Below are positions 1-64,000 of a DNA stretch of 64,000 bases, in pieces. The stretch is from the NCBI RefSeq assembly GCF_014200505.1, contig NZ_JACHBX010000004.1:1-64000 (forward strand), in the 5' to 3' direction. This DNA comes from Massilia aurea (GTDB taxonomy: Bacteria; Pseudomonadota; Gammaproteobacteria; Burkholderiales; Burkholderiaceae_D). Within the stretch, counting starts at the first letter, position 1; every line of letters begins with the position of its first letter. The notes beneath the pieces were generated by a model, which worked only from the letters and a program-made list of their open reading frames with translations, ran no database searches and was not told the DNA's origin. A program made the translations under genes and the position numbers.

Positions 1-72
1 TTGATAGGCTGGGTGTGGAAGTGCAGTAATGCATTAAGCTAACCAGTACTAATTGCCCGTACGGCTTGTCCC
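1..72 (+). rRNA. rrl: 23S ribosomal RNA, 3' end (partial)
   Basis: The first ~72 bases match the conserved 3' end of betaproteobacterial 23S rRNA, including the GATAGGCTGGGTGTGGAAG segment and the final AATTGCCCGTACGGCTTG. The gene starts before the window. The exact 3' end is uncertain by a few bases. A 5S gene follows about 155 bases later on the same strand, so this is the tail of an rRNA operon. Confidence 0.93.
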
Positions 73-173
73 TATAACCTTGGTAGTCCAGGGTTGCAAG
101 AGTTCAGCTGTTGTTGATACAAATACGACCCCAAATAAAAACTACTTCTTCCAGATTCAGAGTGTCACCTGAC

Positions 174-202
174 GTAGGGTGGACGGCTGTGCCGTCCACG
201 CG
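174..202 (+). repeat. 29-bp palindromic REP-like unit, copy 1 (in 23S-5S spacer)
   Basis: The unit begins GTAGGGTGGACGGC, has a 3-base loop and closes with GCCGTCCACGCG. The inner arms form a perfect GTGGACGGC/GCCGTCCAC hairpin. The same unit recurs at 14486-14514, 14593-14621, 53941-53969 and, in a variant with GTGGATGGG arms, 54012-54040. Here it lies inside the transcribed spacer of the rRNA operon, so it would fold in the precursor rRNA. Confidence 0.85.
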
Positions 203-227
203 TTCAAGCGACATTCGTACAAGTTAT

Positions 228-341
228 GCCTGATGACCATAGCAAGTCGGTCCCACCCCTTCCCATCCCGAACAGGACCGTGAAACGACTTTGCGCCGAT
301 GATAGTGCTGCAACCAGTGTGAAAGTAGGTTATCGTCAGGC
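228..341 (+). rRNA. rrf: 5S ribosomal RNA
   Basis: The sequence starts GCCTGATGACCATAGCAAG, contains the conserved CCCATCCCGAACAGG block and ends with TATCGTCAGGC, which pairs with the 5' end. The length of about 114 bases is normal for 5S rRNA. It lies downstream of the 23S gene and is followed at once by a strong intrinsic terminator. Confidence 0.95.
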
Positions 342-352
342 TAGTTATATAG

Positions 353-386
353 AAAAGCCCCACTCAGTGATCTGAGTGGGGCTTTT
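353..386 (+). terminator. Intrinsic terminator of the rRNA operon
   Basis: A near-perfect hairpin of AAAAGCCCCACTCAG and its complement with a 4-base loop, ending in a TTTT run, lies 11 bases after the 5S gene. Confidence 0.92.
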
Positions 387-515
387 CGCTATGGGCGATC
401 GATAGGTCGCTGCTCTCCAGGCAAAGCGGAACTTGACGACTCTGTTGCCCAACATCAGCATCGACCAGCCGGCTCTACGCCAACATTCTCCATCGACCAC
501 CACTGGAGAATCACC

Positions 516-800
516 ATGTCAGATCCCATCGAACAGGCCGCGTTGAACGCCAGACTCATGACGCCCATCGCCGCCATTGTAGACAAACAACGCGCCACGC
601 TCGCACCAATGCTGCACGGCGGCACGGGACAGGCCGCGCAAGCTGCCCTGCGCGACGATGAATGCGTGCGTAAGATAGCCACGTTCTGCTATCCATTGCT
701 GCCGGGCCTGGTACGCCTGGCCGTCAAGGAGCCGACCTTCGTAAGTTTCATCCTGAACAACCGCGAAAAAGTCCTCGCGCCCCTCACAAGGCCGGCGTAA
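516..800 (+). CDS. Small hypothetical protein
   Basis: This 94-residue protein is not recognised. The ATG is preceded by a GGAGA ribosome site at good spacing, which supports a real gene. The sequence is mostly helical in character, with a hydrophobic middle (CYPLLPGLVRLAV) that is too short and interrupted to be a sure membrane segment. There is no signal peptide and no known motif. It runs convergently into the MFS gene with about one base between the stop codons. A lone monocistronic gene just after the rRNA operon is likely, and its function is unknown. Confidence 0.6.
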   Translation: MSDPIEQAALNARLMTPIAAIVDKQRATLAPMLHGGTGQAAQAALRDDECVRKIATFCYPLLPGLVRLAVKEPTFVSFILNNREKVLAPLTRPA

Positions 801-801
801 C

Positions 802-2298
802 CTACTGCCCCGTCACCGTCACCGGTTCCACCGCCTTGGCCACGCCGCGGCTCTGGCTGATACTGTTGCCATCATCTCGGCGCAGGCGCCAGAACACCAG
901 GGAAGAGAACAGCGTCAGTATTGCCAGCGCCATGAACCCGTGGTGTATCGCCTGCGTCACCTGACCCCCATTGGTCTGGGACACATCACCAAGGAACCAG
1001 GCGGTCACGATCGATCCTGCCGCCAGGCCAAAGCTCATCGACAATTGCTGAAGCGAGCTCGAGATCGTGCTTGCCATGCTCGAGTCCGCCGGTTCGATGT
1101 CGGCGTACGCCAGCGTGTTCATGCTCGAAAACTGCAGCGAGTTGAAGAACCCCAGCATCAGGCTGATGCACACGATCATGATCAATGGCGAGCCGGCATC
1201 GACCAGCGTGAACATGGCGATGGTGACGCCAATCATGATCGTATTGGCCAGCAGCACCTGGCGATAACCGAAGCGTGCCAGCAGGCGCGGCGCGAACAGC
1301 TTCATTCCCATTGCCGCCAGCGCCGATGGCATCATCATGAGCCCCGACTGCCACGCCGGCATTCCCAGGCCCAGCTGGTACAGCAACGGCAGCAGGAACG
1401 GCAGGCCGCCAACGCCAAGACGGGTCACGAAGCCGCCCAGCACGGCAATGCGGAACGTACGCACCTTGAGCAGTGTCAGGCGCAGCAATGGAAACTTTGT
1501 GCGGCACGCATGCCAGGCATAGGCGCCGAGCAAACCGAGTGCCAGCAAGAACAGCAGACCGGCCGTGATGCCGTCAAGCGTGTGCTCGCCAAACACTTCC
1601 AGCACCCACGACAACAAGGCAGTGCCGCTGCTAAACAGCAGCAGGCCGGCCACATCAAGCGGGCGCCGCTGCTCCGCACGGTAATCAGGCATATGCCGCC
1701 ACACAAAGTACAGCGCGATCAGCCCCACTGGGACATTGACGAAGAAGATCACACGCCAGGTGGTCCAGTGCACGATCAGCCCGCCGATTGTCGGACCCAG
1801 CAATGGACCGATCAGCGCCGGGATGATGACGAAGTTCATCGCTCCCAGCAACTCGTTCTTGGGGAACGTACGCACGATCGACAGACGCCCGATCGGAATC
1901 ATCATCGCGCCGCCCAATCCCTGCAGCAGGCGCGCGCCCGTCATCATCCGCGCATCGACCGACAGCCCGCACAACACGGACGCAAAGGTGAAAATCGAAA
2001 TTGCGGTAAAAAACACGCGCCGCGTACCGAAGCGATCGGCCATCCAGCCACTGAGTGGAATACCGACAGCCAGGCCCAGGATATAGCTGGTGACGACCGA
2101 CTTGAGGCTCAGCGGTGTGACGCCAAGACTGGCGGCGATGCTGGGAATGGCGGTGTTGACGATGGTCGCGTCCAGCTGTTCCATGAACAGCGCGATGGCG
2201 ACGAGCCAGGGAAGGTAGCGTTTGAGGGTGGGCGAAGGAGTCAATCGGGCCTCGACAACAGCGCGCGGACTGCGCCGCGAAAGGCCCGATTGTGTCAC
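802..2298 (-). CDS. DHA2-family MFS drug efflux transporter (MdtD/HsrA-like)
   Basis: The protein is 498 residues with many hydrophobic segments, fitting the 14-helix DHA2 (EmrB/QacA) group of proton antiporters in the inner membrane. Visible signatures are LDATIVNTA in helix 1 (residues 42-50), motif A GWMADRFGTRR in the first cytoplasmic loop (84-94) and the antiporter motif C region GPLLGPTIGG (164-173). No membrane-fusion or outer-membrane partner gene is adjacent, so it probably works as a single-component pump like MdtD. The substrate cannot be told from sequence. The gene is monocistronic, its neighbour pagL lying 66 bp upstream on the same strand. Confidence 0.88.
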   Translation of the reverse strand: MTQSGLSRRSPRAVVEARLTPSPTLKRYLPWLVAIALFMEQLDATIVNTAIPSIAASLGVTPLSLKSVVTSYILGLAVGIPLSGWMADRFGTRRVFFTAISIFTFASVLCGLSVDARMMTGARLLQGLGGAMMIPIGRLSIVRTFPKNELLGAMNFVIIPALIGPLLGPTIGGLIVHWTTWRVIFFVNVPVGLIALYFVWRHMPDYRAEQRRPLDVAGLLLFSSGTALLSWVLEVFGEHTLDGITAGLLFLLALGLLGAYAWHACRTKFPLLRLTLLKVRTFRIAVLGGFVTRLGVGGLPFLLPLLYQLGLGMPAWQSGLMMMPSALAAMGMKLFAPRLLARFGYRQVLLANTIMIGVTIAMFTLVDAGSPLIMIVCISLMLGFFNSLQFSSMNTLAYADIEPADSSMASTISSSLQQLSMSFGLAAGSIVTAWFLGDVSQTNGGQVTQAIHHGFMALAILTLFSSLVFWRLRRDDGNSISQSRGVAKAVEPVTVTGQ

Positions 2299-2364
2299 GA
2301 AATGCTATTTACCCGCGCCGTGTACCCGCAGCGGGGGCGGGTGTCACGCGGGTAACAAAACCCA

Positions 2365-2928
2365 TCAGAAGCGGTAGGCTGCCTTGGCGACAATCCAGTT
2401 AGCGCCGGCGTTCGGGCTCTTGATGCTGCCGTTCGAGTAGTGCTGGTACTTCAGGCCAAAGTCCCACTTGGCGGTGGTGTAGCCCACGCCGAGATGGTCA
2501 CCAAACTGGAACGCGGTCGACAGTTCCTTGTCTTCATTCTTGTACAGCGTCGACAGCAGGTTCAAGCCGATACCGATTTCGCCATACAGGCCCAGCTTGT
2601 TATCGTTCTGGTAGCGGAACACTGGGGTAAAGCCCAGCACGCCGATGTTCTTGTTGCGACCAGGAACGTTCTCGTACGAATTCAGGCGCCACAGGGCCAG
2701 GTTCGTTTCAAAGTAACCCGACAGATGGCGGCCATTGCCGGCGAACCATTGCTTGTCCCAGTCCGACTGGATCGCGACACGGCCCATGCGCTGCTGCGGG
2801 TTGGTACCGTATTCGAACGACACGGAATCGATATAGCCGTTGCCCACGGTGGACTGGGCGAACGCGGCAGGCGCGCACAGCGCGGCGCTGGCCAGCGCCA
2901 GCATGCTGATTTTTTTGAGAGTGAACAT
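2365..2928 (-). CDS. pagL: Lipid A 3-O-deacylase (PagL-like acyloxyacyl hydrolase)
   Basis: The protein has 187 residues, with a signal peptide ending near AFA-QS (residue 24/25) and a C-terminal aromatic residue (AYRF), as expected for an outer-membrane beta-barrel. The catalytic region YQHYSNGSIKSPN carries the His163/Ser165 pair typical of PagL. The family motif is usually HxSNA/HxSNG followed by N and a downstream acid. PagL removes the 3-position acyl chain from lipid A, which alters LPS and reduces recognition by host or phage. The length is close to that of other PagL proteins. The substrate assignment is by family. Confidence 0.82.
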   Translation of the reverse strand: MFTLKKISMLALASAALCAPAAFAQSTVGNGYIDSVSFEYGTNPQQRMGRVAIQSDWDKQWFAGNGRHLSGYFETNLALWRLNSYENVPGRNKNIGVLGFTPVFRYQNDNKLGLYGEIGIGLNLLSTLYKNEDKELSTAFQFGDHLGVGYTTAKWDFGLKYQHYSNGSIKSPNAGANWIVAKAAYRF

Positions 2929-3068
2929 GGTCTACCTGGAAAGGGTGGGGGATGACATTTTGGAATAATGCGGTATTGTACTAGCGAGAACAATAGCGTG
3001 CTGGCAGCCACGCAAGCGGGCGGCGCAGGTATCATAGGCGCCCGCCGCAACAATATCGATCAATCACC

Positions 3069-3770
3069 ATGGCCGAACCAACCATCACTCCGCTGTATCC
3101 GTTGACCGCCCCGATGCAGCGCCAACCCGAATCCGTCGTGCTGCCGCACGATCCGGTCGGCGAGCACATTGCCACGCACCTGGGCGCCCCCGCGATGTTC
3201 TTCCACGAGACCGATGGCGGCGCCGTCCAGGTCGACATCCACGTGATCGGACCAACCGCCGACTTCCCTTACGTGCGCCTGGTGACCTCGGGGATGAGCA
3301 AGCGTCCGATGACGACGCCGGAAGGCGCGCCGCCGTTCGCCGAGCTGATCATGACCCTGCCGGCCAACTGGCAGCTCGACGAAGCGGCGATCAAGGAAGA
3401 ACGCTGGTACTGGCCGGTGGCCCTGATGCGTCACCTGGCGCACTATCCGCACAACCAGGGTACCTGGATTGGCCTGGGCCATGCGCTGCCCAACGGCGCA
3501 CCGCCCAAGCCCTACGTCGAGGGCGTGGGCTTTTGCGGCGCCATCCTGCTGCCGCCAGTGTCGGCGCCAGAACCGTTCCACTCGGTGACGGTTGAAGGCA
3601 AGGACATTTACTTCCACTGCGTCGTGCCGCTGTTCAAGGAAGAACTGGATCTGGCGCGGCACCAGGGTTTTGCCGCCCTGATCGACAAGTTCAACGACAA
3701 GGACGTGACCGATGTCGTCGATCCGGCGCGCAAGAATACGGTCAAGAAAAAATTCCTCGGCCTGTTCTAG
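3069..3770 (+). CDS. Suppressor-of-fused (SUFU) domain protein
   Basis: A 233-residue cytoplasmic protein without signal peptide or membrane segments. The central part has the look of the bacterial SUFU domain: TDGGAVQVDIHVIGPTADFPYVRLVTSGMS at the start, then AELIMTLPANW, then a WPVALMRHLAHYPH block. In bacteria this domain is found alone or in immunity proteins of toxin systems, and its biochemical role is unknown. No toxin gene is adjacent here, so this is probably a stand-alone housekeeping type. The start ATG at 3069 fits the domain boundary. The convergent M20 gene ends 45 bp downstream, separated by a GC-rich hairpin (3787-3803). Confidence 0.75.
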   Translation: MAEPTITPLYPLTAPMQRQPESVVLPHDPVGEHIATHLGAPAMFFHETDGGAVQVDIHVIGPTADFPYVRLVTSGMSKRPMTTPEGAPPFAELIMTLPANWQLDEAAIKEERWYWPVALMRHLAHYPHNQGTWIGLGHALPNGAPPKPYVEGVGFCGAILLPPVSAPEPFHSVTVEGKDIYFHCVVPLFKEELDLARHQGFAALIDKFNDKDVTDVVDPARKNTVKKKFLGLF

Positions 3771-3815
3771 GCACCGTCAGGCAGGACCGGGCACGATGCC
3801 CGGCCCGCCACCTTG

Positions 3816-5009
3816 TCAGGCAACCGGCAGACTCGTCTCCGCCAGGCGTACCCAATAGCTCGCGCCAATTGGCAGCAGGTTGTCGTTGAAGTCATAACTG
3901 GCATTGTGCAGCTGGCATGGTCCAAGACCGTGGCCACCCGTGCGATGGTCGCCGTCGCCATTGCCCAGGAAGACATAGCAGCCCGGCTTGGCCTGCAGCA
4001 TGAAGGCGAAATCTTCGGCGCCCATGGTTGGTTCGACATTCACATTGACTGCGTCCGGGCCCACCACCGCGCGCATTGCCTCGATCGCAAACGCGGTCTG
4101 CTCGGTGTGGTTCACCAGCGGCGGATACTTGCGCTTGAAGCCAAAGTCGACCGTCGCGCCAAAGCCGGCAGCAATCCCGTCGGCCATTTCCTGCATGCGG
4201 CGTTCGATCAGGTCGAGCACGTCGGTCGTGAACGTGCGCACCGTGCCAACCAGTTGCGCTTCATCCGGAATGATGTTGGTGGCGCTGCCTGCGTGGATCT
4301 GGGTAATCGACAACACTGCCGTGAGCAGCGGGTTCTTTTCACGCGAGATGATCGTTTGCCACGCCTGCGCGATCTGCACCGCCACCATGATCGGATCGAT
4401 GCCGCGGTGCGGCTGCGCCGCGTGGGCGCCCTTGCCGCGTACGGTCACGCGAAACTCGTTACTCGACGCCATCATCGGCCCGTCGACCACGGCAAACGTG
4501 CCTTCGGCGATGCCTGGCCAGTTGTGCATGCCGTACACAGCGTCCATCGGGAAGCGCTCGAACAGGCCATCCTCGATCATGCGCTGCCCGCCGCCGCCGC
4601 CTTCTTCGGCCGGCTGGAAAATCAGGTACACGGTGCCATCGAAATTGCGGTGCTGCGCCAGATAGTGCGCGGCGCCGAGCAGCATCGCCGTGTGGCCGTC
4701 GTGGCCACAGGCGTGCATCTTGCCCGCATTGGTCGACGCATGGGCGAAGCCATTGATTTCCTGCATGGGCAGCGCGTCCATGTCGGCGCGCAGGCCGATC
4801 GCGCGCTCGGACGTACCGTTCTTGATGATGCCGACGACGCCCGTCACGCCCAGGCCGCGCACGACGGGAATGCCCCACGCTTCGAGCCGGTCGGCCACGA
4901 TCTGCGCGGTACGGTGTTCTTCGTAGCCCAATTCGGGATGCGCGTGCAGGTCGCGCCGGATTGCCTGGATTTCGGCGAGTGACGCCAGGATAGGTTCAAC
5001 CAGTTTCAT
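3816..5009 (-). CDS. M20-family amidohydrolase (hippurate hydrolase-like)
   Basis: The 397-residue protein matches the M20D metallo-amidohydrolases that hydrolyse N-acyl amino acids such as hippurate or N-acetyl amino acids. Metal-binding motifs are GLRADMDALPM (72-82), CGHDGHTAML (101-110) and QPAEEGGGG (132-140), followed by a dimerisation domain and a C-terminal GAEDFAFM block. There is no signal peptide, so it is cytoplasmic. It is divergent from the molybdopterin oxidoreductase gene across a 244-bp intergenic region that must hold both promoters. The exact substrate is unknown. Confidence 0.88.
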   Translation of the reverse strand: MKLVEPILASLAEIQAIRRDLHAHPELGYEEHRTAQIVADRLEAWGIPVVRGLGVTGVVGIIKNGTSERAIGLRADMDALPMQEINGFAHASTNAGKMHACGHDGHTAMLLGAAHYLAQHRNFDGTVYLIFQPAEEGGGGGQRMIEDGLFERFPMDAVYGMHNWPGIAEGTFAVVDGPMMASSNEFRVTVRGKGAHAAQPHRGIDPIMVAVQIAQAWQTIISREKNPLLTAVLSITQIHAGSATNIIPDEAQLVGTVRTFTTDVLDLIERRMQEMADGIAAGFGATVDFGFKRKYPPLVNHTEQTAFAIEAMRAVVGPDAVNVNVEPTMGAEDFAFMLQAKPGCYVFLGNGDGDHRTGGHGLGPCQLHNASYDFNDNLLPIGASYWVRLAETSLPVA

Positions 5010-5253
5010 GATGTTCTCCGCGATGGGGACCTCGGTGACGCTGCCGCGCGCTGCAGCGCGTCAGGCGCTGCGCGTAGGGGTTTGCTGGAGGCCCCTCGGT
5101 TGTCTTGCCACCCTTGCATGGCATGGTTTTAACTATTGTAGCGTGCCTTAAACAGACTTGTCAGGGGAGGTCACGAACCCCGTCCGAATCGTATAAAGTA
5201 TTGGTTTAGCGCAGTTTTTTCAGTGCAGCCTGCATTCAAGCCCAAATAACAAT

Positions 5254-7356
5254 ATGACCACCACCACCGTCCGTGCGACCTGTCCCCACGATTGCCCCGA
5301 TACCTGCGCGCTGCTCGTCAAAGTCGAGAACGGCGTTGCCACTGAGGTCAAGGGCGACCCGGACCATCCCACCACGGCTGGCGTACTGTGCACCAAAGTG
5401 TCGCGCTACATCGAGCGCACCTACCACCCGGATCGCGTGCTGTATCCGATGCGGCGCGTTGGCCGCAAGGGCGAAGGCAAGTTCGAGCACATCACGTGGG
5501 ACGCCGCCCTGGACGAGATCGCCACGCGCCTGACCGGCATCGCCGCGCGCGACCCCGAGGCGATCCTGCCATACAGCTATTGCGGCACGATGGGCCTGGT
5601 GCAGGGCGAATCGATGTCGCTGCGCTTTTTCAATCAACTGGGCGCGTCGCTGCTCGACCGCACCATCTGCGCCACGGCCGGCGCGACCGGCTACCGGTAT
5701 TCCATCGGCAGTTCGATCGGCACCGACCTCGAACAGTTCCAGAACGCCAAATTGATCCTGATCTGGGGCGGGAATCCGATCGCATCGAACCTGCATTTCT
5801 GGATGCGCGCGCAAGAAGCCAAGCGCAATGGCGCTACCTTGATTGCCATCGATCCGTATCGCTCGCTCACTGCAGAAAAATGCCATCAACACATTGCGCT
5901 GCTGCCCGGCACGGATGCCGCGCTGGCCCTGGGCATGATGCATGTACTGATCAAGGAAGACCTGCTCGATCACGCCTACATCGACAAGCACACACTGGGT
6001 TTCGAGCCACTCAAGGCGCGCGCCCTCGAATGGCCACCGGAACGCACGGCCGAAATCTGCGGCATCACCGTCGATGAAGTGGTGAACCTGGCGCGCCTGT
6101 ATGGCCAGACCGCGAAGAACGGCGAAGCGGCCGCGATCCGCGTCAACTACGGCATCCAGCGCGTGCGCGGCGGCGGCATGGCCGTGCGCAATATCGCCTG
6201 CCTGCCGGCCCTGGTGGGCGCCTGGCGCCTGCCCGCAGGCGGCATCCAGCTATCGAGCTCGGCCTCGTTCCCGACCAACCGCCCGGCGCTGCAGCGCCCG
6301 GATCTGCTGGCCGGCCGCACGCCGCGCACGATCAACATGACCACGATCGGCGACGACCTGCTGCGCGAGAGCGCGCCCGATTTCGGCCCGAAGATCGAGG
6401 CCGTGATTGTCTACAACGCCAACCCGCTGGCCATTGCGCCCGATTCGCGCAAGGTGCAGCAGGGCTTCGAGCGCGAAGACCTGTTCACCGTGGTGCTCGA
6501 GCACTTCCATACCGACAGCGCCGACTACGCCGATATCCTGCTGCCGGCCACCACCCAGCTCGAACACGTCGATGCGCACCTGGCCTACGGCCACCTGTAC
6601 ATGATGGCCAATAACGCCGCCGTCGAACCGGTGGGTGAATCCAAGCCGAATACCGAATTCTTCCGCCTGCTGGCAGCGCGCATGGGCTTTACCGATCCGT
6701 GCTTCCGCGAGAGCGACGACGCCATCGCCGCCCAGGCCTTCAACAGCAAGGATACGCGGGCGGTGCACTTCGATTGGGAGTCGCTCAAGCGCACCGGCTG
6801 GAGCAAGCTCAACATGCCGGACGCGCCGTTTGCCGACGGCGGCTTCACGACGCCATCGGGCAAGTGCGAGTTCTTTTCCGAGAGCATGCTGGCCGACGGC
6901 CTCGATCCGGTGCCCACGTACATCCCGCCGTACGAGTCGGTCGCATCGAACCCCGAGCTGGCAAAAACCTATCCGCTGGCCATGATTTCTCCGCCGGCAC
7001 GGAACTTCCTCAACTCAACGTTTGTCAATGTACAGAGCCTGCGCGCAACTGAGGGCGAACCGCACCTCGACATCCACCCGCTTGACGCCGCCGCACGCGG
7101 CATCGCGCACGGTGACATGGCGCGCATTTATAACGACCGCGGTTCGTTCCTCGCCCGTGCACGCGTGACCGACAAGGCGCGCGCTGGATTAGTGGTGGGC
7201 TTGTCGATCTGGTGGAAGAAACTGGCCACTGATGGCAAGAACGCCAATGAAGTTACCAGCCAGCGTTTGACCGACATGGGCCGGGCGCCCACTTTCTACG
7301 ACACCCTGGTGCAGGTTGAAAAAGCTGCGCCCCCCACACGAGATGACGCCCTCTAG
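5254..7356 (+). CDS. Molybdopterin oxidoreductase with N-terminal 4Fe-4S motif
   Basis: A 700-residue protein of the DMSO-reductase superfamily. Four cysteines (C10, C14, C18, C46; pattern CPHDCPDTC...GVLC) form the N-terminal iron-sulfur site. The molybdopterin-binding core follows, with ILIWGGNPIASNLHFW and PYRSLTAEKC. The C-terminal molydopterin dinucleotide-binding domain begins near residue 570. No Tat signal is visible at the N terminus, so it acts in the cytoplasm. No electron-transfer subunit is adjacent. It may be a stand-alone formate-dehydrogenase or thiosulfate-reductase-like enzyme, and the physiological substrate is not deducible. Its 3' end overlaps the following lipoprotein gene. 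Confidence 0.87.
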   Translation: MTTTTVRATCPHDCPDTCALLVKVENGVATEVKGDPDHPTTAGVLCTKVSRYIERTYHPDRVLYPMRRVGRKGEGKFEHITWDAALDEIATRLTGIAARDPEAILPYSYCGTMGLVQGESMSLRFFNQLGASLLDRTICATAGATGYRYSIGSSIGTDLEQFQNAKLILIWGGNPIASNLHFWMRAQEAKRNGATLIAIDPYRSLTAEKCHQHIALLPGTDAALALGMMHVLIKEDLLDHAYIDKHTLGFEPLKARALEWPPERTAEICGITVDEVVNLARLYGQTAKNGEAAAIRVNYGIQRVRGGGMAVRNIACLPALVGAWRLPAGGIQLSSSASFPTNRPALQRPDLLAGRTPRTINMTTIGDDLLRESAPDFGPKIEAVIVYNANPLAIAPDSRKVQQGFEREDLFTVVLEHFHTDSADYADILLPATTQLEHVDAHLAYGHLYMMANNAAVEPVGESKPNTEFFRLLAARMGFTDPCFRESDDAIAAQAFNSKDTRAVHFDWESLKRTGWSKLNMPDAPFADGGFTTPSGKCEFFSESMLADGLDPVPTYIPPYESVASNPELAKTYPLAMISPPARNFLNSTFVNVQSLRATEGEPHLDIHPLDAAARGIAHGDMARIYNDRGSFLARARVTDKARAGLVVGLSIWWKKLATDGKNANEVTSQRLTDMGRAPTFYDTLVQVEKAAPPTRDDAL

Positions 7357-8458
7357 ATTCTCACTGGCCTTCCGGCCGCTCATGGCCGCGGCAGCTGCGG
7401 CCCTGATGTTGACAAGCTGCTCATCGCTCTCGTACTACACCCAGGCCGCGCAAGGCCAGCTGCAACTGCTGTCTGATGCGCGCCCGATCGACGACTGGAT
7501 CGCCGACACCGGCACCAGCGTCAAATTGCGGCACCGGCTCGAGGCGGCGCGCCAGATCCGCCGCTTTGCCATCCAGGAAATGCAGCTGCCCGATAACGGC
7601 AGCTACACCAATTACACGAGCCTCAAACGCCCCTACGTGCTGTGGAACGTGGTGGCCACGCCCGAACTGTCGCTCAAACCCATCCAGTGGTGCTTCCCGG
7701 TGGCCGGGTGCGTCAACTACCGCGGCTACTACAGCAAGACCGACGCCCAGGCCTATGCCCGGCAACTGCGCGCAGAAGGCCACGACGTGGAAGTGGGTGG
7801 CGTCAGCGCCTATTCGACGCTCGGCTGGTTCAGCGACCCGCTGGTATCGACCTTCATCAATTACCCGGACGCCGAACTGGCGCGCCTGATCTTCCATGAA
7901 CTCGCGCACCAGGTCGTCTACGTCGCGGGCGACTCGCAATTCAATGAATCGTTCGCCAGTGCCGTGGAGCAGGCCGGTGTGGAAGCCTGGCTCGAACGCT
8001 TCGGCAACCCGGCCATGAGCGCAGCCTACGACCGCTACAAGGCGCGCAAGCGCGACTTCCTGGCGCTGCTGCTGCGTTATCGCGGCGAGCTCGAGCGCAC
8101 CTACAAGAGCATGGAACCGGACGCCACCAAGCGCGCCACCAAGGGCCGCCTGTTCATCGCGCTGCAGAACGACTACCAGGTGCTCAAGGCAAACTGGGGC
8201 GGTTACGCCGGCTATGACCGCTTCTTTGCCGAGCCGCTGTCCAATGCCCATCTTGCCTCAGTGGCGACCTACAATGATCTGGTGCCGGCGTTTCGCGCCC
8301 TGCTGCGCCGCGAGAAAACGTGGACGGGTTTCTACAAGGCCGTCAACCGGCTCGCCGCCCTCGACAAGAAAGAGCGTACCCGCGTGTTGACGGGGCTGGC
8401 TGCGACGGGTTCAGCGGGCCTGCAGGTGGTGCAGCGCACCATGAGCGCTCTGCCGTAG
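7343..8458 (+). CDS. Lipoprotein zinc aminopeptidase (PF10023-type)
   Basis: The preferred start at 7343 gives 371 residues and a lipoprotein signal with lipobox LTSC (Cys26). An in-frame ATG at 7316 would add nine charged residues before the signal. The start overlaps the preceding oxidoreductase gene by 14 bp, suggesting translational coupling. The zinc protease motif HELAH is at residues 185-189, followed by NESFASAVEQAG, as in the predicted aminopeptidase family PF10023. It would be anchored in the envelope and face the periplasm. The functional link to the upstream molybdoenzyme is unknown. Confidence 0.82.
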   Translation: MTPSRFSLAFRPLMAAAAAALMLTSCSSLSYYTQAAQGQLQLLSDARPIDDWIADTGTSVKLRHRLEAARQIRRFAIQEMQLPDNGSYTNYTSLKRPYVLWNVVATPELSLKPIQWCFPVAGCVNYRGYYSKTDAQAYARQLRAEGHDVEVGGVSAYSTLGWFSDPLVSTFINYPDAELARLIFHELAHQVVYVAGDSQFNESFASAVEQAGVEAWLERFGNPAMSAAYDRYKARKRDFLALLLRYRGELERTYKSMEPDATKRATKGRLFIALQNDYQVLKANWGGYAGYDRFFAEPLSNAHLASVATYNDLVPAFRALLRREKTWTGFYKAVNRLAALDKKERTRVLTGLAATGSAGLQVVQRTMSALP

Positions 8459-8631
8459 AGGGCCGGTTCCAATCGGCGTAAAAGCGCTTGCGCACAAGGG
8501 CGCTGCCCGATAGCATCACAACCAGCGATAGCAAAGGCATAAGCTTCGTGCGCACGCGAGCCGGCAACATAGCACGGCCGTCGACAAGAACGATCATGAT
8601 CTTGCAAAAGATCCCGAGACAGAGGCAACCC

Positions 8632-10320
8632 ATGGACAAGATTTGGCTGCAGTCGTATCCACCAGGCATGCCGGCAGAGATCAATCCGGATCAGTACTCT
8701 TCGCTGGTGCAATTGCTGGAAGAATCGTTCAGCAAATTCGCGGACCGCAATGCCTTTGTCTGCATGGACAAGTTCCTCACCTACCGCGAACTTGACGCGT
8801 ATTCGCAAAAGCTCGCCGCCTGGCTGCAAAGCCGCGGCCTGACGCCCGGCGCGCGCGTGGCGCTCATGATGCCCAATGTGTTGCAGTACCCGATCGCGCT
8901 GGCCGCCGTGCTGCGCGCCGGCTACGTCGTCGTCAACGTCAATCCCCTCTACACCGCGCGCGAACTCGAACACCAGATCACCGACTCGGGCGCCGAAGCG
9001 ATCATCGTGCTGGAAAACTTCGCCCACACCGTGCAGAAGGTGATGGGCAAGACGCCGCTGCGCCACGTGGTGGTGGCGAACATGGGCGAACTGCTTGGCG
9101 GCGCCAAGGGCATGGTGGTCAATTTCGTGGTCCGTCACGTCAAAAAAATGGTGCCTGAGTTCTCGCTGCCGAACATGGTGACCTTCAAGGACGCGCTGGC
9201 GCAGGGCGCCCGCATGACCTTCAAGCCGGCCACGCTCAAGGCCGGCGACGTCGCCTTCCTGCAGTACACGGGCGGCACCACCGGGCCGTCAAAGGGCGCC
9301 ACGCTCACGCACCGCAACGTGATCGCCAACGTGCTGCAAAGCGAAGCGTGGTCGGCGCCGGCGCTGGGCGAGGCGGGCGGCGAGCCACTGACGATCGTGT
9401 GCGCACTGCCGCTGTATCACATCTTCGCGCTGACCGCGTGCGCCATGTGGGGCATGCGCATGGGCGCCCTGAACGTGCTGATCGTGAACCCGCGCGACAT
9501 CCCCGGCTTCGTCAAAGAGCTGGCCAAGTACCGCTTCAACATGCTGCCGGCCGTGAACACGCTGTACAACGCGCTGGTGAACAACCCCGATTTCGCCCAC
9601 CTCGATTTCTCCGGCCTGCGCATCTGCAATGGCGGCGGCATGGCGGTGCAAAAGGCCGTGGCCGACAAATGGCGCGACATCACCGGCGTGGCCATCATCG
9701 AAGGCTACGGCTTGTCCGAGACATCGCCGGTGGCCACCTGCAACCGCGCCGACGTGCTGGACTTTACCGGCACCATCGGCCTGCCGGTGCCATCGACCGA
9801 CATCGCCATCATCGACGATGCCGGCAACCCGGTGGCGCGGGGCGAGAGCGGCGAGATCGCGATCCGCGGCCCGCAAGTCATGCAGGGGTACTGGAAACAG
9901 CCGGCCGAAACCGCCAAGGTCATGACGGCCGACGGCTTCTTCCGCTCGGGCGACATCGGCATCATGGACGAGGGCGGCTACGTCAGGATCGTCGATCGCA
10001 AGAAGGACATGATCCTGGTATCGGGCTTCAACGTCTATCCGAACGAGCTCGAAGGCGTGATCGCCGGCCACCCGGGCGTGCTCGAGTGCGCCGTGGTCGG
10101 TGTGCCGGACGCCCATTCGGGCGAGGCGGTCAAGGTATTCGTGGTAAAAAAAGACCCTGGCCTCACGACGGACGACTTGCTGGCCTACTGCAAGCAGGAA
10201 TTCACCGGCTACAAGCGCCCCAAGTACATCGAGTTCCGCGATGAGCTTCCCAAGACCAACGTCGGCAAGATTCTCCGCCGCGCGCTGCGGGACGAAAAAC
10301 AGGCGGACACGGTGGCATAA
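8632..10320 (+). CDS. fadD: Long-chain fatty acid-CoA ligase, first tandem copy
   Basis: From the ATG at 8632 (after an AGAGGCAACCC leader) the protein is 562 residues. Upstream in-frame starts exist, but the alignment with the second copy, MDKIWLQSYPPGMPAEI against MDKFWLTSYETGVPAEI, fixes this start. The AMP-binding signature YTGGTTGPSKGA lies near residue 210, EGYGLSETSP near 355, and the hinge VDRKKDMILVSGFNVYPNELE and PKTNVGKILRR at the C terminus. It activates fatty acids to acyl-CoA at the inner face of the membrane, the entry to beta-oxidation. A terminator and then a close paralog follow. Confidence 0.93.
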   Translation: MDKIWLQSYPPGMPAEINPDQYSSLVQLLEESFSKFADRNAFVCMDKFLTYRELDAYSQKLAAWLQSRGLTPGARVALMMPNVLQYPIALAAVLRAGYVVVNVNPLYTARELEHQITDSGAEAIIVLENFAHTVQKVMGKTPLRHVVVANMGELLGGAKGMVVNFVVRHVKKMVPEFSLPNMVTFKDALAQGARMTFKPATLKAGDVAFLQYTGGTTGPSKGATLTHRNVIANVLQSEAWSAPALGEAGGEPLTIVCALPLYHIFALTACAMWGMRMGALNVLIVNPRDIPGFVKELAKYRFNMLPAVNTLYNALVNNPDFAHLDFSGLRICNGGGMAVQKAVADKWRDITGVAIIEGYGLSETSPVATCNRADVLDFTGTIGLPVPSTDIAIIDDAGNPVARGESGEIAIRGPQVMQGYWKQPAETAKVMTADGFFRSGDIGIMDEGGYVRIVDRKKDMILVSGFNVYPNELEGVIAGHPGVLECAVVGVPDAHSGEAVKVFVVKKDPGLTTDDLLAYCKQEFTGYKRPKYIEFRDELPKTNVGKILRRALRDEKQADTVA

Positions 10321-10344
10321 GTCACGGCGGATGATGGGCAACCA

Positions 10345-10379
10345 GCCGAAGCCGCCTGCGAGGCGGCTTCGGCGTTTTA
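10345..10379 (+). terminator. Intrinsic terminator between the two fadD copies
   Basis: A perfect 13-bp GCCGAAGCCGCCT stem with a 3-base loop and a GTTTTA tail lies 24 bases after the first fadD stop. Its presence means the second copy may rely partly on its own promoter or on read-through. Confidence 0.85.
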
Positions 10380-10409
10380 TTGGAACCAACAAGGAAGGCA
10401 GTGGAATAC

Positions 10410-12092
10410 ATGGACAAATTCTGGCTCACGTCGTACGAAACCGGTGTACCGGCAGAGATCGATGCGACGCAATATCGCTCGCTGGCGCATTTGCTCGAGG
10501 AGGCGTTTCGCAAGTACGCCGACCGCAAGGCCTATGCCTGCATGGGCAAGTCCATCACGTTTTCCGAACTCGATACGATGTCGCAGCGCATGGCCGCCTG
10601 GCTGCAGGCAAAGGGCCTGAAACCCGGCGCGCGCGTGGCGCTGATGATGCCCAACGTGCTGCAGTATCCGGTGGCGCTGGCCGCCGTGCTGCGCGCCGGT
10701 TACGTCGTCGTCAACGTGAATCCGCTCTACACTCCGCGCGAGCTGCAGCATCAGCTGACCGACTCGGGCGCCGAGGCGATCGTGGTGCTGGAAAACTTCG
10801 CCCACACGCTCGAGCAGGTGCTCGGCCAGACGCAGGTCAAGCACGTCATCCTGGCCACGATGGGCGACCTGCTGGGCGGCCTGAAAGGCACGCTGGTCAA
10901 TCTGGTGGTGCGCAAGGTCAAGAAGATGGTGCCGGCCTACTCGCTGCCAGGCGCGATCGCTTTCAACAAGGTGCTGGCCGAGGGCGCGCGCGAAACCCTG
11001 GGGCAGGTTACGATCGGGCACGACGACATCGCCTTCCTGCAGTACACGGGCGGCACCACGGGCGTGTCGAAAGGGGCGGTGCTGCTGCACCGCCACGTGA
11101 TCGCCAACGTGCTGCAGAACGAAGCCTGGTTCGCGCCGACCCTGGGGCGCCAGCTGGCGGGCCAGCAGGCGCAGTTTGCCTGCGCACTGCCGCTGTACCA
11201 CATCTATGCGCTGACGGTCTGCGCGCTGCTTGGCCTGCGCGTGGGCGGCATGAACCTGTTGATCCCGAACCCGCGCGACATCAAGGGCTTCATCAAGGAG
11301 CTGGGTGGCTACCGCATCAACATCTTCCCGGCCGTAAACACCCTGTACAACGGCCTGCTGAACGACGACGATTTCGCCAAGCTCGATTTCTCGGGCCTGA
11401 TGGTGTGCCCGGGCGGCGGCATGGCCGTGCAAAAAGCCGTGGCCGACAAGTGGCTCAAGACGACGGGCATCCCGATCGTCGAAGGCTACGGCTTGTCCGA
11501 AACCTCGCCCGTGGTGACCGCCAACCGCTGCGACATCAGCGAGTTCACCGGCACCATCGGGCTGCCGCTGCCATCGACCGAACTGCGCATCCTGGACGAT
11601 GCCGGCAACGCCGTCCCGTTCGGCACCGCCGGCGAGATCGCCGTGCGTGGTCCGCAGGTCATGGCCGGCTACTGGCAGCGTGACGACGAAACCGCCAAGG
11701 TCATGACGCCCGACGGCTTCTTCAAGACCGGCGACATCGGCATCATGGACGACAAGGGCTACACGCGCATCGTCGATCGCAAGAAGGACATGATCCTGGT
11801 CTCCGGCTTCAATGTGTATCCCAACGAAGTCGAAGGCGTGGTCGCGGCGATGCCGGGCGTGCTCGAAGTGGCGTGCGTGGGCGTGCCCGACCAGCATTCG
11901 GGCGAGGCGGTCAAGCTGTACGTGGTCAAGAAGGACGCAAGCCTCACCGCCGACCAGGTCAAGGCATTTTGCAAGGAGCAGCTGACCGGCTACAAGCGGC
12001 CGAAGTTTGTCGAGTTCCGCGAGACACTGCCGAAGACGAACGTCGGCAAGATCCTGCGCCGCGAACTGCGCGACGAAAAAAAGCCGGGCTGA
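10410..12092 (+). CDS. fadD: Long-chain fatty acid-CoA ligase, second tandem copy
   Basis: This 560-residue paralog of the preceding gene starts at 10410 after an AAGGAAGG ribosome site. It keeps the same motifs: YTGGTTGVSKGA near residue 211, EGYGLSETSP near 357, VDRKKDMILVSGFNVYPNE and PKTNVGKILRRELRDEKK. Long stretches are identical to copy 1 in protein and nearly so in DNA, so the pair arose by tandem duplication. Differences cluster in the linker after the P-loop and the segment around residues 225-250, which may change chain-length preference. Enzymes of this family esterify fatty acids to CoA using ATP. Confidence 0.93.
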   Translation: MDKFWLTSYETGVPAEIDATQYRSLAHLLEEAFRKYADRKAYACMGKSITFSELDTMSQRMAAWLQAKGLKPGARVALMMPNVLQYPVALAAVLRAGYVVVNVNPLYTPRELQHQLTDSGAEAIVVLENFAHTLEQVLGQTQVKHVILATMGDLLGGLKGTLVNLVVRKVKKMVPAYSLPGAIAFNKVLAEGARETLGQVTIGHDDIAFLQYTGGTTGVSKGAVLLHRHVIANVLQNEAWFAPTLGRQLAGQQAQFACALPLYHIYALTVCALLGLRVGGMNLLIPNPRDIKGFIKELGGYRINIFPAVNTLYNGLLNDDDFAKLDFSGLMVCPGGGMAVQKAVADKWLKTTGIPIVEGYGLSETSPVVTANRCDISEFTGTIGLPLPSTELRILDDAGNAVPFGTAGEIAVRGPQVMAGYWQRDDETAKVMTPDGFFKTGDIGIMDDKGYTRIVDRKKDMILVSGFNVYPNEVEGVVAAMPGVLEVACVGVPDQHSGEAVKLYVVKKDASLTADQVKAFCKEQLTGYKRPKFVEFRETLPKTNVGKILRRELRDEKKPG

Positions 12093-12111
12093 TGCCGGCA
12101 TGAGGTTCTGG

Positions 12112-12136
12112 AGGCCGCCATCATGGCGGCCTTTTT
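12112..12136 (+). terminator. Terminator after second fadD copy
   Basis: A perfect 9-bp AGGCCGCCA/TGGCGGCCT hairpin with a 3-base loop followed by TTTT. It sits between fadD and the convergent thioesterase gene. Confidence 0.85.
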
Positions 12137-12146
12137 CACGACCGGA

Positions 12147-12590
12147 TTACCGGTTCGCGATCAGCGATTCGAGCGGTGGCAACTGGCGCGGCTTGCGATC
12201 CGGACCGGTGGCCACATAGGTCAGCGTCGCCTCGGTCACCTTGACCACTTCGGCCGCCAGCCGGTTGCGCTCGGCGTACACCTCGACGAACACGGTGATC
12301 GACGTATTGCCCACCTTGGTGATATCGGCATAGAACGACAGCAGGTCGCCGACGAACACCGGATTCTTGAACAAAAACGAGTTCACGGCGATGGTCGCCA
12401 CGCGGCCATTGGCGCGGCGCGTGGCCGGCAGCGAACCGGCCAGGTCGACCTGGGCCATGATCCAGCCGCCGAACACATCGCCATACACATTGGCGTCGGA
12501 CGGGGCGGGCATGACCCGCAGTTCGGGCATCTTGCCGGCGGGGAGGCGAATGGTACTGGGCGTGGTAACGGTATTTTCGGGCGTGGTCAT
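12147..12590 (-). CDS. Hotdog-fold acyl-CoA thioesterase (YciA-like)
   Basis: From the ATG at 12590 the protein is 147 residues, the usual length for single-hotdog YciA/Acot-type thioesterases. The segment DANVYGDVFGGWIMAQVDLAG matches the family's N-x-x-G-D-x-F-G-G-W active-site helix (Asn and Asp with the following Gly-Gly). Extra in-frame codons upstream lack a ribosome site and would run into the promoter region of the divergent ABC gene. It hydrolyses acyl-CoA to free acid and CoA in the cytoplasm. Its position next to two acyl-CoA ligases suggests balancing of acyl-CoA pools. Confidence 0.87.
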   Translation of the reverse strand: MTTPENTVTTPSTIRLPAGKMPELRVMPAPSDANVYGDVFGGWIMAQVDLAGSLPATRRANGRVATIAVNSFLFKNPVFVGDLLSFYADITKVGNTSITVFVEVYAERNRLAAEVVKVTEATLTYVATGPDRKPRQLPPLESLIANR

Positions 12591-12646
12591 CGTGAATTCT
12601 CGGTAAAAGCTACAATCGACCCGAATTGAACCACAAAAGTCTCCCC

Positions 12647-14530
12647 ATGCGCCGCAATACCTCACTTCCGCCGGACCCTACCGGCATTCCCCGCAACGAC
12701 TGGGCCACGCTCAAGACCTTGTTCCCGTACCTGTGGGTCTACAAGTGGCGCGTGCTGGCCGCCATGGGCGCGCTGGTCGCGGCCAAGATGGCCAACGTCG
12801 GCGTGCCGCTGGTGCTCAAGCGGCTGATCGACGGCCTGGCCATCGATCCCGCCCACCCGCACGCGCTGATGGTGCTGCCGGTGGGCGTGCTGATCGCCTA
12901 CGGCTTGCTGCGGCTGTCGATGACCGTCTTCACCGAGCTGCGCGAGTTTCTGTTCGCGCGCGTGACGCAGCGCGCCGTGCGCACCATCGCGCTGCGCGTG
13001 TTCCGTCACCTGCACGCACTGTCGCTGCGCTTTCACCTGAACCGCCAGACGGGCGGCATGACGCGCGACATCGAGCGCGGCACGCGCGGCGTGAACTCGC
13101 TGATCTCGTACTCGCTCTTTAACATCCTGCCGACCCTGGTCGAGATCACGCTGGTGCTGGGCTACCTGATACTGAATTACGACATCTGGTTCAGCATCAT
13201 CACCGCCGTGGCGCTGGCCTCCTACATCACCTTCACCGTGGTGGTCACCGAATGGCGCACGCACTTCCGGCGCACGATGAACGACCTCGAATCGAAAGCC
13301 AGTACCAAGGCGATCGACTCGCTGCTCAATTACGAGACGGTGAAATACTTCGGCAACGAAGACTACGAAGCCAAGCGCTATGACGAGGGCCTGAAGAACT
13401 ACGAGAATGCCGGCGTGCGCTCGCAGACCTCGCTGTCGGTCCTGAACACGGGCCAGTCGCTGATCATCGCGACTGCCGTCACGCTGATCCTGTGGCGCGC
13501 CACGCAGGGCGTCATCAACGGCACCATGAGCCTGGGCGACCTGGTGCTGGTCAACACCTTCATGATCCAGCTGTACATGCCGCTGAACTTCCTGGGCGTG
13601 ATCTACCGCGAGATCAAGCAAAGCCTGGCCGACATGGAGCGCCTGTTTGGCCTGCTCGACCAGAACCGCGAAGTGGCCGACGGCCCCAAGGCGCTGCCGC
13701 TGGATATCAAGGGCGCGCAGGTCGAGTTCTCGCACGTGGAATTCAGCTACGAGACCAAGCGCCAGATCCTGTTCGATGTCGACTTCACCATCGCCGCCGG
13801 CACCACGACGGCGGTGGTGGGCCATAGCGGCTCGGGCAAGTCCACGCTGTCACGCCTGCTGTTTCGCTTCTATGATGTGAACGGCGGCGCGATCAAGATC
13901 GATGGCCAGGACCTGCGCGACATCACCCAGTCTTCGCTGCGCGCCGCAATCGGCATCGTCCCGCAAGATACAGTGCTGTTCAACGACACGATCGAATACA
14001 ACATCGCGTATGGCCGGCCCGGCGCCAGCCGCGACGACATCGTGGCAGCCGCGCGCGCGGCGTCGATCCACGACTTCATCGAAAGCCTGCCGGATGGCTA
14101 TCAGAGCATGGTGGGTGAGCGGGGGTTGAAACTGTCCGGTGGCGAGAAGCAGCGCGTGGCGATCGCGCGCACGCTGCTGAAAGACCCGGCGCTGTTGATC
14201 TTCGACGAAGCCACGTCGGCGCTCGACTCGCGCGCCGAGCAGGCAATCCAGGCGCAGTTGAAAGAGATCGCGAAGAACCGCACGACGCTGGTGATCGCGC
14301 ACCGCCTGTCGACGATCGCCGATGCGCAGCAGATCATCGTTCTCGATCACGGCAAGATCGTCGAGCGCGGCACGCACAGCGCGCTGTTGGCGGCGCGCGG
14401 CCTGTATGCGCAGATGTGGGACCGGCAGCTCGCGCGGCCCGACGAGGATGTGGCCTCGCCGCCGCTGGTGCCGGAAGCGTTGGAACGCGTGGACGGCGCA
14501 GCCGTCCACCCTACGGTATCCGGCGCGTAA
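12647..14530 (+). CDS. Atm1/HMT1-type ABC exporter (fused permease-ATPase)
   Basis: About 627 residues from the ATG at 12647; a TTG at 12626 is an alternative start, and neither has a clear ribosome site. The N-terminal half has the six-helix ABC membrane domain, with the family segment NYETVKYFGNEDYEAKRYD (Atm1/HMT1 hallmark) and IKQSLADMERLF. The ATPase domain has Walker A GHSGSGKST (~391-399), signature LSGGEKQRVAIARTLL (~494) and Walker B LLIFDEATSALD (~515). Relatives export glutathione-linked compounds or metal-thiol complexes. The last residues (RVDGAAVHPTV) are encoded by a palindromic REP-like unit at 14486-14514, so the native C terminus has been replaced. Confidence 0.9.
   Translation: MRRNTSLPPDPTGIPRNDWATLKTLFPYLWVYKWRVLAAMGALVAAKMANVGVPLVLKRLIDGLAIDPAHPHALMVLPVGVLIAYGLLRLSMTVFTELREFLFARVTQRAVRTIALRVFRHLHALSLRFHLNRQTGGMTRDIERGTRGVNSLISYSLFNILPTLVEITLVLGYLILNYDIWFSIITAVALASYITFTVVVTEWRTHFRRTMNDLESKASTKAIDSLLNYETVKYFGNEDYEAKRYDEGLKNYENAGVRSQTSLSVLNTGQSLIIATAVTLILWRATQGVINGTMSLGDLVLVNTFMIQLYMPLNFLGVIYREIKQSLADMERLFGLLDQNREVADGPKALPLDIKGAQVEFSHVEFSYETKRQILFDVDFTIAAGTTTAVVGHSGSGKSTLSRLLFRFYDVNGGAIKIDGQDLRDITQSSLRAAIGIVPQDTVLFNDTIEYNIAYGRPGASRDDIVAAARAASIHDFIESLPDGYQSMVGERGLKLSGGEKQRVAIARTLLKDPALLIFDEATSALDSRAEQAIQAQLKEIAKNRTTLVIAHRLSTIADAQQIIVLDHGKIVERGTHSALLAARGLYAQMWDRQLARPDEDVASPPLVPEALERVDGAAVHPTVSGA
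14486..14514 (-). repeat. 29-bp palindromic REP-like unit, copy 2 (inside ABC exporter 3' end)
   Basis: Reverse-orientation copy reading CGCGTGGACGGC, loop, GCCGTCCACCCTAC. It is translated as part of the ABC exporter tail, 16 bases before the stop codon, and faces copy 3 at 14593-14621 in inverted orientation. Confidence 0.88.
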
Positions 14531-14591
14531 TCAAACCGTGTAAAACATCCGCTGGATTTCGCTGGTGCTGACCGTTTTCGTCAGCGCCAGC
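14531..14591 (-). pseudogene. Remnant of a second asparaginase gene 3' end
   Basis: On the minus strand this stretch reads LALTKTVSTSEIQRMFYTV and a TGA stop. It is nearly the same as the last residues of the intact asparaginase at 14638-15711 (LALTKTTSTKEIQRMFYTY). DNA similarity is high over about 60 bases and stops at the REP-like unit at 14593. Nothing of the upstream part of the gene remains. It is either the old 3' end displaced by a duplication or a leftover of a deleted tandem copy. Confidence 0.78.
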
Positions 14592-14592
14592 G

Positions 14593-14621
14593 GTAGGGTG
14601 GACGGCTCCGCCGTCCACGCG
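14593..14621 (+). repeat. 29-bp palindromic REP-like unit, copy 3
   Basis: Forward copy GTAGGGTGGACGGC, loop, GCCGTCCACGCG. It separates the asparaginase gene from the remnant of its duplicated 3' end, and with copy 2 brackets the remnant. Confidence 0.88.
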
Positions 14622-14637
14622 TCCAGCCAGCAGTGCA

Positions 14638-15711
14638 TCAATACGTATAAAACATCCGCTGAATTTCCTTGGTGCTGGTCGTTTTCGTCAACGCCAGCAT
14701 CAACAGAATGCGCGCCTTCTGAGGGCTGAGCGTATCGGCCACCACGAAGTCCAGCTGGTCGTCATTGGCCTCGCCATTGCGCGCCACGATGCCCTGGCCG
14801 ACGCGGCTCGCACGCACGACGATGACGCCCTTGGCCCGCGCAGCCACCAGCGCCGGTTTGGTTTTGGCAGGCAGGCTGCCGTTGCCGACACCCGCATGCA
14901 CCAGCCCCTTCGCGCCGGCTGCCACCAGTGCATTGACCGCCACATCGCCCACGTTCGCATAGGCGTACGCCACGTCCACCTGCGGCAGCGTATCGAGCTT
15001 GGCCAGATCGAACTCGGTATCGACCGTGTGGTTGCGCGTCACGTCGCGATAAAAGAACGGCTTGCCGCCCTGGATGTAGCCGATCATCCCCAGCTCGGTC
15101 GTGCGGAAGGTGTCCGCCGTCGTCGTGTTGGCCTTGGTGACGTCACGGGCCGCGTGGATCTGGTCATTCATCGCCACCAGCACGCCGCGGCCGGCCGCTT
15201 CAGGCGTGCCGGCCAGGCGCACCGCGTTGTACAGGTTGATCGGGCCGTCGGCTGACAGCGCCGTCGAGGGCCGCATCGAGCCGACCACCACCACCGGCTT
15301 CCTGCTCTTGACGACCAGGTTCAAAAAGTATGCCGTCTCTTCCAGCGTGTCGGTGCCGTGCGTGATGACGATGCCATCGACGCTGCTTTGCGCCAGCAGC
15401 AGGTTGACGCGCTTGGCCAGTTGCAGCCACTGCGCATCGCTGATGTTTTCACTGGCGATCTGGAATACCTGCTCGCCGGTGACGTTGGCCACCTTCGTGA
15501 TCTCGGGCACGGCTGCGATCAGCGATTGCACGCCGACGGTGGCGGCGGTGTAGCCAACCGTGGTCGTGCTGGTGGCGCCCGTCCCGGCGATGGTGCCGCC
15601 GGTGGCGAGGATCGTCACGTTCGGCAGCTTGGCGGTCTGGGCCTGAACGGCGGCCGCAAACAGGAAAAGAACGCCGCACAGGGCGGCGTGGGCAGATCGA
15701 GCAAACAGCAT
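14638..15711 (-). CDS. Type II (periplasmic) L-asparaginase
   Basis: The 357-residue protein starts with a signal peptide (cleavage near VQA-QT, residue 24). The first catalytic threonine is in TILATGGTIAG (Thr40) and the second in VITHGTDTLEET (Thr120-Asp121). GSMRPSTALSADGPINLYNAV is the substrate-loop region. It converts asparagine, and often glutamine, to the acid plus ammonia in the periplasm. It lies 31 bp after the secreted amidohydrolase gene on the same strand, with the symporter upstream, which could import the aspartate made. Its 3' neighbourhood contains a REP-like unit and a remnant of a duplicate 3' end. Confidence 0.9.
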   Translation of the reverse strand: MLFARSAHAALCGVLFLFAAAVQAQTAKLPNVTILATGGTIAGTGATSTTTVGYTAATVGVQSLIAAVPEITKVANVTGEQVFQIASENISDAQWLQLAKRVNLLLAQSSVDGIVITHGTDTLEETAYFLNLVVKSRKPVVVVGSMRPSTALSADGPINLYNAVRLAGTPEAAGRGVLVAMNDQIHAARDVTKANTTTADTFRTTELGMIGYIQGGKPFFYRDVTRNHTVDTEFDLAKLDTLPQVDVAYAYANVGDVAVNALVAAGAKGLVHAGVGNGSLPAKTKPALVAARAKGVIVVRASRVGQGIVARNGEANDDQLDFVVADTLSPQKARILLMLALTKTTSTKEIQRMFYTY

Positions 15712-15742
15712 GAAAGTCTCCGGGTTTTATAAACCCGGCAGC

Positions 15743-17026
15743 TTACAGCTTTTTAAAGACGACGCCATCCTTCATCACGAACTTGACCTGCTCCAGGAGC
15801 TTGACGTCCTTGAGCGGGTCGCCCTCGACCGCGATGATGTCGGCCGCGAACCCCGGCGCGATCGTGCCCAGGCGCTTGGGTTGATCCAGCAGCACGGCAG
15901 CATTGACGGTCGCGGCGCGGATCGCCTCGATCGGCGTCATGCCCGCTTCGACCATGTAGCCGAACTCCTTTGCGTTCTCGCCGTGCGGGAACACGCCGGC
16001 ATCGGTGCCGAACGCGATCTTCACGCCGGCCTTGTGGGCGCGGGCGAACGTGGCCTGCAGCTGCGGCCCGATCGCCGCTGCCTTGGGTTGCACCAGCGCC
16101 GAGTAGTAATTCGGCACCTTGGCCTTGTCCGCCACGTAGCGGCCGGCCGAGATGGTCGGCACGTACCAGCCGCCGGTCTTCTTGAAGAGCGTGATGACTT
16201 CGTCATCCATCAGCGTGCCATGCTCGATCGAGTCGACGCCGGCGCGCAGCGCGCGCTTCATGCCTTCCGCGCCGTGGGCATGGGCCGCGACGCGAAAGCC
16301 GTAATCCTTCGCGGTCGTGACCACGGCGCGCAGCTCGTCCTCGGTGTACTGCGAGTTCTGGCCGCTGGCGGCCTGGCTCAGCACACCGCCGGTGGCCGTC
16401 ACCTTGATCAGGTCCGCGCCGTCCTTGTAACGCTGGCGGACCGCCTGGCGCGCTTCTTCGGGGCTGTTGAGCACACCCTCGACCGGGCCGGGCGTGCCGA
16501 TCTTCTCGTTCAAAAAGTGCGACAGGTTGTTGGTCGGATCGGCATGCCCGCCCGTGGTGGCCAGCGATTTACCGGCAGTGAACATGCGCGGGCCCGGCAC
16601 GTCGCCGGCAGCAATCGCGCGCTTGAGGGCGATGTTCAGGTCATCCGCCGCGCCCAGGTCGCGCACCGTCGTGAAGCCTGCCATCAGCGTGCGCTCGGCA
16701 AACTTGATCGAACGGTAGGCCATGTCAGCCGGGTTGGCCGTGAGGCGATCGCGGTAGGCGTCCACTGCCGGCAGGGTCTCGCTGGTCAGGTGCACGTGCA
16801 TGTCGATCAGGCCGGGCAGGCAGGCGTGGCGCGACAGGTCGATGTTGCCGGGGGCGCCGGTCATGGGGCCGACCGAGACGATGCTGCCGTTCTCGATGAC
16901 GATGCTGACGCGTTCGCGCCAGGTGCCTTGTTGCACGTCCAGCAGGCGGCCGCAATCGACCGTCTGGGTTGCGGCGTGCGCGCTGTTCAAGGCCAGCAGC
17001 ATGCTGGCGGCCATCATGGTTTTCAT
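15743..17026 (-). CDS. Exported metal-dependent amidohydrolase (Xaa-Pro dipeptidase/imidazolonepropionase-like)
   Basis: From the ATG at 17026, preceded by GAGGGAACGAACG, the protein is 427 residues with a signal peptide ending near AHA-AT. The amidohydrolase-superfamily metal site starts with DMHVHL (His77, His79). It continues with a likely carbamylated lysine in LIKVTATGG, histidines in VAAHAHG and IEHGT, and the final Asp in [11 protein letters not shown]. Close relatives cleave N-acyl or Xaa-Pro dipeptides. Export, and cotranscription with the asparaginase 31 bp downstream, suggest a peptide or amide scavenging role in the periplasm. Confidence 0.85.
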
Positions 17027-17051
17027 CGTTCGTTCCCTCGTTTTTTTTGTG

Positions 17052-17082
17052 AAAAAAAAAGGCCCTCCATCGCTGGAAGGCC
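17052..17082 (-). terminator. Terminator after the SDF symporter gene
   Basis: On the minus strand a GGCCTTCCA/TGGAGGGCC hairpin with a GCGA loop and one G-T pair is followed by nine T. It lies between the symporter stop and the amidohydrolase start, so it limits read-through from one gene to the next. Confidence 0.87.
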
Positions 17083-17110
17083 TTCCGGTGTCAGGCAATG
17101 CCCGCCGTGC

Positions 17111-18379
17111 CTAGCGCAGCGGTGAAATGGCGGGTTCGGCGTTCGGCTCTCCGAGCTCGCCCTCCCACTTGGCAACGACGGCAGTGGCGATGCCGTTGCC
17201 GATGACGTTGGTGGCCGAGCGGGCCATGTCCAGGAAGTGGTCGATCGCCAGCAGCAACAGCAGGCCGGCTTCAGGGATGTCGAACTGGTTCAGCGTGGCG
17301 GCGATCACGACCAGCGACGCGCGCGGCACGCCGGCCATGCCCTTGGAGGTCAGCATCAGCACCAGCATCATCGTGATCTGGGTGCTCATCGACAGCTCGA
17401 TGCCGTAGGCCTGGGCGATGAAGACGGCGGCGAAGGTGCAGTACATCATCGAACCATCGAGGTTGAACGAGTAACCGATCGGCAGCACGAACGAAGCCAG
17501 ACGGTTCTTGACGCCGAAGCGCTCCAGGCCTTCCAGGGTTTTCGGGAACGCCGCTTCGGACGATGCGGTCGAGAAGGCCAGCAGGGTCGGGCCGCGCAGT
17601 TCGGCGATCAGGCGCAGGATGCGCGGGCCGACGAAGATCATGCCGATGCCGATCAACACCACCCACAGCAGCGCAATGCCGAAGTAGAACTGGGCCATGA
17701 AGACGCCGTAGGTCGACAGCACGCCCAGACCGCTCTTGGCGATGATGCCCGAGACGGCGGCGAGCACTGCGATCGGTGCGAAGTTCATCACGTAGCCGGT
17801 CAGCTTGAGCATGACGTGGGCAACGCCGTCGATGGCGTCGATCATCGGCGTGGCGCGCGCACCGACGGCAGCGGCAGCGGTACCGAAGAACACCGAGAAC
17901 ACGACAATCTGCAGAATCTCGTTGCGGGCCATGCCGTCGACGATCGAGGTTGGCACCAGGTGGGTGATGAAGTCCTTCATCGTCAGGCCGCTGGTGGTAA
18001 TGCCCGAAGTGGCGTCCACTGGCGGCATCATGCCGGCGGCGAACAGCGCGTCACCGGGACGGAACAGGTTCACCAGGATCAGGCCCAGCGACAGGGAGAT
18101 GAGCGAGGCGATGAAGAACCAGCCCAGCGCCTTGACACCGATGCGGCCGACTTCCTTGGCGTCGCCCATCTTGGCAATGCCGACCACCAGGGTGGCAAAC
18201 ACCAGCGGCGCGATGATCATCTTGATCAGGCGAAGGAACAGCGTCGTGATCAACGACATCGTGTCGGCGAAGCTTTGCGCGCCAGCGGTGTCCGTGTTGG
18301 TGTTGACCAGATAGCCGACCAGAATACCAATCACCAGCGCGATCAGAATATAAGTGGTCAGGCGGTTTCGATTGTTCAT
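17111..18379 (-). CDS. Dicarboxylate/amino acid:cation symporter (SDF family, GltP/DctA-like)
   Basis: A 422-residue inner-membrane protein of the glutamate/C4-dicarboxylate symporter family. The serine-rich re-entrant loop STASSEAAFPKTLEGLERFG, the GYSFNLDGSMMY motif of helix 7 and TSKGMAGVPRASLVV of the second re-entrant loop are all present. It takes up acidic amino acids or C4-dicarboxylates with cations. The gene is upstream of the exported amidohydrolase and asparaginase genes on the same strand, with a terminator between. That order would fit uptake of aspartate released outside the inner membrane. Substrate choice cannot be read from sequence alone. Confidence 0.9.
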   Translation of the reverse strand: MNNRNRLTTYILIALVIGILVGYLVNTNTDTAGAQSFADTMSLITTLFLRLIKMIIAPLVFATLVVGIAKMGDAKEVGRIGVKALGWFFIASLISLSLGLILVNLFRPGDALFAAGMMPPVDATSGITTSGLTMKDFITHLVPTSIVDGMARNEILQIVVFSVFFGTAAAAVGARATPMIDAIDGVAHVMLKLTGYVMNFAPIAVLAAVSGIIAKSGLGVLSTYGVFMAQFYFGIALLWVVLIGIGMIFVGPRILRLIAELRGPTLLAFSTASSEAAFPKTLEGLERFGVKNRLASFVLPIGYSFNLDGSMMYCTFAAVFIAQAYGIELSMSTQITMMLVLMLTSKGMAGVPRASLVVIAATLNQFDIPEAGLLLLLAIDHFLDMARSATNVIGNGIATAVVAKWEGELGEPNAEPAISPLR

Positions 18380-18643
18380 AAAGCTTCCTGTCTTTGGGAC
18401 CTGTGCGACACCCGCGGCAGCGGCGCTGTCGCTGGTGAATTGTTCGGGCAGTGGCTGGCTGTCGAGGACCGAAAGACCAGTTGATTCTGAAGATTATGGC
18501 AAGTTCCGCAGTATCCTAGGGGCTGTTAGTGCTGTCAAGCATGCAGTCGCGTGTGGCGCATGTGGACTGTCGCGCCACGTTGCGCGGTGATCCACGGCGC
18601 CCCGGCACAGGTAAAATACGCCATCCGTTTTCCGAGAGCCGCC

Positions 18644-19693
18644 ATGTCCACCATCGAAATCCCCGACACCATCACCATCACCCGTCCCGACGACTGGCAC
18701 CTGCACCTGCGCGACGGCGCGGCCATGGCCAGCGTGCTGCCGCACAGCGCGCGCCAGTTCGCGCGCGCGATCGTGATGCCGAACCTGCGCCCGCCCGTCA
18801 CCACCACGGCGATGGCACTGGACTACCGCGCGCGCATCCTGGCTGCGCTGCCCGAGGGCGTGCAGTTCGAACCTCTGATGACGCTGTACCTGACCGACAA
18901 CACGAACCCGGACGAGATCCGCCGCGCGCAGGACACGGGCTTCATCCACGCCGTCAAGCTGTACCCGGCCGGCGCCACGACCAATTCCGACGCCGGCGTC
19001 ACCGACCTGACCAAGTGCTACAAGACGCTCGAAGTGATGCAGGAAATCGGTATGCCGCTGCTGGTGCACGGCGAAGTCACCAATAGCGACATCGACCTGT
19101 TTGACCGCGAAGCCGTGTTCATCGAGCGCGTCATGCGCCCGCTGCGCCGCGACATGCCGGCCCTGCCGGTCGTGTTCGAGCACATCACCACGAAGGATGC
19201 GGCCCAGTACGTGGCCGAAGCCGAAGGCCCGATCGCTGCCACCATCACCGCGCACCACCTGCTGTACAACCGCAATGAGCTGTTCAAGGGCGGCATCCGC
19301 CCGGACTTCTACTGCCTGCCGGTGCTCAAGCGCGAAGAACACCGCCTGGCGCTGGTCACCGCTGCCACCAGCGGCGACGAGCGCTTCTTCCTCGGTACCG
19401 ACTCGGCCCCGCACGCGGTGCACACCAAGTACGCGGCCTGCGGCTGCGCGGGCTGCTACACGGCGCTGCACGCGATGGAGATGTATACCGAAGCCTTCGC
19501 CCAGGCCGGCGCGCTCGACCAGCTGGAGGCATTCGCCAGCTTCAACGGCCCGGCGTTCTACAACCTGCCGCGCAACGAGGGCACGATCACGCTCAAGCGC
19601 GAAGCCTGGACCCTGCCCGCATCGGTGCCGATGGCCGAGCACCAGCTGGTACCGCTCAACGCGGGCGAGACCATCAACTGGAAGATGCTGTAA
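18644..19693 (+). CDS. pyrC: Dihydroorotase
   Basis: The ATG at 18644 gives 349 residues, the standard length of class II dihydroorotase, and the alignment to the family begins at the same place. Zinc ligands His19 and His21 sit in WHLHLRDG, the carbamylated Lys105 in [14 protein letters not shown], histidines in LVHGEVT and TAHHL, and the catalytic Asp in [10 protein letters not shown]. It catalyses ring closure of carbamoyl aspartate to dihydroorotate in pyrimidine synthesis. The DUF3025 gene follows after 5 bp, so the two are in one transcript. Confidence 0.95.
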
Positions 19694-19698
19694 CACCG

Positions 19699-20502
19699 AT
19701 GCTGCCGCCGATCGACTGGGCGCAGCCGTGGTACGACACGGTGCGCCCGGCCTTCGAGCGCGCCGCGCCGCCGCCCGACGGCTTCATCGACGCCTTCAAT
19801 GCGGCCGCCTGCGCGCTCGACCTGCGCAACGGCGCCGGCCAGCCTTTGCGCTTCGTGCCGCAAGCGAGCCTGCCCGACGGCATGGCGTACGAGGCTTTTA
19901 TCGGCGCGACAGGGCAGGTGCCCACGCGCGACAATCTGCACGACTTTTTCAATGCGCTGGTGTGGCTGACGTTCCCGGGGATCAAACGCGCCCTGAACAC
20001 GCTGCAGGCGGCGCAGATCGCGCAGGCCGGCGTGGGCAAGTCGCGTGGACCGGCGCGCGACGCCGCCACGATTTTTGACGAAAACGCGGCGCTGCTGGTG
20101 GTGCGCGACAATGACGCTGGACATGCATTGGTCGACGACCTGCGCGCGCATCGCTGGCTCGACGCGCTGTACGACGGACGCGCGATGTTCGGCCGCGACG
20201 CCGAGGTCTGGCTGTTCGGCCACGCGCTGATGGAAAAGCTGGTCACGCCGCGCAAGGCAATCACGGCGCACACGCGCGTCGTGTTCGTGGACGACGCCTA
20301 CTTTCTACTGACGCCGGCTGCACGCCGCGCCTGGATCGACCGCGAGGTGGCCGCGGCACTGGCGGGCGAAGGCCTGGCGAGTAACGGGGCCACAGCGGGC
20401 TTCACACCGCTGCAGGTGCTGGGCGTGCCGGGCTGGTGGCCCGGGCAGGACGCCGATTTTTATCGTGATACCACCGTGTTCCGTCCACGCCGGACGGGCT
20501 AA
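19699..20502 (+). CDS. DUF3025 domain protein
   Basis: A 267-residue cytoplasmic protein of the DUF3025 family, recognised by GMAYEAFIGATGQVPTRDNLHDFFNALVW followed by FPGIKRALNTLQA and a DENAALLV block. Function is unknown. In betaproteobacteria it is often linked to pyrC, as here with a 5-bp gap. A conserved His-Asp-x2-Asn cluster near residue 80 (DNLHDFFN) could be catalytic, but this is only a guess. The Gfo/Idh gene follows 15 bp downstream. Confidence 0.78.
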   Translation: MLPPIDWAQPWYDTVRPAFERAAPPPDGFIDAFNAAACALDLRNGAGQPLRFVPQASLPDGMAYEAFIGATGQVPTRDNLHDFFNALVWLTFPGIKRALNTLQAAQIAQAGVGKSRGPARDAATIFDENAALLVVRDNDAGHALVDDLRAHRWLDALYDGRAMFGRDAEVWLFGHALMEKLVTPRKAITAHTRVVFVDDAYFLLTPAARRAWIDREVAAALAGEGLASNGATAGFTPLQVLGVPGWWPGQDADFYRDTTVFRPRRTG

Positions 20503-20517
20503 CCAAGGAGAATGTGC

Positions 20518-21519
20518 ATGGCTGAAGCGGTACGTTGGGGAATCCTCGGCACGGGCAAGATTGCCCATGCCTTCGCCACTGCACTCAAGGACGTGCCGGG
20601 CGCGGTGCTGGCCGGCGTGGCGTCACGCAGCCAGGAAACGGCCGATGCGTTCGGCCGTGAATTCGGCGCGCTGGCCAGCTACGGCTCGTACGAGGCCCTG
20701 GCCGCGAACCCGGACATCGACCTGGTCTACATCGGCACGCCGCACCCGCAGCACGTCGAGAATGCGTTGATGGCCCTGCGCGCCGGCAAGGGCGTCCTGT
20801 GCGAAAAGCCGTTCACGATGAACCTGCGCGAAGCCGAGCAGGTCGTGACGCTGGCGCGCACGAAGCGCCTGTTCCTGATGGAGGCGATGTGGACGCGCTA
20901 CTTGCCGGCCTACCAGGAAGTCCAGCGCATCCTGGCGTCCGGCGAAATCGGCACGCCGCGCCAGGTGGTGGCCGACTTCGGGTTCGCCGCCACGTTCGGC
21001 CCCGAGCACCGCGTCTTCAATCCCGAGCTGGGCGGCGGCGCGCTGCTCGACCTGGGCATCTATCCCTTGTCGATCGCCGCCGGCCTGCTTGGTCCGGTAT
21101 CGGAAATCCGCGCCCAGGCCGAGATGGGCCCGACGGGTGTCGACGTGCAGACGGGCTTCACGCTCAAGCACGAAGGCGGCGGCATGTCGGTCTGCAGCTG
21201 CTCGCTGCTGGCGCGCACGCCGGCCGAACTGACGGTGGCGGGTGAGCGTGGCCACGTGCGCATAAACACGCGCTTCCACTGCGCGACATCGGTCACGGTC
21301 ACGCTCGACGACGGCACTTCGCGCACGATCGACACGCCGTATCTCGGCAACGGCTATGTGCACGAAGCCATCGAAGCGCAGCGCTGCTGGCAAGCCGGTT
21401 TGCTGGAAAGCCCGGTGATGACGCAGCGCGAAACGCTGGCGCTGATGGGCGTGATGGACGAGATCCGGCGCCAGATCGGCTTGCGCTATGAGGCAGACCG
21501 GGTACGCCCGCCAGCATGA
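20518..21519 (+). CDS. Gfo/Idh/MocA-family NAD(P)-dependent oxidoreductase
   Basis: The ATG at 20518 is chosen over 20512 because AAGGAG lies seven bases before it and the protein then begins directly with the Rossmann strand. The 333-residue product has WGILGTGKIAHAF (dinucleotide binding, 7-19) and the family EKP motif at residues 96-98 with catalytic lysine 97. The C-terminal domain carries the GGGALLDLGIYPL segment typical of trans-dihydrobenzenediol/xylose dehydrogenase-like members. It probably oxidises a sugar or cyclic diol. It overlaps the next gene by four bases (ATGA), indicating coupled translation. Confidence 0.87.
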   Translation: MAEAVRWGILGTGKIAHAFATALKDVPGAVLAGVASRSQETADAFGREFGALASYGSYEALAANPDIDLVYIGTPHPQHVENALMALRAGKGVLCEKPFTMNLREAEQVVTLARTKRLFLMEAMWTRYLPAYQEVQRILASGEIGTPRQVVADFGFAATFGPEHRVFNPELGGGALLDLGIYPLSIAAGLLGPVSEIRAQAEMGPTGVDVQTGFTLKHEGGGMSVCSCSLLARTPAELTVAGERGHVRINTRFHCATSVTVTLDDGTSRTIDTPYLGNGYVHEAIEAQRCWQAGLLESPVMTQRETLALMGVMDEIRRQIGLRYEADRVRPPA

Positions 21520-21875
21520 TGCTTGGCGCCGTCACGCCGATCCTGCGCATCTTCGACGAAGCCAAGGCCAGGCAGTTCTATGTCGACTACCTCGGCTTCA
21601 AGGTCGACTGGGAACACCGCTTCGCGCCCGACCTGCCGCTGTACCTGCAGATCGCGCGTGACGGGTGCGTGTTGCACCTGAGCGAACATCATGGCGATTG
21701 CTGTCCTGGTGCGGCGCTGCGGATCGCCGTTGACGATATCGATGCTCTGCATGCCGAGCTGACGGGCAGGGCGTATGGTTATGCGCGCCCTTCAATCGAA
21801 GATACGCCTTGGGGATCGCGCGAGCTCACCGTGCGTGACCCGTTTGGGAATCGCCTGACGTTTTTCATTTCGTAG
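21516..21875 (+). CDS. VOC/glyoxalase-superfamily protein
   Basis: A 119-residue protein with the two beta-alpha-beta-beta-beta halves of the vicinal oxygen chelate fold: ILRIFDEAKARQFYVDYLGFKVDWEHRF at the start and ELTVRDPFGNRLTFF at the end. It is like bleomycin-binding and small glyoxalase-related proteins. A metal role or resistance role is not shown. The start ATG overlaps the stop of the oxidoreductase gene by four bases, and a second Met follows at once. Confidence 0.8.
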   Translation: MMLGAVTPILRIFDEAKARQFYVDYLGFKVDWEHRFAPDLPLYLQIARDGCVLHLSEHHGDCCPGAALRIAVDDIDALHAELTGRAYGYARPSIEDTPWGSRELTVRDPFGNRLTFFIS

Positions 21876-21906
21876 AATTCACGGCATGCAGGTGTCAGAA
21901 TCAACG

Positions 21907-22338
21907 TCATGATCTCTTCTGCAATGCATGTACTGCCGCGATCAACGCAGCGGCAGCGTCAATCAGTTCCTCGACGAAGCCCTCTGTGACGTCAAGATCG
22001 CCCTCGTACTCGGCAAGATTGCGTTTCTTGTGCGCTTGATCGAGTAGCAGCCATTGCGTCAGTGCGTAGCCCAATGTGTGTTCGAGGGACTGAAAGACCA
22101 GATAGCGGTTCTCGCTGCGGTAGCCATGCGTTCTCAAAGCCGACAATGCGGCCGCGTGCGCGGCATTGTAGGCCAGGTCAAAGCGACTCTCGAGCGACAG
22201 AATGGGTTGCCGGGCATCCTGCAGACGTACCGTCGCTGAGCGTAACAAGCCGGCGCTCTCGCGAGCGTCAGGCGGCTCTGCCTTCAACTTGCCGATCCGG
22301 GCCAGGTTCGCCAGCGCTGCCGATTCGGGAAATGTCAT
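21907..22338 (-). CDS. HEPN-domain protein of an MNT-HEPN pair
   Basis: The start at 22338 has AAAGGAAACGAGC upstream and gives 143 residues; this lies inside the end of the MNT gene (71-bp overlap). The all-helical sequence, with SRFDLAYNAAHAAALSALRTHGYR, RYLVFQSLEHTLG and AHKKRNLAEYEG, is that of the HEPN-like proteins encoded next to wHTH-MNT nucleotidyltransferases. The canonical HEPN RNase motif (R, 4-6 residues, H) is absent: the nearest Arg-His pairs are 9 apart. It may therefore be a substrate or partner of the nucleotidyltransferase and not an active RNase. Confidence 0.75.
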   Translation of the reverse strand: MTFPESAALANLARIGKLKAEPPDARESAGLLRSATVRLQDARQPILSLESRFDLAYNAAHAAALSALRTHGYRSENRYLVFQSLEHTLGYALTQWLLLDQAHKKRNLAEYEGDLDVTEGFVEELIDAAAALIAAVHALQKRS

Positions 22339-22909
22339 GCTCGTTTCCTTTGACGAAGACTTTAGGCTGCTCCAGCACGCGAATAATAAACGACTTGCCA
22401 ACCTGTACGCGTTGCGAAAATTCGGCCGCTGTATAGAGCGTCGGATTGACGACGCGGCCCAGCAGAGCATGCGTTGGCAGCAGTAGTTCGAGTAACTGGA
22501 CGTTTGATGGCAGTGATCCAACCACCATTAGATCAACATCGCTGCCTGCATGTTCCGTGCCCTTGGCCAAAGAACCGTAAATAAACGCTACCTCGATAAG
22601 AGGCCACAATGGGATGAGCGCATTGCGCAGCACGTCGGTCACGCCGAACGTTTTCATGACGATGCCGCGCAGTTCCTCGTAGATTGGCGCGTCCGGGTTT
22701 GCCTGATAATGCTTTTGGTTTCCGATCTTCTGTACGGTCACGAGGCGTGACGCTTGCAGACGCGCCAGCTCCCGTTGTACGGCACCTGAACCGGACTGCG
22801 CCAGTTCGATAATTTCATTCGCATAAAAAGAACGATGCGGTTGGCCGAACAATACTGCCAGCACGCGTTGCTGTGTTTTAGTGAAAAGTGCTTCGGCATA
22901 AGTACCCAT
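22268..22909 (-). CDS. wHTH-MNT nucleotidyltransferase of an MNT-HEPN pair
   Basis: From the ATG at 22909 the product has 213 residues. The N-terminal ~85 form a winged-helix DNA-binding domain (RSFYANEIIELAQSGSGAVQRELARL, then wing GNQKHYQAN). The C-terminal part is a minimal nucleotidyltransferase with the active site YGSLAKGTEHAGSDVDLMVV, i.e. G-S then D-x-D. In related toxin-antitoxin pairs the MNT protein neutralises HEPN by AMP transfer; here the wHTH suggests it also represses its own promoter. An ATG 12 codons upstream would lie inside the predicted promoter. The gene overlaps the HEPN gene by 71 bp. Confidence 0.83.
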   Translation of the reverse strand: MGTYAEALFTKTQQRVLAVLFGQPHRSFYANEIIELAQSGSGAVQRELARLQASRLVTVQKIGNQKHYQANPDAPIYEELRGIVMKTFGVTDVLRNALIPLWPLIEVAFIYGSLAKGTEHAGSDVDLMVVGSLPSNVQLLELLLPTHALLGRVVNPTLYTAAEFSQRVQVGKSFIIRVLEQPKVFVKGNEHDISRIGSAGEPGPDRQVEGRAA

Positions 22910-22945
22910 AAAGGGAATGATAGTACCCAAATGAGGTATTGTCAA
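22902..22945 (-). promoter_or_regulatory. Promoter and putative autoregulatory repeats of the MNT-HEPN operon
   Basis: Minus-strand TTGACA (22945-22940), a 17-bp spacer and TATCAT (22922-22917) form a near-consensus sigma-70 promoter. The start point would be at or next to the A of the ATG at 22909, giving a leaderless mRNA. GGGTAC occurs twice as a direct repeat, 21 bp apart (22928-22923 and 22907-22902), just upstream of the -10 and just after the start codon. It could be the binding site of the wHTH domain. Confidence 0.68.
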
Positions 22946-22996
22946 AGTCGCGGCTGAATAGACGGTTCACTCAATGGTTGCGCCAGGAGGCAAGCG

Positions 22997-23743
22997 TCAC
23001 GTTGGTGCAGTCACCCCATCCAGCCGCCTGAACAACTCGCGATGCAGGTCCCGCGTGTGCTTTTCCATGTGCTTGCGCGCATGCGCAATCTCTTTCAGCT
23101 CGCGCTGCGCCACATCGTCCTTGCCGTTGGCAATGGCCCACAGCGCCAGTTCGACGCGCGCATCGATACTGCCGAAGCGCTCCACCACTGACTCGAATTC
23201 CACGCCGGCTTTAAGCTGCTGATTGTTCGCGGCATACGCGCGGCCCAGCGCCAGCGCGACTTCATCGGCGCGAAAGCCTGGCTGCCGGGTTTGCAGCGAC
23301 GCGAGAAGCGCAATCGCTGCGGCCGGCTGGCCATGCGCCGCATTGGCGCGCGCAGCGCCCAGGATCACTTCCGGATCACCCGCGAACGGCCCGCGCAGGC
23401 AGGCATCGTAATGCTGCACCGCTTCGTCGGACTGGCCCGCAGCCAGCAGCGCGGCGGCCAGGCGCATCTGGTTATGGGCCGTCGGCGTCAGGTCGAACGC
23501 ACGCCGCGCTTCACGCACGTCACGGCCCGGATCGATGGTCTTCTGCAGCGCGCGGGTGGCGATGCGGCCCTGGCGCTGAAGGCGCGACGCGGGCAGGTAC
23601 TCGGCCACGAAGTAGACCAGGCTGCCCAGGACCGGGAACGAAAACAGGATCAGCAGCCAGTACATCTGGCGCCCGTTGCGCAGCGCGTGGACCGCGAAGA
23701 ACAGCGCGATCAGAAAGTGCAGTCCGAGTCCGACGATAGGCAT
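22997..23743 (-). CDS. Membrane protein with PLDc_N-like N terminus and TPR-like repeats
   Basis: The start at 23743 gives 248 residues. The N terminus has two hydrophobic segments (IVGLGLHFLIALFFAVHAL and MYWLLILFSFPVLGSLVYFVAEYLP), resembling the membrane module seen in front of phospholipase D-type enzymes. The rest is helical repeat sequence with TPR-like periodicity (AHNQMRLAAALLAAGQSDEAVQHYDACL and so on). The family is common in betaproteobacteria as a conserved hypothetical; its role is unknown. A protein-protein scaffold at the inner membrane is a plausible inference. It is on the same strand as the MNT-HEPN pair but 87 bp before its promoter. Confidence 0.72.
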   Translation of the reverse strand: MPIVGLGLHFLIALFFAVHALRNGRQMYWLLILFSFPVLGSLVYFVAEYLPASRLQRQGRIATRALQKTIDPGRDVREARRAFDLTPTAHNQMRLAAALLAAGQSDEAVQHYDACLRGPFAGDPEVILGAARANAAHGQPAAAIALLASLQTRQPGFRADEVALALGRAYAANNQQLKAGVEFESVVERFGSIDARVELALWAIANGKDDVAQRELKEIAHARKHMEKHTRDLHRELFRRLDGVTAPT

Positions 23744-23952
23744 GCCAGGTTCCGTATTGAATGGTGAAGGAGAGGCGCAACTGCCCCGGGCAGGGCGTTG
23801 CAACTCAGCCAAGATAGCCGTAAACAGGGTGGAAATTTCTAACGGATTGTCACAGTGCGTTTGTACAACACGGTAAGCGCCCAGACGGGAAATGCCATCT
23901 GGCTGTCCCCAATATCCTGCTAGAGTTAAGCTGTTGCCTAACGGGAATTCTC

Positions 23953-24690
23953 ATGTCTGCAGAACGGAATGTCGCGGTACTGGTCGATTGCGAAAATGCG
24001 CAGAGCGCCGTGCTCGATCAGGCGATGCAGCATGCATCGACTCTCGGGCGTGTGGTGCTGCGGCGCGGCTACGGCAACGCGGCTTCGCTGACCAACAAAT
24101 GGCAGGAAGCGCTGATTCGCCACGGCTTTGCGCCGTGCCTGCAATTTCAGTATGTGGGCGGGAAGAACACGGCCGATATCGCGCTGGCGCTGGATGCGCT
24201 GGAGATGCTGCTCGACGGGCGCGCCAACCAGTTCGTGATCGTGACGAGCGACTCGGATTTTGTCGGCTTGTGCCGCAAGCTGCAGGAGCGCGGGGCTGGT
24301 GTGCATGTCGTTGGCGAAGTGAAGACGCCTGCGGCCTTGCGTCATGCGTGCGACCGGTTTCACGAAGCGGTGCCCATCGCAGCGAAAGTCGAACCGCCAG
24401 CGGCGCCGGTCGCTGAAAACGTGGTGGTTGATTGGCGCAGCTTATTGGTCAAGACAGTTCGCAAAGTCGCCAAAGTCTCCCAAAATGGACTGGTCAACCT
24501 GAGCGAACTGGGAACTCAGCTCAGGAAAGCCAGCCCCGGGTTTTCGCCAGCAGCGCACGGCCATACCAAGTTGCGCACAATGATCGAGGCTTGCGAGCAG
24601 TTGCGATTGCACCAGACTGCCGGTGGCCACTGCAGCGTCGGCATGGCCTCCAAAGCTGAACCGGCATCTCCCATTCTGCGCGCCGTCTAA
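23953..24690 (+). CDS. NYN-domain protein with C-terminal OST-HTH/LOTUS domain
   Basis: 245 residues. The N-terminal ~140 form a NYN (PIN-like) domain, with acidic active-site residues in AVLVDCENAQ, TADIALALDALEML and IVTSDSDFVGLCRKLQERG. A C-terminal domain of about 70 residues (WRSLLVKTVRKVAK... to CSVGMA) looks like the OST-HTH/LOTUS RNA-binding fold found in Limkain/MARF1-type proteins. Together these suggest an RNA-binding ribonuclease, by family only. The gene ends with a four-base overlap with the convergent recG stop. Its upstream region (23813-23952) is shared divergently with the TPR protein gene. Confidence 0.83.
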   Translation: MSAERNVAVLVDCENAQSAVLDQAMQHASTLGRVVLRRGYGNAASLTNKWQEALIRHGFAPCLQFQYVGGKNTADIALALDALEMLLDGRANQFVIVTSDSDFVGLCRKLQERGAGVHVVGEVKTPAALRHACDRFHEAVPIAAKVEPPAAPVAENVVVDWRSLLVKTVRKVAKVSQNGLVNLSELGTQLRKASPGFSPAAHGHTKLRTMIEACEQLRLHQTAGGHCSVGMASKAEPASPILRAV

Positions 24691-26747
24691 ACCTTCAAGA
24701 ACTCCTCACGCCCACCCAGCCAGCGCGCCAGGTGCGCATCGACGACCGCCATCTTCTCCGGCGTCTCGCCATCGAGCAGCCACTGCGCCACGTCGCGCGC
24801 CCGATCGACCATCCACTGGTCGATTTCCAGGTCGGCAAAGCGCAGCATCGCCTGTCCCGACTGGCGCGCGCCCAGAAACTCACCAGGCCCGCGAATCTCC
24901 AGATCGCGCCGCGCGATCTCGAAACCGTCCGTCGTCTCGCGCATCGTCAACAGGCGCTGCTTGGCCACCTGGCCCAGCGGCGACTGGTACAGCAGCAGGC
25001 ACACCGACGCCGCCGAACCGCGGCCCACGCGTCCGCGCAACTGGTGCAGCTGCGACAGGCCGAACCGCTCCGCATGCTCGATCACCATCAGCGACGCATT
25101 GGGCACGTCCACGCCCACCTCGATGACCGTCGTCGCCACCAGCACATGCACCTGGCCCGCCGTGAACGCGTCCATCACTTCCTGCTTTTCGGCCGGCTTC
25201 ATGCGGCCATGTACCAGGCCTACCTGCAGGTCGGGCAGCGATTCGGCCAGTGTTTCGTAGGTCTCGGTGGCGGTCTGCAATTGCAGCGCTTCGGATTCCT
25301 CGATCAGCGGGCAGACCCAGTACACCTGGCGGCCTTCGAGCGCCGCGGCGTACACGCGCTCGACGACTTCGTCGCGGCGGTTCTGGTCGATGGCGCGCGT
25401 GACGATCGGGCTGCGCCCCGGCGGCAGTTCGTCGATCACCGAGACTTCGAGGTCGGCGTAGTACGTCATTGCCAGCGTGCGCGGGATCGGCGTGGCCGAC
25501 ATCATCAGCTGGTGCGGCACCAGGCCGTCGCTGCCCTTGTTGCGCAGCGTGAGGCGCTGGCCGACGCCGAAGCGGTGCTGTTCGTCGACGATCACCAGGC
25601 CCAGTTTCGCGAACTGCACCGAGTCCTGAATCAGCGCGTGCGTGCCGATCACTAGGTTGGCCGCGCCCGATTCGATCAACGCGTTCGACGCCGCCTTGTC
25701 CTTTTTCTTCAGGCTGCCGGTGAGCCACGCGACCTTCACGCCAAGCGGCTCCATCCACGCCGCGATCTTGCGGAAGTGCTGCTCGGCCAGGATCTCGGTC
25801 GGCGCCATCAGCGCTGCCTGGTAGCCGCTGTCGATCGCCTGCGCGGCGGCCAGCGCCGAGACCACCGTCTTGCCGCTGCCGACGTCGCCCTGCAGCAGGC
25901 GCTGCATCGGGTAGCCGGCGCGCAGATCGGCGCGGATCTCTTCGACCACGCGCTGCTGCGCGCCCGTCAGTGCAAAGGGCAGCCCGGCCAGGAAGCCTTC
26001 GGACAACTGGCCCACCGCGCGCAGTGGCGGCGCGCCTTTTTCGCGGCGCGCACGCTGCGCGCGTTTCAGCGACAACTGCTGCGCCAGCAGTTCGTCGAAC
26101 TTCATGCGGTCCCAGGCCGGATGCGAGCGCTCGATCAGCGCGTGCTCGTCGACATCCGCAGGCGGGTAGTGCAGGAGCTTGACGGCCGGCTCGAAGTCCA
26201 TCAGGTCCATGCGCTTGCGGATCGCGGGCGGTACGGTGTCGGCCCAGTCGATGCGCTTCATCGCGTCGGCGATCGCGCGCCGCAGCACCGTCTGCGACAG
26301 GCCTTCGCCGGCCGGGTACACGGGTGTGAGCGAGGCGGGCAGGGGCGCGCCTTCGTTGACGATCTTGTAGCCCGGGTGGACCATCTCGGCGCCAAAGAAG
26401 CCGTGTTTGAGTTCGCCCCGCGCGCGGATGCGCACGCCTTCGGCCATCTGCTTGACCTGGCTGCCGTAGAAATTCATGAAGCGCAGCAGCAGGTCGCCCG
26501 ACGCGTCGGCGATCGTCACGAGCAGCTGGCGGCGCGGCTTGAACGAGATTTCGTTCTTGGTCACGATGCCTTCGACCTGCCAGGTCTGGCCGCCGCGCAT
26601 GCAGGCATCCCGGATCGTGATGATCTGGGTCTCGTCCTCGTAGCGCAGCGGCAGGTGCAGCACCAGGTCCATGTCGGTGCGCAGGCCAAGGCGGGCGAGC
26701 TTGCTTTCGAGCGTTTTTGGGGGCGTTGTGGTTTTAGGGGCGGGCAT
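24687..26747 (-). CDS. recG: ATP-dependent DNA helicase RecG
   Basis: A 686-residue protein of the normal RecG size. The N-terminal wedge/OB domain occupies roughly the first 200 residues. Helicase motifs follow: GDVGSGKTVVSALAAAQA (GSGK at 290-293), VIVDEQHRFGVGQR (~387), MMSATPIPRTLAMTYYAD, VGLVHGRMKPAEK, VATTVIEVGVDVPNA and the RecG hallmark LHQLRGRVGRG. It remodels stalled forks and Holliday junctions. It is transcribed away from queA, a common arrangement in this bacterial class. Confidence 0.96.
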   Translation of the reverse strand: MPAPKTTTPPKTLESKLARLGLRTDMDLVLHLPLRYEDETQIITIRDACMRGGQTWQVEGIVTKNEISFKPRRQLLVTIADASGDLLLRFMNFYGSQVKQMAEGVRIRARGELKHGFFGAEMVHPGYKIVNEGAPLPASLTPVYPAGEGLSQTVLRRAIADAMKRIDWADTVPPAIRKRMDLMDFEPAVKLLHYPPADVDEHALIERSHPAWDRMKFDELLAQQLSLKRAQRARREKGAPPLRAVGQLSEGFLAGLPFALTGAQQRVVEEIRADLRAGYPMQRLLQGDVGSGKTVVSALAAAQAIDSGYQAALMAPTEILAEQHFRKIAAWMEPLGVKVAWLTGSLKKKDKAASNALIESGAANLVIGTHALIQDSVQFAKLGLVIVDEQHRFGVGQRLTLRNKGSDGLVPHQLMMSATPIPRTLAMTYYADLEVSVIDELPPGRSPIVTRAIDQNRRDEVVERVYAAALEGRQVYWVCPLIEESEALQLQTATETYETLAESLPDLQVGLVHGRMKPAEKQEVMDAFTAGQVHVLVATTVIEVGVDVPNASLMVIEHAERFGLSQLHQLRGRVGRGSAASVCLLLYQSPLGQVAKQRLLTMRETTDGFEIARRDLEIRGPGEFLGARQSGQAMLRFADLEIDQWMVDRARDVAQWLLDGETPEKMAVVDAHLARWLGGREEFLKV

Positions 26748-26865
26748 ATTGCGGCAAAGTGGCGCTTGCTGACGTAAAATAGAAGGTTCGCCGTATGCGC
26801 TTCAAGCCTCTATTGTAAAGCTGGCAGCATTGATTTGCCGAGATTTGCCCAACCAATTGAACATC

Positions 26866-29042
<2,177 letters not shown>

Positions 29043-29222
29043 GCACTTGCTTACTCTGCGGCCCCGATCTTGCGGTATTGACGGTCGGGGCTGCATGCAA
29101 TATCGGCCGGTTTGTCTTGCAATACCTGAAAGCAAGACGACATACTGCCGGATATGGTTTGCGGCTTCTGGCCGATGCTAGAATACACCGCTTATTTTTT
29201 TAACTTCACCATCGGAGTTCTT

Positions 29223-29555
29223 GTGTTCATTTCCAACGCGTACGCGCAAACTGCCCCTGTCGCCGACGCCGGCATCATGGGTAGCCTGACGACCTTCCTG
29301 CCGCTGATCCTGATGTTCGTGGTCATGTATTTCCTGATGATCCGTCCTCAGCAGAAACGCCAGAAAGAGGCGAAAGCCATGATGGACGCACTGGCCAAGG
29401 GCGACGAAGTCGTGACCGCTGGCGGTATCGTCGGCCGTGTTTCGAAAGTGGCCGAAGCCTATGTGACGCTGGAAGTTGCCGTCGGCACCGAAATCACCGT
29501 GCAAAAAAATTCGGTGACCACGCTGCTGCCAAAAGGCACGCTCAAAGCCCTGTAA
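29223..29555 (+). CDS. yajC: Sec translocase auxiliary protein YajC
   Basis: The start is taken as GTG at 29223, with CGGAG five bases upstream, giving 110 residues; in-frame ATG codons farther upstream would add sequence that YajC proteins do not have. One transmembrane segment (LTTFLPLILMFVVMYFLMI) is followed by RPQQKRQKEAKAMMDALAKGDEVVTAGGIVG, the YajC hallmark. It associates with SecDF in the inner membrane. The gene order tgt-yajC-secD-secF is conserved. Confidence 0.93.
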   Translation: MFISNAYAQTAPVADAGIMGSLTTFLPLILMFVVMYFLMIRPQQKRQKEAKAMMDALAKGDEVVTAGGIVGRVSKVAEAYVTLEVAVGTEITVQKNSVTTLLPKGTLKAL

Positions 29556-29613
29556 GCCTCGCCGTGCGCCGTGCGGGGCAACCCGCACTGCCTAACCTGA
29601 ACGCCGGAACACT

Positions 29614-31488
29614 ATGAATCGCTATCCCGTCTGGAAATACTTACTGATCGTCATTGCGCTGTTGCTGGGCGCCTTGTATACGGCGCCCAACTACTTTGGC
29701 GAAACGCCGGCGTTGCAGGTCACATCAGGCCGTTCTACCCTGAATATCACGAGTGCCTCCACCACCGTGGTTGCGGATGCGCTCAAGCGTGCCGGCATTC
29801 CATCCACCGGTATCAGCCTCGAAGGCACGGGCCACACCACCTCGGTGCGCGCGCGCTTCGCCGGTACCGAAGAGCAGTTCAAGGCCAAGCTGGCCCTCGA
29901 ACGCGAACTGAACCGCGACCCTGCCAATCCCGATTACATCGTCACCGTCAACCTGGTGAAGAACACCCCGGCCTGGATGACGGCCATTGGCGCAGCGCCA
30001 ATGAGCCTGGGCCTGGACTTGCGCGGTGGCGTGCACTTCCTGCTGCAGGTCGACACCAAGGCGGTCCTCGACAACAAGGTCAAGGCCCTGCAGTCGAGCG
30101 TGCGCAGCAATCTGCGTGACAAGAACGTGCGTCACACCGGCATCGAGCGCGTGCGCGACACCATCGAGGTGCGCTTCCGCGATGCCGCGACCCGCAGCAG
30201 CGCGCGCAGTGTGCTGGCCGCGCAGTCGACCGAGCTGGCATTTGCCGAAGCCGCCGATGGCGCCGACATGAAGCTGGTCGTGAGCCTGAAGCCCGAAGCC
30301 ATCAAGCGCTCGGTCGAAGACGGCATCAAGCAGAACATCATGACGCTGTCCAAGCGCATCAATGAACTGGGCACCACCGAGCCGATCATCCAGCAGCAGG
30401 GCGCCGACCGCATCGTGGTCCAGCTGCCAGGCGTGCAGGACGTCGCGCGCGCGAAAGACATCATCGGCCGCACTGCGACACTCGAACTGCGCATGGTCGA
30501 CACCACCGTGACCCCGGGCACCGAGCTGTCGGCAGCGATTCCGCTGAACTCCGAACTGTTCACCGAAGGCCGCGGCGCACCGATCGTCGTCTCGCGCGAC
30601 ATCATCCTGACCGGCGAATCGATTTCGAGCGCCACCGCCAGCTTCGACCAGAACCAGCAGCCTGCCGTCTCGCTCGACCTGAACGGTGACGGCGGCCGCC
30701 GCATCCGCCTGGCCACGCGTGAAAACGTCGGCAAGCGCATGGCGATCCTGCTGAAAGAAAAAGGCGTCTACAACGTGCTGTCGGCCCCGACCATCCAGAG
30801 CGAACTGGGTTCGAGCTTCCAGATCACCAATATGGGCACCTCGCAGGACGCCAACGAGCTGGCACTGCTGCTGCGCTCGGGCGCGCTGTCGGCGCCGATG
30901 GAATTCGTCGAAGAACGCGTGATCGGCCCGCAACTGGGCGCCGAGAACATCGAGCGCGGCCTGCACTCGACCATCTGGGGCTTCGTGGCGATCGCGATCT
31001 TCATGATCATCTATTACCACCTGTTCGGCGTGTTCTCGGCGCTGGCGCTGGCGGCCAACGTGCTGTTCTTGCTGGCCCTGCTGTCGATCCTGCAGATCAC
31101 GCTGACGCTGCCGGGTATCGCGGCAATCGCGCTGGCACTGGGCGTGGCAATTGACTCGAACGTGCTGGTGAACGAACGTATCCGCGAAGAGCTGCGTGCC
31201 GGCGCGACGCCACAGGCGGCGATTTCGGCGGGTTCCAAGCACGCTTGGGACACCATCGTCGACTCCAACGTCACCACGCTGATCGTCGGCCTGGCGCTCT
31301 TGATCTTCGGTTCCGGTCCGGTGCGCGGTTTTGCCGTGGTCCACTGCCTGGGCATCCTGACCTCGATGTTCTCGGCCGTGGTCGTGGCGCGCGGTTTCGC
31401 CAACCTGTGGTACGGCCGCCAGAAGAAGCTGACGAAGATTTCGATCGGCACGGTCTGGCAGCCTGGCATGACGCCTAACAAGAAGTAA
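29614..31488 (+). CDS. secD: Protein translocase subunit SecD
   Basis: 624 residues. A first transmembrane helix (YLLIVIALLLGALYTAPNYFG) is followed by the large periplasmic P1 region and then the RND-type membrane half. Conserved SecD blocks are GLDLRGGVHFLLQVD, IVVQLPGVQD, the GPQLGAENIERGLHSTIWGF lead-in to helix 2, and ALGVAIDSNVLVNERIREELR in helix 4, which holds the proton-relay aspartate. With SecF it uses the proton gradient to pull exported proteins across. secF follows 16 bp downstream. Confidence 0.96.
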   Translation: MNRYPVWKYLLIVIALLLGALYTAPNYFGETPALQVTSGRSTLNITSASTTVVADALKRAGIPSTGISLEGTGHTTSVRARFAGTEEQFKAKLALERELNRDPANPDYIVTVNLVKNTPAWMTAIGAAPMSLGLDLRGGVHFLLQVDTKAVLDNKVKALQSSVRSNLRDKNVRHTGIERVRDTIEVRFRDAATRSSARSVLAAQSTELAFAEAADGADMKLVVSLKPEAIKRSVEDGIKQNIMTLSKRINELGTTEPIIQQQGADRIVVQLPGVQDVARAKDIIGRTATLELRMVDTTVTPGTELSAAIPLNSELFTEGRGAPIVVSRDIILTGESISSATASFDQNQQPAVSLDLNGDGGRRIRLATRENVGKRMAILLKEKGVYNVLSAPTIQSELGSSFQITNMGTSQDANELALLLRSGALSAPMEFVEERVIGPQLGAENIERGLHSTIWGFVAIAIFMIIYYHLFGVFSALALAANVLFLLALLSILQITLTLPGIAAIALALGVAIDSNVLVNERIREELRAGATPQAAISAGSKHAWDTIVDSNVTTLIVGLALLIFGSGPVRGFAVVHCLGILTSMFSAVVVARGFANLWYGRQKKLTKISIGTVWQPGMTPNKK

Positions 31489-31504
31489 GCACCGGGATAC
31501 GACA

Positions 31505-32527
31505 ATGGAATTTTTCAAGATCAAACGGGACATCCCGTTCATGCGCCACGCGCTGGTCCTCAATGCGATCTCGGTGATCACATTCGTGGCGGCGGTGTTC
31601 TTCCTGATCACCAAGCCCCTGAACTTCTCGGTGGAGTTCACGGGCGGCACGGTGATGGAGCTGCTGTATCCAAAGGCGGCGGACCAGGAAAAGATCCGCA
31701 ACACGCTGCGCGGCATGGGCTATTCGCACCCTGAGGTGGCCAGCTTCGGCACCGCGCAGGACATCATGCTGCGTCTGCCGATCGTCGCAGGCGCGCCGGC
31801 GGCGAGCAGCTCGACGGCCGTGTTCAACGCGATTTGCCGCGACGATCAGGGCACGACCAAGCAGACGCAAACGACGACCGACAAGGGTGAAGTGCTCAAC
31901 CGCACCAGCTGCGTCGCCCCCGGCGGGCAAGAGCTGATCAGCCTGCAGCAAGTGCAGTTCGTCGGTCCGTCGGTGGGCGACGAACTGGCGCAGAACGGCC
32001 TGAATGCGCTGCTGATGGTCATCCTGGGCATCGTGGTCTACCTGGCGATCCGCTTCGAATGGAAATTCGCTGTCGCCGCCGTGGTCGCCAACCTGCACGA
32101 TGTGGTCATCATCCTGGGCTTCTTCGCGTTCTTCCAGTGGGAATTCTCGCTGACGGTGCTGGCGGCAACGCTGGCGGTGCTGGGCTACTCGGTCAACGAG
32201 TCGGTCGTCATCTTCGACCGGATCCGCGAGATGTTCCGCAAGCAGCGCCGCATGAGCGTGCCGGAAGTGATCGATCACGCGATCACCAGCACGATCTCGC
32301 GCACGATCATCACGCACGGCTCGACACTGATGATGGTCATGTCGATGCTGTTCTTCGGCGGCTACGCGCTGCACTACTTCGCGATCGCCCTGGCCATCGG
32401 TATCTGCTTCGGTATCTACTCGTCGGTGTTCGTGGCCGCGGCTGTGGCAATGTGGCTGGGCGTCAAGCGTGAAGACCTGATCAAGCCGGTCAAAGAGAAA
32501 GACGACACCGACGGCGCCGTCGTCTGA
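31505..32527 (+). CDS. secF: Protein translocase subunit SecF
   Basis: 340 residues with six predicted membrane helices. The family blocks NFSVEFTGGTVMEL, QFVGPSVGDELAQNG, LHDVVIILGFFAFF and GYSVNESVVIFDRIREMFRK are intact, and STISRTIITHGSTLMMV marks the late helices. It is longer than many SecF proteins because of an extra segment in the periplasmic loop (residues ~95-135, with PAASSSTAVFNAICRDDQGT and CVAPGGQEL). Two cysteines in this insert could form a disulfide. Transcription ends at the terminator at 32634, whose T-tract was hit by an insertion sequence. Confidence 0.95.
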   Translation: MEFFKIKRDIPFMRHALVLNAISVITFVAAVFFLITKPLNFSVEFTGGTVMELLYPKAADQEKIRNTLRGMGYSHPEVASFGTAQDIMLRLPIVAGAPAASSSTAVFNAICRDDQGTTKQTQTTTDKGEVLNRTSCVAPGGQELISLQQVQFVGPSVGDELAQNGLNALLMVILGIVVYLAIRFEWKFAVAAVVANLHDVVIILGFFAFFQWEFSLTVLAATLAVLGYSVNESVVIFDRIREMFRKQRRMSVPEVIDHAITSTISRTIITHGSTLMMVMSMLFFGGYALHYFAIALAIGICFGIYSSVFVAAAVAMWLGVKREDLIKPVKEKDDTDGAVV

Positions 32528-32597
32528 TCGATTGCACTTTTGCGGTTTTGTGTGTGTCAACGCACGGAGCCGCAATATGCCCGTATTTATAGTGGAA

Positions 32598-32631
32598 CTG
32601 TCTCTTTCAGGACATCCCTAGTTTTGGACTT
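32598..32631 (+). repeat. 34-bp exact repeat, copy 1 (upstream of secF terminator)
   Basis: The sequence starts CTGTCTCTTTCAGG and ends CTAGTTTTGGACTT. An identical 34-bp copy is at 38597-38630. In both places it ends 2-3 bases before an intrinsic terminator hairpin. Sequences outside the 34 bp differ. Confidence 0.9.
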
Positions 32632-32633
32632 CA

Positions 32634-32664
32634 CCCGCCCCGGCAACGGCGCGGGTTTTTTTTT
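32634..32664 (+). terminator. secDF terminator, T-tract occupied by IS insertion
   Basis: CCCGC and CCG pair with CGG and GCGGG around a GCAA tetraloop with one C-C mismatch, followed by nine T. The last eight T form the left target-site duplicate of the IS1595-family element, so the terminator is still complete after the insertion. Confidence 0.88.
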
Positions 32665-33732
32665 GGCTCAGTCAGCGTTATCTGTTGATGACCCTGATAG
32701 CGATGCTAAGCAATTGTTCTGGCGACGTAACCCGCTCACCATCCAGCGCCCAGAGCCAGCCCAAGTAATTGGGCAGGTAGCGCGACGCCACCCCACGAAA
32801 GCCCTGTAACCAGGACTTGAAACGCTGGTGATAGGCATTCACGTTCTGCACATGAATGGCCAGGTTGCCTAGCCGCCTCGCACGCATCCCGGCGCGCAAG
32901 TTGACCTTATGGTGCGCGATCCTGTGCTTGCGTGCAAAGGCGCGGTAGGCAGCGTGGCTGTCACTGACCAGCAACGCCTGCCGATGGAGGTTGGGCAGCA
33001 AGTCGCGTTCGAGTTGCGCAGCCGTGAGCGCACCCCGGCCAGTGACGGCATCGATCGTGCGTCCCTCGCGGTCGCGCGCGACCAGAATGCAGTCCAGTTC
33101 ACTGGAAATGCCCCGTTTGGCAGCGCGGCCGCCGTGACGGCGCGGTGGCCGATCAAGCGTGCGCGAACCTTTTTGTGATTCGAGCAGAAATGTTTCGTCA
33201 GCTTCGACGATGCCGTTAAGCGCGGCGGGTCGGTCGAGTTTGACCCACTGCAGGAAGCGGTGGCGCCAACGAAAGGCCGTATTGCGGTGTACACCGACCC
33301 GATCTGCTGCCTTGCGGACGGGGAGTGAATCGAGCAGCACTTGCGAATACGCGAGCCATTTGCCTTTGAGCCTGAGTCGCGCCAGTGGCGTACCGGTCAG
33401 GTCGTTAAAGGTGCGGCCGCAGGCACAGCAGCGGTAGCGCTGCAAGTCGTTGGCGAAACCGTGCCGGTAGCAACACTCGTTGCCGCATCTGGGGCAGCAG
33501 CGGCCGGCCGCTCTGACCTCAGTGATGAGCGCAACCACCTGATCGAGTCCGGCTGCAGGATGCAGGGCATCGAGCACTTGCCGGCGCTGCGGCTGATTCA
33601 GTGAAGGCAGTTTTGCGAACCAGCCCTTGAAACGTGGCGCTTTCATGATGGACTCCTGACGCTGGGACAAGGGTCAGACCATTGAAGTGCTCTTCAGTTC
33701 AAAACTAGTCTCTATTTAACGTTGACTGCGCC
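32665..33732. mobile_element. IS1595-family insertion sequence with inverted repeats and 8-bp target duplication
   Basis: The element is 1068 bp. The left end reads GGCTCAGTCAGCGTTA and the right end, on the opposite strand, GGCGCAGTCAACGTTA: 14 of 16 positions match. It is flanked by TTTTTTTT on the left (32657-32664) and TTTTTTTT on the right (33733-33740), an 8-bp duplication as expected for the IS1595 family. One complete transposase gene is inside. The intact ends and gene suggest a fairly recent insertion. Confidence 0.85.
32678..33646 (-). CDS. IS1595-family transposase
   Basis: The ATG at 33646 has AGGAG eight bases upstream and gives 322 residues. A zinc ribbon (CPRCGNECCYRHG and YRCCACGRTFNDLTGTPLARLRLK) is followed by a helix-turn-helix (VRKAADRVGVHRNTAFRWRHRF) and an ISXO2-type catalytic core. 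That core has acidic residues in IVEADETFLLES and LVSDSHAAY and the late block NVNAYHQRFKSWLQGFRGVA. No frameshift or stop is seen, so the enzyme may be active. The gene fills the element and reads toward secF. Confidence 0.92.
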   Translation of the reverse strand: MKAPRFKGWFAKLPSLNQPQRRQVLDALHPAAGLDQVVALITEVRAAGRCCPRCGNECCYRHGFANDLQRYRCCACGRTFNDLTGTPLARLRLKGKWLAYSQVLLDSLPVRKAADRVGVHRNTAFRWRHRFLQWVKLDRPAALNGIVEADETFLLESQKGSRTLDRPPRRHGGRAAKRGISSELDCILVARDREGRTIDAVTGRGALTAAQLERDLLPNLHRQALLVSDSHAAYRAFARKHRIAHHKVNLRAGMRARRLGNLAIHVQNVNAYHQRFKSWLQGFRGVASRYLPNYLGWLWALDGERVTSPEQLLSIAIRVINR

Positions 33733-33749
33733 TTTTTTTTGCCCTGTCG

Positions 33750-34643
33750 CTAAGCGTGGTCGGCTGCAAATTGCTGCTGCAAAAAGGCAATGAACAAGCG
33801 CACCCGCTGCGGCGCCTGGCGTCCGTAGGCATGCAGCGCGTGTACCTCCAGCCCTGGCATCGGCAAGTGCGGCAGCACAATGTCGAGGCGGCCGGCGGCC
33901 AGATCGTCGGCCACCGCAATCCTGGCCAGCTGGGCGATACCGGCGCCTGCCAGCGCAGCCTGGCGCAGCACCACGCCATCGTTGGTGTCGAATGGACCGT
34001 CCGGCACCAGGCTGCTGCCGTCGGCCCAGGTCCAGGGGAAGGGGCCGGCCGGCGTCAGGTAGCGCAGGCAGGCGTGATCGGCCAGATCGGCCCGTTCTGC
34101 TGGTTGCCCGCACCGCGCCAGGTAAGCCGGCGCGGCGACGAGCACCGGCTGCAGCGTCGTCAACCGGCGCGCCGTCAGGCGGTTGTCCAGCAGGGCGCCA
34201 ACGCGGATCGCCACGTCATACCCTTCGCGGATCAGGTCGACCTGGCGGTCGGCAATCCCTAGTTCGAGCTTGAGCCGGGGGTGCGCGAGCGCGAACCGTT
34301 CGGCCCAGCCGGAAAACACGGTGCGGCCCAGGTCACTTGGCGCCGCCACGCGCAGCAGGCCGCTCACATCGGCCGGCGTGCGCAGCGCCTGTTCGGCATC
34401 GGCCAGCGCCTGGATCAGCGGCGCCACCCGCTCGAAATACAGCGCGCCTTCGGCCGTCAGTGCCAGCGTGCGTGTCGAGCGCTGGATCAGCCGCACACCG
34501 AGCCGCGCTTCCAGCCGCGCCACGCTTTTCGATACCGCCGAGGGACTCGCGCCCAGCAGGCGCGCAGCATCGCTGAACGACCCGGCCTCGATCGTGCGGA
34601 CAAATGCGGCCAGGCCGGCAGAGGTATCGACAATCGCAGTCAT
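33750..34643 (-). CDS. LysR-family transcriptional regulator
   Basis: 297 residues. The N-terminal winged helix has FVRTIEAGSFSDAARLLGASPSAVSKSVARLEARLGVRLIQRSTRTLALT, the LysR DNA-binding signature, and the remainder is the periplasmic-binding-protein-like sensor domain of the CrgA/DhcR-like subgroup. It is divergent from the MDR oxidoreductase gene, with a ~100-bp shared promoter region, so it probably regulates that gene. The inducer is unknown. The IS1595 element ends 17 bp after its stop codon. Confidence 0.9.
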   Translation of the reverse strand: MTAIVDTSAGLAAFVRTIEAGSFSDAARLLGASPSAVSKSVARLEARLGVRLIQRSTRTLALTAEGALYFERVAPLIQALADAEQALRTPADVSGLLRVAAPSDLGRTVFSGWAERFALAHPRLKLELGIADRQVDLIREGYDVAIRVGALLDNRLTARRLTTLQPVLVAAPAYLARCGQPAERADLADHACLRYLTPAGPFPWTWADGSSLVPDGPFDTNDGVVLRQAALAGAGIAQLARIAVADDLAAGRLDIVLPHLPMPGLEVHALHAYGRQAPQRVRLFIAFLQQQFAADHA

Positions 34644-34745
34644 TCAAGAACTTTCGGCATAAATCATGTGATGTTTTTGGGACTAATTATCCGGGATATC
34701 CGCAATTACCATGGCAGCCATCTCATCTGCGCTAAAGGTTATCTC

Positions 34746-35774
34746 ATGCTTCCAACCACGATGCGCCACTGGCGCCTGGCCGCGCCCGGCCGCGACAATT
34801 TGACACTGGCGAGCGCGCTGGTGCCCCGGCCTGGTCCGGGCGAGGTCCTGGTCCGGGTCGGTGCAGTAGCGCTGAACTACCGCGACCTGCTGGCGATTGA
34901 TTCTGGCATGGGCATTCCGCCCGTGTTTCCGCTGACCCCGGGCTCGGACCTGTGCGGCGTCGTCGTCGCGGTGGGCGAGGACGCCCGGCGCCTGCAGTCG
35001 GGCCAGCGCGTGATCTCGACCTTCGAGGCAGGCTGGTTTGATGGCTTGCCTGCTGGGACTGCGCGCCACCCACCCGCCCATACGCTCGGCGGCGTGGCGC
35101 CCGGCGTGCTGGCCGAGTACGTGGCGTTGCCGGAAGACTGGTTCGTGACGGCGCCCGAAAGTCTGGACGATGCACAGGCCAGCACGCTGCCGGTGGCTGG
35201 CCTGACCGCCTGGAGCGCGCTGGTGGAACACGGGCGGCTGCACGCCGGCCAGACGGTGCTGATCCAGGGAACGGGCGGGGTTTCGCTGTTCGCGCTGCAA
35301 CTGGCGGTGGCGCATGGCGCGACGGCGATCGTCACGTCGTCCAGCGACGCCAAGCTCGACCGGGCCAAGGCACTGGGCGCGGCGCACCTGATCAATTATG
35401 CGCGCGAGGATTGGGTCGAGGCGGTGTACCGCATCACCGGCGAGCGGGGCGTCGATCATGTGCTCGAGATGGTCGGTGGCGCGCACCTGGACCGCGCGCT
35501 GCATGCGGTGGCGGTGCAGGGGCGGATTTCGCTGATCGGCGTGTTCGACGGCTTCACGTTCTCGGGCTCGTCCGGCCTGATGCTGCGCAAGCAGGTCACG
35601 CTGCAGGGGAGCAGCGTCGGCCACCGGCGCGCGCTCGAAGTGCTGGTGCGCGCGGTCGATTGCACCGGCATCGCGCCCGTGATCGACCGGCGCTACCCGC
35701 TGGCGGCGCTACCGGAGGCGCTGGCACACCTGGCGGCAGGCCCGTTCGGAAAGATCGTGATCGAGATGGCCTAG
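34746..35774 (+). CDS. NAD(P)-dependent medium-chain alcohol dehydrogenase/quinone reductase-like protein
   Basis: 342 residues from the ATG at 34746, with MRHWRLAAPG five codons later as an alternative. The GroES-like N-terminal domain has ALNYRDLLAIDSGMGIPPVFPLTPGSDLCGVVVAVG. The Rossmann domain has LIQGTGGVSLFALQLAVAHGATAIVTSSSDAKLDRAKALGA. The cysteine cluster of structural zinc is missing, so it belongs to the zinc-independent or weakly zinc-dependent MDR group. It is divergent from a LysR regulator, likely its controller. The substrate is unknown. Confidence 0.87.
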   Translation: MLPTTMRHWRLAAPGRDNLTLASALVPRPGPGEVLVRVGAVALNYRDLLAIDSGMGIPPVFPLTPGSDLCGVVVAVGEDARRLQSGQRVISTFEAGWFDGLPAGTARHPPAHTLGGVAPGVLAEYVALPEDWFVTAPESLDDAQASTLPVAGLTAWSALVEHGRLHAGQTVLIQGTGGVSLFALQLAVAHGATAIVTSSSDAKLDRAKALGAAHLINYAREDWVEAVYRITGERGVDHVLEMVGGAHLDRALHAVAVQGRISLIGVFDGFTFSGSSGLMLRKQVTLQGSSVGHRRALEVLVRAVDCTGIAPVIDRRYPLAALPEALAHLAAGPFGKIVIEMA

Positions 35775-35778
35775 GCCA

Positions 35779-37603
35779 TCACAACTGCCACGGATGGTTG
35801 TTCCTGCCATCGAGCGCACTGTCGAGATACGTCGCGGCGCTGATCAGCGCTAGGTGCGTGAACGCCTGCGGGAAGTTACCCAGCAGCTCGGCCTTGCCGG
35901 TGAACTCCTCCGCGTACAGCCCGACGTGGTTACCGTAGGCGAGCAGCTTTTCCATATTGTTGTGCGCCTGTTCCAGACGGCCGGCGCGCGCCAGGCATTC
36001 CACGTACCAGAACGAGCAGGCCGCGAACGCACCTTCCTCGCCTTCGAGGCCATCGTCACGGTCGTAGCGCAGCACCAGCGCGTCGTCGCCCAGCTGGTCG
36101 CCGATGGCGTCGAGCGTGGCCAGCCACTGCGGATCGGTCGAACCGATGAAGCGCACCAGCGGCATCATCAGCATCGCGCCATCGAGGTCGGTGGAGCCCT
36201 TGCTGCGCACGAAGTGGCCCAGTTCCTTGTTCCAGAACGTGGCCCAGATGTAGTTGGAGATGTCGTTGCGCGCCGCAATCCACTGGTCGAACGGGGCGGT
36301 GAGCGAGCGCTTGCTGGCCAGGCGGATTGCCCGGTCGACCGCCACCCAGCACATGAGTTGCGAGTGCAGGTGCTCGCGCGGCGCTTCGCGGCCTTCCCAG
36401 ATGCCGGCGTCGGGCCGGCGCCAGTTGTCGCACACGAAGCCTACCACGTGGCACACGCCCAGCCAGCCGGCATGCGAGATCGCCTCGCCGTATTTATTGC
36501 TCAGATAAACCGCATCGAGCAGGGCGCCGAAGATATCGAGCTGCAGCTGGGTCGCCGCATCGTTGCCGATCCGGACCGGCTGCGAGCCGGCATAACCGGC
36601 CAGGTGATCCAGATCGACTTCGGCCTGCACTTCGCCGCCGTCGAGCGCGTACATGATGCGCAACTGGCCGTCATCGGGCCCATGGCCGGGGCGCTCGGCC
36701 GACCAGCGCGTGAATGCCTTGGCTTCCTCGGTGTAACCAAGGCGCATCAGCGCATACACGGTGAACGAGGCATCGCGGATCCAGGTCGAGCGGTAATCCC
36801 AGTTGCGCGAGCCGCCCAGCACCTCGGGCAGGCCGAAGGTGGCGGCAGCGACCATCGAGCCATGCCGGCGCGATGTCATCAGCTTGAGCACGAGTGCCGA
36901 ACGGGTGACGTCTTCGCGCCAGCGGCCCTTGTAGGTCGAGCGCCTGGCCCAGTTGCGCCAGTGCGCGACCACGTCAACCACCAGCGTATCGCGCGCCGCC
37001 TGGTCGAGGGGCGGGTCGCCTTCTTCGTCCATGACGATGTCGATCGACTCGCCGGCCTTCAGCACGAAGGTGGCGCCGGCGCCGCCGTCGACAGCGGTGA
37101 AGTCGACCGGCGCGCACAGGCGCAGCGACGGCGCGCCGGCGGCGGAAAACACCACCTGGTCCTGCGTGATGCTGACCTCGGGCTGCAGGCGCGCGTAGTC
37201 GAAGCGTGGCTGGCAATCGAGCCGCATCCGTACTTCGCCCTTCGTGACTTCCACGCGCCGCAGCACGCATGCCGCGCCGTGACCGATTTCCTCGGGGCCG
37301 GCCATCAGGTCGGTGATCTGGACACTGGCCTCGTCACTCAGCCACTGCGTGAGCAAAACATTGGTGTCGGGCAGGTAGGTCTGCACGACGCGCGCATCCG
37401 CCATCTGCGGGGCCAGCGTAAAGTGGCCGCCCTTGTCCGGGTCGAGCAGGGCGGCGAAGATGCTGGGGCTGTCGAAGTCGGGCCAGCACAAGAAGTCGAT
37501 CGTGCCGTCGGTGGCGACGAGCGCCATCGTGGCCAGGTTGCCGATGGCGCCGTGATCGGCAATCGGTCTTGGCGCCGGGGTGCCGGCCGAATGATCTGAA
37601 CGT

Positions 37604-37611
<8 letters not shown>
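35779..37611 (-). CDS. Glycoside hydrolase family 15 protein (glucoamylase/trehalase-like)
   Basis: The ATG at 37611 gives 610 residues; it lies within the 3' end of the SDR gene, whose TGA overlaps it by eight bases, so translation is coupled. The N terminus ADHGAIGNLATMALVATDGTIDFLCWPDFDSPSIFAALLD is typical of bacterial GH15 proteins. The (alpha/alpha)6 barrel segment contains WDYRSTWIRDASFTVYALMRLGY and, later, WEGREAPREHLHSQLMCWVAVDRAI, which carries a candidate catalytic glutamate. Substrates of this family are trehalose or alpha-glucans. No signal peptide is seen, so it acts in the cytoplasm. Confidence 0.88.
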
Positions 37612-38401
<790 letters not shown>

Positions 38402-38596
38402 GGGATTCTCCAGAAGGTCGGGGCGCACTGTTGCGTGCGCCGGATATGAGAATGACCTTAGCAGAAAGCGGCGATGGGCCCGGCACGCGTGCCGTGGCAA
38501 TGTCGTGCGGAAAAAGAAGGATTGAATAAGGCGCTTGAAATGCGTCCAGTGTGAGTCAGCGCACCGAGTGCGCACCCCGCCAGACATAAGATCGGG

Positions 38597-38630
38597 CTGT
38601 CTCTTTCAGGACATCCCTAGTTTTGGACTT
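38597..38630 (+). repeat. 34-bp exact repeat, copy 2 (upstream of an orphan terminator)
   Basis: Identical over 34 bp to 32598-32631. It is again followed at once by a terminator-type hairpin (38633-38662), though the hairpin sequences differ. No plus-strand gene lies upstream here: the SDR gene upstream is on the other strand. Confidence 0.9.
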
Positions 38631-38632
38631 TG

Positions 38633-38662
38633 GCCCGCTCCTCACCGAGCGGGCATTTTTTT
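38633..38662 (+). terminator. Terminator-type hairpin after the second 34-bp repeat
   Basis: A perfect GCCCGCTC/GAGCGGGC 8-bp stem, 6-base loop, then A and seven T on the plus strand. On the minus strand the tail has no T-tract, so it is not a good terminator for the HDOD gene that ends at 38665. It may instead block plus-strand (antisense) transcription into that gene. Confidence 0.78.
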
Positions 38663-38664
38663 GC

Positions 38665-39498
38665 CTACAGCAGCGCCGAGGTCAGGCTCTTGACCTCTTC
38701 GCCCGACTCTGCCAGTACGCCCTTGAGCGTGCCGTGGCCGAACACGAAGTCGATGGTGGCCGCGCCCGCATAGGTCGTGGCGCCCACGGGTGCGAACAGC
38801 GGCGACGGGAACGGCGCCAGATCATTGGCCAGCAGCAGTGTGTCGCCGAGGGTTTCGGGCGGCAGCGCGCGCATGCCGTCCCACAGCGCTTCGATGGCGC
38901 TCATCACGGGCGCCGGCACGGCCAGCTGGTGCAGCACGCCACGACCGATGGCGGCTTCGCCGTGGTCGAGCCAGGCCTCCAGATTATCGTCCAGCAGCCC
39001 CGGCATCGCTTCCGCACGCGACAGCAGATAAAAGCCGCCGACTTCGTGCACGATGCCGGCGAACAGCGCAGTTTCATGGTCGACGAACGAGACGCGGCGC
39101 GCGATGACTTGCGCCAGTGCGGCCACGTGGGCCGAGTGCGTCCAGAGCTGGTCGGCCTTCTTGCGCAGGCCAGGGTCGCGGATTTCGCTGGCCAGCTGGC
39201 GCACGATGACGGATGCGGCCAGCGCGCCCAGCGTGCGAAAGCCCACCCGCTGCACGGCGGCGGACACGCTTGTGACGTCGTTGCCGGAGCGGTTATAGGC
39301 GACGGAGTTGGCGATCGCTACAGTGCGCGCGGCCAGCAGCGGCTCGGCCTGCACGAGGCGGGCGGCGGCGTCGATATGGCAATCGGGTTCGCTCAACGCC
39401 CGCTGCAACTTGAGCGATGCGTGAACGCTGGTGGGGAACGTGAGTTCGCCCCGGCTGGCTTCAGCAGCGATGCTGTCGAGGGAGGAGAGTTGGTCCAT
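38665..39498 (-). CDS. HDOD-domain protein
   Basis: About 277 residues from the ATG at 39498; a start at 39522 is possible and neither has a clear ribosome site. The HDOD domain (a degenerate HD fold) spans residues ~20-210, with LQRALSEPDCHIDAAARLVQAEPLLAARTVAIANSVAYNR and LFAGIVHEVGGFYLLSR. HDOD proteins serve as signalling adaptors in chemotaxis, biofilm and stress circuits. No output domain is attached. The gene is monocistronic. Confidence 0.82.
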   Translation of the reverse strand: MDQLSSLDSIAAEASRGELTFPTSVHASLKLQRALSEPDCHIDAAARLVQAEPLLAARTVAIANSVAYNRSGNDVTSVSAAVQRVGFRTLGALAASVIVRQLASEIRDPGLRKKADQLWTHSAHVAALAQVIARRVSFVDHETALFAGIVHEVGGFYLLSRAEAMPGLLDDNLEAWLDHGEAAIGRGVLHQLAVPAPVMSAIEALWDGMRALPPETLGDTLLLANDLAPFPSPLFAPVGATTYAGAATIDFVFGHGTLKGVLAESGEEVKSLTSALL

Positions 39499-39590
39499 CA
39501 AAAAATTATACCCCCAACCCATCAGAACGCGACCAAATATATTGCTCTAGAGAACCACGGGCGGTGGCCTGTGGTGTCCCTGCGACCGGA

Positions 39591-39872
39591 TTACGCTTCG
39601 CTGAAGATGGCGTCGCAGCCTTCTTTTGGCTCTTCGGTATTTTCCAGCTCGTCGGCCAGGCCGAGGTCGAACAGTTCTTCGACGGCATTCATGTAGCTGT
39701 TGAGCTTGGTAGCGCCGATCAGGCGGTAGATTTCGCCGGCTTCGTTGCGCACGCCGATCAGCATCGGTTCTTGCTGGACTTCATCCAGGGGAGCGACGTC
39801 GAGCAGGATGTTGCCGATGATGTGCTTGTCGAAATGGGCGGGCTTCTTGTCGTCGATGAGGGCGGTTTTCAA
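39591..39872 (-). CDS. Small hypothetical protein coupled to a MarR gene (TTG start)
   Basis: A 93-residue protein is read from a TTG at 39872 preceded by GAAGGAAACGCC. The TTGA overlap means the MarR stop codon and this start share bases, a clear sign of coupled translation. The product is acidic, with no signal or membrane segment: NILLDVAPLDEVQQEPMLIG, RNEAGEIYRLIGATKLNSYMNAVEELFDLGLADELE. The family is not recognised. It may be a partner or co-factor of the MarR regulator. The nearest upstream alternative start would lie in the MarR reading frame region. Confidence 0.68.
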   Translation of the reverse strand: MKTALIDDKKPAHFDKHIIGNILLDVAPLDEVQQEPMLIGVRNEAGEIYRLIGATKLNSYMNAVEELFDLGLADELENTEEPKEGCDAIFSEA

Positions 39873-40342
39873 GGCGTTTCCTTCAGGTGGGGTGGTGATG
39901 GCAGGGGACCGTTGCCGTGGCTGGTGATCCGGGTGCGCAGCAGCGTCAGGGCGGTTTCGAGCGTGGCGAAGTCGGTGTCGCTGTAAGCGTGGAATAATTC
40001 CTTGCCGCGTGCGATCACGAGCGGGAATACATCGCAGAATACCTGTTCTCCGGCCGGCGTGAGGCGCACGAAGAACGAGCGCTTGTCGTCGCAGCTGCGC
40101 TCGCGCAGTACTAGGCCCTTGTGCTCCAGGCGTTCGATGACGCCGGTGAGCGTGCCCTTGGTGATCAGGGTGCGCTCGCCCAGCTCCTTGTAGCTCATGC
40201 CGCTCGTGTTGCCGAGCGTGGCGATGATATCGAACTGCGCATGCGTCAAGCCATTCTGGCGCACGGCGTCGCCCGAGACGCGCTCGAAGCTCTGCATGCA
40301 CTCGGCCAGCAGTCGGACGCTTTTTAGATATCGTTCCCCCAT
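39869..40342 (-). CDS. MarR-family transcriptional regulator
   Basis: 157 residues. The winged helix is visible in LTHAQFDIIATLGNTSGMSYKELGERTLITKGTLTGVIERLEHKGLVLRERSCDDKRSFFVRLTPAGEQVF. Two cysteines (CMQSF near residue 15, SCDDKRS near residue 83) might sense oxidants, as in OhrR/MgrA-type members, but their spacing is not the classical one. It heads a two-gene operon with the small TTG-start gene. No adjacent divergent target gene is obvious; the argR gene starts 180 bp away in the opposite direction. Confidence 0.88.
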   Translation of the reverse strand: MGERYLKSVRLLAECMQSFERVSGDAVRQNGLTHAQFDIIATLGNTSGMSYKELGERTLITKGTLTGVIERLEHKGLVLRERSCDDKRSFFVRLTPAGEQVFCDVFPLVIARGKELFHAYSDTDFATLETALTLLRTRITSHGNGPLPSPPHLKETP

Positions 40343-40522
40343 GGGCCGGGATTATAGCCGCCCGCTGCATTGCCGGTAGCACCACGCGTCCACCGATACG
40401 CAATATTACCGGGCAGGCAGTCACAGGCCCGTTGCGTGAATGTTCTCCGGTATGATGTACGCCCATGTCGTTTGCACAGGCCTGTGGCCATTTCCTTTTC
40501 GTGACCCTGACCATCCGCCGCG

Positions 40523-41461
40523 ATGCAGCCTGACCTGTCCCTGCTGACCCAGGAGCGGCTGCTGCGCGTGCTCCTGGTCAACGCTGGCGAGCCGGACGCG
40601 CTGACCTGGTCCGGGCTGTACCAGCCGCTGCGGCTGGCCGCCAAGGTACTGGGGCCCGAGCGCCTGCACGTCGACGTGCGCAGTCCCGACAAGTTCATGG
40701 GCGACGCGCAGCGTCACTGGCACCTGGTGCTGCTGGTGGCCGACGAAGCCGAAGCCGCGCTGCGCCCGGCCAATCTGCGCGCGCTGGTCGAGCGCTGCCG
40801 CGCCGCGCCGTTCTGGGGCGGCGTCGGCGCCGGCGTGCTGTGGCTGGCCGACGCGGGCGTCCTGCATGGCGTGCGCACGGCGCTGCCGTGGGCGCTGTAC
40901 CCGGACGTCAATGCCCAGGCCGAGCAGGCCCTGCTCACCCCCAACCTGTACGAATTCGATGCCAACCGCCTCACGTGCTGCGGCGGCGCGGCCAGTATCG
41001 ACTTCGCGCTGACGCTGGTCGACCTGTTGTTTGGCGCGACCGTCCAGGCGCAAGTAAAAGAAACGCTGTGCATCGACCGCGTGCGCGGCCCGGACGAGCG
41101 CCAGCGCGTGGCGCTGCAGGCCCGCTTCGGCGCGCTGCAACCCAAACTGTCCGAGGCGGTGGCGCTGATGGAAGCCAATATCGAAGAGCCGCTGTCCACC
41201 GACGAAATTGCCCAACTGGCCGGCATTTCGCGGCGCCAGCTCGAGCGTCTGTTCAAGCAATACCTGGGCAGCCTGCCATCGCGCTACTACCTCGAACTGC
41301 GCCTGCGCCGCTCGCGCCAGCTCCTGCTCGACACCAATCACTCGATCGTGCAGGTGGGGCTGATGTGCGGGTTTTCGTCGGGTTCGCACTTTTCGACGGC
41401 CTTTGGGGCTCTGTTCGGCAATACGCCACGCGAAGAGCGGCAGAGGAAGCTGGCGCAGTGA
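40523..41461 (+). CDS. argR: AraC-family regulator with DJ-1/PfpI domain, ArgR-type activator of the ast genes
   Basis: 312 residues. The N-terminal ~190 form a DJ-1/PfpI-like sensor domain (LRVLLVNAGEPDALTW... HLVLLVADEAEAAL). The C terminus is an AraC DNA-binding domain: LSTDEIAQLAGISRRQLERLFKQYLGSLPSRYYLELRLRRSRQLLL and VGLMCGFSSGSHFSTAFGALFGNTPREER. This layout is that of Pseudomonas ArgR, which activates arginine catabolism when arginine is present. It precedes the ast operon by 309 bp, and the ast promoter has matching half-sites. The exact start is uncertain by a few codons. Confidence 0.87.
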   Translation: MQPDLSLLTQERLLRVLLVNAGEPDALTWSGLYQPLRLAAKVLGPERLHVDVRSPDKFMGDAQRHWHLVLLVADEAEAALRPANLRALVERCRAAPFWGGVGAGVLWLADAGVLHGVRTALPWALYPDVNAQAEQALLTPNLYEFDANRLTCCGGAASIDFALTLVDLLFGATVQAQVKETLCIDRVRGPDERQRVALQARFGALQPKLSEAVALMEANIEEPLSTDEIAQLAGISRRQLERLFKQYLGSLPSRYYLELRLRRSRQLLLDTNHSIVQVGLMCGFSSGSHFSTAFGALFGNTPREERQRKLAQ

Positions 41462-41488
41462 TTACTTACCTCTTGGCTACGTCCCCTC

Positions 41489-41598
41489 GCACGTCGTTCC
41501 AGCAGAGGCTGGAACCCAAGTGTGCGTGCATATCGGCAAAGTTTAACGCTACAGGCACGCGACGAGCTTGGGTTCCAGCCTTCGCTGGAACGACGTGC
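41489..41598. repeat. REPIN-like inverted pair of palindromic units
   Basis: Left unit (41489-41520) begins GCACGTCGTTCCAGC and ends GGCTGGAACCCAAG. The right unit (41567-41598) is its reverse complement with 2 differences in the loop (AGA against GAA). Each unit is itself a hairpin, and the pair could fold as a long cruciform with a 46-bp loop. Similar GTCGTTCCAGC-type units are dispersed in many proteobacterial genomes. Confidence 0.82.
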
Positions 41599-41667
41599 GA
41601 TGGAAGCCAGCCAGTAGCGCCGTTATCTCCATGCCAATAACTACCTCGTCCAAAAATGAAAATGCCT

Positions 41668-41710
41668 GTCGCACTTCTAAAAGAAGTTGTCGGCCAGCGT
41701 TTCTATAATG
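41668..41710 (+). promoter_or_regulatory. ast operon promoter with ArgR-type half-sites
   Basis: TGTCGC (41668-41673) followed after 8 bases by AA, and TGTCGG (41689-41694), form direct half-sites 21 bp apart. The second site ends at 41704, next to TATAAT (41705-41710). There is no good -35 at 17-bp spacing, which suits an activator-dependent promoter. Pseudomonas ArgR is known to bind tandem TGTCGC-type half-sites of this period. Binding here is inferred. Confidence 0.66.
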
Positions 41711-41770
41711 AATTGATCATGCGGGAGAAGCATCCCGCGCCATTTACATTGATTGGATGAGGAAAAAGCC

Positions 41771-43072
41771 ATGAACGCTCAGCTTGATTCGGGTATCGCC
41801 ACGCGGTCTGTCACCCGCCAGACCTTCGACGACGTCCTGGTCCCGACCTATGCCCCGGCCGCCATGGTGCCGGTGCGCGCATCGGGCCTGGACCTGTGGG
41901 ACCAGGAAGGCAAGCAGTATCTGGACTTCACCTCGGGCATCGCCGTCACCTCGCTGGGCCACGCCCACCCTGAAGTGAACGAAGCGCTGACCAAGCAGCT
42001 CAACACCCTCTGGCACCTCGGCAACGGCTACACCAACGAGCCGGTGCTGCGTCTGGCCAGTGCGCTGACCGAAGCGACGTTCGCCGAGCGCGCATTCTTC
42101 TGCAACTCGGGCGCCGAAGCCAACGAAGCGGCCCTGAAGCTCGCCCGTAAATACGCGCACACCAAGTTCGGTCCGCACAAGTCGCGCATCGTGTCGTGCC
42201 TGGCCTCGTTTCACGGCCGCACGCTGTTTACCGTGTCGGTCGGCGGCCAGTCGAAGTACACCGAAGGCTTCGAGCCGCTGCCACCGGAACTGAGCCACAT
42301 CCCGTACAACGACATCGAGGCCGCGCGCGCCGCGATTACCGATGATGTCGCGGCCGTGATCGTCGAGCCGATCCAGGGCGAGGGCGGCGTCATTCCGGGC
42401 AACCCGGACTACCTGAAAGCGCTGCGCGAGCTGTGCGACCAGACCGGCGCGCTGCTGATCTTCGACGAAGTCCAGTCGGGCATGGGCCGCACCGGCACGC
42501 TGTTCGCCTACGAGCAGATGAACGTCAAGCCGGACGTCCTGACGTCGGCCAAGGCGCTGGGCAACGGCTACCCGATCGGCGCGATGCTCACCACCACCGA
42601 GATCGCCAAGCACCTGGGCGTGGGCAGCCACGGCACGACCTACGGCGGCAATCCACTGGCCACCACGGTCGCACTGAAGGTCCTGGAGATCATCAACCAG
42701 CCGGCCTTCCTGGCGCGCGTGAAAGAAGCCAACGTGGCAATCATGACGAACCTGCTGCAACTGGCGGCGGACTTCCCGCAGGTGTTCGGCCAGCCACGCG
42801 GCATGGGCCTGCTCCTGGGCCTGCCGATGGCGGAAACGTCGAAAGGCCGTTCGAAGGACTTCACCAAGATCGCCGAGAAGATGGGCCTGATGCTGCTGAT
42901 CGCCGGTCCGGACGTCGTGCGCCTGGCGCCGGCGCTGATCGTCTCGGACGCGCAGATCGCCGAAGCGAACCGCATCATGCGCGCCGCCGTGGCCGAGTTC
43001 CTGGCCGACGCCATTGACGAGCCTGCGGCGCCACGCAAAGAGGCACCCGTGCCTGCACCCGACGCCGCCTGA
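41771..43072 (+). CDS. astC: Succinylornithine/acetylornithine transaminase
   Basis: 433 residues from the ATG at 41771 after GAGGAAAAAGCC. It is a class III PLP aminotransferase: SGAEANEAALKLARKYA, SFHGRTLFTVSVGGQSKYTEGFEPLP, LLIFDEVQSGMGRTGTLFAYEQ and the PLP lysine Lys261 in TSAKALGNGYPIGAML. In the AST pathway it converts succinylornithine and 2-oxoglutarate to succinylglutamate semialdehyde and glutamate. The C terminus is ~25 residues longer than usual, with a proline/alanine-rich tail (PAAPRKEAPVPAPDAA). First gene of the operon. Confidence 0.9.
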   Translation: MNAQLDSGIATRSVTRQTFDDVLVPTYAPAAMVPVRASGLDLWDQEGKQYLDFTSGIAVTSLGHAHPEVNEALTKQLNTLWHLGNGYTNEPVLRLASALTEATFAERAFFCNSGAEANEAALKLARKYAHTKFGPHKSRIVSCLASFHGRTLFTVSVGGQSKYTEGFEPLPPELSHIPYNDIEAARAAITDDVAAVIVEPIQGEGGVIPGNPDYLKALRELCDQTGALLIFDEVQSGMGRTGTLFAYEQMNVKPDVLTSAKALGNGYPIGAMLTTTEIAKHLGVGSHGTTYGGNPLATTVALKVLEIINQPAFLARVKEANVAIMTNLLQLAADFPQVFGQPRGMGLLLGLPMAETSKGRSKDFTKIAEKMGLMLLIAGPDVVRLAPALIVSDAQIAEANRIMRAAVAEFLADAIDEPAAPRKEAPVPAPDAA

Positions 43073-43140
43073 TGCATCGGACCCGCCGGTCGCCTTGAAT
43101 CAGGCGGCCGGCCGCACGCACTGACCCACAGGGAGACCAC

Positions 43141-44193
43141 ATGTATGTTGTCCGTCCGGTAGATCGCGCGGATATCGGCGCGCTCGAAGCGATGGCTGCT
43201 ATTTCGATGCCGGGGGTGCATACGCTCCCGCGCACGCGCGAAGGCATCAATGCCGCCGTCGAGCGCTCGCTCGCCTCGTTCGCCGCGCAAGTCGATATTC
43301 CAAGCGAAGAATCGTATCTGTTCGTGCTCGAAGACCTGCGCTCGCGCGAGGTCGTCGGCACCGCCGCCATCCACGCGTCGGCCGGCTCGAACGGCACCTA
43401 TTTCGCGTTTCGCAACGATGTCATCCAGCAGGTCTCGCGTGACCTGAACATCAGCCACAACGTGCACGCACTGACGCTGTGCTCCGAGCTGACTGCCTAC
43501 TCGCACCTGTCGGGCTTTTTTGTCCGCAACCGCGAGAGCGCGGGCGTCGAGGCGGCGCTGCTGTCGCGCGCGCGCCTGCTGTACGCGATGCTCGCGCCGC
43601 ACCGCTTTGGCGACCGCTTCTTCGTGCCGCTGGCCGGGCGCGTCGATGCCGATGGCCAGTCACCGTTCTGGAATGCGCTGGGCCGCAAGTTCTTCAAGAT
43701 GGACTTTCTCGAAGCCGAGCGCCTGATCGAAGGCGCCCGCAACCGCACGCTGATCGTCGAACTGATGCCGCACTATCCCGTCTACGTGCCGCTGCTGCCG
43801 GGCGACGCCCAGGCGGCGCTGGGCCAGATCCATCCGGGTGGCCAGATGGCGTTTGATCTGCTGGCGCAGGAAGGCTTTGAAGCCGACGAGTACATCGACA
43901 TCTTCGACGGCGGCCCGATCCTGCAGGCGCACAAGAACGCGCTGCGCTCGTTCGGCGCGTCGCAGCGCCTGCGCGTGGCCGCTGCCGGGCAAGAGTCGCC
44001 GAACCACGGCGCGCCGGTGGCCTACGCCGTTGCCAGCGTCGACAATGGCTTCCGGGCCGTGACGCTGCACTCTTCGCCGCTCGAACAAGGCTCAACGATC
44101 GCGCTACCGCGCGACGTCCAGCAGGCGCTTGGCGTCGCAGCGGGCGACGAGGTCGTCTGCCTGCGCATCGAAGGAGAAGCATCATGCTCGTGA
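43141..44193 (+). CDS. aruF: Arginine/ornithine N-succinyltransferase, alpha subunit
   Basis: 350 residues, AstA/AruF family. The N-terminal MYVVRPVDRADIGALEAMAAISMPGVHTLPRTREGI and SELTAYSHLSGFFVRNRESAGVEAALLSRARLLYAMLAPHRFGDRFFVPLAG match the family. GNAT-like fold. With AruG it transfers succinyl from succinyl-CoA to arginine, the first step of AST. Two-subunit enzymes are known in Pseudomonas, in contrast to the single AstA of enterics. The start of aruG overlaps its last 10 bp. Confidence 0.9.
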   Translation: MYVVRPVDRADIGALEAMAAISMPGVHTLPRTREGINAAVERSLASFAAQVDIPSEESYLFVLEDLRSREVVGTAAIHASAGSNGTYFAFRNDVIQQVSRDLNISHNVHALTLCSELTAYSHLSGFFVRNRESAGVEAALLSRARLLYAMLAPHRFGDRFFVPLAGRVDADGQSPFWNALGRKFFKMDFLEAERLIEGARNRTLIVELMPHYPVYVPLLPGDAQAALGQIHPGGQMAFDLLAQEGFEADEYIDIFDGGPILQAHKNALRSFGASQRLRVAAAGQESPNHGAPVAYAVASVDNGFRAVTLHSSPLEQGSTIALPRDVQQALGVAAGDEVVCLRIEGEASCS

Positions 44194-45263
44194 TCCGCGC
44201 CGCCAAAACGTCCGACCTGGACGCCCTGATCAATATGGCGCACCAGGCCGGCAGCGGCATGACGACGCTGAAGCCCGATCCCGAGATGCTGGGCCAGCGC
44301 CTGGCCACGTCCGAGGCCTCGTTTGCCGAAACCATCCGCCCCGAACAGCGCGACTACATGTTCGTGCTCGAAGAGCCGCAGGACGGCAGCATTGCCGGCG
44401 TCTGCGCGATCAAGGGCGCGGTGGGCCTGACCGAACCGTTCTACAACTACCGCATCGGTACGCTGGTGCACTGCAGCCGCGAACTGAATGTCTTCACGCG
44501 CATGGAGACGCTGTACCTGTCGAACGATCTCACTGGCTCGACCGAACTGTGCTCGCTGTTTCTGCTGCCTGAATACCGCGTGGGCTTCAACGGCAAGTGG
44601 CTCTCCAAGAGCCGCTTCCTGTTCATCGCCCAGTTCCAGCAGCTGTTTACCGAAAAGATCATCGCCGAGATGCGCGGCTACCAGGACGAGGGCGGCGATT
44701 CGCCGTTCTACGAAGGCCTGGGCCGGCACTTCTTCAAGATGGATTTCAACCATGTCGACGGCCTGACCGCGATCGGCAAGAAATCCTTCATCGCCGAACT
44801 GATGCCGCGCCAGCCGCTGTATGTCGACTACCTGCCGCAATCGGCCATCGACGTCATCGGCAAGGTGCACACCTCGACCCAGCCGGCGCGCCGCCTGCTG
44901 GAGCAAGAGGGCATGTACTACGAAGGCTATGTCGACATTTTCGACGCCGGCCCCGTGCTGCAGGGCCGCGTGTCGGAACTGCGCGCCGTGCGCGATAGCG
45001 TGCTGGCCGTGGCGGCGCAAGGCTTGCCGGCGATCGACGCCGGCGAGGTGGTCGAGGGTGCGCCCAAGGACATCGCCCACGACACCGAACACATGCTGGT
45101 GTCGAACACGCGCCTGGACGACTTCCGGATGATCCTCACGCGCGCCGTGCCTGGCGCAGGAAGCGTGGTCCTGAGTCCCGACGAGCTGGCGCTGCTGCGC
45201 ATCGCCGCCGGCGACAATGTGCGTACCCTGACACTCAATACCAGGAAAAACACCCATGGCTAA
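44184..45263 (+). CDS. aruG: Arginine N-succinyltransferase, beta subunit
   Basis: 359 residues, with GAAGGAGAAGCATC before the ATG and a 10-bp overlap with aruF. Family blocks: MLVIRAAKTSDLDALINMAHQAGSGMTTL, NVFTRMETLYLSNDLTGSTELCSLFL, GLGRHFFKMDFNHVDGL and FIAELMPRQPLYVDYLP. A paralog of aruF. Closest in type to the classical AstA, so probably the catalytic subunit. Overlaps astD by eight bp. Confidence 0.92.
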   Translation: MLVIRAAKTSDLDALINMAHQAGSGMTTLKPDPEMLGQRLATSEASFAETIRPEQRDYMFVLEEPQDGSIAGVCAIKGAVGLTEPFYNYRIGTLVHCSRELNVFTRMETLYLSNDLTGSTELCSLFLLPEYRVGFNGKWLSKSRFLFIAQFQQLFTEKIIAEMRGYQDEGGDSPFYEGLGRHFFKMDFNHVDGLTAIGKKSFIAELMPRQPLYVDYLPQSAIDVIGKVHTSTQPARRLLEQEGMYYEGYVDIFDAGPVLQGRVSELRAVRDSVLAVAAQGLPAIDAGEVVEGAPKDIAHDTEHMLVSNTRLDDFRMILTRAVPGAGSVVLSPDELALLRIAAGDNVRTLTLNTRKNTHG

Positions 45264-46740
45264 TCTCTCGAATTACATCAACGGCGAATGGCTCGCCGGC
45301 AGCGGCGCTGAACTCGCGACGATCGATCCGTCGACTGGCCGCCAGACCTGGACCAGCAATGCTTCGAGCCCGGATGACATCGCACGCGCTGCGCAAGCCG
45401 CGCACGACAGCTTCGAAGCCTGGGCCTTGACGCCGCTGGCCGAACGCATCGCCATCGCCACGCGTTTTCGCGATCTGCTGAAGGATAACGCCGAGTCGCT
45501 CGCCGCGACGATCGCCGAAGAAGTGGGCAAGCCCTTGTGGGAAGCGCGCACCGAAGTGGCGACGATGGCCAACAAGATCGACATCTCGGTCCAGGCGCAT
45601 GCAGCCCGCACCGGCGAAAGCGCAACCAAGGTCGCCGACGGCAACGCCGTGCTGCGCCACCGCCCGCACGGCGTGTTCGCTGTCTACGGGCCGTACAACT
45701 TCCCGGGCCACCTGCCGAACGGGCACATCGTGCCGGCGCTGATCGCGGGGAACACGCTGTTGTTCAAGCCCAGCGAATACGCGCCGCGTACGGCGGTCAA
45801 GACGGTGCAGCTGTGGGAGCAGGCCGGTCTGCCCAAGGGCGTGCTGAACCTGGTCAACGGCGGCCGCGAAACCGGCATCGCACTGGGCCAGCAAGCGCTG
45901 ATCGACGGCGTGCTGTTTACCGGCAGCAGCCAGACCGGCGCCGCGCTCCATAAACAGTTCGGTGGCCAGCCGGGCAAGATGCTGGCGCTGGAAATGGGCG
46001 GCAACAATCCGCTCGTCGTCTGGGACGTGCAAGACATCGACGCGGCCGTGCATCACACGGTGATGTCGGCCTTCATCTCGGCCGGCCAGCGCTGCACCTG
46101 CGCGCGCCGCCTCGTGATCGAAAACGGCGTTGCCGGCGACGCGTTCCTCGCGCGCCTGGTGGCCGTGGCCGCGCAGTTACAGGTCGGCCCGTCGAACGCC
46201 GAACCGCAGCCGTTCATGGGCCCCGTCGTCTCCAGCGCCGTCGCCGCGCGCCTGGTGCAGGCGCAGGAAGACATGGTCGCCAAGGGCGGCAAGCTGCTGC
46301 TGTCGATGCGCCAGCTCGATCCGAACACCGGTTTTGTTACCGCCGGCATTGTCGACACGACCGATGCGCAGGGCATCCCGGACGAAGAATGGTTCGGCCC
46401 CTTGCTGCAGGTGATCCGCGTGGCGAGTTTCGACGACGCGCTGCGCGTGGCCAACGCCACCGACTACGGCCTGGCCGCAAGCCTGCTGTCGCCGTCTGAA
46501 GACCTGTGGCAGCGCTTTGCCGTGCGCGCCCGCGCCGGCATCGTCAACTGGAACCGGCCGACCACCGGCGCGGCCAGCTCGGCGCCGTTTGGCGGCGTGG
46601 GCAAATCGGGCAACCATCGCCCGAGCGCGTATTACGCCGCCGATTATTGCGCCTATCCGGTCGCTTCGATCGAGAACCCCGTGCTGGACATGCCGGCCAA
46701 GCTCTCGCCCGGCTTGAGCTTCCCGGCCGAAGGAGCTTGA
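45256..46740 (+). CDS. astD: Succinylglutamate-semialdehyde dehydrogenase
   Basis: 494 residues, aldehyde dehydrogenase superfamily. Catalytic Cys280 in [13 protein letters not shown] and general base Glu246 in [13 protein letters not shown] are present, with the Rossmann segment [29 protein letters not shown] is the characteristic N terminus. It oxidises succinylglutamate semialdehyde to succinylglutamate with NAD. It overlaps aruG and is followed by astB with a 2-bp gap. Confidence 0.93.
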
Positions 46741-46742
46741 CC

Positions 46743-48083
46743 ATGCGTGACGCACGCGAATTCAATTTCGACGGGCTGGTTGGCCCGTCGCACAACTACG
46801 CCGGCCTGTCGTTCGGTAACGTGGCCTCGTTCAGCAATGTGCGCAGCAGCTCCAATCCGCGCCAGGCTGCCTTGCAGGGCCTGGCCAAGATGCGCGAACT
46901 GGCTGCGCGCGGTTTTGCGCAGGCGGTGATGCCGCCGCAGGGCCGCCCGAACTTCCGCCTGCTGCGCAGCCTGGGTTTTTCGGGCACCGACGCCGACGTG
47001 CTGGCCCGCGCTTATCGTGAAGCGCCCGTGATCCTGGCCTGCGCCTGGTCGGCCGCGCCGATGTGGACCGCCAACGCAGCCACCGTCAGCCCGTCGGCCG
47101 ATTCGCTCGATGGCCGCGTGCACTTCACCGCCGCGAACCTGAACAACAAGCTGCACCGCTCCGAAGAACACGTGCAGGCCACGCGTACGCTGCGCGCGAT
47201 CTTCGGCAACAGCGAGCATTTCATGGTGCACGACCCGCTGCCATCGGTGCCGGCCTTTGCCGACGAAGGCGCGGCCAACCACACGCGCTTTGCCGCGAGC
47301 CACGGCGCCGCCGGCGTCGAGTTCTTCGTGTATGGCCGCGTCGAGTTCGACCCGTCGGCCCCGGCGCCCAAAAAATACCCGGCGCGCCAGACGCTGGAAG
47401 CCTCGCAAGCCATCGCGCGCCTGCATGGCCTGGACCCGGCGCGCACCGTGTTTGCGTCGCAGAACCCGGACGTGATCGACCAGGGCGTCTTCCACAATGA
47501 CGTTATCGCGGTTGGCAATGGCAATGTGCTGTTCTACCACGAGCAGGCGTTTGCCGATGAAGCGGGCACGCTCGACGCGCTGCGGCGCGCGCTGGCCGTG
47601 GCCGGCACCGAGCTGCATCCGGTGCGCGTGGCGACGAGCCAGGTGGCGGTGGGCGACGCTGTCGCCAGCTACCTGTTCAACAGCCAGCTGCTGTCCAAGG
47701 CCGATGGCCGCATGGCGCTGGTGGTGCCACACGAATGCCGCGAGAACGCCGCGGTTGCCGATTATCTGGCAGGCTTGCTGGCGGGGCGTGGACCGATCGA
47801 CGAATTGATCGAATTCGATCTGCGCCAGAGCATGCGCAACGGCGGTGGGCCGGCGTGCCTGCGCCTGCGCGTGGCGCTGACCGATGCCGAAGCGGCCGCG
47901 ATGCACCAGGGCGTGATCATGACCGAGACCCTGTATGCGCAACTGGTCGCCTGGGTCGAACGCCATTATCGCGACCGCATCGAGACGCAGGATCTGATGG
48001 ACCCGCAGCTGGCGCTCGAATGCACCGCTGCGCTGGAAGAACTCACACGCATCCTCGGCTTGCCGGGGCTGTACGACTTGTAA
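46743..48083 (+). CDS. astB: N-succinylarginine dihydrolase
   Basis: 446 residues, the normal AstB length, with GAAGGAGCTTGACC before the ATG. Family features: [21 protein letters not shown] at the N terminus, [24 protein letters not shown] and the catalytic cysteine Cys372 in [14 protein letters not shown]. It hydrolyses succinylarginine to succinylornithine, CO2 and two ammonia, the step that supplies nitrogen. gdhB follows 97 bp downstream. Confidence 0.94.
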
Positions 48084-48180
48084 CAGCAGGATTCGGGCGG
48101 GTAATCCCTGTCCATATAAAGCAGGGCAGCGCCATGCCACGAGCTGCGGCGCACCAGGCACACAACTTTGGAGAAGCAAG

Positions 48181-51100
48181 ATGAAAGATATGCCCAACGA
48201 TTTGCGCGGCCAGACGCTGGCGCTGATCAACGAGAACGGTTCAGCCAATCAATCGGCCGGCAGCGCGCAGGTCAATGCCCTGATCGCCGCCTGGCTCGAG
48301 TCGCTCGATGACGAAGACCTGGCCGGCACCGCGCCGCACAGCCTCGCGCCCGTGCTGGTCGACGGTTTCTCGCAGCTGGCCCAGCGCACCGGCCCTGGCG
48401 CGCAGATCGCCACGATGGGTTACTCGGACGGCCGCGGCGGCAAGGCCACCGCACTCTTGATTCTCAACGATGACCGCCCGTACCTGGTCGACTCGTTCGT
48501 CATGGCATTGCGCAAGGAACGCATCGTCGCCGCCGGCGTCATGAACGCCGTGCTGCCGGTACGCCGCGACGCCACCGGCGCGCTGGCCGCCATCGGCGAA
48601 GCGGGCAGCCCGCTCGAATCCATCGTCCTGTGCCTGCTGAACGACGAACTGCAGTACGAAGAACTCGACAAGCTGACCGCGCGCATCCGCATGGTCGCCA
48701 GCGACGCTGCCACCGTGCAGCGCGACGCCGTCGCCATGGGCGACCGCATGACCGCCGTGGCCGCAGCCGCTGCCGCCGCCGGCACGCCGGACGGCCAGGA
48801 AGCCGCTGCCTTCCTCGAATGGGCCAAGAACGAAGGCTTCGAGCCGTTCGGCTACGCCTACTACGTCGTCAAGGCGGGCGAGCGCGAACTCGAACGCGAT
48901 CTGGGCAGCCGCATCGGCGTGCTGAAAGACACCGCGCATCCGGTGTATGGCGATTGCCTGGCCAGCATTCCGGGCGACCTCGATACGCTGTCGCGCCGCG
49001 CTGACACGCTGTCGATCGTCAAGGCCGACGTGGGCGGCACGCTGCACCGCGACCAGCCGCTGGACTTCATCGGCGTGCGCGATACCGACGCACAGGGCCG
49101 CATCCTGGGCGAGCATTGCTTCATTGGCCTGTTCACCCGCGCCGCTACCTCGACCCCGCTGGCGCGCCTGCCGTTCGCCCGTGGCCGCGTGGCCAAGGTG
49201 CTCGGCATCGCCGGCGTGCGCCAGGAAGGTTTCCGCGCCGAGAAATTCATCGAGATCCTCGAATCGCTGCCGCGCAACGAAGCGCTCGAAGCCGAGCCGG
49301 AATGGCTGGCCGAAGTCTGCAGCGCCGTGGTGTCGCTGTACAAGCAGCCGCGCGCCAAGGTGTTTGCACGCCGCGACGTGTATCGCCGTCACCTGAACGT
49401 GCTGGTGTACCTGCCGCGCGAGCGCTTCAGCGCCGCCGTGGCCGCGAGCCTGGCAGCCGCCCTGAAGGAAAGCTCGGGCGCGCGCGACGTCGACGTCCAG
49501 ACCCTGGTGGCCGATGGCCCGCTGGCACGCGTGTACCTGATCGCACATGCGGCCCGCTATCCGCTCGACCTGGAAACCGATCTGCAGGCGCCGCTCCTGG
49601 GCGTGCTCGATGGCTGGCATGACCGCTTTGCCCAGCTGACCAACAGCGTCGATGAAAGCCGCCTGCGCAGCCTGATGCGCAAGGTGGTGCCGACGCTGCC
49701 GGTGAGTTTTGTCTCCGCCACGGCGCCCGAAACGGCGTTCCGCGACGTGCACGCACTGTTGACGCGCTGCCGTCCGGATCGCGTGACTGCGCGCATCGAG
49801 CAGGATGACGCTGCCGGCACCTCGATCCGCCTGTATTCGAGCGAGACCGTGCCGTCGCTGTCGCGCATCCTGCCAGCGCTGCAGAACGCCGGCATCGCGG
49901 TCGACCGCGAGCAGACCTTCCGTCACACGGGCCTGGATGGCGTGCGCCGTTACGTGACCGCGCTGTCGGTCGACGCCGAAAGCGCTGCCAAACTCACCAA
50001 GCCGGGCATCGGCAAAGTGGCCGAAGAACTGTTCTCGGCCCTGTTCAACGACGAAGCCGAAGATGGCCGCATGAACGGTCTGACGATCGAAGGCGGCCTG
50101 TCGCTGCGCGAAGTGCAGCTGGTGCGCGCGTACATCAGCTACTGGCGTCAGCTCGGCTCGAAGTTCTCGGTGCGCTACATGGCCGAAACGCTGCGCGCCC
50201 AGCCTGGCCTGGTCAAGGAATTCGTCAACGGCTTCATGCAGCGCTTCGATCCGGCCCTGACCGACGAACAACGCAACGAAGGCAGCAGTGCGCTGTACCT
50301 GCTGAAAACCAGCCTGCCGGGCGTGAACCACGCCGACACCGAAGAAATCATGGCGGCGCTGATCGACCTGGCGCTGGCCACCGTGCGTACCAACTACTTC
50401 CAGAACAGCGGCGAAAAAATCATCTTCAAGGTCGACACGAGCGACCTGGCGCTGGCGCCGGAGCCACGGCCGTTCCGCGAAATCTATGTGTTCTCGCGCC
50501 GCTTCGAAGGCGTGCACCTGCGCGGCGGCCCGGTCGCCCGCGGCGGCCTGCGCTGGTCGGACCGCATGGAAGACTACCGCACCGAGGTGCTGGGCCTGGT
50601 GAAGGCGCAGATGGTCAAGAACGCCGTCATCGTGCCGGCCGGCTCGAAAGGGGGCTTTGTCTGCAAGCAGATGCCGAAGGATGCGGCGCGCGACGTGGTT
50701 GCCGCCGAGGGCGAAGCCGTGTATCGCCTGTTCATTGCGAGCCTGCTGGAAGTGACCGACAACCGCGTGCGCGGCGAGATCGTGCCGCCAGAGGCAACCG
50801 TGCGTCATGACCAGGACGATCCGTACTTGGTGGTGGCAGCCGACAAGGGCACCGCGACGTTCTCGGACATCGCCAACAGCATCGCTGTGCAGCGCGGCTT
50901 CTGGCTGGGCGACGCGTTTGCGTCGGGCGGCTCGAACGGCTACGACCACAAGAAGATGGGCATCACCGCCAAGGGTGCGTTCGAAGCGGTCAAGCGCCAC
51001 TTCTATGAGCTGGGCCACGACCTGGCCAACAACCCGATCACGATGACCGGCGTGGGCGACATGTCGGGCGACGTGTTCGGCAACGGCGTACTGCTGTCGC

Positions 51101-52887
51101 GCCAGCTGAAACTGGTGGCGGCGTTCGACCACCGCCACATCTTCCTGGACCCGACCCCGGATGTCGAAGTCTCGTTCAAGGAACGCGAGCGCATGTTCGC
51201 GCTGCCACGCTCGTCGTGGGAAGACTATGACAAGAGCCTGATCTCGGCCGGCGGCGGTGTGTACCCGCGCAATGCCCGCTCGATCGAACTCTCGCCGCAG
51301 ATCCGCGAGGCGCTGCAGATCGAAGAGACATCGCTGCCGCCACAGGAACTGATGCACCGCATCGTCAAGGCGCCGGTCGACCTGTTCTACAACGGCGGCA
51401 TCGGTACCTATATCAAGGCCTCGACCGAGACGCACGCGCAAGTGAAGGACCGCGCCAACGACCAGATCCGCGTCAACGGCAATGAGCTGCGCTGCAAGGT
51501 GGTGAGCGAAGGCGGCAACCTGGGTGCGACCCAGGCCGGCCGCATCGAGTTTGCGCTCGCCGGTGGCCGCATCTTCACCGATGCGATCGACAACTCGGCC
51601 GGCGTGGATTGCTCGGACCATGAAGTCAACGTCAAGATCTGGCTCGACACCGAAGTCAATGCCGGCCAGTTGTCGGAAACCGACCGCAATCGCACGCTGA
51701 ACGAAATGACCGGCGAGATCGAGCGCCTGGTCCTGCGCGACAACACGCTGCAGACCCATTTGCTGACGCGCGAAGTGCAGGCGCAGGCAACGGGCGCGGT
51801 GGTCGATGGCTACATCGCCCTGATCGCCAACCTGGAAGCCGAAGGCGCCGTGTCGCGCGAGCTCGAACAGCTCCCGAGCGATGTCGAACTGCTGCGCCGC
51901 AAGGCGCTGGGTCTGGGCCTGACGGCGCCGGAACTGGCGGTGGTCATTGCCAACGTCAAGAACCGCTTCAAGCGCACGCTGGCTGCGCTGCCGCTGACCG
52001 ACGAAGTCTGGGCCGACGCACTGCTGCGGCCTTACTTCCCGGCGCAGCTGGTCGCCACCCGCGATCCGCTGGACCATCCGCTGGCCAACGCCATCCTGGC
52101 CACCGTGCTGGCCAACGAAGCTGTGAACCGCTGCGGCCCGCTGATGCTGCGCGACCTGGCGCTGGAACACCGCATCGACGACACCGAAGTCGTCAAGGCG
52201 TGGGCCAAGGCCTGGGCTGCGCTGCATTTGGCGCCGGTGTTCGATGCGCTCGACGCCGATGCCCTGGTGGTGCCGCGCGATGTGTCGGTCTCGGTCGACA
52301 ACCGCACCCGCGCGCTGCAACGCGCCACGATCGAAGGCGTGTTGTCGCTGCCGCCAGGCTCGCAAGGTCTGGACGAACTCTCGACGCTGTTCGCCGAAGC
52401 CGACGAGAGTGCGGCCGCCAAGTTCCGCTCCGAGGCCGATGGCCATACGGGCCTGCCACCGCAGTTCGCGGCGGCCTGGAAGGCGGTCGAGATCATCGAG
52501 TCGCAAGCCTCGTTCCTGTTCGCGGCGGTCTCGGTGCCACGGCCAGAAGGCATGTCGCTGCTGCAGTTCCTGCAGGTGGGCACGCTGCTGCGCCAGCAGG
52601 TCGGCATCGACACGCTGGAACTGGGCCTGAAGCTGCCGGCACAGAGCAAGTCGCAGGAACAGTTGCGCAACTACGCGCTGCAATCGCTGCGCCGCGCGCA
52701 ACAGCGCCTGCTGCTGCAGGTGATCGAGCATGCGGGCCACAACGGCAACGACATGCAGGCAGCCGTGGACGAAGTGACCGCCGCGCGTGGCTTGACGGGC
52801 TTTGCGCCGCCGACGGAGCTGGAGCAGGCGATGCTGGACGTTTGGGCGCTGTCGGAAGGCCTCTCGCCAGAACGTCTGGCTGCATAA
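48181..52887 (+). CDS. gdhB: Large NAD-specific glutamate dehydrogenase
   Basis: 1568 residues, typical of the large (~180 kDa) bacterial NAD-GDH. N-terminal regulatory ACT-like region (~1-700), then the catalytic part with GPVARGGLRWSDRMEDYRTEVLGLVKAQMVKNAVIVPAGSKGGF, followed by GDMSGDVFGNGVLLS and VVSEGGNLGATQAGRIEFA in the NAD domain. It oxidises glutamate to 2-oxoglutarate and ammonia, disposing of the glutamate the AST pathway makes. In Pseudomonas this enzyme is under arginine/ArgR control. Here it sits inside the ast run between astB and astE. A 97-bp gap upstream might hold its own promoter. Confidence 0.95.
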   Translation: MKDMPNDLRGQTLALINENGSANQSAGSAQVNALIAAWLESLDDEDLAGTAPHSLAPVLVDGFSQLAQRTGPGAQIATMGYSDGRGGKATALLILNDDRPYLVDSFVMALRKERIVAAGVMNAVLPVRRDATGALAAIGEAGSPLESIVLCLLNDELQYEELDKLTARIRMVASDAATVQRDAVAMGDRMTAVAAAAAAAGTPDGQEAAAFLEWAKNEGFEPFGYAYYVVKAGERELERDLGSRIGVLKDTAHPVYGDCLASIPGDLDTLSRRADTLSIVKADVGGTLHRDQPLDFIGVRDTDAQGRILGEHCFIGLFTRAATSTPLARLPFARGRVAKVLGIAGVRQEGFRAEKFIEILESLPRNEALEAEPEWLAEVCSAVVSLYKQPRAKVFARRDVYRRHLNVLVYLPRERFSAAVAASLAAALKESSGARDVDVQTLVADGPLARVYLIAHAARYPLDLETDLQAPLLGVLDGWHDRFAQLTNSVDESRLRSLMRKVVPTLPVSFVSATAPETAFRDVHALLTRCRPDRVTARIEQDDAAGTSIRLYSSETVPSLSRILPALQNAGIAVDREQTFRHTGLDGVRRYVTALSVDAESAAKLTKPGIGKVAEELFSALFNDEAEDGRMNGLTIEGGLSLREVQLVRAYISYWRQLGSKFSVRYMAETLRAQPGLVKEFVNGFMQRFDPALTDEQRNEGSSALYLLKTSLPGVNHADTEEIMAALIDLALATVRTNYFQNSGEKIIFKVDTSDLALAPEPRPFREIYVFSRRFEGVHLRGGPVARGGLRWSDRMEDYRTEVLGLVKAQMVKNAVIVPAGSKGGFVCKQMPKDAARDVVAAEGEAVYRLFIASLLEVTDNRVRGEIVPPEATVRHDQDDPYLVVAADKGTATFSDIANSIAVQRGFWLGDAFASGGSNGYDHKKMGITAKGAFEAVKRHFYELGHDLANNPITMTGVGDMSGDVFGNGVLLSRQLKLVAAFDHRHIFLDPTPDVEVSFKERERMFALPRSSWEDYDKSLISAGGGVYPRNARSIELSPQIREALQIEETSLPPQELMHRIVKAPVDLFYNGGIGTYIKASTETHAQVKDRANDQIRVNGNELRCKVVSEGGNLGATQAGRIEFALAGGRIFTDAIDNSAGVDCSDHEVNVKIWLDTEVNAGQLSETDRNRTLNEMTGEIERLVLRDNTLQTHLLTREVQAQATGAVVDGYIALIANLEAEGAVSRELEQLPSDVELLRRKALGLGLTAPELAVVIANVKNRFKRTLAALPLTDEVWADALLRPYFPAQLVATRDPLDHPLANAILATVLANEAVNRCGPLMLRDLALEHRIDDTEVVKAWAKAWAALHLAPVFDALDADALVVPRDVSVSVDNRTRALQRATIEGVLSLPPGSQGLDELSTLFAEADESAAAKFRSEADGHTGLPPQFAAAWKAVEIIESQASFLFAAVSVPRPEGMSLLQFLQVGTLLRQQVGIDTLELGLKLPAQSKSQEQLRNYALQSLRRAQQRLLLQVIEHAGHNGNDMQAAVDEVTAARGLTGFAPPTELEQAMLDVWALSEGLSPERLAA

Positions 52888-52900
52888 GGTGAGCACTGAA

Positions 52901-53902
52901 ATGAGCACCCCAGCCGCAGCAGGGTTGCCGGAAGCGGTGCGCGCACTGGCCGAAGCCGACTTCGGCGCGGTCGCGCAGCGTTTTCGTGACGCCGGCTTTG
53001 TCGTTGCGTTGCCGGCGTCAGGCATCCTGACGGTGCGCGCCGCGACGCCGGACGCCGATCGCCCCAGCGTGCTGGTGTCGGTTGGCGTGCATGGCGACGA
53101 AACCGGGCCGATCGAGATGGTGGCGTATCTGGTCGATGCGCTGTCACGCTCTGCCAGCGCGCTGGCGGTGGACCTGATGCTGTGTGTCGGGCATATCGAC
53201 GCCATCCGCGCCGGCAAGCGTTTCATCGACGCGGACCTGAACCGGATGTTTCGCGCCGAACGCGGCTCGCTCGCCGGGACCTTCGAGGCCGGGCGCGCCG
53301 ATGCGCTGATCGAGGCAACGCGCGCGTTTTTCGAGGGCAGCGGCCCGGCGCGCTGGCACCTGGACCTGCACACGGCAATCAGGCCGTCGCACTATCCGAT
53401 GTTCGCGATCGTGCCGGAACTGATTGCCGATGCAGCGCGTGAGGGCTTGATGGGGTGGCTGGGCGAGGCGGGGATCGAAGCGATCATCATGAATCCCGAA
53501 TCGGCCGGCACCTACAGTTACTTCACCGCCGAGCATCTCGGCGCGGCCAGCAGCACGGTCGAACTGGGCCGTGTTGGCACGCTGGGACAGAATGATCTGT
53601 CGCAGTTTGCTGCTGCATCCAGTGCGCTGGATCGCCTGCTGCGCGGGCAGCCGGCGCAGCAGGCGACGTCGCCACCGCGCGTGTTCGCCACTGCGCAGTC
53701 GATCATCAAGCTGTCCGACGCATTTACCATGCGGGTGGGACGCGAGACCTGGAACTTCACGCCGATGCAAAAAGGTGAGGTCATCGCGCAGGATGGTGCA
53801 ACGACCTACACGGTGCAGCACGACGAAGAACTGGTCGTGTTCCCGAACCCGGATGTACGGGTAGGACTGCGCGCCGGGATCATGGTGGTGCGCATCGGGT
53901 AG
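52901..53902 (+). CDS. astE: Succinylglutamate desuccinylase
   Basis: 333 residues from the ATG at 52901, 13 bp after the gdhB stop. An M14-like zinc hydrolase: GVHGDETGPIEM supplies His64 and Glu67, DLNRMFRAERG and WHLDLHTAIR supply the rest of the site, and STVELGRVGTLGQND the catalytic Glu. It splits succinylglutamate to glutamate and succinate, the last AST step. Last gene of the operon. Confidence 0.93.
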   Translation: MSTPAAAGLPEAVRALAEADFGAVAQRFRDAGFVVALPASGILTVRAATPDADRPSVLVSVGVHGDETGPIEMVAYLVDALSRSASALAVDLMLCVGHIDAIRAGKRFIDADLNRMFRAERGSLAGTFEAGRADALIEATRAFFEGSGPARWHLDLHTAIRPSHYPMFAIVPELIADAAREGLMGWLGEAGIEAIIMNPESAGTYSYFTAEHLGAASSTVELGRVGTLGQNDLSQFAAASSALDRLLRGQPAQQATSPPRVFATAQSIIKLSDAFTMRVGRETWNFTPMQKGEVIAQDGATTYTVQHDEELVVFPNPDVRVGLRAGIMVVRIG

Positions 53903-53940
53903 GACGAAACGGGCCATGGCCTGATGTCGTTCTATCAGCT

Positions 53941-54040
53941 GTAGGGTGGACGGCTATGCCGTCCACGCGTCCAAACCAATCCCGCTCTGTGGCATGCGAA
54001 GGCGGGTTGAACGCGTGGATGGGAAACCCATCCACCCTAC
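53941..54040. repeat. Inverted pair of 29-bp REP-like units (REPIN-like), copies 4 and 5
   Basis: Forward unit at 53941-53969 begins GTAGGGTGGACGGC; reverse unit at 54012-54040 ends CCCATCCACCCTAC. The inner arms differ (GGACGGC against GGATGGG) but the outer GTAGGGTGGA and CGCG ends are kept. The GTAGGG ends face outward. The pair lies between astE and its terminator, so it would be transcribed in the ast mRNA 3' end. Confidence 0.87.
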
Positions 54041-54060
54041 GGTCCTTGACTGAACACATT

Positions 54061-54082
54061 CGGGCTGCGGCCCGCTTTTTTT
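54061..54082 (+). terminator. Terminator of the ast operon
   Basis: CGGGC/GCCCG stem with a TGCG loop, followed by C and seven T. Short stem but strong T-tract. It lies 158 bp after the astE stop and after the repeat pair. Confidence 0.75.
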
Positions 54083-54143
54083 GGTCGACGACACGAATTT
54101 TCAGGTCGGGCTAGACTGGTGCTCTTGATATGCAGGAGCCACC

Positions 54144-55256
54144 ATGACCATGCTGTTTTCACCGTACTCGCTCGGCCCCCTCGAGCTGTCCAACCGTATT
54201 ACCATCGCCCCGATGTGCCAGTATTCCGCTGTCGATGGCCTGGCCACCGACTGGCACATGATCCATCTGGGCAGCCTGGCGCTGTCCGGCGCCGCGCTGA
54301 TCACATTAGAGGCCACCGCCGTTGTGCCGGAAGGCCGCATCTCACCAAATGACCTGGGCCTGTGGTCCGACGCGCATGCCGACGCGCTGGCGCCGGTTCT
54401 GGCGGCGATGCGTCGTCATTCACCGATCAAGATCGGCATCCAGTTGAGCCATGCGGGCCGCAAGGCGTCGACGAACGTGCCGTGGGACGGCGGCGCGCAG
54501 ATCGGCCCCGACGCGGCCAACGGCTGGCAGACCGAAGGCCCGTCTGCCGTGCCGCATACCGAGGGCGACGCCGCGCCGCTGGCGCTGGATGCCGCCGGCC
54601 TGGCGCGGGTGCGTGACAGCTTCGTTGCCGCGGCACGCCGCGCGCACGCGCTGGGTTTCGATGCGATCGAGCTGCACGGCGCTCACGGCTACCTGCTGCA
54701 CCAGTTCCTCTCGCCGCTGGCCAACCACCGCACCGACGCATACGGCGGCTCGCTCGAGAACCGCATGCGCTATCCGCTGGAAGTCTTCGCGGCCGTGCGC
54801 GCCGCCGTGCCGTCGATGACGCTCGGGATGCGCATCTCCGCCACCGACTGGGTCGATGGCGGCTGGGACCTCGAGCAAAGCGTGCGCCTTGCGCAGGAGC
54901 TCGAGCGCATCGGCTGCGACTTCATCCACGTCTCGAGCGGTGGCGTGTCGACCGCCCAGAAAATCCCGGTGGAGCCGGGCTACCAGATCGGCTTCGCCGA
55001 ACGGATCAAGCGTGACACGGGCCTGCCGACGATCGGCGTGGGCCTGATCACCGAGGCGCGCCACGCCGAAGCCATCCTGCAGGCGGGCCAGGCGGACGTC
55101 ATCGCCCTGGCGCGCGCAATGCTGTATGACCCGCGCTGGCCGTGGCACGCGGCGGCCGAACTGGGGGCGCAGGTAAGTGCGCCGCCACAGTACTGGCGCT
55201 CGCAGCCGCATGAATTCAAGACGCTGTTCGACACCACGCACCCTGGCAAGGGCTGA
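54144..55256 (+). CDS. Old Yellow Enzyme-family NADH:flavin oxidoreductase (YqjM/XenA-like)
   Basis: 370 residues from the ATG at 54144, after AGGAGCCACC. FMN-binding TIM barrel with IAPMCQYSAVDGLATDWHMIHLGSLA (YqjM-type cysteine in MCQYS), QLSHAGRKAST, FDAIELHGAHGYLLHQFLSPLANHRTDAYGGSLENRMRYPLEV (the His-Gly-Ala-His substrate pair) and IGVGLITEARHAEAIL. It reduces activated alkenes, possibly in response to electrophiles. The physiological substrate is unknown. Confidence 0.92.
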   Translation: MTMLFSPYSLGPLELSNRITIAPMCQYSAVDGLATDWHMIHLGSLALSGAALITLEATAVVPEGRISPNDLGLWSDAHADALAPVLAAMRRHSPIKIGIQLSHAGRKASTNVPWDGGAQIGPDAANGWQTEGPSAVPHTEGDAAPLALDAAGLARVRDSFVAAARRAHALGFDAIELHGAHGYLLHQFLSPLANHRTDAYGGSLENRMRYPLEVFAAVRAAVPSMTLGMRISATDWVDGGWDLEQSVRLAQELERIGCDFIHVSSGGVSTAQKIPVEPGYQIGFAERIKRDTGLPTIGVGLITEARHAEAILQAGQADVIALARAMLYDPRWPWHAAAELGAQVSAPPQYWRSQPHEFKTLFDTTHPGKG

Positions 55257-55380
55257 CACGGTTCGCGCCGGGGGCATGCAGTCCACGGCGCCGTTTTTGC
55301 AGTTCGTCGCATGCAGCACGTTGGGGGGCAGGGCGGTTGGTAGAGTGCCATCACCCGAACAACAACCTGTCAGGACTGCC

Positions 55381-56256
55381 ATGCGTACCTCCATCGCCCT
55401 TGCCGCCGCTCTTGCTGCTCTTTCTGCCCTTGCCGGCTGCGCCATCATCGTCGCGCCGCAGGATGGCAGCGACATGCGCGTTCATACATCGTGGAGCAGC
55501 GGGACGACGGAGGGCAACGGGGTTGCGGCGCGCGATGCCCGCGCCATCGCGGCGCTGCCGGCACTGGACGTGAGCGGCGCGCTGCCGGTCGATGTGCGCG
55601 TGGGGCCGGTTGCGTCGCTGGTGGTGGAAGCCGACAGCAACCTGCTGCCGCTGATTCGCACCGAGACGCAGGGCGACACGCTGCGCATCTGGTCCGAGCA
55701 GAACCTGCGCAGCAAGACGCCGCTACGCATCATCTACACGACGCCGCGCCTGACCGAGGTGCGCGCGTCGGGTGCGACCCGCGTCGACGTGAGTGGCTTG
55801 AATGGCGCCCCGCTCGATGTGCGCAAGAGCGGTTCGGCGAGCGTGACGCTGGCCGGCACCGCCGGCAACCTGCATGCACGCGCGAGCGGCTCCGGTCTGC
55901 TGGATGCGGCCCGGCTCACCAGCAACAGCATCGATGTCACGCTGTCCGGGTCGAGCCGGATGCGCGTCGGGCCCGTGAACGGCGAGGTCGCGCGCATGGA
56001 GCTGAGTGGATCGAGTTCGCTCGAGGCCAGCGGCGCGGTGCGCTCGCTCAACGCCCGTGTGAGCGGCTCGGCCAGCGCCGATCTGGCGGGCCTGACGACG
56101 CAGGATGCCGACCTGGGCGCGAGCGGCGGCAGCAGCATCCGGGCCACGGTCAGGCAGTCGCTGTTTGCCCGTACCTCGGGCTCGGGCGGCATCCGCGTGT
56201 ATGGCCAGCCGGCCCAGCGCAGCATGACGGGCGAGCGCATCCACCTGCTCGATTGA
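55381..56256 (+). CDS. GIN-domain (DUF2807) lipoprotein
   Basis: 291 residues from the ATG at 55381. A lipoprotein signal ends at ALSALAGC (Cys20). The rest is beta-helical: repeated short strands with G-S-G-S, S-G-S-S and A-S-G-S turns (e.g. VRKSGSASVTLAG, ARASGSGLLDAA, TLSGSSRMRVG, ELSGSSSLEAS, RVSGSASADLAG), typical of DUF2807 domains. These resemble bactofilin-like or adhesin-type stacks. It should be anchored in the envelope. Function is unknown. Confidence 0.85.
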   Translation: MRTSIALAAALAALSALAGCAIIVAPQDGSDMRVHTSWSSGTTEGNGVAARDARAIAALPALDVSGALPVDVRVGPVASLVVEADSNLLPLIRTETQGDTLRIWSEQNLRSKTPLRIIYTTPRLTEVRASGATRVDVSGLNGAPLDVRKSGSASVTLAGTAGNLHARASGSGLLDAARLTSNSIDVTLSGSSRMRVGPVNGEVARMELSGSSSLEASGAVRSLNARVSGSASADLAGLTTQDADLGASGGSSIRATVRQSLFARTSGSGGIRVYGQPAQRSMTGERIHLLD

Positions 56257-56283
56257 GGTCTTGTCGCGCATGCAAACAAAATG

Positions 56284-56312
56284 TCTTCAGCGACAGCAGA
56301 GTCCCCTATAAT
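56284..56312 (+). promoter_or_regulatory. Likely promoter of the amino-acid permease gene
   Basis: A perfect TATAAT at 56307-56312 with a weak TCTTCA 17 bp upstream. It lies 85 bp before the GTG start of the permease gene. The long leader has no riboswitch that could be recognised. Confidence 0.5.
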
Positions 56313-56396
56313 CGCAGCTTCGTTTTGAGACTGCGTTTGGGGACTGCTTACCGGCGGCGTCGAACGCGATTGCAACCGCGTACTGAAGGACTCGCC

Positions 56397-57881
56397 GTGA
56401 ATCAGACTCTGGGCCAAAAGCTGCTACGTACCAAACCGGCGGGACGCCATCACGACGAGGGCACATCCGTTGGCGTTGCCGGCGCCTTGCCCGGCCTGCA
56501 TCGCTCGCTCGGGCTGTTCCCGCTGACGATGATCGGCGTGGGCGCCACGATCGGTACCGGCATCTTTTTCACGATGGTCGAAGCGGTGCCGAAAGCCGGT
56601 CCTGCCGTCGTCCTCTCGTTTCTGCTCGCGGCGATCACCGCCGGCCTGACCGCGCTGTGCTACGCCGAACTGGCCGGGCGCGTGCCGGCATCGGGCTCTT
56701 CGTACTCGTTCGCGTATGCGACGCTGGGTGAGTTCGCGGCATTCATCGTCGCCGCCTGCCTGCTGCTCGAATACGGGCTGGCGGCCAGTGCGACGTCGAT
56801 CGGCTGGTCCGATTACCTGAACAACTTCCTGCTCAACGCGTTTCACTGGCAGATACCGATCGAGTTGCGCTCGCCGATGTTCGTGTCGGACCACCATAAC
56901 GTCTCGTTCAATCCGGGCCACATCAACCTGCCGCCGATCCTGCTCGTGATCATGTGCGGCATCATGCTGGTGCGCGGCACGAAGGAATCGGCCACGACCA
57001 ATGCCATCATGGTGATGATCAAGCTGGCGATCCTGGTGTTCTTTTCCGCGATTGCGTTCACCGGCTTCGACGCCAACAACTTCCAGCCATTCTTCAATAT
57101 GGACGAGAGCAAGGGTTACGCGGGCATGGCCGGCGTGACCGCCGCTGCCGGCACCGTGTTCTTCTCGTTCATTGGCCTGGACACCATCGCCACCGCCGGC
57201 GAAGAGGTCAAGGACCCGCGCCGCAACGTGCCGATCGGGATCCTGTCGGCGCTGGTGATCGTCACCGTGTTCTACATGCTGGTGGCGATTGCCGCGATGG
57301 GCGCCCAGCCGGCGCACCTGTTCGAAGGCCAGGAAGCCGGCCTGTCCGTGATCCTGCAGAACGTGACGGGCCAGGCCTGGCCGGCGCTGATCCTGTCGGC
57401 TGGCGCCGTGGTGTCGGTGTTCTCGGTGACGCTGGTGACGATCTACGGCCAGACCCGCATCCTGTACGCGATCAGCCGTGATGGCCTGATCCCGAAGGTG
57501 TTCCAGAAAGTCAGCCCGCGTACGCAGGCGCCGGTGGCCAATACGATCATCGTGTGCACCGTCGTGGGCCTGGTGGCCGGCACGGTTGACTCGACCTTCC
57601 TGTGGGATATGGTCAGCATGGGCACGCTGACGGCGTTCATGGTGGTGTCGATCGCGGTGCCGGTGATCCGTCACAAGCAGGGTCCTGACGCGCCACCGGG
57701 CTTCCGCGTGCCGTTCGGTCCGTATGTGGTGCCGGGCCTGTCGGTGCTGGCCTGCCTGTACATCATGAAGGACTTGTCGAGCACGACGTTCCGCGTGTTC
57801 TTCATCTGGATGGGCGTGGCGGTCGTGACCTACTTCGTCTACAGCATGCGCAACAGCCGCCTGAACAAACCGCAGGCGTAA
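56397..57881 (+). CDS. APC-superfamily amino acid permease
   Basis: 494 residues from a GTG at 56397, with GAAGGA seven bases upstream. About 12 to 14 membrane segments. The family marker GVGATIGTGIFFTMVEAVPKAGPAVVLSFLLAAITAGLTALCYAELAGRVPASGSSYSFAYATLGE is strong, as is FFSFIGLDTIATAGEEVKDPRRNVPIGI. Resembles the cationic amino acid transporter (CAT/YfnA) group, which would fit supply of arginine to the ast pathway, but substrate is not shown. The CAT-like acetyltransferase gene follows after 16 bp, perhaps in one transcript. Confidence 0.9.
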   Translation: MNQTLGQKLLRTKPAGRHHDEGTSVGVAGALPGLHRSLGLFPLTMIGVGATIGTGIFFTMVEAVPKAGPAVVLSFLLAAITAGLTALCYAELAGRVPASGSSYSFAYATLGEFAAFIVAACLLLEYGLAASATSIGWSDYLNNFLLNAFHWQIPIELRSPMFVSDHHNVSFNPGHINLPPILLVIMCGIMLVRGTKESATTNAIMVMIKLAILVFFSAIAFTGFDANNFQPFFNMDESKGYAGMAGVTAAAGTVFFSFIGLDTIATAGEEVKDPRRNVPIGILSALVIVTVFYMLVAIAAMGAQPAHLFEGQEAGLSVILQNVTGQAWPALILSAGAVVSVFSVTLVTIYGQTRILYAISRDGLIPKVFQKVSPRTQAPVANTIIVCTVVGLVAGTVDSTFLWDMVSMGTLTAFMVVSIAVPVIRHKQGPDAPPGFRVPFGPYVVPGLSVLACLYIMKDLSSTTFRVFFIWMGVAVVTYFVYSMRNSRLNKPQA

Positions 57882-57897
57882 GCGGCTGGCGATCACG

Positions 57898-58548
57898 ATG
57901 GACAAGTTCGAACAACGGCGCGACCGCTTCGCGCTGTTCGACAGCATGGACAGCCCGGCGCTGAACCTGTGCTTCACGCTGACGCTGCCGGACTTTCGTC
58001 CCTGGTGCCGCGCGCAGGGCCTGGCGCCATTCCACGTGCTGCTGTGCGCCACGCTGCGCGCGGTGCTGAAGATCGAGAACTTCTGCTACCGCATCGTGGA
58101 CGGCGAAGTCATTCGCATCGAACGCCTGAATCCGTCATTCACCGTCACGAACGCCAACGACGATTTGAATTTCGCGATGTTCGCGTGGTCCGACGACCTG
58201 CACACGTTCGTCGCCCGCAGCCGCGCCGCCGGCGCCGAAGCCGCTGGCATGACCGCGTTGAACACGCAGTACGCCGCCCTGTCACCGCGCGCAGCGAAAG
58301 AGCAAGTCTTCGTCACCTGCATCCCCTGGCTCGACTTCACCTCAATCCAGCACCCGACCGCCACGCTGGCGCAGCCCGACATCCCGTCCCTGGCCTGGGG
58401 GCGCTTTCGCGACGCGCCGAACGGAGCACTGACGCTGCCATTCTCCGTCCAGGCCCACCACGGCTTCGTCGACGGCCTCCACATCCACCGCCTGGCCACC
58501 CAAATCACCGCCGAACTCACCACCATCCTTCAATTAGGGTCAGAGTAG
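57898..58548 (+). CDS. Chloramphenicol acetyltransferase-like protein with repeat-derived C terminus
   Basis: 216 residues, CatA-like fold. The N terminus RDRFALFDSMDSPALNLCFTLTLPDF and the catalytic HHGFVDG (residues 187-193) followed by LHIHRL match the trimeric CAT family, whose members acetylate chloramphenicol or other small alcohols. Whether it confers resistance is unknown. The last four residues (LGSE) and the TAG stop come from the palindromic repeat at 58532. The stop is created by an A at 58547 where the second copy of the repeat has C; with C the frame would stay open well past the repeat. Confidence 0.82.
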   Translation: MDKFEQRRDRFALFDSMDSPALNLCFTLTLPDFRPWCRAQGLAPFHVLLCATLRAVLKIENFCYRIVDGEVIRIERLNPSFTVTNANDDLNFAMFAWSDDLHTFVARSRAAGAEAAGMTALNTQYAALSPRAAKEQVFVTCIPWLDFTSIQHPTATLAQPDIPSLAWGRFRDAPNGALTLPFSVQAHHGFVDGLHIHRLATQITAELTTILQLGSE

Positions 58549-58647
58549 AATTATTGGCCAATTGCCCCCGAGATAACTAGGGTCAGAGTCGCATTAACGG
58601 CTCATCCGCAAAAGTTGTCAAACAATTCGACTCTGACCCTAATTGTT
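58532..58647. repeat. 116-bp palindromic repeat element, copy A
   Basis: It starts AATTAGGGTCAGAGTAGAAT and ends with the inverted motif ATTCGACTCTGACCCTAATT plus GTT. A third internal AGGGTCAGAGTCG motif lies near the middle. It matches copy B (58755-58870) at all but two of 116 positions. The left end lies inside the CAT-like gene. Confidence 0.92.
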
Positions 58648-58754
58648 TTTGCGGTGTTTTTCTGCTTAAGTTTGCTAGAAATTACGGCACATTCAAATAC
58701 TCGCGGCATTAATTTCCTGCAGCTATCCAAACCGGCCAAATTTGACTAAAAATT

Positions 58755-58870
58755 AATTAGGGTCAGAGTCGAATTATTGGCCAATTGCCCCAGAGATAAC
58801 TAGGGTCAGAGTCGCATTAACGGCTCATCCGCAAAAGTTGTCAAACAATTCGACTCTGACCCTAATTGTT
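58755..58870. repeat. 116-bp palindromic repeat element, copy B
   Basis: Terminal 21-bp inverted repeats beginning AATTAGGGTCAGAGTCGAAT are perfect in this copy. Same three-motif layout as copy A. GGGTCAGAGTCGAATT-type palindromes are widespread in proteobacteria and are often linked with REP-associated tyrosine transposases; no such gene is in this window. Confidence 0.92.
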
Positions 58871-58890
58871 GGGAATTTGTTTGGGGTATT

Positions 58891-58924
58891 AAAAAGGCCG
58901 CGCTCCTTGCGGTAGCGCGGCCTT
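58891..58924 (-). terminator. Terminator of the S46 peptidase gene
   Basis: On the minus strand AAGGCCGCGCT and AGCGCGGCCTT pair, allowing for the loop bases, followed by TTT. It lies 24 bp after the stop codon. Confidence 0.87.
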
Positions 58925-58947
58925 CGGCAAAATTAACGACGCGGGAT

Positions 58948-61107
58948 TTACAGCGCGTTCATTTCTTTCAGCAGGTTATCGGCCTTGTCGACATACTGCA
59001 TATTCCACAGCATGTAGCGGGTATCGACCTGGATAGAGCGGGTCATGGCTTTGTTGAAGTCCCAATCCGAAATGATTGAGTCGAGCGTGCCGTCGAATGC
59101 CAGGCCGATCAGCTCGCCCTTGGCGTTCAGTGCAGCCGAACCCGAGTTGCCGCCCGTGATGTCCAGCGTCGCCAGGAAGTTCACTGGCAGCGTTTTCAGT
59201 TTCGGGTCGACGTACTTGCCGAAGTTCTTCGCCTGGATGGCGGCCAGCTGGTTGTCCGGTGCGTCGAACTCGCCTTCGCCCGTGTGCTTGGCGGTGACGC
59301 CGGCCACGGTGGTGAACGCGGTCCAGCCGGTGGTGCCGTCGGCGCCTTGCGGGCGGCCGGCGATCTTGCCGAAGGTGACGCGCAGCGTGCTGTTGGCGTC
59401 CGGGTAGACGGCCTGGCCGCGGCTGTTCATGTAGGCGATCTTGGCCTTCATGTAGTTGCCGTAGGCTTGCTGGATCTTGCCGGCGGACTCTTCCTGCTTT
59501 TCTTCGTCCTTCATGTCGGCGTCGTACATCGCGACCGCTGCCTTGATGAAGCTGTCGTTCGATGCCTTGAACTCGGCTGGCGTTTTTTTCAGCCACGCGG
59601 TGCGCGCTGCCTTGTCGGCCAGTTTCGAGCCTGCATAGATGCGGTCGAGTGCGGCCTTCAGTTCGGCCTCGCTCATGCCGGCGCGGATGCCCAGTGCGGC
59701 GTCGAACGCGGCGTCGTGCTCGGCGGCCGGTTGCGCGTTGTACTTGGTCAGGAAGTTCAGCACCAGCGCCTTGTCGACTTTTTCGTCGTAGGTGCGGTCC
59801 TGGCCTTCGACGACCGACGTCAGGCGTGGCAGGTCGCGTTCCTGGTAGCCGGTCTTGCGCTCGGCGTCCGGCTTGGTGCGCTCGTTGGCCAGGCGGTACA
59901 GCGTGCGTGCCGACGACAGGAACTTCGGTTGCGCGTAGGTCTGGAAGAAGCTTTTCTTAGTGCCTGCATCGCGTTCGGCGATCAGGGTTTCAGCGGTGTC
60001 GATGTCGGCTGCGTACTGCGCCTTGCGCGCGGCATCGCCATTGACCCAGGCCTTGAGCGCATTGTGCTCGGCCGTTTTACGCTGCAGGAAGTCGCTGCCC
60101 TGGTACGACACCAGCATGCCCTTGCGATTCTTGTAGTAGTTGTTCACGCCAGCGATCTGGCCCGCGTATTTCAGCCGCGCAGCCGGATCGGTCTTGGTTT
60201 CGCGGTCGATGATGGCCAGCGTCTCGCTCGAGGCCTGGATGAAGGCCGGGTAGTTCCAGTCGAACGTGAACGCCACCTCGGACGGCAGGCGGTGACGGTT
60301 GGTGCGGCCCGGGTAGCCCAGCACCATCACGAAGTCGCCTTCTTTCGGGTTGTCCTTGGCGATCTTGATGATGTGCTTCGGCTGGTAAGGCACGTTGTCC
60401 TTCGAGAACTCGGCCGACTTGCCATCCTTGCTGACATACGCGCGGTAGAAACCGTAGTCGCCCGTGTGGCGTGGCCACATCCAGTTGTCGGTGTCGCCGC
60501 CGAATTTGCCGACGCCCGAGGCCGGCGCATGCACCAGGCGCACGTCGCGGATCTCGAGCTGTTTCAGGCGATAGAATTCCAGGCCGCCGTAGAAGCTGGC
60601 CACGGTGCAGCGGTAGCCGGCATCTTTTTCGCAGGCCGCCACCAGGGTTTTCTGGTTCTTTTCGATGGCGTCGATGCGGGCCTTGCCGGTCAGCTTGGCG
60701 ACTTCAGGGGTGATGACCTGGGCGCTGACATTGGCCACTTCGTCGGTGACATACACGCGGCTGCCGGGCGATGCTGGCAGCTCGTCGGCCATGGTCTTGG
60801 CCAGGAAGCCGTTGGCCAGCAGGTCGCGCTCGGGCGTCGAGTTGACGGCGATGCTGTTGTAGACGCAGTGGTGGTTGGTCACGACCAGACCTTGCGGCGA
60901 GACGAACGACGCCGAGCAGCCGCCCAGGCTCACGATCGCGCCCATCGGGAATTCAGTCAGCTTGGTCAGATTTGCCGGATCCAGCTTGAGGCCGGCGGCT
61001 TTCAGTTGCTTGGCTACTTGTGGCAGCTGTTGCGGCATCCACATGCCTTCGTCCGCTTGGGCGGCGAAGCTGGTCAGGATGGCGAGCGAGAGAAGGGTCT
61101 TTTTCAT
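58948..61107 (-). CDS. S46-family dipeptidyl-peptidase (DPP7/DPP11-type)
   Basis: 719 residues with a signal peptide ending near AAQA-DE (residue 18). Serine peptidase of family S46: catalytic His80 in VVTNHHCVYNSI, Asp in TDNWMWPRHTGDYGFYRAY and Ser655 in GGNSGSAALNAKGELIGLAFDG. These periplasmic enzymes remove dipeptides from the N terminus of peptides; DPP7 prefers hydrophobic and DPP11 acidic P1 residues. Which type applies here cannot be decided. It fits a scavenging role with the APC permease and ast genes. Confidence 0.92.
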   Translation of the reverse strand: MKKTLLSLAILTSFAAQADEGMWMPQQLPQVAKQLKAAGLKLDPANLTKLTEFPMGAIVSLGGCSASFVSPQGLVVTNHHCVYNSIAVNSTPERDLLANGFLAKTMADELPASPGSRVYVTDEVANVSAQVITPEVAKLTGKARIDAIEKNQKTLVAACEKDAGYRCTVASFYGGLEFYRLKQLEIRDVRLVHAPASGVGKFGGDTDNWMWPRHTGDYGFYRAYVSKDGKSAEFSKDNVPYQPKHIIKIAKDNPKEGDFVMVLGYPGRTNRHRLPSEVAFTFDWNYPAFIQASSETLAIIDRETKTDPAARLKYAGQIAGVNNYYKNRKGMLVSYQGSDFLQRKTAEHNALKAWVNGDAARKAQYAADIDTAETLIAERDAGTKKSFFQTYAQPKFLSSARTLYRLANERTKPDAERKTGYQERDLPRLTSVVEGQDRTYDEKVDKALVLNFLTKYNAQPAAEHDAAFDAALGIRAGMSEAELKAALDRIYAGSKLADKAARTAWLKKTPAEFKASNDSFIKAAVAMYDADMKDEEKQEESAGKIQQAYGNYMKAKIAYMNSRGQAVYPDANSTLRVTFGKIAGRPQGADGTTGWTAFTTVAGVTAKHTGEGEFDAPDNQLAAIQAKNFGKYVDPKLKTLPVNFLATLDITGGNSGSAALNAKGELIGLAFDGTLDSIISDWDFNKAMTRSIQVDTRYMLWNMQYVDKADNLLKEMNAL

Positions 61108-61212
61108 GCGCTTTGGTCTGGTTGGGAAGGGAAATGACGGACTCCGGGGAGTGTTCGTGAGTATGGTTAATCCGCTATCGGATCGTCAACCTGTATTTCA
61201 GCCACCCCAATG

Positions 61213-61242
61213 AAAAAGCCCGCGCCTGTCCCGGCGCGGGCT
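61213..61242 (-). terminator. Terminator of the phospholipase D-type synthase gene
   Basis: On the minus strand a 10-bp AGCCCGCGCC/GGCGCGGGCT hairpin is followed by TTTT, 28 bp after the stop. Confidence 0.87.
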
Positions 61243-61269
61243 CCTTTGCAACGGCGCCAGCGACGGCGC

Positions 61270-62547
61270 TTACAACTGCGCCTCGAACAGCGACGCGAAC
61301 CAGGTGCTCACGTGTTCCCACCATGGCCGCTTGGCCAGTGCATGCGGCGTTACCGGCTTGGCCAGCTTCCAGTCGGCGTCAAAGACGTCCGTCATCTGCG
61401 TCGCAAACCCGGCATCGAGCACGTTCAGATTCGCCTCGTCATTGATACTGAACGAGCGGTTGTCGAAGTTGGTCGACCCCACCGACACGAGCAGCTTGTC
61501 GACGATCAGCGTTTTGACGTGGTACATCGTCGGCTGGTACTCCGAGACCTGCACGCCGGCCGCCAGCAACTCGGGCCAGCGGTCGCGCGAGGCGGCGCGC
61601 ACCAGATCCGAATCGATGATGTGGCCCGGCGTGATCAGGCGTACTTTCACACCGCGTTTGGCGGCGGCGATCAATGTGCGCACTGTCAGTTCATCCGGCA
61701 CGAAATACGAGGCCGACAGATCGATCGTCTCGCGCGCCGACGTGATCGCCATCAGGTACATCAGGTGCATGCTCTCGCTGCCGCCCGTGGGCGAGCTGGA
61801 GAACATCTGCGCCGGCATTGTGCCTTTCGCCTGGAGCGGCGGGAAGTACGCCGGGCCATCGAGCACGACACCCGTGGCCTTGGTCCAGTTGTCGTTGAAC
61901 ACGGCCTGCATCTGCCCGACGACCGGGCCTTCGACGCGGAAGTGGCTGTCGCGCCAGTGATCTTCATCCTGCGCGTTGCCGCGCCATTGGTCGGCAATGC
62001 CCACGCCGCCCGTGAAGCCAACCGTGCCGTCCACGATCAGCAGCTTGCGGTGGGTGCGGTTGTTCATGCGCGCCAGCTTCCACCAGACCGGCTTGTGATA
62101 GCGCTGCACCTGCACGCCGGCCGCTTTCATCTTGTCGACCTGGGCATTGTCCATCTTCATGCTGCCCATGAAGTCGAGCATCACGTGCACCTTCACGCCG
62201 GCGCGTGCGCGCTCGGCCAGGGCTTCGGAAAACTCGGTGCCGATCGATTCCGACCAGTAGATATAGGTTTCCAGCGTGATCGTTTTTTTCGCCCCGCGAA
62301 TGGCCTCGAGCATCGCCGGGAAGATCTGGTCGCCATTGAGCAGCGCCTCGACCTGGTTGCCTTCGATGATCGGTGGCCCCAGCAAGACGCCGAGCGAGCG
62401 GCGGAACTGTGGATCGGCCGTATCGTATTGCCGTGTCAGCTGGCGTTCGATCTGTTTTTCGCCCGGCATGAAATTCAATGCGAGCACCCCCAGAACGAGG
62501 GTGGCGGCCACTGTCAGCAACAGTGTCCAGAACTTTTTTGAGCTCAT
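61270..62547 (-). CDS. Cardiolipin synthase-like phospholipase D family protein
   Basis: 425 residues with one N-terminal membrane anchor (FWTLLLTVAATLVLGVLALNF). Two HKD motifs are present: THRKLLIVDGTVGFTGGVGIAD and MYHVKTLIVDKLLVSVGSTNFDNRS. The context ALNGD... TLETYIYWSESIG and SPTGGSESMH... ASYFVPDELTVRTLIAAAKRGVKVRLITPG is that of bacterial ClsB/ClsC-like enzymes. It would join phosphatidyl groups to make cardiolipin at the inner membrane. The exact class is uncertain. Upstream lies the GlsB-like stress gene. Confidence 0.88.
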   Translation of the reverse strand: MSSKKFWTLLLTVAATLVLGVLALNFMPGEKQIERQLTRQYDTADPQFRRSLGVLLGPPIIEGNQVEALLNGDQIFPAMLEAIRGAKKTITLETYIYWSESIGTEFSEALAERARAGVKVHVMLDFMGSMKMDNAQVDKMKAAGVQVQRYHKPVWWKLARMNNRTHRKLLIVDGTVGFTGGVGIADQWRGNAQDEDHWRDSHFRVEGPVVGQMQAVFNDNWTKATGVVLDGPAYFPPLQAKGTMPAQMFSSSPTGGSESMHLMYLMAITSARETIDLSASYFVPDELTVRTLIAAAKRGVKVRLITPGHIIDSDLVRAASRDRWPELLAAGVQVSEYQPTMYHVKTLIVDKLLVSVGSTNFDNRSFSINDEANLNVLDAGFATQMTDVFDADWKLAKPVTPHALAKRPWWEHVSTWFASLFEAQL

Positions 62548-62563
62548 CAGTAAAATCGCAGAG

Positions 62564-62597
62564 GAAAAAAAACCAACGCACAGGGCGTTGGTTTTTT
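62564..62597 (-). terminator. Bidirectional terminator between GlsB-like and synthase genes
   Basis: AACCAACGC/GCGTTGGTT hairpin with a five-base loop, flanked by A-tract on the left and T-tract on the right on the plus strand, so it works on both strands. It ends the GlsB-like gene transcript on the minus strand. Confidence 0.85.
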
Positions 62598-62617
62598 ATG
62601 GGTGGCGAACCACCATA

Positions 62618-62887
62618 TTAGCGAACGCGACCGCGACGCAGCAGATTCACGATGGCCAGCAGGATGACTGCACCCAGGAACGAGACCAGGAGCGAAGCAA
62701 CACTGAAGTCGTCGGAATTGATGGTGCCGGTACCGAACAGTGGCGAGAGCAACCAGCCGCCCAGGAAGGCGCCGATGATACCGACCACAACGTTCAGGAT
62801 GATGCCTTGCTCGGCATCGGTTTTCATGACCATGCTGGCCAGCCAACCCAGAATACCGCCAACGACGATCCAGATAATGAATAACAT
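62618..62887 (-). CDS. GlsB/YeaQ/YmgE-family stress membrane protein
   Basis: 89 residues with three membrane segments and the glycine-rich family pattern IIWIVVGGILGWLASMVMKTDAEQGIILNVVVGIIGAFLGGWLL. AAGGAGGAAGCACC before the ATG is a strong ribosome site. These small transglycosylase-associated-like proteins are induced by stress and stationary phase in many bacteria. Function is unknown. The glycine-zipper stress protein gene is divergent, 280 bp away, which suggests a shared stress control region. Confidence 0.87.
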   Translation of the reverse strand: MLFIIWIVVGGILGWLASMVMKTDAEQGIILNVVVGIIGAFLGGWLLSPLFGTGTINSDDFSVASLLVSFLGAVILLAIVNLLRRGRVR

Positions 62888-63167
62888 GGTGCTTCCTCCT
62901 TAAGTAAAAAGACAGATCCCCAGGGCCAACGAATGCCGTGACCATGTGAAAAAGTCTAAAGACGCTACAAACGCGGGTCGGTGCGGCAGCGTACCTTCGA
63001 TGACGAATTTGCATCGTCGTGAAAATTCTTTGCAGCAAGATGCCGTCAGTCATCCGAACGTGCGTCATCGAACAGAGTCATGCGAAGACGGGGCCTATGG
63101 TGAAGGTCCTTGGCAGCAACAGCTCATCCGTAGCCGGCTGCCGAAACCAACCAGCAAAGGATTCATC

Positions 63168-64000
63168 ATGAGCAGCTTCGATACCACCCGCACCACGGAT
63201 AACCAGCGCATGGTCACTGGCCTGTTCCCTGACCGTGCCAGCGCCGAGCGTGCGTATGGCACCGTGTCCGAGCGCGGCTACAACCGCGATGACGTCAACC
63301 TGATGATGTCCGACTCCACCCGTCAAACCCACTTCGCCGACACGGACACCGAACTGGGCACCAAGGCGGCTGAAGGCGCGGGCATTGGCGCCGGTATCGG
63401 CGGCACCATCGGCGCCGTGCTGGCCGGTATCGCAGCAGTGGGCACCACGTTGGTGCTGCCAGGCCTGGGCCTGGTCGTCGCCGGTCCTCTGGCAGCGGCG
63501 CTGGCCGGTGCTGGCGCGGGTGGTATCACCGGTGGCCTGATCGGCGCACTGATCGGCGCCGGCATTCCGGAAGAACGCGCACAGCACTATGAAGAAGGCA
63601 TCAAGGGCGGCGGCATCCTGCTGGGCGTGAATGCACGTTCGGATGAAGATGCAGCGCACATCCACAAATCGTGGACCGAACAGGGTGGTTCGCACGTGCT
63701 GGGCGCTGGCCTGGGCGTGGCAGGCGGCGCGGCACTGGGCGCGACTGTCGGCACCGTTGCTGGTCCGATCGGCATGGCAGCAGGCGCGGTTGTCGGCGGC
63801 ATCGCTGGCGGCATCGCCGGCCAGGGCGCAGCAGAAGTGGTGAATCCAAAAGCGAATGACGACCTGTCCGAGCACCATCTGGCCAAGGGCGTGGGCGCAG
63901 GTTCGGGCGCAGCAGCAGGCGCACTGGTCGGTGCTGTCGGCGGTCCGATCGGCATGGCAGCAGGCGCTGTCGTCGGCGGCCTGGCAGGCGGTGCAGCCGG
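63168..64000 (+). CDS. Glycine-zipper general stress protein (partial, cut by window end)
   Basis: The ATG at 63168 has AAAGGA six bases upstream. The reading frame is open to base 64000 without a stop, so the 3' end is missing. The N terminus (FPDRASAERAYGTVSERGYNRDDVNLMMSD) is the general stress protein 17M-like domain. It is followed by repeated Gly/Ala-rich zipper helices: GAGIGAGIGGTIGAVLAG, then two copies of GPIGMAAGAVVGGIAGG spaced 60 codons apart (from 63762 and 63942). Such zippers insert into or between membranes. Divergent GlsB-like gene points to a stress role. Confidence 0.82.
   Translation, partial: MSSFDTTRTTDNQRMVTGLFPDRASAERAYGTVSERGYNRDDVNLMMSDSTRQTHFADTDTELGTKAAEGAGIGAGIGGTIGAVLAGIAAVGTTLVLPGLGLVVAGPLAAALAGAGAGGITGGLIGALIGAGIPEERAQHYEEGIKGGGILLGVNARSDEDAAHIHKSWTEQGGSHVLGAGLGVAGGAALGATVGTVAGPIGMAAGAVVGGIAGGIAGQGAAEVVNPKANDDLSEHHLAKGVGAGSGAAAGALVGAVGGPIGMAAGAVVGGLAGGAA

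Follow-up and report, generated by a model that had tools for sequence, protein, structure and literature searches.

Eukaryotic retroelements are known to target safe havens, and so is Tn7, which inserts downstream of glmS and leaves the gene working. Group IIC introns are linked to transcription terminators, and the subgroups of the IS1595 insertion sequence family are told apart by their catalytic signature. Tn7 resembles the element examined here in that insertion occurs just after a gene that stays functional, but it reaches one site via a dedicated protein, whereas here many unrelated terminators are occupied by an element with one transposase gene. Group IIC introns are likewise mobile elements that take a stem-loop as target and insert after it (PMC10190682, in the available text of which the word "terminator" is absent), but they are ribozyme retroelements without target duplication, in contrast to the one-gene DNA element and 8-bp U-tract duplication found here. 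Insertion sequences that target REP sequences also use extragenic palindromes (from the part of PMC1525189 available), though these are repeated palindromes and not, as here, a hairpin plus T-run at unrelated terminators. ISApl4, of the IS1016 group, shares with our element the IS1595 family, 8-bp duplications, A/T-rich targets and many copies per genome, but its targets mix A and T and, by our count from Table 1, 16 of its 35 listed sites are intragenic (PMC12561309, again without the word "terminator" in the text available). IS1595 copies have been described as over-represented between co-directional genes (PMC9208149, available in part). The family is thus known; no report of a terminator-targeting insertion sequence stands among the literature matches listed, which is weak evidence that the behaviour is unreported, as coverage was partial and ISfinder lay outside it.

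The insertions that we describe belong to one clade of the IS1595 family, carried by Massilia and its close relatives. This clade very probably prefers the U-tracts of intrinsic terminators, directly 3' of the stem, for insertion. A one-gene insertion sequence using intrinsic terminators would be a compact, testable case of safe-haven targeting, and it might serve as a tool for setting DNA behind genes while leaving them intact. The locus that led to this result lies in a window of 64,000 nt from Massilia aurea, the whole stretch of DNA analysed, and its features are as follows.

31505..32527, plus strand: upstream gene, presumably secF (ORF list; name from the earlier note)
32599..32664, plus strand: small RNA resembling Rfam RF02278, probable owner of the terminator (Rfam score, recurrence, folding)
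32633..32656, plus strand: predicted terminator hairpin ACCCGCCCCGGCAACGGCGCGGGT, -16.2 kcal/mol (folding-based caller allowing internal mismatches)
32656..32664, plus strand: T9 tract left of the element (sequence; empty site)
32665..33732, minus strand: IS1595-family element, 1068 bp (sequence; 21 full-length genome copies; a relative's empty site)
32678..33646, minus strand: transposase ORF, 322 aa from ATG (ORF list, profile searches)
33733..33740, plus strand: T8, second copy of the target duplication (sequence; empty site)
33750..34643, minus strand: LysR-type regulator gene, convergent (ORF list; family by inspection)
38598..38662, plus strand: second copy of the small RNA, its terminator unoccupied (RF02278, 44.7 bits, model 1-64)

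On the plus strand the order is hairpin CCCGCCCCGGCAACGGCGCGGG, T9, the 1068-bp element, T8 and GCCCTG. The element reads GGCTCAG...GCGCC, with the inward ends GGCTCAGTCAGCGTTA / GGCGCAGTCAACGTTA and terminal inverted repeats of the GGCKCWGTC type on both sides. It carries one gene, on the minus strand, for an IS1595-type transposase that would be 330 aa long from an alternative TTG start at 33670. The protein is laid out as a zinc-binding N-terminus, an HTH and an IS1595-type catalytic domain; it scores 167.2 bits against the IS1595 transposase model NF033547 (cut-off 75), 40.2 bits against PF12762 (cut-off 27) and, for the N-terminal IS1/IS1595 zinc-binding domain, 38.2 bits against NF050000 (cut-off 28). 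Residues D150, D229 and N268/N270 are invariant in the transposase alignment (A1). The search for a solved-structure relative returned four chains at E 0.18-0.71, none convincing. By these matches the element is assigned to the known IS1595 family, and the earlier note's description of such an element in a T-tract beside a hairpin is confirmed by sequence, profile matches and an empty site.

The empty site, sought in close relatives as the earlier note had proposed, was found in G008, which keeps hairpin-T9-GCCCTG without the element. A T9 tract has therefore become T9, element and T8 by an exact 8-bp duplication, of which the last eight T of the T9 (32657-32664) are one copy. The note's eight T on each side holds for the duplication but not for the left tract, which has nine; that the tract was copied and the hairpin kept a full T-run is evident from G008 set against the window. 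G039 and G038 have hairpin-T8 without the element at the same site. At a second insertion (L005) the terminator is uninterrupted in all three of these relatives; at a third (L010) it is uninterrupted in G008, and G038 and G039 show an uninterrupted A-tract adjoining a more divergent hairpin. Since the terminator is in place where the element is missing at these three sites (L001, L005, L010), the element arrived at an existing hairpin and tract and duplicated 8 bp.

The earlier note had called the hairpin the secF terminator. Hairpin and T-tract are real, but what ends there is most likely a conserved small RNA encoded between secF and the LysR gene, which makes any link to secDF an indirect one. 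The 66 nt that precede the element align over the full model (1-64) with RF02278, a toxic small RNA of Betaproteobacteria; the scores at 32599-32664 (35.7 bits) and 38598-38662 (44.7 bits) lie below the gathering score of 50 bits, as do those of nine loci in relatives (33.2-48.1 bits). The stretch recurs at 83-97% identity in many genomes of the genus, often in several copies and mostly within about 10 kb of secF. Most of the loci retrieved contain one to three core motifs, and the stretch folds better than its shuffles (z -3.0, 2 of 200 as good). G005 carries a further copy of this RNA roughly 3 kb from secF, and its terminator is occupied by an element (L085). RF02278-like RNAs are known in Bordetella (S17) and Burkholderia (PMC11722255) and in Herbaspirillum (PMC7011215), as far as these sources were available. 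A simple pattern scan of the window did not list the hairpin among plus-strand terminators and found no promoter-like site.

The terminator had also been credited with shielding the element from read-through. This is possible on one side, but the LysR gene is transcribed toward the element from the right, in the direction of the transposase gene, with its stop codon 9 bases from the T8; the shielding is therefore one-sided at most. Among 49 terminator copies (shared sites unmerged), the transposase gene has the same direction as the terminated transcript in 27 and the opposite direction in 22, and shielding is thus no constant feature.

A genus search found matches to the element in 48 of 62 genomes. 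The 5.39-Mb genome of the window holds 21 full-length copies (79-100% identity) and two short fragments, and 10 to 21 full-length copies are present in each of four related genomes. Our sample comprised 85 full-length copies from ten Massilia-group genomes: a near set of 54 in G000, G008, G038 and G039, and a distant set of 31 in G005, G033, G040, G041, G045 and G050, with elements at 67-72% identity to that of the window (L082, at a contig edge, was dropped from the distant set). Merging 15 rows with a shared site or tandem array gave 70 events; merging preceded the element tree, and L006/L066 and L003/L026 each count once though they are not sisters. An event was placed at a terminator when, on the rebuilt empty site, the duplicated octamer overlapped a U-tract preceded by a hairpin of -10 kcal/mol or better; a U-tract needed at least five T in eight bases and three in the first four.

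As the earlier note had suggested, terminator T-tracts turned out to be preferred landing sites. Inspection of the flanks of all copies placed 14 of the 21 copies in the window's own genome and 44 of the 70 merged events at terminators (near set 23/41, distant set 21/29; unmerged copies 28/54 and 21/31), compared with 6.2% of 2500 sampled intergenic windows and 2.6% of 20,000 random windows; G000 alone supplied this background, its genes were called crudely by the G+C of codon positions, and terminators are predicted throughout. The same 44 events also pass a stricter -14 kcal/mol, at which the intergenic figure is 3.0%. An 8-bp duplication with no more than two mismatches, which we call clean, is present in 59 of the 70 events; with the other 11 left out, 37 of the 59 are at terminators. 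Taken as a class, 44/70 merged events have a terminator-type stem directly before the insertion point.

A plain preference for A/T-tracts could give a similar picture in a GC-rich genome, where long T-tracts often are terminators. Indeed, 50 of the 59 clean duplications have at least six A/T, ISApl4 is reported to make A/T-rich 8-bp repeats (PMC12561309), and two tract targets (L004, L088) have no strong hairpin. But the targets here are single-letter runs, whereas ISApl4 mixes A and T and, by the count from its Table 1 given above, often sits within genes, and a tract-matched control speaks against tract preference alone: of the 35 clean duplications that contain six or more T, or six or more A, all but L004 and L088 lie next to a hairpin of -14 kcal/mol or stronger (33 of 35), as against 23.9% of 732 tract-bearing intergenic windows (36.2% at -10; p about 1e-18), and with at least 7 T or A, 23 of 25 do so versus 38.2% of 173 windows (p 3e-8), the p values being indicative only as the background windows overlap each other. 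We regard this explanation as highly improbable.

It could also be that the element inserts widely and that only harmless insertions, such as those in U-tracts after genes, remain. Every insertion in the data set is a resident copy and none is a fresh one, so selection may contribute, and 50 of the 62 events outside genes (32 + 18 out of 32 + 8 + 18 + 4) are nearest to a gene 3' end, against 49.6% of intergenic positions. Harmless downstream DNA is, however, far wider than 8 bp, yet in 35 of 40 clean terminator copies (rows unmerged) the duplication begins 0-2 nt past the last G/C of the stem, and intergenic windows as a whole give only the 6.2% cited above. From this position survivorship alone was judged unlikely, and we give it little credence.

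The preference of the clade for terminator U-tracts would be exerted at insertion, beyond any survival of harmless copies. In these insertions the 8 bp that are duplicated are the U-tract itself, with one copy remaining at the hairpin and the form of the terminator kept. The resulting low cost to the host may let the element family persist; the targeting looks like a built-in way to spread with little host harm, and it would help explain the high copy number of the four genomes. The cue could be the terminating transcription complex, whose rU-dA hybrid is about as long as the 8-bp duplication, or hairpin-forming DNA beside the T-tract.

The 26 events away from called terminators bear on the choice between these cues; 18 of them are nearest to a gene 3' end, four are nearest to a 5' end and four lie inside called genes. 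Twelve fall within 15 nt of a called stop codon, as against 6.7% of intergenic windows, a comparison made inexact by the fact that some of the 12 overlap the stop codon and the background windows do not; two of the 12 (L008, L065) have no clear duplication. An excess of flush hairpins was absent from these targets: 8 of 21 clean events have one at -10 or better, against 34.2% of 888 intergenic and 38.6% of 900 stop-proximal windows. That the transposase recognises a hairpin or cruciform beside the T-tract independently of transcription is a variant of the preferred explanation and does not exclude it. The strong hairpin that almost always adjoins a tract target and the DNA stem-loop recognised by group IIC introns (PMC10190682, in the part available) make this recognition plausible, but the lack of a hairpin excess at the other targets, and their gathering at stop codons, weigh against it; we consider it a serious possibility, if short of probable. 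We lean slightly to the transcription complex over DNA structure as the cue, since the remaining insertions cluster at stop codons rather than at hairpins. The clustering at stop codons hints, and only hints, at the end of transcription or translation as the signal.

A more specific form of this reading, which we offer tentatively and hold to be rather doubtful as a whole, is termination-coupled transposition: a transcription complex that is terminating, or paused and released, would lead the integration complex, which would cut both strands at the borders of the rU-dA hybrid, and intact copies would persist under selection at terminators that are fixed from species to species. The stop-codon insertions would then arise in this way too, at ends that lack an intrinsic terminator. 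If true, a one-gene bacterial transposon reads "end of gene" as an address.

The gathering at stop codons among the non-terminator events, of which L013, L021 and L079 are examples, perhaps represents a second insertion mode. Copy L008, without a clear duplication, is adjoined on its right by a very short end-to-end remnant of the element's two ends (250-bp region, G000 C1 near 250970).

Terminators are used again in different genomes. Flank comparison, the element tree and orientation together show that the sub-lineage found at one terminator can differ from species to species: L017 and L054 share a terminator, as do L012/L059, L067 and the tandem pair L083/L092 (L067, adjoining the L012/L059 terminator, is called at -8.5 only). 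The same terminator behaviour is seen in sub-lineages that are 67-94% alike. L006 and L066 have site, duplication and orientation in common and are not sisters in the tree, L003 and L026 likewise are not sisters, and L063 and L130 share one flank only. Some of these apparent re-hits may be replacements by recombination, because orientation is the same at every shared site with both copies called. In two tandem pairs (G033:C1:2913255-2915400 and G041:C1:2425018-2427163) the elements are separated by 8 bp, which fits repeat insertion into the duplicated tract; a circular dimer could also give them.

The resident copies are well preserved, with an ORF of at least 300 aa in 80 of 85. Pairs from the same genome show dS 0.18-0.83 and dN/dS 0.07-0.21. 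For shared sites at which the element is about as similar as its flanks, dN/dS is 0.16-0.20 (L015/L071, L012/L059), 0.08-0.10 in the L016 group (L016/L068/L070/L078) and 0.28-0.41, from few changes, in the L018 group (L018/L076/L077/L126), with no gap over the element at these sites. The element tree places L019, which sits at a different site, within the L018 group. Idle copies should drift toward a dN/dS of 1, and the low values at shared sites would not be expected of insertion sequences that lie idle; the copies either serve the host or are renewed where they stand. Two other transposase families in the four genomes gave 14 matches, six with in-frame stops, and other IS families were dropped as a target control as too few and too broken in these genomes.

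A wider set of 33 loci, many of which repeat the ten genomes, was examined without deriving a rate; L192, L193, L209, L215, L216, L224 and L225 are without credible ends and L229 has none. Apparently outside the ten genomes, elements are at terminators in M. brevitalea (3 of 3 copies with both flanks), M. timonae (1 of 1) and M. sp. YIM B02443 (1 of 2), and M. yuzhufengensis (56% amino-acid identity) has one copy with ends at a terminator and another without credible ends; the caller also accepts one copy in M. niastensis, but its T-tract is poor. No strong terminator was called for M. sp. MS-15 (L188), Dechloromonas (L220, 48%) or, with unclear duplications, M. alkalitolerans (L212), Desulfobulbaceae (L213) and Janthinobacterium (L214). 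A phylum-wide search gave 30 loci, 22 without ends and 8 with fits, two of which looked spurious (L248 and L255, the latter being our own copy L008). Terminator targeting as a property of IS1595 at large was rejected, as six distant elements with credible ends (L236, L238, L241, L242, L257, L260) are not at strong terminators.

Short or decayed derivatives were found at eight loci, four of which (L133-L136 of G041) are at terminators and one (L139) is not; L137, L138 and L023, with uncertain ends, were left uncalled. L133 (G041:C1, about 235 bp) is a MITE-like derivative with both ends, at a terminator. In Massilia aurea, L224 (39% identity) represents a second, distant IS1595-type transposase lineage, and just upstream of it lies a T8 tract followed by an element-like end (AGGCTCTGTCACC).
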